Assembly (NCBI GenBank): GCA_019753155.1
Contig: JAIELG010000053.1
Span: 1 to 37,352 of the forward strand
Source of the DNA: Burkholderiales bacterium
GTDB taxonomy: Bacteria > Pseudomonadota > Gammaproteobacteria > Burkholderiales > JABEVD01
Direction of reading: 5' to 3'
DNA length: 37,352 nt
Positions 1-37,352 of this stretch are shown here, piece by piece. Made by a program: the position numbers and the translations under genes. A model generated the notes under the pieces. The model had not been told where the DNA came from, searched no databases, and saw nothing but the letters and a program-made list of their open reading frames with translations. Position 1 is the first letter of the stretch; the number at the start of each line of letters is the position of its first letter.

Positions 1-371
1 TTCAGTCACCCTTTCGATTTCTCCATGTCATTTCGACCGGGGAGAAATCCAGCGTCGTCTTCTGCCGGGGCGATTCACCTACATTTTACAGAATTGTTGG
101 ACTCCATTTTTCCCGACCTACCTCAAAAAAAGTTGGCGCAGGATTCAGGGAGTGGATAAAATATAATTGTTATTGAAGGGGATTCCCATCAAGGACGGTG
201 AACCGGTACTGGACGATCAGCCGGTTCAGCAAAAACTCGTCGCCTGAGGCATCAGGCTACAGACCGACCATACACCACTTTTGACTATGTTCGAAATTCG
301 GACAGTGCGATAAGTGGTAATCTTGCTCAACCGATGCCGTGAAGAACGGCGAATAAGAAGAGGAGCAGGAG
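1..371. other. Upstream non-coding stretch before the CheB-CheR fusion gene
   Basis: No gene can be supported here. Bases 26-50 resemble a widespread intergenic repeat (TGTCATTTCGACC followed by GGAGAAATC). A possible sigma70-like promoter is TTGGCG at 133-138 and TAAAAT at 157-162 with an 18-base spacer; TATAAT also occurs at 162-167. From about 169 to 246 one frame stays open and ends in TGA, but it has no start codon and I do not recognise it. A ribosome binding site, AGGAGCAGGAG, lies just before the ATG at 372. Confidence 0.5.
26..50. repeat. Dispersed repeat motif related to the 3' tandem array
   Basis: TGTCATTTCGACC + GGGGAGAAATCC is a close variant of the TGTCATTCCGACC...GGAGGAATCC core found in each 64-bp unit at 37089-37352. 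Motifs of this shape are common dispersed intergenic repeats in bacterial genomes. Function unknown. Confidence 0.5.
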
Positions 372-3300
372 ATGAAAAGGCCCGGAAGGAACCACGCATC
401 GAATCTCAAGGCGGACAGAGATGTCATGAGAAATCAAGCCAGTGCAAGCAAACCCAAGTCAGCACCTGACAAATCAAAAAATTCAGAAAAACCCCTGCGC
501 CCTTACATTGTTGGTATTGGTGCTTCCGCTGGAGGTCTTGAAGCACTCTCTACTTTGATAGGCGCGCTTCCAACCGATCTCGGCATTTCATACGTCGTGC
601 TTCAGCACCTCTCGCCCACACACCGTAGCATGATGGTGCAGTTGCTCGGGCGCGAAACTGCGATGGCGGTACTGGAGGCGGAAAATGGGGTGAGTCCGGA
701 TCCTGATACGGTTTATGTTGCGCCAGCCAGCCGCAACCTGATTCTGAAAGACGGTTGCTTCATACTGATTGAAGGTCCACGCGAAGTGACGCCGCGCCCT
801 TCAGTCAATGTATTCCTCACTTCGTTGGCGGAGGAGAAAATAGAAGATGCCATCGGCGTGATCCTTTCCGGTACCGGCAGCGACGGCGCAGCCGGGTTGC
901 GCGACATCAAGGCGACGGGCGGGTATACCTTTGCCCAAGACCCGCAGACCGCAAAGTATGCCGGCATGCCGCAGTCGGCGATAGATACCGGCTGTGTGGA
1001 TTGGATATTGCCACCGGAAGGCATTGCAAACGAAATTGCCGTCATCGCACGTTCGCACGGCGCGGTCATGGTGGTGAACGAGGCTCCAGCGGCGGCCACC
1101 ACACTGAAAAAGCTTCTGATCAAGGTCAAGCAGCAGACGCGCATCGATTTTTCCGGCTACAAGGAAGGCACCCTGTGGCGGCGTATCGAACGGCGTATGG
1201 CGGCGCGACATATAACAAGCCTCAACGATTACCTGGCGCTGGTGGACACCGAGCCGGAAGAACTGGAACATCTGGGTAAGGATATTCTGATTTCGGTCAC
1301 CGCATTCTTTCGCGATCCGGAATCCTTCAATTCATTGCGCAACATACTGAGCAATATAGTAAAAAACAAGCAGCTTGGAGATGAGATACGCATATGGGTG
1401 TCCGCCTGCGCCACAGGCGAAGAAGCCTATACGATAGCAATTCTTCTATCCGAAATCCTGGGACCGAACGTCATGCAGTTCCGCATCCAGATTTTCGCTA
1501 CCGACCTTGACATGAATGCGCTGGCCATTTCGCGCAAAGGCTCCTACGCGGAAAGCGCGCTGGCTGATCTGGAACCGAGCTTGGTGCTGCGATATTTTCA
1601 GAAGGTGGGTAATCGCCTGGAAGTCTCGCGCGCCCTGCGCGACATGGTGGTGGTCGCGCGCCAGGATCTGGTGCAGGATCCGCCTTTCCTGCGGCTCGAC
1701 ATGGTGAGTTGCCGCAATATGCTCATATACCTGCAAAACGAATTACAGGCCAAGGTGCTGGCAACATTCCACTACAGCCTCAACCCCGGGGGGATACTTT
1801 TCCTCGGCAAGTCAGAGGGGGTGTTCCAGCAGGATGACCTGTATGAGGTGGTCGATAAAGCGGCGCGCATCTACCGGCGACGTGCTGGCGATTCGCGCCT
1901 CAGCGTGTCGGCCTTCCGACTGCCGGATAACTTCGAGCGTCAGCCTGCCAAAGCCGCGCCGCCGGATACCGAGCGCCACTTGGTGGAGGAGGCGATGCGC
2001 CGGTACGCTCCCCCCTCGGTATTGATCAACAGCACTTTCGACATCCTGCATATCTACGGTGATGTCACGCCCTATCTCGCAGTGCTGCCGGGAAAACCAA
2101 ATTTCAATTTGCAGAACCTGCTTCACCGCGAAATGCGGGCTGATTTGCAGATATTACAGCATCATGCCGAGCATAAACAGGAATCCACCTTTGGTAGGCC
2201 GCACGCGGTCAAAATAGAAGGCGGCAAACGCGATGTGCGTATTGCCGTACACCCGCTCACTCATGGCAGTGTTGCCAACCAATTGTTTCTGGTTTGCTTC
2301 GAGGTATTGCCCAAGCCTGAATTAGTGGTTGTGGGTGATGATAACGAGGCCGTACTGACGGCGGAAGGACGAAATGTTCAGGAGTTGGAAGACGAGTTGA
2401 TCTCCACAAGGGAGCGTCTGCAGACCGTCATCGAGGAACTGGAAACTTCCAACGAGGAAATGCAGGCGCTCAACGAAGAAGTTGTGGCGGCAAATGAAGA
2501 ACTTCAATCTACCAATGAAGAACTCGAATCCACCAACGAGGAACTGCAATCCACCAACGAGGAACTGACCACTGTCAACGAGGAGATACAGGTTCGCTCC
2601 AGCGAATTGGCTGATCTGCTGAACGATGTTGAAAACATCCTGAACAGCGTGGGTTTCCCGATACTGGTATGCAACAAGAACCTCGAACTTACTCGCTTCA
2701 ATAGCCCTGCCGCAAACATGTTCTCGCTATCCAAGGCTTCGATACGGCAGTTGCTTCCCTCCATGAGGCTGCCGCTGGGCATGAAGGATTTTTCCGGGAT
2801 CATAAATGAGGCGATCGACGCCAACCGTGTCGCCGAAGAACGGGTCTTTTCCAGCGAACGCCACTACCTGTTACATATATCGCCCTATGAAACCAAGGTG
2901 CACGGCAATCGTGGCGCGATCATTGTGATGCTGGATCACACTGAACGGTTGGCGGCAGAGCGAGAGGTGCGCAAGAACCGCGAAATTCTGCTTTCCATAA
3001 TGAACAATTCCACTTCCATCATCGCGCTCAAGGATCTAGCCGGACGCTACGAGTTCGTCAACCGGAAGTTTGAACTGCTGTTCAATATTTCGGCGGATAA
3101 AGTGATCGGCAAGACCGATGCTCAGCTTTTCCCGCGCAAGGTTGCAGATGATTTTCGCACCAAGGAGCTCGAGGTGGTTCGCAAGAAATCCATGCTCGAA
3201 TTTGAGGATCACCTGATCCTTTCCACAGCAAATGAAATATTCCTGCACTCGGTGCGATTCCCCTTGCTGGCTGAGGATGGCGAGGTTTACAGCGTGTGTA

Positions 3301-4991
3301 CACAGGCTACCAACATTACGGAAAGCAAACATGCGCAAGACCAATTGCGCTTGGCCGCGCGCGTGTTCGACCGCGCTGGGGAAGGTATTATGGTCACTGA
3401 CCAAAATTGTAAAATCCTTACGGTTAACGCCGCATTTACTCAGGTGACAGGTTTCGAGGCTGAAGAAGTAATCGGAAAAACACCGAGCATCCTTTCCTCG
3501 GGGAAGCATGACAAGGACTTTTACAAAGACTTGTGGTTGCATTTGCAAAAAAATGGCTGGTGGCAAGGCGAGATATGGAACAAGCGCAAGAACGGTGAGA
3601 TCTATCCGGAATGGCTGACCATCAATACCGTGCGCGATACGCAAGGAGAGGTGGTCAACTACGTTGGTATATTTAGCGACATTTCCATAGTCAAGGAATC
3701 GCAGCGCCGTGTCGAATTTCTAGCCACCCACGACGAGCTAACCGCCCTTCCCAACCGCACCCTGTTTCTTGATCGTTTGCACCAAGCAATAGCCCATGCA
3801 CAACGTGGTAAAAAAACATTTTGTGTATTGTTCATTGACCTTGATAACTTTAAGTTCATTAACGATTCTCTTGGTCATGCTGCCGGAGATGATTTGCTGA
3901 AAGAAATCGCGAACCGTTTGCGAAATTGTCTGCGCGGAACGGATACCGTAGCGCGCTTTGGTGGAGACGAATTCGCTCTTCTGATTGAAGATTCCTCGGT
4001 CACAGACGCTGAGATGACGGCACAACGGATCACAGAATCTTTACACCTGCCATATATGATTGGAAGGCAAAATATTTATCCCGGTGCCAGCATCGGCATA
4101 TGCCTTTATCCAAATGATGGAACGGATCCCGATACGTTGCTTAAGAACGCCGACAGTGCCATGTACAAAGCCAAAGATGGCGGTAAAAATATGCACCATT
4201 TCTTCACTGAAGAACTGAAGCAAGCTGCAGATGAACGACTAAAAATGGAGGGCGCCCTACGTTCTGCCATCGCAAAGAACGAGATGCTTCTTGTTTACCA
4301 GCCGAAATTGGATATGTCCGGCAAGCGCATGGTCGGCATCGAGGCGCTGGTGCGATGGAATCATGCTGAGGGCCTGATCCCCCCGATGAAATTCATTCCG
4401 CTGGCTGAGAAGATCGGTCTGATCGATCCGATCGGCGAATGGATTGCCGAGACCACATGCAGGCAAATGGCCGAGTGGATCAAGAAGGGTTATGACGTGC
4501 CCCAAGTCTCGATCAACATTTCCGCCGAGCAATTCAAGCGGGGCAACATTCCGGCAATGATGCTGCGCCTGCTCAGCTATTATCGCCTTGATGCGAGCCG
4601 TGTGATGCTGGAGTTGACAGAAAGCGTGCTAATGGAAGATATCGAGAACATTCAGCAAGTGCTGCTTGAACTGAAAGCATTGGGCGTAAAAATCAGCATA
4701 GACGATTTTGGCACTGGTTATTCATCGCTCGCCTATTTGCGAAAATTACCAATCAACGAACTGAAAATTCCTCGCGAATTCATAATGGATATTGGAAATA
4801 ATGAGGAGGACCAGTCCATCGCCAAAACTATTTTGGCCATGGCACAAACCTTGGGGTTTATTGTGGTTGCGGAAGGTGTCGAAACTAAAGAGCAGCTAGA
4901 GGTGTTACGCAGTCTGGGCTGTGATATCGTACAGGGTTTCCTGCTGTGCGAACCAGTGACTGCGGACACGCTAATAGAAAAGTTTTTCTGA
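372..4991 (+). CDS. CheB-CheR-PAS-GGDEF-EAL fusion signalling protein
   Basis: This is a 1539-residue cytoplasmic protein with no signal peptide or membrane segment. The CheB methylesterase domain (about 44-230) has the catalytic set Ser52 (GASAGG), His79 (LQH) and Asp171 (GTGSDGA). The CheR methyltransferase domain (about 245-515) has the SAM motif SACATGEEAYT near 344-354. A coiled coil of repeated NEELQSTNEEL-type heptads follows at about 670-745, then three PAS domains (about 746-1115). GGDEF is intact at 1197-1201, with an RGTD inhibitory site five residues upstream. The EAL domain starts at 1324 and keeps DDFGTGYSS (1444) and the catalytic Lys1465, but KID reads KIP. It may link receptor-type methylation chemistry to c-di-GMP synthesis or breakdown; that link is inference. 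AGGAGCAGGAG precedes the ATG. CheB-CheR-PAS proteins usually end in a kinase or a short tail, so this end is less usual. Confidence 0.93.
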   Translation: MKRPGRNHASNLKADRDVMRNQASASKPKSAPDKSKNSEKPLRPYIVGIGASAGGLEALSTLIGALPTDLGISYVVLQHLSPTHRSMMVQLLGRETAMAVLEAENGVSPDPDTVYVAPASRNLILKDGCFILIEGPREVTPRPSVNVFLTSLAEEKIEDAIGVILSGTGSDGAAGLRDIKATGGYTFAQDPQTAKYAGMPQSAIDTGCVDWILPPEGIANEIAVIARSHGAVMVVNEAPAAATTLKKLLIKVKQQTRIDFSGYKEGTLWRRIERRMAARHITSLNDYLALVDTEPEELEHLGKDILISVTAFFRDPESFNSLRNILSNIVKNKQLGDEIRIWVSACATGEEAYTIAILLSEILGPNVMQFRIQIFATDLDMNALAISRKGSYAESALADLEPSLVLRYFQKVGNRLEVSRALRDMVVVARQDLVQDPPFLRLDMVSCRNMLIYLQNELQAKVLATFHYSLNPGGILFLGKSEGVFQQDDLYEVVDKAARIYRRRAGDSRLSVSAFRLPDNFERQPAKAAPPDTERHLVEEAMRRYAPPSVLINSTFDILHIYGDVTPYLAVLPGKPNFNLQNLLHREMRADLQILQHHAEHKQESTFGRPHAVKIEGGKRDVRIAVHPLTHGSVANQLFLVCFEVLPKPELVVVGDDNEAVLTAEGRNVQELEDELISTRERLQTVIEELETSNEEMQALNEEVVAANEELQSTNEELESTNEELQSTNEELTTVNEEIQVRSSELADLLNDVENILNSVGFPILVCNKNLELTRFNSPAANMFSLSKASIRQLLPSMRLPLGMKDFSGIINEAIDANRVAEERVFSSERHYLLHISPYETKVHGNRGAIIVMLDHTERLAAEREVRKNREILLSIMNNSTSIIALKDLAGRYEFVNRKFELLFNISADKVIGKTDAQLFPRKVADDFRTKELEVVRKKSMLEFEDHLILSTANEIFLHSVRFPLLAEDGEVYSVCTQATNITESKHAQDQLRLAARVFDRAGEGIMVTDQNCKILTVNAAFTQVTGFEAEEVIGKTPSILSSGKHDKDFYKDLWLHLQKNGWWQGEIWNKRKNGEIYPEWLTINTVRDTQGEVVNYVGIFSDISIVKESQRRVEFLATHDELTALPNRTLFLDRLHQAIAHAQRGKKTFCVLFIDLDNFKFINDSLGHAAGDDLLKEIANRLRNCLRGTDTVARFGGDEFALLIEDSSVTDAEMTAQRITESLHLPYMIGRQNIYPGASIGICLYPNDGTDPDTLLKNADSAMYKAKDGGKNMHHFFTEELKQAADERLKMEGALRSAIAKNEMLLVYQPKLDMSGKRMVGIEALVRWNHAEGLIPPMKFIPLAEKIGLIDPIGEWIAETTCRQMAEWIKKGYDVPQVSINISAEQFKRGNIPAMMLRLLSYYRLDASRVMLELTESVLMEDIENIQQVLLELKALGVKISIDDFGTGYSSLAYLRKLPINELKIPREFIMDIGNNEEDQSIAKTILAMAQTLGFIVVAEGVETKEQLEVLRSLGCDIVQGFLLCEPVTADTLIEKFF

Positions 4992-5002
4992 GTGGATTCC
5001 AA

Positions 5003-5292
5003 TGACCTGCTCCCCTCTAGCCATACCAAGATGAAGTTAGTAGAGTCCGTTTTTGGAAAGGGAAGCGGACGCGAAGAAGCGATTTACGGAAGAGCAAATC
5101 ATCGAAAAAGGGGCCGCTACCCTAATCGCAGCGTTCCGGTCCGGCATACGGCGCGAGATTTTCTGACCCCGTCCTTTTTCGGCACCTGTCACTCCCAATA
5201 TCCAAATCCTCACTATAGACGGTATCTCAAAATGGTGGTCTGTCCCCAATGCTCAGGCAAAAACATGCCCGCCCGGAGGTAAAGCAGGTAAC
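5003..5292 (+). mobile_element. IS3-family insertion sequence remnant
   Basis: The left end TGACCTGCTCCCC at 5003-5015 looks like an IS3-family terminal repeat. At 5074-5103 the frame reads KKRFTEEQII, the conserved start of IS3 OrfA, but the ATG expected just before it reads GCG. After about ten residues the similarity is lost and the frame stops near 5150. A poor match to the inverted right end (AAGCAGGTAA) lies at 5283-5292, so the copy may be internally deleted. Nothing here can encode a working transposase. The left end is solid; the right boundary is a guess. Confidence 0.65.
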
Positions 5293-5393
5293 CGCCAGTC
5301 GCGTTTTTCCCCGATTTTCCCGGCAACGTGCTCTACGCAGGATTAAATCAGCGCTTTATTAGTTATGCTGGCGTATTAACTGACTGTTTTACT

Positions 5394-5480
5394 TGGTGCC
5401 GGGAGGGGGAATCGAACCCCCATGATGTCACCATCGCGGGATTTTGAGTCCCGTGCGTCTACCAATTCCGCCATCCCGGC
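5394..5480 (-). tRNA. tRNA-Leu (anticodon CAA)
   Basis: Read on the minus strand this 87-nt gene folds as a class II tRNA. The acceptor stem is GCCGGGA/TCCCGGC with an encoded CCA at the 3' end (5394-5396). The D arm contains GGTAGACGC. The anticodon stem is CGGGA/TCCCG around the loop CTCAAAA, giving anticodon CAA, which reads UUG. A long variable arm follows, then a T arm with GGTTCGATTCC. The long variable arm and anticodon fit leucine. It is divergent from queA and its promoter lies in the queA leader. Confidence 0.97.
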
Positions 5481-5495
5481 AAGGGGAAACCGCAA

Positions 5496-5524
5496 ATTAT
5501 CCGCCAAACAGCCTTTTTCTGCAA
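5496..5524 (-). promoter_or_regulatory. Sigma70 promoter of tRNA-Leu
   Basis: On the minus strand, -35 TTGCAG (5519-5524) and -10 GATAAT (5496-5501) are separated by exactly 17 bases and point into the tRNA, whose 5' end is 15 bases downstream. The site lies in the 63-bp gap between tRNA-Leu and queA. Confidence 0.7.
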
Positions 5525-5543
5525 TACAGGGTAAAATGCGCGC

Positions 5544-7648
<2,105 letters not shown>

Positions 7649-7688
7649 AATCGCCGTTTTGTCGATTTGCCCGTCTTGAGGAGAGAAT

Positions 7689-8015
7689 ATGTTCATAACT
7701 TCGGCTTATGCACAGGGTGCAGGTTCCCCTCCGGGGTCCGATCTGATGAGCTTCGCGCCGCTCATCGTGATTTTCGTCGTGTTCTATTTCATGCTGATCC
7801 GTCCCCAGATGAAGCGGACCAAGGAAATGAAGGCAATGCTCGATGCGCTCCAGAAGAATGACGAAGTGGTGACGACGGGCGGCGAACTCGGCAGGGTCGT
7901 CAAGGTCGGCGAAAGCTATGTCACGCTCGAGATTGCAGCAGGCGTGGAAGTGCTGGTGCAAAAGGCCGCGGTCCAGACCGTTCTGCCCAAGGGCACCATC
8001 AAGGCCGCGAACTGA
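7689..8015 (+). CDS. yajC: Sec translocon accessory subunit YajC
   Basis: YajC is a small inner-membrane partner of SecDF. The 108-residue protein has a short periplasmic start, one membrane helix (about 21-40, rich in Ile, Val and Phe) ending in MLIRPQMKR, and a cytoplasmic part with the typical NDEVVTTGGELGRVVKV block. GAGGAGA lies 6-7 bases before the ATG. It sits directly before secD with a 2-bp gap, the usual arrangement. Confidence 0.96.
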   Translation: MFITSAYAQGAGSPPGSDLMSFAPLIVIFVVFYFMLIRPQMKRTKEMKAMLDALQKNDEVVTTGGELGRVVKVGESYVTLEIAAGVEVLVQKAAVQTVLPKGTIKAAN

Positions 8016-8017
8016 AA

Positions 8018-9820
8018 ATGAACCGATATCCTCTCTGGAAGAACGGCATCATCGCGCTGATGCTGATTGTCGGATTCCTCTATGCCCTTCCCAATTTCTT
8101 CGGCGAGGCTCCGGCGGTACAGATTTCGTCTTCCTCGGCCAAAATCGATACGGCATTGATGTCCAGGGTAGAAGATGGGCTGAAATCGGCCAATCTTGCG
8201 CAGAGCGGCATGTTCCTCGATCCTGCCAGCCTCAAGGTACGCTTCAACGACACCGATACGCAACTGAAGGCGAAGGATGTGCTTCAGACGCAACTGGGGC
8301 AGGATTACGTGGTTGCGCTCAACCTGCTTTCGCGCTCTCCCGCCTGGTTGAGGAGCCTCGGGGCCCTTCCCATGTATCTGGGACTTGATTTGCGGGGCGG
8401 GGTGCATTTTCTGATGCAGGTCGACATGAATGCCGCGATTACCATGGCGATGGACCGCAACCTGGGCGAAATCAGGGCTGAATTGCGCGATGCCGACGTG
8501 CACTACTCGGGGATAAGCAGGCAGGGGGAAGCGCTGGAAATCAGGTTCGGAGACAAGGAATCGAGCGACAAGGCCGTATCCGAAATCTCGAAGAAGTTTC
8601 CCGATCTTGCACTGACGCAATCTGGAACGGAGTACAGGATTTCGGCCCAGTTGAAACCCCAGGCGAGGAGCAAAATCCAGGAATTCGCCATCCAGCAGAA
8701 TATCACGACCTTGAGGAACAGGGTCAACGAACTTGGCGTGGCCGAACCCATCATTCAGCAGCAGGGTTCCGACCGCGTGGTGGTCGAATTGCCGGGCGTG
8801 CAGGACACCGCCAAGGCGAAGGATATTCTGGGCAGGACCGCAACGCTTGAAATCCGCATGGTCGACGACGAGCACGATCTTGCCCAGGCGATCGCCGGGC
8901 CGATTCCTTTCGGCGATGAGCTTCTGAAGGAGCGTGGCGGGTTGCCGATTCTCGTCAAAAAGAGCGTCGTCCTCACCGGGGAGCATATCAACGATGCACA
9001 GCCCGGTTTCGACAACAGGACGAGCGAAGCTGCCGTGCATATCGATCTCGACAGCACGGGTTCGCGCATGTTCAAGCAGATCACTGCGGATAACGTGGGC
9101 AAGCGCATGGCCATTCTCCTGATCGAGAAAAACCATGCCGAAGTCGTGACCGCGCCCGTGATCCGGGAGGAAATCGGCGGCGGGCATGTCCAGATTTCGG
9201 GGCACATGACAACCGGCGAAGCGCATGATGTCGCGCTGCTCCTTCGGGCCGGCGCGCTTGCGGCGCCCATGGAAATCATCGAGGAAAGAACGGTGGGGCC
9301 GAGCCTGGGGGCCGACAACATAGCGAAGGGTTTCGATTCTACCCTGTTCGGTTTCATCGCGATCAGCATATTCATGGTCATTTATTATCTCGTGTTCGGT
9401 TTTGTTTCCGTCGTTGCCCTGGGTGCGAACCTGTTCCTGCTGGTTGCCGTGCTGTCCATGTTGCAGGCGACCCTGACACTGCCCGGCATGGCGGGTATCG
9501 CTTTGACGCTCGGCATGGCGATCGATGCCAACGTGCTCATCAACGAGCGTATCCGGGACGAACTGAGAAACGGCAATACGCCGCAGGCCGCGATCAATGC
9601 AGGATACGAGCGGGCATTTGGCACGATCATCGATTCGAATATCACGACCCTGATCGCGGGGATTGCGCTCTTCATCTTCGGTTCTGGACCCGTCAAGGGC
9701 TTTGCAGTCGTGCTTTGCCTCGGCATACTGACCTCGATGTTCAGCGCCGTGCTGGTTTCACGCGCGATCGTCAACTTCGCCTACGGCAGGCGCAGGGTCG
9801 GCAAGTTGCTGATCGGTTAG
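8018..9820 (+). CDS. secD: Protein translocase subunit SecD
   Basis: SecD works with SecF to drive late steps of Sec export using the proton gradient. The 600-residue protein has an N-terminal membrane helix (about 9-28), the conserved LGLDLRGGVHFLMQVD block (near 120-135), a large periplasmic domain, and five membrane helices in the last 170 residues. The TM region holds GMAIDANVLINERIRDE, which includes the conserved Asp of the RND-type channel. The start is 2 bp after yajC, with no strong ribosome binding site, which suggests coupled translation. Confidence 0.98.
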   Translation: MNRYPLWKNGIIALMLIVGFLYALPNFFGEAPAVQISSSSAKIDTALMSRVEDGLKSANLAQSGMFLDPASLKVRFNDTDTQLKAKDVLQTQLGQDYVVALNLLSRSPAWLRSLGALPMYLGLDLRGGVHFLMQVDMNAAITMAMDRNLGEIRAELRDADVHYSGISRQGEALEIRFGDKESSDKAVSEISKKFPDLALTQSGTEYRISAQLKPQARSKIQEFAIQQNITTLRNRVNELGVAEPIIQQQGSDRVVVELPGVQDTAKAKDILGRTATLEIRMVDDEHDLAQAIAGPIPFGDELLKERGGLPILVKKSVVLTGEHINDAQPGFDNRTSEAAVHIDLDSTGSRMFKQITADNVGKRMAILLIEKNHAEVVTAPVIREEIGGGHVQISGHMTTGEAHDVALLLRAGALAAPMEIIEERTVGPSLGADNIAKGFDSTLFGFIAISIFMVIYYLVFGFVSVVALGANLFLLVAVLSMLQATLTLPGMAGIALTLGMAIDANVLINERIRDELRNGNTPQAAINAGYERAFGTIIDSNITTLIAGIALFIFGSGPVKGFAVVLCLGILTSMFSAVLVSRAIVNFAYGRRRVGKLLIG

Positions 9821-9834
9821 CTTAAGGAATAGAC

Positions 9835-10758
9835 ATGGAGTTTTTCAGGATCAAAAAAGACATCCCGTTCATGAGTTACGGACGGTATACGACGGCGATT
9901 TCGCTCCTGACCTTCGTCGTCGCGGTGTTCCTGCTGGCGACGCGGGGCCTGCATTTCGGTATCGATTTCACCGGTGGAACCGTGATGGAAGTGCATTACG
10001 CGCATCCTGCCGATACGCAGAAAATCCGCGCATCCCTGGCCTCCAGGCCGGACGTTTCCGTCCAGAATTTCGGCACTTCCATGGATGTGCTGATCAGGTT
10101 GCCGCTCAAGGCCGATGTCTCGGGCGCGAAAGAGAGCGAAGCGGTCCTTGCCGGTTTGCGGAATGATGATCCTTCTGTGCAGATGAGGCGTGTCGAATTC
10201 GTCGGCCCGCAGGTCGGAAAGGAACTCGTCAGCAACGGTTCGCTCGCGCTGCTCCTGGTCTCGCTCGGCATCATGGGGTACCTTGCGATCCGTTTCGAAT
10301 GGCGCTTCGCGCTTGCCGCGATCGTCGCGAACCTGCACGATGTCGTGATCATCCTCGGGTTTTTCTCGTTTTTCCAGTGGGAATTTTCCCTGCCGGTGCT
10401 TGCCGCAGTGCTTGCCGTCCTGGGGTATTCCGTCAACGAATCCGTCGTGGTTTTCGACAGGATCAGGGAGAATTTCAGGATCATGCGCAAAAGCGATGTC
10501 CCTGAAATCATCAACAATGCGATCACCCGGACCATGTCGAGGACGGTCATCACCCACGGCTGCACCCAGTTGATGGTTACGTCCATGCTGTTCTTCGGGG
10601 GAGAAGCATTGCATTATTTTGCGCTTGCCCTGACCATAGGCATTCTTTTCGGGATATACTCCTCCGTATTGGTGGCAAGCCCGATCGTGATGTGGCTCGG
10701 GGTCTCCAGAGTGGATTTCCTGAAAGCCGAGAAGAAGACCGGCGCGGAGGCAAGTTGA
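9835..10758 (+). CDS. secF: Protein translocase subunit SecF
   Basis: SecF is the partner of SecD in the inner membrane. The 307-residue protein has an N-terminal helix (about 20-37), the GIDFTGGTVMEV block just after it, a periplasmic domain, and five C-terminal helices with the family motif VVVFDRIREN. AAGGA lies upstream of the ATG, 14 bp after the secD stop. The gene ends in a TTGA overlap with the dedA-family gene, so the run continues. Confidence 0.98.
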   Translation: MEFFRIKKDIPFMSYGRYTTAISLLTFVVAVFLLATRGLHFGIDFTGGTVMEVHYAHPADTQKIRASLASRPDVSVQNFGTSMDVLIRLPLKADVSGAKESEAVLAGLRNDDPSVQMRRVEFVGPQVGKELVSNGSLALLLVSLGIMGYLAIRFEWRFALAAIVANLHDVVIILGFFSFFQWEFSLPVLAAVLAVLGYSVNESVVVFDRIRENFRIMRKSDVPEIINNAITRTMSRTVITHGCTQLMVTSMLFFGGEALHYFALALTIGILFGIYSSVLVASPIVMWLGVSRVDFLKAEKKTGAEAS

Positions 10759-11390
10759 GTTTCCTGGACATAGTGATTCATCTGGACACGTACCTGAATG
10801 TACTGGCACAGAGCTATGGCGTCTGGATATATCTCATTCTTTTCCTGATTATTTTCAGCGAGACCGGCCTGGTCGTCGCGCCTTTCCTGCCTGGGGATTC
10901 CATGCTTTTCGTCGCGGGCACATTGGCTTCCAGCGGGGCGATGGATGTCAACATGCTGGCCCTCACCCTGGTTGTTGCCGCTTTTTCGGGGGACAACACC
11001 AACTATTGGATAGGGCGCTTCATCGGACCCAAGGTTTTCTCCCACGAGAAATCCCGATTTTTCAATCATGAGCACCTCGAAAAGACTCACGCCTTTTACG
11101 AAAGGCATGGCGGCAAGACCGTGATTTTTTCCCGTTTTCTCCCTGTCATCAGAACATTCGCGCCGTTCGTTGCAGGAGTGGGCAACATGAGCTACCGCCG
11201 TTTCGTGCTCTACAGCCTGGCGGGCGGCGTATCGTGGATAGGCTTTTTCGTCTATTGCGGCTATTTTTTCGGCAATACCCCGGTCATCAAACAGAATCTT
11301 TCGATTTTCATCGTGCTCATTATCCTCATGACCTTCCTGCCGGGGGCTTTCGGGCTGCTGCGCCAGAGATTCAAGCCTAGGAATCCCTAG
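10755..11390 (+). CDS. DedA-family inner-membrane protein
   Basis: DedA proteins are inner-membrane proteins needed for envelope homeostasis; some members carry undecaprenyl phosphate or other lipids across the membrane. The protein has 211 residues and several hydrophobic segments. Family motifs are ETGLVVAPFLPGDSMLF, GDNTNYWIGRFIG and FSRFLPVIRTFAPFVAG. I chose TTG at 10755: GGAGG lies at 10746-10750 and the TTG overlaps the secF TGA. No ATG fits this region. The stop codon TAG takes its last base from the mobile element that begins at 11390. Confidence 0.93.
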   Translation: MSFLDIVIHLDTYLNVLAQSYGVWIYLILFLIIFSETGLVVAPFLPGDSMLFVAGTLASSGAMDVNMLALTLVVAAFSGDNTNYWIGRFIGPKVFSHEKSRFFNHEHLEKTHAFYERHGGKTVIFSRFLPVIRTFAPFVAGVGNMSYRRFVLYSLAGGVSWIGFFVYCGYFFGNTPVIKQNLSIFIVLIILMTFLPGAFGLLRQRFKPRNP

Positions 11391-11694
11391 GAACCACTGA
11401 TTTACTCTCCCGTGGAACGCGTTGCTGGGAAGATCGAGATGATCGCACGAAGCGCGACGCAGGTTGTAGCTGGCCTACAATGCCAAGGAGTGCGACAAAG
11501 CGAGCGCTCGATTTGGCCGTACCTCGAAACTACGCTTCGCTTCGTTTTCACGCAACCCTGAAGGGACGAGGCTTTGCGGGCGATCTTCTTTGTCGCGCGG
11601 CTTGCCGATGGAATAACCATTGGCTGCGCCGTGCTTCGCGAATCTCATCCCGCAATGCGCCGTCGCGCCCGCGTAGGAATAAATCAGTGGTTCC
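11390..11694. mobile_element. 305-bp MITE-like element with 15-bp terminal inverted repeats
   Basis: The left end GGAACCACTGATTTA (11390-11404) is perfectly inverted at 11680-11694. A 3-bp direct repeat, CTA, flanks it (11387-11389 and 11695-11697), as expected for a target duplication. Inside are no convincing genes, only short frames on both strands and a hairpin TTGTAG-N5-CTACAA near 11464-11480. It has the features of a small non-autonomous transposable element. It lies exactly between the converging dedA and purB genes. Confidence 0.8.
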
Positions 11695-13104
<1,410 letters not shown>

Positions 13105-13105
13105 C

Positions 13106-13111
13106 TATAAT
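13106..13111 (+). promoter_or_regulatory. Extended -10 promoter of the glutathione transferase gene
   Basis: TGCTATAAT places a perfect TATAAT at 13106-13111 with the TG extension, about 30 bases before the ATG at 13142. No good -35 box is seen, which is usual for extended -10 promoters. It lies in the 76-bp divergent region shared with purB. Confidence 0.55.
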
Positions 13112-13141
13112 CCATTACCCTGATCCTTCCCATAATTCAAT

Positions 13142-13750
13142 ATGAAACTCCTCGGCTCCCTGACCAGTCCTTTCGTGAGAAAAGTGCGTATCGTCCTTGC
13201 TGAGAAGCGCGTCGATCATGAGTTCGCAATAGACAGTCCATGGCTTGAAGGCACCCAGGTCGGACATTTCAATCCCCTTGGAAAAGTGCCCGTGCTTGTT
13301 CTGGATGACGGAGACTCCCTGTTCGATTCCAGGGTGATCGTGGAATATCTCGATACCCTTACGCCTGTCGCGAGACTCATTCCCGAGCTTGCACGCGCCA
13401 GGATCCAGGTGAAGCGATGGGAAGCGCTTGCCGACGGGATTTGCGACGCAGCGGCACTTGCCGTGATGGAAAAGAGGCGGCCCGAGGAAAAACAGAGCGG
13501 CGACTGGATCGAAAGGCAGAAGAAGAAAATCGATCATGGGCTGCAATTTCTTGCGCTGGAGCTGGGAGAGAAGCCCTGGTGCGTCGCGGACACATACAGC
13601 CTAGCGGATATCGCCGTGGGCTGCTGTCTGGGCTATCTCGGTTTCAGGTATCCCGAGATGTCCTGGCGCGAGGATTATCCCAATCTCTCGAAGCTCGATG
13701 AAAAGCTCATGAAAAGAACCGCATTCAGCGATACCTTGCCAAGGGAATAG
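13142..13750 (+). CDS. yibF: Glutathione S-transferase family protein, YibF-like
   Basis: The 202-residue protein has a thioredoxin-fold N-terminal domain beginning MKLLGSLTSPFVRKVRIVL, with the active-site Ser/Thr region TSPFVRK, the cis-Pro block NPLGKVPVL (about 43-51) and the glutathione-binding FDSRVIVEYL. The helical C-terminal domain has LADGICDAA and the Asp-containing SLADIAVGCCLGYL capping box. Length and blocks match E. coli YibF well; its substrate is not known. It replaces hflD between purB and mnmA compared with E. coli. Its stop is 3 bp from the mnmA stop, tail to tail, with no terminator visible between them. Confidence 0.85.
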   Translation: MKLLGSLTSPFVRKVRIVLAEKRVDHEFAIDSPWLEGTQVGHFNPLGKVPVLVLDDGDSLFDSRVIVEYLDTLTPVARLIPELARARIQVKRWEALADGICDAAALAVMEKRRPEEKQSGDWIERQKKKIDHGLQFLALELGEKPWCVADTYSLADIAVGCCLGYLGFRYPEMSWREDYPNLSKLDEKLMKRTAFSDTLPRE

Positions 13751-13753
13751 GGC

Positions 13754-14812
13754 TTAGGCGTCGATCACGCCGCCGCCCAGGCAGACATGGCTCTCGTAAA
13801 CGACGACCGACTGTCCGGGCGTGACGGCCCATTGCGGCTCGGCAAACTCGATATGGCATGAGGAATCGAGTCTTGTTATGCAGCAGGGCGCATCCGTCTG
13901 CCTGTATCGCGTTTTCGCGCCATAAACCCAGTTCTGGTGGGGGGCGCAGCCGCTGACCCAGCTCAAGTCGCTGCAATCGAGGCTGTTCTTGAAGAGCATG
14001 GGATGATCGTGTCCCTGGACGACGATCAGCAGATTCTTTTCCATGTCTTTTCCCGCGACATACCAGGCATCGCCTTCACCGCCGATCTCGAGTCCATGTC
14101 TCTGCCCCAGGGTGTAGAACATGAGGCCAACATGCTCGCCGACAGCTTTGCCTTCCGGCGTCTGCATCTCACCGGGTTCATGGGGCAGATAGCGGTTCAG
14201 GAACTCCCTGAATTTGCGCTCTCCGATGAAGCAGATCCCCGTGCTATCTTTTTTTGCGAAATTGGGCAGCCCCGCCTCCTGCGCTATTTTTCTGACATCG
14301 CGTTTGAGCAGCTTGCCCAGAGGAAAAATGGTTTTGCCGAGCTGAGCCTGATTCAACCGGTATAGAAAATAGCTTTGATCCTTGGTGCCGTCCTCGGCTT
14401 TCAGAAGCTGGTATTCGCCGTTGATTTCGCGAACCTGGGCGTAATGCCCCGTTGCGATATAGTCCGCGCCCAGACTCATGGCGTGATCGAGGAACGCCTT
14501 GAACTTGATTTCAGAATTGCACAGCACGTCCGGGTTGGGCGTTCTGCCCGCCTTGTATTCCTGAAGGAAATGGCTGAAAACGCGATCCTTGTATTCCATG
14601 GAGAAATTGACCGCCTCGATCTCTATGCCTATCCTGTCGGCAACGGAGACCGCATCGATCAGATCCTGGCGTGACGAGCAGTATTCTTCGGAATCATCGT
14701 CTTCCCAGTTTTTCATGAACAGACCGATGACTTCGAAACCCTGATTTTTGAGCAGGAGCGCGGAGACGGAAGAGTCGACGCCGCCGGACATGCCGACAAC
14801 CACTTTTTTCAA
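13754..14812 (-). CDS. mnmA: tRNA 2-thiouridylase MnmA
   Basis: MnmA makes the 2-thio group of the wobble uridine in tRNAs for Lys, Glu and Gln. The 352-residue protein has the ATP-binding P-loop GMSGGVDSS (7-15), the nucleophile Cys98 in [12 protein letters not shown] and the second catalytic Cys194 in [11 protein letters not shown] chose TTG at 14812: the conserved [10 protein letters not shown] start follows at once, GGGAGG lies 4 bases upstream, and the TTG overlaps the nudJ TGA. A longer frame to 14884 would lie inside nudJ and adds a non-conserved tail. The mnmA-nudJ pairing is also seen in E. coli. Confidence 0.96.
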
Positions 14813-15255
14813 GCATCCTCCCAATGGGTGATGATATCCAGGGGGTAGCGCCTGCCGTCGAGGTAATCCTCGATGCATTGGCATACCATGGGGCTGCGGT
14901 GCCGGTTTTTTTCGGCCCTGATTTCGTCAGGACTCAGCCAGATCGCCCTGATGATTCCCGTATCGAGCTTGCGCTGAGGATCGTGCGAGAGAATCGGGCC
15001 GGTGAAGGCGAAACGCAGGTAAGTCGTGTTTTGCGTGCGCCACTGGTAAATGCCGATTAATGTTTTCGGTTCGAAAGTATAGGCGGACTCTTCCAGCGCT
15101 TCCCTGATTGCGCCCTCGACGAGCGATTCGCCCGGCTCCAGATGCCCGGCGGGCTGGTTGAACAAGTCGCCCTGACTGGTGTTCTCTTCGACCAGCAGGA
15201 ATTTTCCGTCCAATTCCAGAACGGCTGCGACGGTAGTATTGGGTTTCCAGATCAT
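14809..15255 (-). CDS. nudJ: Nudix phosphatase NudJ
   Basis: NudJ is a Nudix hydrolase; in E. coli it acts on HMP-PP, thiamine-PP and nucleoside di- or triphosphates. The 148-residue protein has the Nudix box from Gly37 (GHLEPGE) through REALEE (51-56), with the late Gly of the box replaced by Ala58. The block [12 protein letters not shown], the [12 protein letters not shown] region and the RYPLD tail match E. coli NudJ along the length. It starts only about 25 bp after a strong terminator of the upstream gene and has no clear ribosome binding site. It overlaps mnmA in TTGA. Confidence 0.9.
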
Positions 15256-15279
15256 GCTGATTTTCTGTGATGAATAAGC

Positions 15280-15311
15280 AAAAAAAGGCGGGGGAAAGCC
15301 CCCGCCTTTTC
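15280..15311 (-). terminator. Rho-independent terminator after the Lys/Glu-rich small gene
   Basis: A perfect GC-rich stem AAGGCGGGGG / CCCCCGCCTT with a short AAAG-type loop is followed on the minus strand by a run of Ts (plus-strand As at 15280-15286). It lies about 20 bp after the stop of the gene at 15329-15550 and could work in both directions. Confidence 0.9.
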
Positions 15312-15328
15312 ACTCCGAAAAGCCTGGC

Positions 15329-15550
15329 TTACTTGGCTTCTTCTTTCTTCATTTCTTCTTTCTTGTCTTCTTTCTTTTCAGCTTTCTTGTGGTGCTTTTT
15401 CTTTGCTGCTTTCTTTTCTTCCTTCACGCCATCCTTGGCATCAGCCTTGGCTTCAGCTTTTGCTTCAGCCTTGGGGGCATCTTCAGCGATTGCGGAAAGA
15501 GAAACGGAAGCGAATACAGCAGCGATCAGTGCGGAGAGCAGTTTGTTCAT
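15329..15550 (-). CDS. Small exported Lys/Ala/Glu-rich protein (family member 3)
   Basis: I do not recognise a named family. The 73-residue protein has a signal peptide, MNKLLSALIAAVFASVSLSAIA, probably cut before EDAPK. The mature part of about 51 residues is low-complexity: AEAKAEAKADAK repeats, then KKAAKKKHHKKAEKK and a KKEEMKKEE tail. It resembles acid-shock protein Asr of enterobacteria in composition only. It should be disordered, soluble and periplasmic. AAAGGG precedes the ATG. It is the third of three paralogous leaders in a row and has its own terminator. Confidence 0.8.
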   Translation of the reverse strand: MNKLLSALIAAVFASVSLSAIAEDAPKAEAKAEAKADAKDGVKEEKKAAKKKHHKKAEKKEDKKEEMKKEEAK

Positions 15551-15596
15551 GATAACCCTTTAAAGTTTGATTAAAAACACCCCATGTAATGGGTAA

Positions 15597-15630
15597 GCTT
15601 AACAACGTTTCAAGTCACGGTGCGTTGACA
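15597..15630 (-). promoter_or_regulatory. Upstream box shared with the neighbouring paralogue
   Basis: On the minus strand TGTCAACGCA (15621-15630) is followed after 9 bases by GAAACGTTGTTA. The same pair, TGTCAACGCA and GAAGCGTTTTTA, lies upstream of the next paralogue at 15909-15943. TGTCAACGCA starts 71 bp from the start codon in both cases. It may be a promoter region, an operator, or simply part of the duplicated unit. Confidence 0.5.
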
Positions 15631-15659
15631 AGTGTTGAAAAAAAATCGGCACTCGATGC

Positions 15660-15863
15660 CTATTTTGCGGCAGGTGCTTCGGCAGGCGCATCTTCAGCCT
15701 TTTTTTCGGCTTTCTTGTGATGCTTGGTCTTGCGGTGGTGTTTCACCTTGTGGTGGTGTTTGGCCGGCGTGGCAGCAGGAGCGGATGCTTCGTCGGCTGC
15801 GGCAACATTGAAACTCACTGCTGCAAAAGCAGCTGCTATAAGGGCGGAAAGAAGTTTGCTCAT
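15660..15863 (-). CDS. Small exported His/Lys-rich protein (family member 2)
   Basis: I do not recognise a named family. The 67-residue protein has a signal peptide beginning MSKLLSALIAAAFAAVSFNV, probably cut after AAA. The mature part reads DEASAPAATPAK, then a stretch of His and Lys (KHHHKVKHHRKTKHHKK) and an AEDAPAEAPAAK tail. The His cluster could bind metal or buffer protons; it also recalls enterobacterial Asr. The second of two adjacent ATGs was chosen because it aligns with both neighbours and is 7 bases from GAGG. Signal peptide and ASAPAAT segment are shared with the gene at 15995-16360. Confidence 0.8.
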   Translation of the reverse strand: MSKLLSALIAAAFAAVSFNVAAADEASAPAATPAKHHHKVKHHRKTKHHKKAEKKAEDAPAEAPAAK

Positions 15864-15908
15864 CATGAATCCTCAAGTGGTTGAAACAAACGGCACTTGC
15901 ATGCCTGT

Positions 15909-15943
15909 CGATAAAAACGCTTCGAGAGGTGCTTGCGTTGACA
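15909..15943 (-). promoter_or_regulatory. Upstream box of the His/Lys-rich gene
   Basis: On the minus strand TGTCAACGCA (15934-15943) is followed after 10 bases by GAAGCGTTTTTA. It matches the box at 15597-15630 in sequence, order and distance (71 bp from motif to the chosen ATG). No equally clear copy is seen upstream of the third paralogue. Confidence 0.5.
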
Positions 15944-15947
15944 GCGG

Positions 15948-15985
15948 AAACAGAAAAAGCAGGGCAAGCCCTGCTTTTTCTGTTT
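15948..15985 (-). terminator. Terminator after the Trp/Cys-repeat gene
   Basis: An 18-base perfect inverted repeat (arms 15948-15965 and 15968-15985, core GCAGGGC-AA-GCCCTGC) with A/T-rich outer arms forms a strong hairpin ending in Ts on either strand. It begins 9 bases after the stop codon of the gene at 15995-16360. Confidence 0.9.
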
Positions 15986-15994
15986 GAACGGAGC

Positions 15995-16360
15995 TTATTT
16001 CTTTTCGCTTGCTGCCGGAGCCGAAGCTGCGCCCTTTTCCTTCTTGGGGCAGGGTTCGGTCTGGAACTGTTGGGTCGTTATACACCATTTTTTTCTCTGG
16101 TGCGGGCAAGGTTCGGTCTGGAACTGTTGCGTCGTTCTGCACCAGTGGCGGCGGGCCTTCTTGGGGCAGGGTTCGGTCTGAAACTGCTGCGTGGCTTTGC
16201 ACCAGTGGCGGCGAGGTTTTTTCGTTTTCGAGGCATCTTTGGAATCGGCTGATTTGGCTTCGGTCGCAGCAGGAGCGGATGCGGCGTCAGCAGCATAAGC
16301 CGACATACATGCCGATGCAGCAAAAACGGAAGCGATTAGAATTGACAGAAATTTTTTCAT
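15995..16360 (-). CDS. Small exported protein with three Trp/Cys repeats (family member 1)
   Basis: I do not recognise a named family. The 121-residue protein has a signal peptide (MKKFLSILIASVFAASACMS, likely cut after AYA at 23), then ADAASAPAATEAK, then three repeats of the form WC-x-x-TQQFQTEPCP starting at Trp53, Trp73 and Trp92. Each repeat holds two Cys ten residues apart (54/65, 74/85, 93/104), and Arg/His/Lys-rich links join them. Six Cys in an exported protein suggest disulphides or metal binding; there is no CxxCH. The DNA repeats with periods of 57 and 60 bases. AGGGGAG precedes the ATG. Confidence 0.85.
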   Translation of the reverse strand: MKKFLSILIASVFAASACMSAYAADAASAPAATEAKSADSKDASKTKKPRRHWCKATQQFQTEPCPKKARRHWCRTTQQFQTEPCPHQRKKWCITTQQFQTEPCPKKEKGAASAPAASEKK

Positions 16361-16559
16361 TGTAACTCCCCTCTATGTGATAGTGCTGGATGATTAGCTG
16401 CGGCTTGCAAAAAGGCCCTGTCAGGAAACAGGGTTTAGTTTAGATCAAATTCCACTGTTGGGCAATTCCAATGTAAATTTTGGGCTGAATGTCGCCGCAG
16501 TCGTCAATTTCTGGCGCAAGAAGCGTAAAATGTCGCAATCAATAACAGGAGAATCCGGC

Positions 16560-17795
16560 ATGTACCAACATATAGAAGCGCCGCGCGGCGATAAAATCTC
16601 AGTCAACCCCGACGGCTCACTGGAAGTCCCGGATCAGCCGGTTATTCCTTTCATAGAGGGCGACGGGATAGGTGTGGACATCACCCCGGTGATGCGCAGG
16701 GTAGTGGACGCCGCAGTAGAAAAGGCATATGGGGGCGCACGCAGGATTTCCTGGATGGAAGTCTATGCAGGTGAAAAAGCGCTGAAGGTTTACGGGGAGA
16801 ACGTATGGATGCCCGAGGAAACTCTGGAAGCCGTGCGCGAATATGTGGTTTCCATCAAGGGTCCCTTGACGACCCCGGTGGGCGGGGGCATACGCTCGCT
16901 CAATGTGGCGCTGCGCCAGGAACTCGACCTTTATGTCTGCCTGAGGCCCATCCGCTACTTCGAAGGCGTTCCTTCTCCGCTCAGGCATCCCGAAAAGACC
17001 GATATGGTGATTTTCAGGGAAAATGTCGAAGACATTTACGCCGGGATAGAGTGGGAAGCGGGTTCCGCCGAGGCAGAAAAGCTTATACGTTTCCTTGTGG
17101 ACGAGATGGGCGTCAAGAGCATCCGCTTTCCTGCCACTTCCGGGATAGGCATCAAACCTGTCTCACGCGAAGGCACCGAACGACTTGTGAGGCGGGCGAT
17201 TCAATACGCGATCGACAACGGGCGCAAATCGGTGACGCTCGTGCATAAGGGCAATATCATGAAGTTTACCGAAGGCGCTTTCAAAAGCTGGGGATACGGG
17301 TTGGCAAGACGCGAATTCGGCGCGGAATTGATCGATGCGGGGCCATGGATGAAACTGCCGGGCGGGGTCGTGATCAAGGACGTGATTGCCGACAACTTCC
17401 TGCAGCAGATTCTGTTGCGTCCCGAGGAGTACGACGTGGTTGCGACCATGAACCTGAACGGGGACTACATCTCCGATGCCTTGGCGGCGCAGGTAGGCGG
17501 AATAGGCATTGCGCCTGGAGCCAACCTGAGCGACAAGGTGGCAATGTTCGAAGCGACGCACGGCACGGCACCGAAATATGCCGGGAAGGATAACGTGAAT
17601 CCGGGTTCGATCATCCTGTCAGCCGAAATGATGCTGCGTCACATGGGATGGAGCGAGGCCGCCGATCTGCTGATTCGGGGCATGGAAGGCGCGATAAGAG
17701 ACAAGCAGGTGACCTACGATTTCGCCAGGGCAATGCCCGGCGCAAACCAGGTTTCCTGTTCGGGATTCGGTCAGGCGATGATGGAAAGGATGTAA
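16560..17795 (+). CDS. icd: NADP-dependent isocitrate dehydrogenase
   Basis: Icd oxidises isocitrate to 2-oxoglutarate in the TCA cycle. The 411-residue protein matches E. coli Icd along its length: [14 protein letters not shown], the substrate Ser in [13 protein letters not shown] (the residue phosphorylated by AceK in E. coli), [12 protein letters not shown], the Asp-rich metal site [17 protein letters not shown], and the coenzyme block [10 protein letters not shown]. The ATG at 16560 is preceded by AGGAGA at good spacing and aligns with the family start; an in-frame ATG at 16530 is possible but less well placed. It ends at a shared terminator with the csp gene. Confidence 0.97.
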
Positions 17796-17799
17796 AAAA

Positions 17800-17823
17800 A
17801 CAGCCCACTCTCGAGTGGGCTGT
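17800..17823. terminator. Bidirectional terminator between icd and csp
   Basis: A 10-bp perfect stem ACAGCCCACT / AGTGGGCTGT with a CTCG loop has As on the left and Ts on the right, so it can stop transcription from both converging genes. It starts 5 bases after the icd stop. Confidence 0.9.
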
Positions 17824-17836
17824 TTCCAGTAACCGA

Positions 17837-18040
17837 TTAAATCCCTTGGATATTCGAGGCTTGTTTGCCTTTCGGACCCTGAGTTACTTCGAAACTCACT
17901 TTCTGCCCTTCTTTCAGGGTCTTGAATCCGCCCATATTGATTGCGGAAAAGTGAGCGAATAAATCTTCCCCCCCATCGTCGGGCGTGATGAAGCCAAAGC
18001 CCTTCGAATCATTGAACCACTTTACTGTACCGGTCGACAT
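17837..18040 (-). CDS. Cold-shock (CspA-family) RNA/DNA-binding protein
   Basis: The 67-residue protein is a single cold-shock domain that binds single-stranded nucleic acid and melts RNA structure. It starts [11 protein letters not shown], has RNP1 KGFGFI (13-18) and RNP2 DLFAHFSAI (26-34), and ends [11 protein letters not shown]. An upstream extension to 18097 is open but carries no conserved sequence, so I take ATG 18040 with GGAAG before it. The 5' leader is long (about 85 bases) and contains a hairpin, as seen for some cold-regulated csp mRNAs. Which csp paralogue this is cannot be told. Confidence 0.94.
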
Positions 18041-18094
18041 CTGTGCTTCCTTAATAAAAAATAAAATCGGGTTTCCCCTTTTTGCAGTGCGTTC

Positions 18095-18115
18095 CATCGC
18101 GTCGTGAACGCGATG
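18095..18115 (-). promoter_or_regulatory. Hairpin in the csp leader RNA
   Basis: CATCGCGT (18095-18102) and ACGCGATG (18108-18115) form a perfect 8-bp stem with a 5-base loop. It lies between the csp promoter and start codon, so it would be in the mRNA leader. It has no U tract and is not a terminator. A role in temperature control is inference. Confidence 0.5.
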
Positions 18116-18131
18116 TCCGTCACCAATCTGC

Positions 18132-18160
18132 TTTTTACTCAGTTTTCAAGATGAAGTCAA
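18132..18160 (-). promoter_or_regulatory. Promoter of the csp gene
   Basis: On the minus strand, TTGACT (18155-18160) and TAAAAA (18132-18137) are separated by 17 bases and point to the csp gene. The -35 box is good and the -10 box fair. Confidence 0.5.
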
Positions 18161-18196
18161 GTCGGATACGTTAAAAAAATTGATTTTTTTCAGGAT

Positions 18197-18484
18197 ATGG
18201 ATCATCCTCCCCCCATGGAAAGACTTGAAGCGGATTTTTCTTTACTGCATGCCCTGATCGGCAGAAAGGTGTCATGGCGCGACAGATCGGGGATCGTCGT
18301 GGAAATCCTGGAAGACGGCCCTGCGCTCGTGGTCCAGGCAGATGATCTTCTGATCCAGGAGGACAGCTATGGCTATCCCAGGCGTCGCGGCAGGCAAACC
18401 ATACTGGTACAGGTGTTCAATCCCGAGTGTACGGATTACACCGAGGATTTTCTGGAAATCAGGGGACCGGCTTGTCTATCGTGA
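18197..18484 (+). CDS. Small conserved-looking hypothetical protein
   Basis: I do not recognise a family. The 95-residue protein is soluble, acidic and has no signal peptide. Visible features are the segment LIGRKVSWRDRSGIVVEILE (20-39), which looks like a small beta-barrel strand pair, then LVVQADDLLIQEDSYG and a basic YPRRRGRQT. Start choice is uncertain: AGGA lies only one base from the ATG at 18197, and ATG 18215 (MERLEADF) has no clear site. It is divergent from csp and its last 26 bases overlap the end of ccmI tail to tail. Codon use looks like that of its neighbours. Confidence 0.6.
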   Translation: MDHPPPMERLEADFSLLHALIGRKVSWRDRSGIVVEILEDGPALVVQADDLLIQEDSYGYPRRRGRQTILVQVFNPECTDYTEDFLEIRGPACLS

Positions 18485-19688
18485 TATGGATGTCCCCGGC
18501 GCCCACCTTGACCGGCTGACTGAGTCCTTCAAGATCGCCGCTTTGCGGCATCGCATTGCCGGATTTGGAAATCCGCGCGCCGACGACGACTTCCCTGAAA
18601 TTCGACAGCTTCATCATCGGGGCCACGGCCAGCGTATCATCCAGCGAAAATTTGAGGGGCAGTTCCCTGGCCTCGACTTTCAGGATTGCAAGCGGCATCC
18701 TGGGGCCGCTTGACGCGCGGGCGAAGATGAAGAGGGTATCCTTGGGGGAGATTTTCGATGCGAATTCAGGAGCGAGTGTCACGGTTCCGGAAACGCTTGC
18801 CATGGCAGATCGGGGCTTGAGTTTCGATTCCGGAAGCGGCTTTCCACTTGCCTTCGCGGCTTCCCTTGCGCCGGCAATGCCGTTTTCTACCGCCTTGGCA
18901 TCCTCCGAATCGGGCTGAAGTTGTGCGAGCAGGTTTTCCCAGAGCATGACGACTCGCGCATAATTTTTTTGCTCGAATGCGATTGCGCCGCCGAGAGTGA
19001 GCGCTTTTGGATTGTTCGGGTCGATCTTGAGGGCTTTTTCCGTGAGTTCCACTGCTTTCGGGTTCAATTTCGTCGGATCCGTCATCATCTCGCTTTCGCC
19101 GTATTCGGCCAGAACCTGCGCATCATTGGGCAGCAGTTTCGATGCATGATCGAAAGCATCGACCGCATCAGGAAAGCGCTTGAGTATCATGTAAGAGCGC
19201 CCAAGCATGGTCCATCCTTCTGCATCGGACGGATTCTTCTGGAGTCGCGCGGCAAGCTTTGCCACCATGGTTTCTATTTTTTCCTGGGTGAATCCGCCAT
19301 TGTCTGCGGCGGCTTCCGGAGGCGCTTCCTGCGGGCCGAGAAATTTCGAATGGCCCAGTTGCAGGTAGAGCAGCACGGAAAGAACAGGAATCGCAATGCC
19401 CAGAACGAGCGCTGTTTTTTTTCCGGCAGGATTGCTCTCAGCCGTTTCCTCATCCGAGATATCCTCAAGCAGTCTTTTCTGTATTTCCTGCCTGCCCTGT
19501 TCGTATTGCGCTTCGTTTACCAGCGCGTTTTCGCGGTCCGTTTCCAGTTCATTGAGTTGCTGCTGATAAAGGGAAATATTGAGATGGTTGCGCTCGACGC
19601 CGTTGCCTTTTCGGCGCAGGAGCGGCGTAAGCACGAAAAGAAGTGCGATCAGGATGAGAATCCCGCAAATGGTCCAGAAAGCGATCAT
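18459..19688 (-). CDS. ccmI: Cytochrome c maturation protein CcmI (CycH)
   Basis: CcmI holds the C termini of apocytochromes c and presents them to CcmH and CcmF. The 409-residue protein has an N-terminal membrane helix (about 4-23) followed by the conserved LNISLYQQQLNELE cytoplasmic block, a second helix near 92-108, TPR repeats in the periplasm (for example GWTMLGRSYMILKRFPDAVDAF) and a C-terminal domain with VSGTVTLAPEFA and LDDTLAVAPMMKLSNF. It is the last gene of the ccm operon and its ATG overlaps the ccmH stop by 4 bases. Its tail overlaps the small gene at 18197-18484. Confidence 0.93.
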   Translation of the reverse strand: MIAFWTICGILILIALLFVLTPLLRRKGNGVERNHLNISLYQQQLNELETDRENALVNEAQYEQGRQEIQKRLLEDISDEETAESNPAGKKTALVLGIAIPVLSVLLYLQLGHSKFLGPQEAPPEAAADNGGFTQEKIETMVAKLAARLQKNPSDAEGWTMLGRSYMILKRFPDAVDAFDHASKLLPNDAQVLAEYGESEMMTDPTKLNPKAVELTEKALKIDPNNPKALTLGGAIAFEQKNYARVVMLWENLLAQLQPDSEDAKAVENGIAGAREAAKASGKPLPESKLKPRSAMASVSGTVTLAPEFASKISPKDTLFIFARASSGPRMPLAILKVEARELPLKFSLDDTLAVAPMMKLSNFREVVVGARISKSGNAMPQSGDLEGLSQPVKVGAGDIHITIDKPVP

Positions 19689-20140
19689 GGATTATTTTCC
19701 AGCAAGGATTGTGCGCGCTGTGCGTCGTCAGGGGATAAATGCGTCTCCTCGATTTGGCTGCGGCGTTTTCTGATGGTGAGAAAGAGTACAATGAGTCCGA
19801 TGGCGAGGAACAGGAATGGCCCGTACCATAACAGCAGCGTCGTCGTTTTGACAGGCGGCTTGTAGAGCACGAAATCCCCGTAACGATTGACGAGATACGC
19901 GACGATTTCCTTGTCGGACATGCCCTTTTTCATCATTTCCCGGATTTCCTGCTTGAGGTCCAGCGCAAGTTCCGCCTGGGATGCGGCAAGCGTCTCGTTC
20001 TGACAGACGAGGCAGCGCAGATCTTCGGAGAGGTCGATCATGCGCTTCTCGATGGCGGGGTTCTCCGCAACCGGAACAGCTTCCTTCGCGTAGCCGGAAT
20101 TGACGAAAACGAGCAGGACGAAACATAGCAGCAGCTTCAT
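19685..20140 (-). CDS. ccmH: Cytochrome c maturation thiol reductase CcmH (CycL/Ccl2)
   Basis: CcmH reduces or guides apocytochrome thiols before haem ligation. The 151-residue protein has a cleavable signal peptide (MKLLLCFVLLVFVNSGYA), the hallmark LRCLVCQNETLAAS with Cys43 and Cys46, the conserved GMSDKEIVAYLVNRYGDFVLY block, and a C-terminal membrane helix near 105-122. This is the short two-Cys form, with the TPR part encoded separately as ccmI. It overlaps both neighbours by 4 bases. Confidence 0.96.
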   Translation of the reverse strand: MKLLLCFVLLVFVNSGYAKEAVPVAENPAIEKRMIDLSEDLRCLVCQNETLAASQAELALDLKQEIREMMKKGMSDKEIVAYLVNRYGDFVLYKPPVKTTTLLLWYGPFLFLAIGLIVLFLTIRKRRSQIEETHLSPDDAQRAQSLLENNP

Positions 20141-20664
20141 TGCGAGAGTTCCCTTGCCCGTGGAATGATTCTTTCATCGAGACTTTTGACCGTGATCGGG
20201 CCGATGATTTTGTCGCGGATGATCCCGGCTTTGTCGATCAGGTAAGTCTCAGGAACCCCGTAAACGCCGAAGTTGATCCCGACGCGCCCGTCCAGGTCGG
20301 AAACGCTGAGTTCATAGGGGTTGCCCATCTGGTTCAGCCATTTCCTGGCGTCCTCAGGCTTGTCCTTGTAATCGAGTCCGATGATAGGGATGATCTGTTT
20401 TCCGGAAAACTCCACCAGAAGCGGGTGTTCTTCGCGGCAGGATTCGCACCATGAGGCATAAACGTTGAGGAGCCAGACTTTTCCCAGCATGTCCCGGTTG
20501 GAGAAGTGTCGGCCGGGATCGTGGACATCGGTGAGATCGAATTGAGGCGCGGGTTTGCCGATCAGGGGGGAGGGGACTTCCCTAGGGTTCAGCCTGAGCC
20601 CTACCCAGAGGAAAACGACCAGGATCAGGAAGAGCGCCAGGGGGATGACGAATTTCGCTTTCAT
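20137..20664 (-). CDS. ccmG: Thiol:disulphide interchange protein CcmG (DsbE)
   Basis: CcmG is a membrane-anchored, periplasm-facing thioredoxin that keeps CcmH and apocytochromes reduced. The 175-residue protein has an N-terminal anchor (about 5-22), the active site WCESC with Cys73 and Cys76, the acidic REEHP following it, and GVYGVPETYLIDKAG with the cis-Pro. Glu-Ser between the cysteines differs from the Pro-Thr of E. coli CcmG. It overlaps ccmF and ccmH by 4 bases each. Confidence 0.96.
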   Translation of the reverse strand: MKAKFVIPLALFLILVVFLWVGLRLNPREVPSPLIGKPAPQFDLTDVHDPGRHFSNRDMLGKVWLLNVYASWCESCREEHPLLVEFSGKQIIPIIGLDYKDKPEDARKWLNQMGNPYELSVSDLDGRVGINFGVYGVPETYLIDKAGIIRDKIIGPITVKSLDERIIPRARELSQ

Positions 20665-22631
20665 GTTGCCTCCATCGCGGGCTTGAGATCGTGGGCGGCG
20701 GCTTTACTCTTGATGCGATAACGCCTGTCGGCAACCGCGAAGAGACCGCCGATGGCCATGATCAGGCACCCTCCCCAGATCCAGTCCACGTAGGGCTTGT
20801 AGTAAATCCTGACGCTCCATGCGTTGTTGTCGATCTGTTCCCCCAGCGAGACATACAGATCGCGCGTGAGGCCGGGGTCGATGGAGGCGATCGTCATTAC
20901 CATTCCGGATGCGTTGTACCTGCGTTTCTCGGGATGCAGCATGAGCATCTGGCGCCCGTTTTCCATGACCGTGATGAACCCGCGTTCGGCCTGATAATTG
21001 GGCCCCTGCACGTCGCTGGTCCCGTCGAAGCGGAAGGTGTAGGAAGCGATTTTGAGCGTATCCCCGACATTCATCCTGACATCGCGCTCGGTTTCATAGC
21101 CCTTGACCATGGTGACCCCGATCACGAATACCGCAATTCCGAGATGACCGAACAGCATGCCGTAATAGCTCATGGATTGTTTCGCCATCGCGGCGAACAT
21201 GTCGCCGGATGACTTGATCCTGTTCCAGAAGGAATGCAGGGTCGTGAAAATGATCCAGGCCGCAAGCAGAAAGCCCAGGCTGATGAGGGGCGTCCAGCTG
21301 CCCAGGGCAAGCGGCAGGATGGCGGCGGAGAGGATGCTCGCGGCGAAGGCCCATTTGAGCCTGTATGCCATGTCGGGCAGGCTTGCCTTTTTCCAGCTCG
21401 CGATCGGTCCCAGGCCGATCAGAAACAGGGCGGGTACCATCAACGGCACGAAGATGGCATTGAAATAGGGGGGGCCGACCGAAATCTTGCCCATGCCAAG
21501 CGCATCCACGAGCAGCGGGTAGATCGTGCCGAGCAGGACGGAAGTGGCTGCAACGGCGAGCAGCACGTTGTTCGAGAGCAGCAGGGATTCGCGGGATACG
21601 ATATCGAATTTTCCGCCGAGTCCAACCTTGGGCGCGCGCCATGCGTAGAGCAGGAGGGAGCTGCCGATCACGGTCAGGAGAAAGATGAGGATGAATGTTC
21701 CGCGCCTCGGATCGGTTGCAAAGGCGTGGACGGAAGTGAGCACGCCGGAACGCACGAGGAATGTGCCGAGGAGGCTCAGCGAAAATGCGCCGATTGCGAG
21801 CAGCACTGTCCAGCTTTTGAAGCTGCCGCGTTTTTCCGTGACCGCGAGCGAATGAATGAGGGCCGTGCCGACGAGCCATGGCATGAAGGAAGCATTCTCG
21901 ACAGGATCCCAGAACCACCACCCCCCCCAGCCCAGTTCGTAATAAGCCCAGCCGCTGCCGAGCGCGATTCCGAAAGTCAGGAAAATCCAGGCAGTGGTGG
22001 TCCAGGGGCGCGACCAGCGCGCCCAGGTCGCGTCCAGTTTTCCGGAGAGCAGTGCGGATATGGCAAATGCGAAGGCGATCGAGAATCCGACATAACCCAT
22101 GTAGAGCATGGGGGGGTGGATTACGAGTCCCGGATCCTGCAGCAGCGGGTTGAGATCGGCCCCGTCCGCGGGTGTCGGAAACAGCCTGGCGAAAGGGTCG
22201 GAAGTGAGCAGCATGAACAGCAGGAATCCGACGCTGATGAGACCCATGACGCCCAGCACGCGGGCAACCATCTCATCCGGGAGGTGACGGCTGAAAACGG
22301 TCACCGCAACCGACCATATTCCAAGGATGGTGACCCACAGGAGCAGCGAGCCTTCATGCCCCCCCCATTCCGCCGCAATGCGGTAATGCAGCGGCAGGTG
22401 GGAATTGGAATGCTCCGCGACATACTGGACGGAAAAGTCGTTGTTGATCAGGGAGTAGACGAGGCAGCCAAATGCGATGGCAACGAAAACGAACTGCCCC
22501 TGAGCGACGGGTCTGGCGATTCCCGTCAGGGTGGGGATGCCCTGCTGTGCCCCGAATATCGGGACGATGCCCTGAATCAGCGCCAGAAGGAGCGCCAGTA
22601 TCAGGCAAAAATGACCAATTTCAGGAACCAT
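20661..22631 (-). CDS. ccmF: Haem lyase subunit CcmF
   Basis: CcmF joins haem from holo-CcmE to apocytochromes c. The 656-residue inner-membrane protein has about fifteen hydrophobic segments. The WWD haem-handling domain reads ELGWGGWWFWDPVENASFMP. Conserved His are seen in YRIAAEWGGHEGSLLLWV (His ligand region) and DPGLVIHPPMLYMGYVG. The length is that of the E. coli protein. An 11-bp gap separates it from ccmE, and it overlaps ccmG by 4 bases. Confidence 0.98.
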   Translation of the reverse strand: MVPEIGHFCLILALLLALIQGIVPIFGAQQGIPTLTGIARPVAQGQFVFVAIAFGCLVYSLINNDFSVQYVAEHSNSHLPLHYRIAAEWGGHEGSLLLWVTILGIWSVAVTVFSRHLPDEMVARVLGVMGLISVGFLLFMLLTSDPFARLFPTPADGADLNPLLQDPGLVIHPPMLYMGYVGFSIAFAFAISALLSGKLDATWARWSRPWTTTAWIFLTFGIALGSGWAYYELGWGGWWFWDPVENASFMPWLVGTALIHSLAVTEKRGSFKSWTVLLAIGAFSLSLLGTFLVRSGVLTSVHAFATDPRRGTFILIFLLTVIGSSLLLYAWRAPKVGLGGKFDIVSRESLLLSNNVLLAVAATSVLLGTIYPLLVDALGMGKISVGPPYFNAIFVPLMVPALFLIGLGPIASWKKASLPDMAYRLKWAFAASILSAAILPLALGSWTPLISLGFLLAAWIIFTTLHSFWNRIKSSGDMFAAMAKQSMSYYGMLFGHLGIAVFVIGVTMVKGYETERDVRMNVGDTLKIASYTFRFDGTSDVQGPNYQAERGFITVMENGRQMLMLHPEKRRYNASGMVMTIASIDPGLTRDLYVSLGEQIDNNAWSVRIYYKPYVDWIWGGCLIMAIGGLFAVADRRYRIKSKAAAHDLKPAMEAT

Positions 22632-22642
22632 GGATACTCCGG

Positions 22643-23083
22643 CTATAAGGGTGTCTTGGAGGCTTTTGCGGCCTTGAGTTCGTTTGCGACTTCGGGCGGC
22701 ATGTAGTTTTCGTCATGTTTGGCCAGCACTTCGTCCGCGACGAAGCGTCCGTTCGAATCGAGCCTGCCCTGGGCGACGACCCCTTTGCCTTCCTTGAAGA
22801 GGTCGGGAAGAATGCCTTTGTAGGTTACATTCATGTCGTGTTTGGTGTCCGTCACCACGAAATGCACGGTGAGTCCGTCATTTTCGCGGCGGAGCGAGCC
22901 TTTTTCGACGAGTCCGCCGATCCTGAAGGCGCGGTTCACCGGCGCTTCTTTCGCGATGACCTGGCTCGGCGTGAAGAAAAATACGAGGTTGCTCCTGAAA
23001 GCGTTCATGACGAGAGCCACGATGATGCCGATCCCGGCAACGCCGATCAGGATAAAAACCAGTTTTTTGTGACGCGGTTTCAT
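22643..23083 (-). CDS. ccmE: Haem chaperone CcmE
   Basis: CcmE binds haem covalently in the periplasm and passes it to CcmF. The 146-residue protein has an N-terminal anchor (about 8-27), a beta-barrel OB domain with [11 protein letters not shown], and the haem site with His123 and Tyr127 in [13 protein letters not shown] chose ATG 23083 ([10 protein letters not shown]), 6 bases after GAGG. A longer frame runs into ccmD and adds about 42 residues with no conservation. Confidence 0.95.
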
Positions 23084-23091
23084 TGCCATCC

Positions 23092-23265
23092 TCAGGGTGT
23101 ATTCAATCTTTGAATCTGACCCAGCCGCTTCAGCAAAGTTCGCCGCCTGACCGACAAAAGCAGGAGTTCGAGCGCGAGCAGGGCGAAAGAGAGTCCGAAA
23201 GACCCCCATACGTAGAAGCCGTAGCCGCCCATGTGCAGAAATTGAGAAACGTTTTCCCAGTTCAT
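23092..23265 (-). CDS. ccmD: Haem exporter accessory protein CcmD
   Basis: CcmD is a tiny membrane protein needed to release holo-CcmE from CcmABC. The 57-residue protein starts [20 protein letters not shown], has one helix through [18 protein letters not shown], and ends in a basic cytoplasmic tail (RRRTLLKRL). The Gly-Gly-Tyr-x-x-Tyr-Val-Trp start is the family pattern. The ATG overlaps the ccmC stop by 4 bases, which fixes the start. Confidence 0.93.
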
Positions 23266-24005
23266 TTCATGTCCTTCAGCAATTGCGCAACCCAGGTCGA
23301 GTGGCGCTCGCGCTCGAGTATGACGAGCCTTACCCGGTAGAGTGTGACTGCGATGGCATACATCCAGCAGGCGAGTGCCATGATCAGCATGCCGGCAAGC
23401 ATGGTGTGCGCCATGGAAGGGGCTCGGGTCAGATTGATCGATGCGCCCTGATGCAGGGTATTCCACCATTTGACGGAAAAATAGATGATGGGTACATTGA
23501 CGACGCCGACGAGCGCGATCAGCGCGCCTGCCCTGTCCGAGCGCTTCGGATCGTCGATGGCGGCCTGGAGCGAAATGAAGCCGATATAAAGAAAGAACAG
23601 GATCAGTTGGGAGGTCAGTCTTGCATCCCATACCCACCATGCGCCCCACATCGGCTTCCCCCAGAAGGCACCGGTGAAGAGCGCGATCGAGCAGAACAGA
23701 GCGCCGGTCGGAGCGAGGGCCTGAGCCATCATCGAGGAGAGCCGGGTGTTGAAGGCAAGCCCGATTCCCGCGTAAATCGCCATGATCACGTAGATGAACA
23801 TCGACATCCAGGCCGCCGGCACATGGATGAAAATGATCCTGTAGGCTTCCCCCTGTTGCGCATCGGTGGGCGCCACGAAAAACCCGATGTAGAGTCCGAC
23901 GATGAAGAGGATTCCGGACAGGGCGGCAAAGCCTGGGATCATTTTTCCGGCAAGGCCGTAAAAAGATGCCGGGGATGCATATTTGTACCAGTTGATCGTG
24001 CTCAA
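23262..24005 (-). CDS. ccmC: Haem exporter subunit CcmC
   Basis: CcmC brings haem to CcmE and forms the complex with haem and CcmE. The 247-residue protein has six membrane helices, the first conserved His in [16 protein letters not shown] and the WWD domain [20 protein letters not shown], with a second His in [18 protein letters not shown]. The length is normal. It lies 9 bp after ccmB in the ccm operon. Confidence 0.97.
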
Positions 24006-24014
24006 TTCATACCC

Positions 24015-24680
24015 TTATTCCAGAGAGATGCGCAATGCCGCAGCCGCTGCTTTCGGCGTAGCCAGAAGCGCCAATACCAGGAGCGCGCCCAGCAGGGAAA
24101 GATGGCCTCCCGCACCCAGCCCCGAGGCGTTGGCATCGACCGCCCCCGCGCCGAAAATCAGCACGGGAATATAGAGCGGCAAAACCAGCAATGATACCAG
24201 AACACCGCCGCCTCTCAAGCCCAGCGTCAGAGAGGCGCCGATTGCGCCCACGAGACTGAGGACGGGCGTGCCCAGGAGGAGGGACAGGGCCAATACCCAT
24301 AACGCGTCCCCCGACAACCCGAATTGCAGGCCGAGAAGCGGCGCCATCAGCACCAGGGGCAGTTCCGATGCGATCCAGTGCACGGCTGTTTTTGCCAGGA
24401 CGATGAGGGCAAGCGATTCCGGGCAGAGCAGCATCTGCTCCAGCGTCCCGTCGCCATGGTCGGCTGCGAAAAGCCGCCCGAGGGACAGCATCGAGGCGAG
24501 CAGCGCCGCGACCCACAGCACGCCCGGCCCCATCGCCTTGAGGAGTTGCGGTTCCGGTCCCACCCCCAGCGGGAACAGGCTCACCATGATGACGAAGAAA
24601 AACAGCGTCGTCAAAACATCGGATTTTCGCCGCATTGCAAGCAGCAGATCCCGCTTCAGTACCCACATCACGATGGTCAT
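24015..24680 (-). CDS. ccmB: Haem exporter permease CcmB
   Basis: CcmB is the membrane part of the CcmAB ABC transporter that powers release of holo-CcmE. The 221-residue protein has six hydrophobic segments and the family blocks LKRDLLLAMRRKSDVLTTL (8-26), LFAADHGDGTLEQMLLCPES, and LPLYIPVLIFGAGAV. It overlaps ccmA by 4 bases. Confidence 0.96.
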   Translation of the reverse strand: MTIVMWVLKRDLLLAMRRKSDVLTTLFFFVIMVSLFPLGVGPEPQLLKAMGPGVLWVAALLASMLSLGRLFAADHGDGTLEQMLLCPESLALIVLAKTAVHWIASELPLVLMAPLLGLQFGLSGDALWVLALSLLLGTPVLSLVGAIGASLTLGLRGGGVLVSLLVLPLYIPVLIFGAGAVDANASGLGAGGHLSLLGALLVLALLATPKAAAAALRISLE

Positions 24681-25291
24681 GAGGAGAACCTGATTTCATG
24701 AGTGGTTTTTGCTGCGATATCCAGTTCCTGATGCGTGGTCAGGATCAGCATGCCGCCGTTTTCGAGGTGGAATTCGAAGAGCGAGCGCATCAGGCCGATG
24801 GCGTCGGTGTCGAGCGCGGCGAGCGGCTCGTCCAGGATCCACAGCGGGGTGCTCGCCACGAGGAGCCTCGCCAGCATCACGCGCCGCCGCTGTCCTTGCG
24901 AGAGCACTTTCACCGGAAGATGCTCGCGCCCCGCCAGCCCGATTCTTGCGAGCGCATCGAGCGCGGCGCTCTCGCCGACATCGGATCCGGCAAGGCCGCA
25001 ATTGATGCGCAGATTCTCCACCCCGGAGAGCTCCTCCTTGATGCCGTTCAGATGTCCAAGATAGGTGAGCGAGTGCTTGTACTCATCCGAACGCCTGATG
25101 TTCAGTCCATTCCATTTGATTTCCCCCGATTCGGGAAGGACGAGTCCGCAGAGCATCCTGAGCAGGCTGCTTTTGCCGCTGCCGTTTCGACCCCTGACAT
25201 GGAGGAGTTCGCCGGGCGCGAGGCTGAAACCGACATCCGCGAAGAGCCTTCTGTCGCCGCGCATGCATTCCAAGCTGACAGCCTCAAGCAT
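24677..25291 (-). CDS. ccmA: Haem exporter ATPase CcmA
   Basis: CcmA is the ATPase of the CcmAB complex. The 204-residue protein has Walker A GRNGSGKS (34-41), the ABC signature LSQGQ (130-134), Walker B WILDEP (151-156) and a switch His in TTHQELD. The length is typical of CcmA. It is the first gene of the ccmABCDEFGHI operon. The predicted promoter lies about 27 bp upstream. Confidence 0.97.
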   Translation of the reverse strand: MLEAVSLECMRGDRRLFADVGFSLAPGELLHVRGRNGSGKSSLLRMLCGLVLPESGEIKWNGLNIRRSDEYKHSLTYLGHLNGIKEELSGVENLRINCGLAGSDVGESAALDALARIGLAGREHLPVKVLSQGQRRRVMLARLLVASTPLWILDEPLAALDTDAIGLMRSLFEFHLENGGMLILTTHQELDIAAKTTHEIRFSS

Positions 25292-25309
25292 CGAAATTAT
25301 TCCGCCAAA

Positions 25310-25330
25310 AATCCGATATTATAACGGATT
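25310..25330 (-). promoter_or_regulatory. Candidate ccm promoter -10 inside an inverted repeat
   Basis: On the minus strand a perfect TATAAT (25318-25323) lies about 27 bp before ccmA. No good -35 box is seen. It sits between AATCCG (25310-25315) and CGGATT (25325-25330), a 6-bp inverted repeat that could be an operator over the promoter. Confidence 0.45.
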
Positions 25331-25449
25331 CGCGGGAGAAGTCGGAGCGTGGATTTCTCATGCCCCATGCCGCGAGTATTTTCCGCGTGCGCTGGACTCA
25401 GTCGCATGGCAACCGTTGCTGTTAACGGGGCAAAGGCGGCGCTTTTGCC

Positions 25450-25477
25450 GGATCCGTCATTTCGAGCTTGTCGAGAA
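25450..25477. repeat. Dispersed intergenic repeat motif
   Basis: GTCATTTCGAGCTTGTCGAG followed by AATCTCGTCC matches a very common bacterial intergenic repeat type (GTCATTTCGAG...GAGAATC). It has a small internal TCGAG/CGAGA pairing. It is related in shape, though not identical, to the motifs at 26-50 and 37089-37352. Confidence 0.5.
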
Positions 25478-25619
25478 TCTCGTCCTGGCCAATGCCTGAT
25501 CGTCCAGTCCGCGAATACTGATAGGCATGATTTCACCTTATGAATTCAATGAATGCGCCGATGATGGTATTTTGGATTCGAAAATACAAGCGAAAGAGCC
25601 TGATTCGAAACCTCGATGC

Positions 25620-25639
25620 ATGTTGCATATTTGCAACAT
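25620..25639. promoter_or_regulatory. Palindromic operator candidate upstream of the cytochrome-porin
   Basis: ATGTTGCA-TATT-TGCAACAT is a perfect 8-bp inverted repeat with a 4-base centre. It ends 15 bases before the -35 box at 25655, a position suited to an activator. A half-site GTTGCA recurs near 25692, after the -10 box. The regulator is unknown; it does not match FNR or CRP boxes. Confidence 0.5.
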
Positions 25640-25654
25640 AAGATATGTTTAAGA

Positions 25655-25684
25655 TTGACCGTTTTTTTGGGGCCATGGTATAAA
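25655..25684 (+). promoter_or_regulatory. Sigma70 promoter of the cytochrome-porin gene
   Basis: TTGACC (25655-25660) and TATAAA (25679-25684) are separated by 18 bases. The start codon is about 83 bases after the -10 box, so the mRNA would have a leader of roughly 75 bases. Confidence 0.65.
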
Positions 25685-25767
25685 GCAAACGTTGCACAGT
25701 TCTGCCTGCAAGGAGGGGGGCGTGTAATGGGTATTCACCATTTATAAACATACTTAGGAGTGAAATC

Positions 25768-27165
25768 ATGCAATTCAAGAAAACTTTACTGGCGACTGCG
25801 CTGATGTCCGCAGCAGCCTGGGCGCCTTCCGCGCACGCGATCCCCGCCTTCGCACGCCAGGTCGGCATGGCTTGCAGCGCCTGCCATTACCAGCATTTTC
25901 CCGCACTGAACGGCTTCGGGCGTTCCTTCAAGCAGAACGGCTACACCATGGTCGGTGCCCAGGAGAAAATCGAAGCTGAAGGCCTTTCCATTCCCGCAGT
26001 GCTGAATGCGGCGCTGGTCGGCTACGCGCAATACCAGAAAACCAACGGCCCGGTCGGGGCCATAGGCGGTCAAACCTCTTCCACCAAGAATACCAACAAC
26101 GGTCAGGTACAGATCCCGCAACAGGTCAGCCTGTTCCTGGGCGGACGCGTGGGCGAGCATACCGGTTTCGAGGCTGAAGTCAGCCTGGCCAACGGCGGTA
26201 CGGTTCCGAATGCCGGCGCGACTGCGACGAACAGCGGCCTGATCAGGCTGAAAGTGCCTTTCGTGTATGACGTGGGCGGCGTGAATGTGGGCGCCATTCC
26301 CTTCAGCACCAACGGCCTCGGACCTGCAGACAGCTTCGAAGTGCTGAACACCGGTTCTGTCGCCGTGCATGCGTTCAACCAGACTCTTGTTGCCGGCGGA
26401 ACCACAGGCGGCATGCAGGTGATTTCAGCGCAGCAATATCTGGGAACGGCCACTGCCGCGAGCGGCGTGGCATTCGTCGCCAGCAACGACCAGTTCTTCG
26501 CCAACTTCGCGAAGTGGGGCGCAAACACCGGCGCGGGCGGTTCGGGCGGACCGACCTCCAACTATCTGCGCGCCGCATGGACTCCGGGTGACCTGATCCC
26601 GGGTTTTGATGCCGCTGTTGGCGTCCAGTTCTGGAAGGGAACCACCACGACATCCGCTATCGTTGCTAATGGTGTCGTTGCCGCTACCCCTGCCGCTAAT
26701 GTCGACACCAAGGCAACAGCGATCGATGCGCAGTTGCTGGGCGATGTGAGCGGAATGCCGCTGACCTTCGTGTTTTCCTATGCAGTGGCCCCGGCTTCCC
26801 CCGCAGCAGGCACGGTGGGCAATGTCAACCTGTACAACGCAGGCACCCAGAGAAAGAAATCGTTCAACATTGCTGCCGAACTCGGCGTGATTCCGAACAA
26901 GGCGACCCTGCAACTCGGCATCCGTCGCGCATCCAGCGGTGCGCCGGTGCAGGGTGGCACGATCGCAGCGCCTGTTGCCATTGCAAACTCGAATGCAACC
27001 GACAATGCGATCATGTTCGGCGCGACGTACAATATCGCTTTGAACGTCAGGGCTGAATTGACCTTCACCAAAGGCAGCGGCGATGTATATAATTCGGTAG
27101 CAGCAGGACAGGCTGCCTATATGGGCGACCGCATGACCACAGTGGATCTGGCCTTCGGGTTCTAA
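25768..27165 (+). CDS. Cyc2-like outer-membrane monohaem cytochrome-porin fusion
   Basis: The 465-residue protein has a signal peptide (cut after AHA, residue 24). Next comes IPAFARQVGMACSACHYQHF with one haem motif, Cys36-Ser-Ala-Cys39-His40, then PALNGFGRSFKQNGYTM. The remaining 400 residues are rich in Gly, Ala, Val and Asn with alternating beta strands (for example QQVSLFLGGRVGEHTGFEAEV), ending VDLAFGF with a terminal Phe, as in outer-membrane barrels. This layout, a short cytochrome plug before a porin, is that of Cyc2, the Fe(II) oxidase of neutrophilic and acidophilic iron oxidisers. I infer Cyc2 or a close relative; other fused cytochrome-porins with unknown donors exist. TAGGAG precedes the ATG. 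It lies beside the ccm operon, which would mature it, and has its own promoter. Confidence 0.82.
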   Translation: MQFKKTLLATALMSAAAWAPSAHAIPAFARQVGMACSACHYQHFPALNGFGRSFKQNGYTMVGAQEKIEAEGLSIPAVLNAALVGYAQYQKTNGPVGAIGGQTSSTKNTNNGQVQIPQQVSLFLGGRVGEHTGFEAEVSLANGGTVPNAGATATNSGLIRLKVPFVYDVGGVNVGAIPFSTNGLGPADSFEVLNTGSVAVHAFNQTLVAGGTTGGMQVISAQQYLGTATAASGVAFVASNDQFFANFAKWGANTGAGGSGGPTSNYLRAAWTPGDLIPGFDAAVGVQFWKGTTTTSAIVANGVVAATPAANVDTKATAIDAQLLGDVSGMPLTFVFSYAVAPASPAAGTVGNVNLYNAGTQRKKSFNIAAELGVIPNKATLQLGIRRASSGAPVQGGTIAAPVAIANSNATDNAIMFGATYNIALNVRAELTFTKGSGDVYNSVAAGQAAYMGDRMTTVDLAFGF

Positions 27166-27236
27166 AAGATCCTTCGCCTCGCCCCCGCTCGGGGCGAGCT
27201 GCTCGGGACAACAAGCCGGATAACCGGCAAACCTCG

Positions 27237-27272
27237 AACCCGTCACCTTGAAAAAGGCGGCGGGTTTTTTTT
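27237..27272 (+). terminator. Terminator after the cytochrome-porin gene
   Basis: AACCCG (27237-27242) pairs with CGGGTT (27261-27266), and the inner bases TCACC/GGCGG pair with one mismatch. A run of eight Ts (27265-27272) follows. It lies about 70 bp after the stop. A further hairpin without U tract, CTCGCCCC-N5-GGGGCGAG, lies at 27178-27198. Confidence 0.8.
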
Positions 27273-27412
27273 ATGGCAAAACCATCTGCGAGGCGGCGTT
27301 TTTCGCCCATACTCGAAGCGAACGGAAGGCGTGCTTGCGAGCAATGAGCAAGCTTGCATTCGATACGCTTATATCTGTAAAAAACCTGAAGGAAGATGGC
27401 TTCGCCGGACGG

Positions 27413-27441
27413 TTGACCGAGTGCGGCTCATGGAATATGAT
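27413..27441 (+). promoter_or_regulatory. Promoter upstream of the NmrA-type gene
   Basis: TTGACC (27413-27418) and TATGAT (27436-27441) are separated by 17 bases. The chosen start codon lies about 92 bases downstream. The stretch 27273-27533 otherwise holds no gene that I can support. Confidence 0.55.
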
Positions 27442-27533
27442 GATCGTAATGTGATGCAATGATGCGGGTAGCGGAGACGCTCCGTATTTTTTCGGCATAT
27501 GAGATGATGTTCGACATATTATGGGGGCGGATG

Positions 27534-28580
27534 ATGAAACCGAGAATACTGGTGACGAGTGCGGCCGGCAAGACCGGATTCCAGGCGGTCAGGCAATTGA
27601 TCGAGAAGGGCTTTTCTGTACGCGCGCTGGTGCATCGCTTGGACCAAAGAAGCGAATCGTTGCAGGCGCTCGGTGCGCAGATTCAGGTCGGCAATCTTCA
27701 CGACATCGAAGACATGCGCCTTGCGCTGAAGGATGTGCAGAGGGCCTATTTCTGCGCGCCATTGCTTCGGGATGCATTGAGCGCAAGCGTGGTTTTCGCT
27801 TCCGCCGCCGAAGAGCGTCGCCTGGAAGTGGTGGTGGCGATGAGCCAGTGGCTGGCTGATCCGCGTCATCCCTCGATTCATACCCGAGAGACCTGGCTGG
27901 CCGACAGGATGTTTTCCTGGATGCCGAACGTCGGCCTGGTCACGGTCAATCCGGGCTGGTTCGCCGACAACTATATGGCCGCCCTGGAGCCGATCGCACA
28001 GTTCGGCATGATGCCGATGCCGCTCGGGAAAGGCATGAACGCGCCGCCTTCCAACGAGGACATTGCGAGGGTGATCGCAGATGTACTCACCGCCCCGGCT
28101 GATCATGTCGGAAAGACCTACCGTCCGACAGGGCCGTCATTGCTCTCTCCCGAAGATATCGCAGCCGTTTTTTCCAAGGTGCTCGGACGCCCGGTCAGGT
28201 ATTTCGATGCGCCGCCACGGCTATTCACGAAAGTGGCCAGGGCGCTGAATTTTCCGGATTTTACGATCGCGCAGGTTCTCCGATATTTCGAGGATTACAA
28301 GCGCAATGCCTTTGCCATGGGCGCGCCGACCCAGGCCGTGCTCGAAATTACGGGACAGAAACCCGAAGATTTCGAAACCATCGTCCGCCGCTATGCGGGC
28401 AAATTCCCGCTGGTCGAAAGGAACTTCGGATCGATGCTGCGGGCGGTGGGCGGGATGGCGAGGATCATGCTCGAACCTTCGCTGGACCCGGAACGTTACG
28501 CTCGGTTGCACGAATTCCCTCGACTGTCCGGGACTTCACTGGCGGTCGAGTCCGAAATGTGGCGCTCCACGCATGCATAG
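27534..28580 (+). CDS. NmrA-type NAD(P)-binding Rossmann protein
   Basis: The 348-residue protein begins MKPRILVTSAAGKTGFQAVR, a Rossmann dinucleotide site of the SAAGKTG type (usual GATGxxG) seen in NmrA-like and atypical short-chain dehydrogenase proteins. Later blocks are RALVHRLDQRSESLQALGAQ (cofactor selectivity region) and VTVNPGWFADNYM. The last 110 residues, after about 235, are an extra part I do not recognise. It may be a redox sensor or a reductase; substrate unknown. GGGGGCGG precedes the double ATG; I took the second. The last 45 bases overlap hpnC tail to tail. Confidence 0.75.
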   Translation: MKPRILVTSAAGKTGFQAVRQLIEKGFSVRALVHRLDQRSESLQALGAQIQVGNLHDIEDMRLALKDVQRAYFCAPLLRDALSASVVFASAAEERRLEVVVAMSQWLADPRHPSIHTRETWLADRMFSWMPNVGLVTVNPGWFADNYMAALEPIAQFGMMPMPLGKGMNAPPSNEDIARVIADVLTAPADHVGKTYRPTGPSLLSPEDIAAVFSKVLGRPVRYFDAPPRLFTKVARALNFPDFTIAQVLRYFEDYKRNAFAMGAPTQAVLEITGQKPEDFETIVRRYAGKFPLVERNFGSMLRAVGGMARIMLEPSLDPERYARLHEFPRLSGTSLAVESEMWRSTHA

Positions 28581-29378
28581 CGCACGCACAAGCATGAGCG
28601 CCCAGTCGAAGCGCCCGAGTTTCGGCCGCTTGCCGAAGATATTTCCGCCGGATTTGTCGAGTTTTTCCAGGATTCTGAGTCCGCCCAATATGATCAGCTT
28701 CATTTCCAGCGCAATCCTGCCTTTCATTTCACCCGCGAGGGGCGCTCCGTCCAGCATCATTCTTCTGGCGCGCTCCGCCTGGAATTTCATGAATATTGCC
28801 CAGGATGCATCCGCTTTTTTCGATTCGATATGCGATCCGGCAATGCCGTAACGCATCATTTCGTCTTCCGGCAGGTAGATTCTTCCCATTTCGAAGTCGA
28901 TTTCGATATCCTGAAGGAAATTGATCAATTGCAGGCTGGAGCATATGTTGTCCGAATATTGCCGGTTTTTTTCGGAATTTATGCCGTAAAGGTGCAGGAG
29001 CAGTCTTCCCACAGGATTGGCGGATTTGCTGCAATAATCGAGGAGTTCATCGAAATCGGCGTAACGCTTCTTGCATACATCCTGGGTGAAGGCATCGAGC
29101 AGGTCGGTGAAAAGCACGACGGGGAGCCGGTACTGTTCCATGACGGGTGAAAGCTCCCGGAACAGGATGGATTGCGGTTCCTGCCCGCCCGAAAGCCTTG
29201 CAAGCTCATGCCTGAATGAATCCAGGAGCAGAATGCGTTCTTCGTCTGTGCGGTCGCCTTCGTCGGCGAAATCATCCGCTGCCCTCGCGAAGGAATAGAT
29301 CAGGCCGACAGGCTTTCTGAGCCGCCTGGGCAGCATGACAGATGCAACCGGAAAATTTTCGTAATGTTTTTCGGTCAT
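28536..29378 (-). CDS. hpnC: Squalene/presqualene pathway protein HpnC
   Basis: HpnC is one of the HpnCDE set that makes squalene from farnesyl diphosphate for hopanoids; it converts presqualene diphosphate to hydroxysqualene. The 280-residue protein starts [13 protein letters not shown], with the first acidic motif DDFADEGD (35-42), the block [17 protein letters not shown] (100-116), [10 protein letters not shown], and the second acidic motif QDIEID (156-161) followed by [16 protein letters not shown] points to HpnC, not HpnD. The ATG overlaps the cheB stop in ATGA. hpnD and hpnE are not in the window, so the gene is split from its usual partners. Confidence 0.9.
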
Positions 29379-30058
29379 GTCCGAGACCGTTCCAGATACT
29401 GCATGACGCGTTTTGCCATGTCCACGATCGGCGCGATTTCGTCCACGCCCCCCAATGCTATGGCTTCCCTGGGCATGCCGAAAACGACGCAACTCGCTTC
29501 GTCCTGCGCGAAATTATAGGCGCCTGCCTGCTTCATTTCGAGCATGCATGCCGCTCCATCCTTCCCCATTCCGGTGAGAATCACGCCCACCGCGTTTTTT
29601 CCGGCAAAATTGGCGGCAGAGCGGAAAAGCACATCCACCGAAGGCCGATGCCTGTTGACCGGAACGCCCTGACTGAGTTCCGTCATATAGTGCGAGCCCG
29701 ACCTTTTGAGCATCAGGTGGGAATGTCCGGGCGAAATATACACATGTCCGGGGAGGATGATTTCGCTGTTTTCCGCTTCCTTGACCGGGATCCTGCACAG
29801 GCCGTCGAGCCGTTCGGCGAAGGATTTTGTGAATGCTTCCGGCATGTGCTGGGAGATCAATACGGCAGGGCAATCCTCGGGAAGGCCGAGGAGGAAAATC
29901 TTGATTGCTTCGGTTCCTCCGGTCGATGCGCCGACGAAAATGATTTTTTCCGTTTTTGCAACGGGTTGGGGCTTGAACGGGAGTATGCAGTCGGCGCCAT
30001 GGCTGGGCGATGGTTTCATGCCCGCAGGCGAAGGTTCAGCCATGGGATGCGAGTTCAT
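29375..30058 (-). CDS. cheB: CheB methylesterase domain protein without receiver domain
   Basis: CheB removes methyl groups from, or deamidates, chemoreceptors. The 227-residue protein has only the methylesterase domain: Ser45 in [12 protein letters not shown], His71 in SQHMPEAF and Asp167 in [10 protein letters not shown], all in the expected order. There is no room for the N-terminal receiver domain of normal CheB (total about 350 residues), only a Pro-rich lead of about 35. Control by phosphorylation is therefore unlikely. The start is uncertain between ATG 30058, used here, and 30043; both overlap cheR. It forms a pair with cheR inside the rnf operon; no receptor or kinase gene is nearby. 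Confidence 0.88.
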
Positions 30059-30848
30059 AGACGGTTTTTCCGCGCAGCCTGAAAAGGTTTGCGACATGAT
30101 GGAAGCTTTCGGAGTGCCCGGCGAAGAGCAGACCATCCTGGCGCAGCAATGGCGCGAATTTTTCTAGAATCCTGGCCTGAGTTTTTTTGTCAAAATAAAT
30201 CATGACATTGCGGCAGAATATCGCATCGAAAGGCCCCTTCACCGGCCAGCGCTCATCGAGCAGGTTGATTTTGGTGAATGTGATCATGTTCTTGATTTCA
30301 GTACATATCCTTACCTGGTTTCCGGGCGCTTCGGTGAAATATTTCCTGAATTTTTCGTGAGGCAGTCTCTCGATCTGGGAGAGGTTGTAAACCCCTGCCC
30401 TGGCTTTTTCCAGGACAGTGGTGTCGACATCGCTTGCAATGATTCTGACAGGCGGATTCATCGATCCATAAAGTTCGGCCATGGTCATCGCCATGGAATA
30501 GGCTTCTTCCCCGGTGGAAGAAGCCGCGCACCACAGCAGAACAGGATGTTTTGCGGATTTGACATGCTCGGCGAGGAGGGCGAAATGGTGCGCTTCCCTG
30601 AAGAAATAAGTCAGGTTCGTGGTGAGCGCATTGATGAACGCTTCCCATTCCTGGGTGTTTCCCCGATCGAGCAGGGCGATATATTCTGAAAATGCAGCGA
30701 GATTGTTCGCTCTCAAGCGTTTGGCGAGACGGCTGTAGACCATTTCCTGTTTGCTGAAATTGAGGGAAATGCCCGCCCGGTCGTAGATCATCGTGCGGAT
30801 ACGCTCGAAATCCTGGGGGGTGAAGGTGAATTCGCGGCCGGTAATCAT
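30036..30848 (-). CDS. cheR: CheR-type protein glutamate methyltransferase
   Basis: CheR adds methyl groups to receptor glutamates using SAM. The 270-residue protein has the N-terminal all-alpha domain ([20 protein letters not shown], 7-26), the RLAKRLRAN basic patch, the SAM-binding [17 protein letters not shown], and [17 protein letters not shown] with the conserved CRNVMIYF. I chose ATG 30848 because it overlaps the DUF1841 stop in ATGA; it matches the family start. A longer frame adds only unconserved residues. Confidence 0.93.
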
Positions 30849-31255
30849 TTCGGCATCCGCCTCTCCAGACATTCGAAATAAATCCCCTGATCGGGTGGGG
30901 TATTGTTTCTCTGGGAGAGCCAGATCATTTCCCCGAGGCATTCCATGACGATATGCAGAGCGTCATGATTCGATTTCGTTTTTTCCATGAGTTGTTCATA
31001 GTGCGCCTTGATGCCGGGAGGCTGATCGATCGAAAGCTGCTCGGCAACGGCAAGATGCAGGCTGAAATGCAGGAAAGGGTTGTTCTCGGGCATCCCGCTC
31101 GAATCCGGATTTTCCAGTATCGCATGATATTCCGGGTGGGCCAGAATGGCGTCCAGCGCCATGGCCTCGATTTGGCTCAAAGCCGTATTCTGCCTGTATT
31201 TGCGCCAGGCTCCGCAAAAGAAGCTCATCACTTCCTCATGCGTCGGATTGAACAT
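30845..31255 (-). CDS. DUF1841 family protein
   Basis: The 136-residue protein has the full DUF1841 layout: MFNPTHEEVMSFFCGAWRKY, ALDAILAHPEYH, NPFLHFSLHLAVAEQLSIDQ, and ECLGEMIWLSQRNNTPPD. Function is unknown; the family is common in betaproteobacteria. It is soluble and predicted to be helical. His in HPEYH, FLHFSLHL is well spaced but no catalytic motif is clear. It starts 1 bp after the nth stop and ends overlapping cheR. Confidence 0.9.
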   Translation of the reverse strand: MFNPTHEEVMSFFCGAWRKYRQNTALSQIEAMALDAILAHPEYHAILENPDSSGMPENNPFLHFSLHLAVAEQLSIDQPPGIKAHYEQLMEKTKSNHDALHIVMECLGEMIWLSQRNNTPPDQGIYFECLERRMPK

Positions 31256-31256
31256 G

Positions 31257-31889
31257 TCAGATCGTTTTCCCAGGGTATTCGCACAGATCCCCGATGAGAC
31301 AGGCCGGGCAGTCAGGCTTTCTTGCCTTGCACACATAACGCCCATGCAGGATCAGCCAGTGGTGGGCGTCATGCATGAAGGGTTCGGGAACGGCTTGCAT
31401 GAGGGCTTTTTCGACTTCGAGAACGTTTTTCCCGGGAGCGATTCCGGTGCGGTTGGCGATCCTGAAGATATGCGTGTCTACGGCGATAACAGGTTGTCCG
31501 AAAGCGGTATTCAGGATCACGTTCGCCGTTTTTCTGCCGACCCCGGGGAGCGCTTCGAGCTCCTCCCGCGTTTGCGGCACCTGTCCCCGGTGGCGCGCAA
31601 CCAGGATCTTGCAGGTTTCGATGATGTTCTTCGACTTGGCTTGGTACAGGCCGATCGATTTGACATGTTCCATGAGTCCGGCAAGGCCGAGATCCAGCAT
31701 TTTTTCCGGGGTGTCTGCGATGGCGAAAAGGCGCCTGGTCGCGAGATTGACCCCCTTGTCGGTCGCCTGTGCAGAAAGTATGACGGCGATCAGAAGCTCG
31801 AAAGGGGACTTGTGTTCGAGTTCCGTCGTCGGGTGCGCATTGGCGGCCTTGAGGCGCTCGAAAATTTCACGGCGTTTTTCCAGGTTCAT
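31257..31889 (-). CDS. nth: Endonuclease III Nth
   Basis: Nth removes oxidised pyrimidines and nicks abasic sites. The 210-residue protein has the helix-hairpin-helix LPGVGRKTANVIL containing the catalytic Lys, the catalytic Asp in AVDTHIFRIANR, and the C-terminal 4Fe-4S cluster CKARKPDCPACLIGDLC (Cys-x6-Cys-x2-Cys-x5-Cys). The length equals E. coli Nth. As in E. coli it follows rnfE (rsxE), overlapping it by 4 bases. Confidence 0.98.
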   Translation of the reverse strand: MNLEKRREIFERLKAANAHPTTELEHKSPFELLIAVILSAQATDKGVNLATRRLFAIADTPEKMLDLGLAGLMEHVKSIGLYQAKSKNIIETCKILVARHRGQVPQTREELEALPGVGRKTANVILNTAFGQPVIAVDTHIFRIANRTGIAPGKNVLEVEKALMQAVPEPFMHDAHHWLILHGRYVCKARKPDCPACLIGDLCEYPGKTI

Positions 31890-32566
31890 GTGCTTTGAAG
31901 CATGTGTTCGGCCGCAGTGGCCCTGGATTGGGCGCGGCTGTCCAGATGGTTCTTGAGGGCGATCAGGAGTCCCAGGCCGATGAAGGCGCCCGGAGGCAGG
32001 ATGGCGAGCAGAAAGCCCTGATAATTCGGTATTACGGTGATCACGAAGGATTTGGCCGATTCCCCGAAGACGAGGTCTATTCCGGAGAGCAGCGTGCCCT
32101 TGCCGAACAATTCGCGCATCGCCCCCAGCGTGGCGAGAACCAGCGCGAGGCCGAAACCCATCATGAGCCCGTCGAAGATCGAAGGCAGGGTTTTCTGTTT
32201 CGAAGCGAAGACCTCCGTTCTCGCCAGCACGATGCAGTTGGTGACAATCAGGGGTACGAAAATTCCAAGGACGAGATAGAGCGGGTGCAGATAGGCTTTC
32301 ATTGTCAACTGGATGATGGTCACCAGCGATGCGATGATCAGAATGAATACGGGAATCCTGATTTCACCCGGCACGAGATTCCGTATCAGGGATACGGCGC
32401 CATTGCTCAGGGCCATGACGATCATCGTGGCAATGCCCAGGCTGAATCCGTTCACAATGGAACTGCTCACGGCGAGCACGGGGCACATGCCGAGGAGCTG
32501 GACAACCCCGGAATTCTGCTTCCAAAGCCCGTTGCCTGCGATTTCTCTGTAGCTGGTCTCATTCAT
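31886..32566 (-). CDS. rnfE: Rnf electron transport complex subunit RnfE
   Basis: RnfE is an inner-membrane subunit of the Rnf complex that couples electron flow between ferredoxin and NAD to ion movement. The 226-residue protein has six helices and the family blocks NPGVVQLLGMCPVLAVSS-like region (here NSGVVQLLGMCPVLAVSS), TNCIVLARTEVFASK with its conserved Cys, and PPGAFIGLGLL. It pairs structurally with RnfA. Overlaps rnfG and nth by 4 bases each. Confidence 0.96.
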   Translation of the reverse strand: MNETSYREIAGNGLWKQNSGVVQLLGMCPVLAVSSSIVNGFSLGIATMIVMALSNGAVSLIRNLVPGEIRIPVFILIIASLVTIIQLTMKAYLHPLYLVLGIFVPLIVTNCIVLARTEVFASKQKTLPSIFDGLMMGFGLALVLATLGAMRELFGKGTLLSGIDLVFGESAKSFVITVIPNYQGFLLAILPPGAFIGLGLLIALKNHLDSRAQSRATAAEHMLQST

Positions 32567-33198
32567 TTCATATCCTTGTCAGCGAAAAGGAGCGCACGAT
32601 TCTTTTCCGAATATTCGAGCGCTTTGTGCACTGCCTTGACTACGGCTCTTGGGGTGACAGTGGCGCCTGTCACATAGTCGAATTTGCCTCCGTCCTTTTT
32701 GACCTGCCATGCCGCATCCGGGACGGAAGAGAGGGAGGCGTGGTCGAAAATCCTGATCCATTTGCTCTTGCCGATTTCGATGTAATCGCCAAGTCCGGGC
32801 GTCTCGTTATGGCTGATGACGCGCACGCCGGATATTTCCCCGTTCATCAGTATAGCGATGAGGAGGGTGATTTTTCCACTATAACCGTCGGGCGCCACGG
32901 CTTCCAGCACTGCAGCGACGGGCTTGCCCTTGAGTCTCGCGCGGTAGGCGGTGGTCGGTGTTTTATTGCCGAGCAATTCGTTCGGCGCGATTTCAATCGC
33001 ATCGTGGATGAGATTGTTGTCCGAAATGCCGGGTGGCAACACCTGTTCGATCAGGGCAAGCTTTTCATCCTCTTCGCTTTTGGAAATTAAATCATGAGTC
33101 TTGTCATAGGTCAAAGCGAGCAGCGCCGTCCCGACGACAACGAAGCCGAGCATGATGAGCGAAGTTCTGAGAGAAGCTTGAAAAGGGTTCCGTTTCAT
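32563..33198 (-). CDS. rnfG: Rnf complex subunit RnfG (covalent FMN)
   Basis: RnfG carries FMN joined by a phosphoester bond to a Thr. The 211-residue protein has an N-terminal helix (about 14-30) and a periplasmic domain. Its FMN site VTGATVT puts the likely attachment at Thr180. Other blocks are HNETPGLGDYIE and FDYVTGATVTPRAVVKAV. It overlaps rnfD and rnfE by 4 bases. Confidence 0.96.
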   Translation of the reverse strand: MKRNPFQASLRTSLIMLGFVVVGTALLALTYDKTHDLISKSEEDEKLALIEQVLPPGISDNNLIHDAIEIAPNELLGNKTPTTAYRARLKGKPVAAVLEAVAPDGYSGKITLLIAILMNGEISGVRVISHNETPGLGDYIEIGKSKWIRIFDHASLSSVPDAAWQVKKDGGKFDYVTGATVTPRAVVKAVHKALEYSEKNRALLFADKDMK

Positions 33199-34211
33199 TT
33201 CTTCTTGCCGAATACGGGAGGTTGAGTATAGGCGTCGATCAGCGGCACGCAGATGTTCATCAGGAGAACGGCGAAAGCGGCGCCGTCAGGATAGCTCCCA
33301 TAGACCCTGATGAGGTAGGTCAGAAATCCTGCGCCGAAGGCGAAAATCAGCTTGCCTTTCGGAGTGGTCGGGCCGGTCACGGGGTCGGTCAGGATGAAGA
33401 ATGCGCCTATCATTGTCGCTCCCGCGGCAAGATGCAGCCATGGGCTTGCGTGATGGGCGGGATCGAACAGGTGGAATGCGCCTGCAGTGAGGCATATCGC
33501 CGCGATGAAGGCGGCAGGGACATGCCAGCTGATGATGCGCTGCTGCAGAAGATAGAGTCCGCCTGCAAGATAGGCTCCCGCAACCCATTCCCCCCCTTTG
33601 CCTCCGACTTCTCCATAGATGGGCAGGCTCAGGATGGCGGATATCGGCTTGTCGAGATGCAATTGCGTCTTCAGCGTATCGAGCGGGGTGGCGGAAGTGA
33701 GCGCGTCCAGTTGCATGCCCTGCGGCAGCACATGGAAGAACATGTAGTCGAGCTGCGCTGCGAAATCGATGTGTGAGAGGGCGATGGATGCCGGGGCGAG
33801 CCATTGCGTCATCTGGACCGGGAAGGAGATGATGAGGACGGCATAGCCGACCATTGCCGGATTGAACGGATTGCTACCGAGTCCGCCGTAGAGGTGTTTC
33901 GCTATCACGATGGCGAAAGCCGTGCCGGTCACGATCAACCACCACGGCCCCATGGGCGGAATCGAGAGCGCGAGGAGCCATGCAGTCAGAAGCGCGCTGC
34001 CATCCATCAGGAATGGCACGACCGGCCTTCCCCTGAGTTTGAGCATGACGGTTTCCAGGACGAGCGCTGTCACGCTGGCAAGCGATAGGGTCACGAGGAC
34101 TGCCGGACCGAAAAACCAGACGTTGGCGGCGATGGCCGGAACAAGGGCAAGCAGCACCTTGAGCATGATTTCGCTCACGCTGTTCGTTTGCGTCAGATGG
34201 GGCGAGCTCAT
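33195..34211 (-). CDS. rnfD: Rnf complex subunit RnfD (covalent FMN)
   Basis: RnfD is a membrane subunit with a second covalent FMN. The 338-residue protein has eight or more helices, the FMN site DALTSATPLDTLK with likely attachment at Thr175, and the conserved GGLGSNPFNPAMVGYAVL. The C-terminal block is FAVLLMNICVPLID. Length near 350 is normal. It overlaps rnfC and rnfG by 4 bases. Confidence 0.97.
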   Translation of the reverse strand: MSSPHLTQTNSVSEIMLKVLLALVPAIAANVWFFGPAVLVTLSLASVTALVLETVMLKLRGRPVVPFLMDGSALLTAWLLALSIPPMGPWWLIVTGTAFAIVIAKHLYGGLGSNPFNPAMVGYAVLIISFPVQMTQWLAPASIALSHIDFAAQLDYMFFHVLPQGMQLDALTSATPLDTLKTQLHLDKPISAILSLPIYGEVGGKGGEWVAGAYLAGGLYLLQQRIISWHVPAAFIAAICLTAGAFHLFDPAHHASPWLHLAAGATMIGAFFILTDPVTGPTTPKGKLIFAFGAGFLTYLIRVYGSYPDGAAFAVLLMNICVPLIDAYTQPPVFGKKK

Positions 34212-35662
34212 GTTTCTTCCTCTGAATTCATTTGGGTTCTCGCCTGCGCCGATTTCTGCGCGAGGCGTTCCGCTTTTTCCCGTTTCTCGCGTTCCATCCG
34301 ATCCACCCTGAGTTCATGGCGGATCCTGGCAAGGTCGGATGCCTTCTTTTCCCGCTCCTGTGCCCATATTTCGCTTTTGGCGTAACGGTAAAACTGGACG
34401 AGAGGAATATGGCTGGGGCAGACATAGCTGCAGCAGCCGCATTCTATGCAGTCGAACAGTGCGTATTCCTGCGCCTTGCCGAAATTTCCCGCCTTGGAAA
34501 ACCAGTAGAGTTCCTGGGGCTGCAGATCGGCCGGACAACTCTCGGCGCATTTGCCGCAACGGATGCACGGCATGGGCTGCGGCGCCGGCGGAAAGAGCGT
34601 AGCGGATTTTACGATGATGCAGTTGGTCGCCTTGACGAGCGGAACGCATGTTGAAGGCAGTTCGAAGCCCATCATGGGGCCTCCCATGATGGCCCCGTCG
34701 CTGTCTTTTACGGGCGCTGCCAACCTGATCAGAACATCGATGGGCGTCCCGATCAGGGCTTCGTAATTCCTTGGCTTGTTCACGGCGCCGGTAATCGTCA
34801 CGATTCGAGACAATACGGGTTCCCCGTGCGCTATGGCTCTGTAGACCGACAGGGCCGTGGCGACATTGAAGCATTGCACGCCCAGATCGGTCGAGCGCTC
34901 GCCCGCCGGAACTTCTATCCCGGTCAGCACCCTGATCAACTGTTTCGCGCCTCCTCCGGGGTAAATCGTAGGGACGGGGATGACTTCGAACGGCGCTTCC
35001 TTCAGGGCCGCCCGCATGGCCGCAATCGCTTCGGGCTTGTTGTCTTCTATGCCGATCAACACTTCTTCCGCATGCAGCATGAAGCGCATGATTTTCGCGC
35101 CTGCGATGATCTCGTCCGCGCGTTCCCGCATCAGCATGTCGTCACAGGTGATATAGGGCTCGCATTCCGCGCCGTTCAGCACGAGGGTCTTGATTTTTTT
35201 ACCGGATCCGGGGTTGAGTTTGATGAAGCTGGGGAAAACCGCGCCGCCCAGGCCCACCACGCCTGCATCGCGCAGGCGGTTTCTGAGCGAACTGGGGTCC
35301 ATGTTCAGGTAGTCGAGCGGATGCCGCTCGATCCAGGCATCCAGCCCGTCGGGTTCCAGCGTGATGCACAGATCCCTGAGTCCCGATGGGTGGGGGGCGG
35401 GCTCGTAACCGATTGCCGTAATTTTCCCGGAAGTCGGCGCGTGGACGGAACTGGAAACATAGCCTTCCGCCTTGCCTATCATCTGTCCCTTCAAAACCGC
35501 ATCTCCGGCCGCGACGAGCGGCTTTGCGCTCGTGCCGATATGCTGGTGCAGCGGGATGACGAGCTTTTCTGGGATGGGGGCGGACAGGATCGGCAGGCGC
35601 GTCGATTCGGTCTTGTGCTGCGGGGGGTGAATGCCGCCGTTGAAGCGATGGAGCAGCTTCAT
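34208..35662 (-). CDS. rnfC: Rnf complex subunit RnfC (NADH/FMN/4Fe-4S)
   Basis: RnfC is the soluble, membrane-attached subunit that reacts with NAD(H). The 484-residue protein starts [17 protein letters not shown], has the flavin/NADH block [13 protein letters not shown] and [13 protein letters not shown], and two cluster motifs, [16 protein letters not shown] and [15 protein letters not shown]. The tail is short and charged; E. coli RsxC has a long Ala-rich repeat tail that is missing here. I chose ATG 35662, which overlaps the rnfB TGA; the longer frame lies inside rnfB. Confidence 0.97.
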
Positions 35663-36207
35663 GCAACCCCCATCAGATAGTCTGGCTGTTTCCATTTCCA
35701 GGTCGAAATGCTTTCGGGAACGGGGATCATGCCGATGCAGTCTACAGGGCATGGCGCAACGCACAGCCCGCACCCCGTGCATTCCTGGGCGATGATCGTG
35801 TGCATCTGTTTCGGGGCGCCTGAAATGGCATCCACGGGACAGGCCTGGATGCACAGGGTGCAGCCTATGCAGGTATTCTCATCGATGAAGGCAACCGATT
35901 TTGGCTTCGGGGCGCCGTGCTTCGCATTCAGCGGCTTGAATTCCACCCCGAGCAGATCGGCGAGCTTGCGGATGTTGGCATCCCCTCCGGGTGGGCACTG
36001 ATTGATTTGTGCCCGGCCATCGGCTATGGCCTCGGCATAGGGGCGGCAGCCTGGGAAACCGCATTGGGCACATTGGGTTTGCGGCAGGATCGCATCGATT
36101 TTCTCGACCAGCACGTTGCCCTGGACATGGAACCTGATGGAGGCGTAACCCAGCACGCCGCCGAGGAAGAGGGCCAGCCCGGACATGACAAGTATTGCAT
36201 CGATCAC
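35659..36207 (-). CDS. rnfB: Rnf complex subunit RnfB (ferredoxin-type)
   Basis: RnfB takes electrons to or from ferredoxin. The 182-residue protein has an N-terminal membrane helix (about 4-24), an Fe-S site with Cys46, Cys49, Cys54 and Cys71 ([11 protein letters not shown]...CPPGG), and two ferredoxin motifs at Cys113-123 ([12 protein letters not shown]) and Cys143-153 ([12 protein letters not shown]). That is three 4Fe-4S clusters. The length is normal for the proteobacterial type. It overlaps rnfA and rnfC by 4 bases. Confidence 0.98.
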
Positions 36208-36779
36208 TTCACGAGTCCGGAAAATCCCATGAAGGCCATGCTCATGAGCCCGGCGGTGACCATCGCAATCGACGATCCCCTGAATGGGGCGGGGATGTCC
36301 GCGGCTTCCAGCCTTTCCCGCATTGCGGCGAACAGGATGAGCACCATCGAAAAGCCGATCGCCCCTCCCATGCCGAAGAATAGCGATTCCATGAAATTAT
36401 GGTTCTGCTGGAGGTTGAGGAGCGGAATGCCGAGAACGGCGCAATTGCTCGTGATCAGGGGAAGATAGATGCCGATCACCTGATAGAGCACGGGGCTCGC
36501 CTTTTTTACCACCATCTCGGTGAATTGGACGATTCCTCCGATGACGACGATGAAGGAGATCGTGGTCAGGTAGGAGAGGTCCGGGCCGAGCAAATATTTG
36601 GAGATCAGATAGCTGCTTCCGCTGCCTAGCGTGAGCACGAAAGTCGTTGCAGCGCCCATGCCTATCGCTGCCTCGAGTTTCTTGGAAACGCCCATGAATG
36701 GGCAGAGACCCAGAATCTTGACGAGAACGATATTGTTCACGAATACCGTGTACACCAGAATGAGGAGATAACTTTGCAT
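36204..36779 (-). CDS. rnfA: Rnf complex subunit RnfA
   Basis: RnfA is a membrane subunit that forms a pair with RnfE. The 191-residue protein has six helices and starts [20 protein letters not shown], followed by [18 protein letters not shown] with the conserved Cys, and later [14 protein letters not shown] with its Cys matching that of RnfE. It is the first gene of an operon running leftward. AAGGTG precedes the ATG and a good promoter is about 30 bp upstream. Confidence 0.98.
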
Positions 36780-36809
36780 TTCACCTTAAACATATGCGAT
36801 TTCTGACGG

Positions 36810-36838
36810 ATTATCCCTTTTTCGTTTCATGCGATCAA
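36810..36838 (-). promoter_or_regulatory. Sigma70 promoter of the rnf operon
   Basis: On the minus strand TTGATC (36833-36838) and GATAAT (36810-36815) are separated by exactly 17 bases. The -10 box lies 30 bp before the rnfA start, giving a short leader. This is the only good promoter seen for the eleven-gene run. Confidence 0.7.
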
Positions 36839-36860
36839 CCATGTTGGGGCGATATGCATA

Positions 36861-37051
36861 TGAGTTTTGGTTATATTCATGCGAATGAAGCCCCTGATGC
36901 CAATCACGCTCACCGGATCTGAAACAGGTTTTTTCGTGAGCCACGACCGGGAATTCGTTTCATCCCTTGCAAACAGGATCATCGAACTGGGCTTCCCGGA
37001 ATCGTCGATTGTCACGGCAATTACGAGGATTGCCTTCTGAAGAACGCCTGA
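36861..37051 (+). pseudogene. Decayed C-terminal fragment of an ABC-F ATPase (YbiT-like)
   Basis: One frame (36930-36989) reads FFVSHDREFVSSLANRIIEL, the switch-His region of ABC-F proteins such as YbiT. A shift of frame near 37005 then restores DCHGNYEDCLLKNA and a TGA at 37049-37051, the usual tail (family DFHGNYEDYL). Upstream, 36880-36915 still resembles the DEPTNHLD Walker B block in a third frame. So a gene tail is present with at least two frame changes and no head. It runs opposite to rnfA. It cannot make a working protein. Confidence 0.8.
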
Positions 37052-37088
37052 ATCGGTTCGGGGCAAATCACCGACCGTCATCCGACCC

Positions 37089-37352
37089 CTCGAATGCCTC
37101 GGTGCAGGCTCCTTCTACTGTCATTCCGACCGAAGCGGAGGAATCCGGGCCACTCGAATGCCTCGGGGCAGGCTCCTTCGGCTGTCATTCCGACCGAAGC
37201 GGAGGAATCAGGGCTACTCGAATGCCTCGGGGCAGGCTCCTTCGGCTGTCATTCCGACCGAAGCGGAGGAATCCGGACCCCTCGAATGCCTCGGTGCAGG
37301 CTCCTTCTACTGTCATTCCGACCGAAGCGGAGGAATCCGGGCCACTCGAATG
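37089..37352. repeat. 64-bp tandem repeat array, reaching the window end
   Basis: The sequence CTCGAATGCCTCGG starts at 37089, 37153, 37217, 37281 and 37345, exactly 64 bases apart; the last copy is cut by the window end. Each unit contains TGTCATTCCGACCGAAGCGG and GGAATC. Units differ at a few fixed places: copies 1 and 4 have GGTGC...TTCTACTG, copies 2 and 3 have GGGGC...TTCGGCTG. Copies 1 and 4 are identical, so there may be a 192-base higher-order unit. 64 is not a multiple of 3, so it is not coding repeats. Confidence 0.95.

Follow-up and report, generated by a model that had tools for sequence, protein, structure and literature searches.

The window analysed here, the whole stretch of 37,352 nucleotides, carries at positions 25768..27165 on the forward (+) strand the gene cyc2, assigned as a Cyc2-type monohaem cytochrome-porin from its open reading frame, its homologues, its tree position and its AlphaFold2 (AF2) model. 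The frame opens with ATG at 25768, its stop codon ends at 27165, and it encodes an intact protein of 465 residues with no internal stops; the coordinates, frame and strand given for it in an earlier note on this DNA are correct. The protein begins with MQFKKTLLATALMSAAAWAPSAHA, followed across the inferred leader cleavage site by IPAFARQVGMACSACHYQHFPALNGFGRSFK, and ends in DLAFGF, with Phe as the final residue. The leader (25768..25839, +; residues 1-24) has, by eye, a basic-hydrophobic-AHA layout, with cleavage placed by eye between AHA and IP; it closely matches that of five congeners (genomes of the same genus), and the AF2 model puts a helix at residues 3-17. The protein contains AIPAFARQVGMACSACHYQHFPALNGFGRSFK, with exactly one CxxCH. 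This sole CxxCH is the haem c binding motif CSACH (25873..25887, +; residues 36-40), and behind it lies the PxL motif, here PAL (25900..25908, +; residues 45-47), followed by NGFGRSFK in a block conserved in our alignment A1. The earlier note had described a signal peptide, one CxxCH followed by PALNGFGRSFK and a C-terminal Phe, and had named FARQ-x-G-x-x-C-x-x-C-H and LN-x-FGR-x-FK as family marks; the FARQ...CSACH-x4-PxL block and the final Phe are indeed in the sequence. The protein's similarity to others goes far beyond chance, with 728 database proteins matching at E<=0.001.

The protein can be measured against the sequence features that define a Cyc2. The published motif is AxPxFAR[Q/K][T/Y] (PMC8406198), and AIPAFARQ precedes the CxxCH at the correct spacing, departing from the motif, on a strict reading, at the final position, which is Val as opposed to the published Thr/Tyr. 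Among the best 119 non-self homologues, the same position is Val in 95, Thr in 22, Met in 1 and Ile in 1, and it is also Val in the 'Cyc2-like' protein of Ca. Gallionella acididurans (P0037). A single CxxCH stands near the N-terminus, the PxL follows it after four residues (CSACH-YQHF-PAL), and the length of 465 residues compares with the at least 365 expected of a Cyc2.

Some 5.8 billion proteins were searched for homologues; 7994 candidates were scored, and the best 120 of the 728 matches at E<=0.001 were listed. The best non-self homologue is 70% identical over its full length, and one CxxCH is found in all 119 non-self homologues among the matches listed. The closest relatives with an organism name, again among the matches listed, are 54-64% identical and belong to Gallionella, Gallionellaceae, Nitrosomonadales and Sideroxydans; they include P0037, named 'Cyc2-like cytochrome' (62%, full length), and a protein of Sideroxydans sp. 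CL21 (54%). Neither Pfam nor NCBIfam gives a match to the Cyc2 protein at E<=1, and it could escape annotation. Porin_O_P (PF07396; OprO/OprP phosphate porins) was considered as the barrel family and rejected, having no match to the protein at E<=1 and none in the genome at E<=0.001, and a solved relative was likewise sought by sequence in the PDB, where no match was found at E<=10.

Behind the haem block, the AF2 model predicts a 16-strand beta-barrel (26005..27159, +), with strands running from residue 80 to residue 464. The model is a confident one of the barrel type (mean pLDDT 85.4, pTM 0.86), in which 16 strands span at least 6 residues each and the N-terminal portion is small and helical, and the best solved matches in the structural search are general porins of the OmpF/OmpC type, which are 16-stranded. 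The strand count that the earlier note had expected is therefore borne out in the model, and the 16-strand outer-membrane barrel of a Cyc2 is present by prediction. The phosphate porins named by the Cyc2 authors are absent from the best 50 rows of two structural searches, an absence that excludes nothing.

Upstream of the gene, a dyad, GTTGCATATTTGCAAC (GTTGC-N6-GCAAC; 25622..25637, +), is a candidate regulator site by its recurrence in cyc2 upstream regions. It starts 33 nt before a -35-like hexamer, TTGACC (25655..25660, +), from which a -10-like hexamer, TATAAA (25679..25684, +), is separated by 18 nt; both hexamers, which together make a near-consensus promoter, are conserved with congeners, and AGGAG (25756..25760, +) is the likely ribosome binding site. 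A consensus promoter scan did not list this -35/-10 pair because its -10 ends in A. Downstream, a hairpin followed by a U-run (27236..27267, +) is a likely intrinsic terminator (RNA fold of 27225-27285: -21.9 kcal/mol, z -3.27), which would make cyc2 probably monocistronic; the simple terminator scan did not list the 27236-27267 hairpin.

Divergent from cyc2 lie the cytochrome c maturation genes ccmABCEFGHI (18459..25291, -), in which NCBIfam matches support the three genes tested (CcmA, CcmF/NrfE-type and CcmH/NrfF-type), the other ccm names being given by eye. The cyc2 gene adjoins ccmA in the same gene order in all six congeners with a cyc2 match, and their ccm proteins are 72-92% identical to those of the window; congeners G002 and G006 (89% and 82% complete) gave no cyc2 match. 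The interval between ccmA and cyc2 measures 3.5-3.6 kb in five of the six and holds a module that is absent from the window (25292-25767) and from G005. Within this interval (loci L008 and L010, about 1.4-4.8 kb), the gene tested in G003 encodes a histidine kinase, while those tested in G004 are a small lipoprotein-like ORF and the gene of a sigma-54-type response regulator. An orthologue of this kinase elsewhere in the host genome was sought and discounted, since the 20 matches reach 23-39% identity and most of them cover no more than the kinase domain. Directly downstream of cyc2 is an NmrA-like gene (27459..28580, +; Pfam PF05368), found in its own genome only among the nine genomes of the genus (eight congeners searched, some 82-89% complete). 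Beyond it, hpnC is 57-65% identical to its counterparts in six congeners, where it is located elsewhere, versus 52-55% in five other genomes.

Several other features were observed along the way. At 372-4991, the window encodes a CheB-CheR-PAS-GGDEF-EAL fusion, a single chain of 1539 residues in which domains for chemotaxis methylation stand together with c-di-GMP domains. At 15995-16360 lies a 121-residue ORF that begins in a leader-like stretch and contains three copies of the repeat TQQFQTEPCP; it has no Pfam match and is 68-78% identical in five congeners. The contig ends at 37089-37352 inside a tandem array (64-base unit, 4.1 copies, 93% matches), which probably broke the assembly. The three cyc2 matches of G007 (L099, L100 and L101) all lie at contig ends, suggesting that similar repeats broke the assembly there, and in L004 (Ca. 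Gallionella acididurans) and L005 (bin LL2.bin39) two different cyc2 genes stand in tandem within about 3.4-6.3 kb.

For the phylogeny, a scan across the phylum, with matches in 88 of 398 genomes, gave a Cyc2 that was then used as a protein query to obtain named Zetaproteobacterial references. This query is identical over its 428 residues to a Mariprofundus erugo protein, and its search added three Mariprofundus ferrooxydans proteins, strain PV-1 not being named among the matches. In the resulting 89-row tree, the window protein falls in an 83-row side (support 98/90), which includes the three Mariprofundus ferrooxydans proteins, Gallionella, Sideroxydans CL21, Nitrospirae and other rows, apart from six long-branched outgroup rows that are distant or without an organism name, the tree containing no A. 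ferrooxidans or Leptospirillum. Membership of this side fits the composition given for Cluster 1 in the literature. The tree check called for in the earlier note thus places the protein with the Cyc2 of Mariprofundus ferrooxydans, Gallionella and Sideroxydans, and, as to the note's other suggestion of a sister family, the protein does not stand isolated, having relatives at 54-62% identity in Ca. Gallionella acididurans and in Sideroxydans sp. CL21, which is reported to grow on Fe(II) (PMC12442390). By its place in the tree, the window protein probably belongs to the Cluster 1 type of Cyc2, a known Fe(II) oxidase family; its boundary towards Clusters 2 and 3 is inferred from the Mariprofundus and Gallionella rows and from the distant, long-branched outgroups.

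The body of this Cyc2 and its 5' end have different affinities. The cyc2 copies of five congeners (G001, G003, G004, G007 and G008) share with the window the ccm-linked locus, the promoter, the dyad and the leader, but their long proteins are 50-53% identical to that of the window by tblastn, against 62% for Ca. Gallionella acididurans by the same method and against the 72-92% identity of the ccm proteins, and form another clade in the 89-row tree; the module between ccmA and cyc2 is a further difference. A clade uniting the window protein with the eight congener-type rows is rejected with p-AU 1.5e-5, a value that is somewhat optimistic in that the constrained clade was chosen after the first tree had been seen. 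The 5' side shows the opposite affinity. The 150 bp before the cyc2 start align to six of seven congener upstream regions at 74-81% identity (z 24-44), the seventh, belonging to a second cyc2 copy in G007, not being alignable (z 1.5), whereas against relatives of the window's body type the same 150 bp are unalignable in six out of six comparisons (z -2.1 to 0.4). Residues 1-31 are 92-97% identical to the copies of the five congeners, versus 48-77% in eight of nine body-type relatives and 90% in the ninth, P0002. The leader (residues 1-25) is at least 92% identical in 15 of the 119 listed homologues, all 15 of which have bodies 55-60% identical to that of the window. P0002, also one of the 119, shows the same combination of leader type and body type as the window, its leader being 88% and its body 72% identical.

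Most simply, recombination probably exchanged the cyc2 body, after about residue 31-62, for a Gallionella-like version, while the sequences in front of it at the ccm locus, the host's own promoter with its dyad and the leader, would have stayed in place. A mosaic with breakpoints inside the body was also considered and rejected: of 66 sites, 48 are of kind A, 10 of kind B and 8 of neither, and they are unclustered (17 runs, p=0.50); the claim is for this reason restricted to the 5' end versus the body. Base composition gives no sign of import, cyc2 (60.2% GC) and nmrA (58.7%) being close to ccmA (60.8%), ccmF (59.5%) and rnfC (59.4%); purB (54.3%) and hpnC (53.9%) lie below cyc2 and nmrA. Transfer of Cyc2 between lineages, and also within groups, has already been reported (PMC12442345), so that only the manner of exchange would be new, and in-place replacement of the body would offer a concrete route for the low 'clade fidelity' that the same source describes for Cyc2 (PMC12442345).

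Alternatively, the two body types may descend from old paralogues, that is, from two ancestral cyc2 genes with similar promoters, of which the Gallionella-like one would have survived at the ccm locus in the window's lineage and the other in its congeners. Multiple cyc2 genes per genome do occur, as in the three matches of G007, the tandem pairs of L004 and L005, and the three adjacent copies reported for S. lithotrophicus ES-1 (PMC8788666). However, position, promoter, dyad spacing and leader are common to the window and its congeners, which requires the same promoter before both ancestral copies, and none of the five congeners whose copy is long has the window's body type, G005 offering an uninformative 52-residue piece at a contig edge. 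We regard descent from paralogues as unlikely. An assembly chimera, in which the assembly linked Gallionella-type cyc2 reads to a contig of the host genus via the conserved leader/haem region, would need two joins, as the contig extends 10 kb past cyc2 and the downstream hpnC is closer to that of congeners; moreover, P0002, a separate database protein, has the same pairing. Such an artefact, for which the conservation of the leader-to-haem DNA and the position of cyc2 at a contig end in G001, G005 and G007 do speak, appears improbable.

The genome that would have received the body in this replacement measures 2.66 Mb in 59 contigs, is 99.7% complete and has a single cyc2 copy. Two RuBisCO large subunits score above the cut-offs of two different NCBIfam models (L142:10406-11896 with NF003252 and L142:4031-5407 with NF010002), which we take to be form I and form II. 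A cbb3-like oxidase subunit (CcoN-like) is found far below the NCBIfam ccoN cut-off (219.5 vs 583 bits), and PF11854, for the 26-strand MtrB/PioB-type porin, has no match in the genome. Of 40 related genomes, eight share the genus of the host and the remainder all fall outside its family; the Cyc2 proteins of congeners G001, G003, G004 and G007 are identical to those of the public SKS and DS3 bins. The host purB is 80% identical to that of one congener and 73% to that of Methylotenera, versus 66-69% in five of six named Gallionella/Sideroxydans/Sideroxyarcus genomes, with a weak match in the sixth. By this one marker, the host probably represents a betaproteobacterial lineage that does not belong to Gallionellaceae.

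Oxidation of Fe(II) is the likely function of the window protein. M. ferrooxydans PV-1 has a Cyc2 with this activity (PMC8406198), the same function has been inferred for Cluster 1 Cyc2 in a Gallionellaceae pangenome paper, and Cyc2 is described as a common marker of neutrophilic iron oxidisers (PMC10734462). In Sideroxydans CL21, cyc2 expression is reported not to track iron oxidation, so that alone it is no marker of activity (PMC12442390). A donor other than dissolved Fe(II), such as Mn(II), minerals or an electrode-like partner, is very improbable: many Cyc2 homologues are uncharacterised and the Cyc2 authors allow additional functions (PMC8406198), but the protein stands in the tree beside the Cyc2 of iron oxidisers, the named relatives among the matches listed are of the groups given above, and the single cyc2 together with the lack of an MtrB/PioB match leaves no other known outer-membrane iron route in these searches. 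Autotrophic Fe(II) oxidation is therefore the likely lifestyle of the host, as far as its gene content indicates, with Cyc2 as the sole outer-membrane entry found, which supports the earlier note's inference that the host may oxidise Fe(II). From outside the cell, Fe2+ would pass into the barrel and give up one electron to the haem plug on its periplasmic side; periplasmic cytochromes would then conduct electrons both downhill, to the oxidase, and uphill, towards the NAD(P)H needed in CO2 fixation. Our joint explanation, in which we have good confidence, is that the window encodes a Cluster 1-type Cyc2, likely a surface Fe2+ oxidiser, whose body was replaced behind a kept promoter, dyad and leader.

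Of the cyc2 upstream regions of the genus that reach 150 bp or more, all eight carry the dyad, one of them with 1 mismatch; outside the genus it recurs in 15 of 103 cyc2 upstream regions (at most 1 mismatch, N6 or N7). These 23 occurrences in 111 regions compare with 1.6 on average, and never more than 5, in 40 dinucleotide shuffles, the rows not being independent; several of the 15 matches outside the genus are mutual close relatives or lie far from -150. The dyad is absent from 88 of the 111 upstream regions, including all 16 from loci L102-L129, Mariprofundus among them. In four upstream regions outside the genus, L007 and L060 (Gallionella), L057 (Gallionellaceae) and L020 (unclassified Proteobacteria bin), TTGACA follows 31-33 nt after the dyad start, compared with 33 nt in the window. 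As the dyad also stands at -151 before a body-type relative, L007 (Gallionella MAG 25), it does not by itself mark the promoter as the host's own. A genome-wide dyad regulon was sought and rejected, the six exact places versus three for a reversed control showing no clear enrichment.

Given a start site placed 7 nt after the -10 box, the centre of the dyad would lie near -61.5. CRP sites have the same 5-N6-5 form, and our guess is that a CRP/FNR-type activator acts there. Among the papers listed in our literature searches, none gives, judged by title and abstract opening, an account of such a site in neutrophiles; those listed include a RegB/RegA study in the acidophile Acidithiobacillus ferrooxidans (PMC5506826). 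We put forward, tentatively and as a possibility, the broader proposal that the iron oxidase behaves as a plug-in part, its whole cytochrome-barrel body swapped by homologous recombination while promoter, leader and ccm position are kept, and that a 'cyc2 box' of CRP geometry, shared across two betaproteobacterial families, marks an undescribed cyc2 regulator. If so, the transfer of iron oxidation would work by exchange of the oxidase behind a fixed control region. The dyad itself is a candidate operator for the control of cyc2.

Among known systems, MtoAB/PioAB resemble the window protein in outer-membrane electron uptake from Fe(II) but comprise a separate porin and decahaem protein, with a larger barrel (PMC8406198), compared with one haem site here. 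The Cluster 2 Cyc2 of Ferrovaceae and Acidithiobacillus, compared with the window by description only, is likewise a Cyc2-like protein inferred to oxidise Fe(II), but is reported as a separate Cyc2 cluster (PMC13390463). The Cyc2-like proteins of Ca. Gallionella acididurans (P0037, L004 and L006) share 62% full-length identity and the same 30-row clade, whereas their neighbourhood differs, with a second cyc2 in tandem in L004, their upstream DNA is unalignable to the window, and they have no dyad near -150, L004 carrying a one-mismatch form at -241. With the Cluster 1 Cyc2 of Mariprofundus ferrooxydans PV-1 and Gallionellaceae (PMC8406198, PMC10734462), the window protein has in common a signal-like leader, the AxPxFARQ...CxxCH-x4-PxL block with its single CxxCH, the predicted 16-strand barrel and the side of the tree. 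It differs in its aligned identity of 28% to the Mariprofundus ferrooxydans rows of that cluster (P0123 and P0125), in the Val that replaces the published Thr/Tyr, and in a host that is, by one marker, probably outside Gallionellaceae; the case would thus extend Cluster 1-type Cyc2 to a lineage that this marker sets outside that family.
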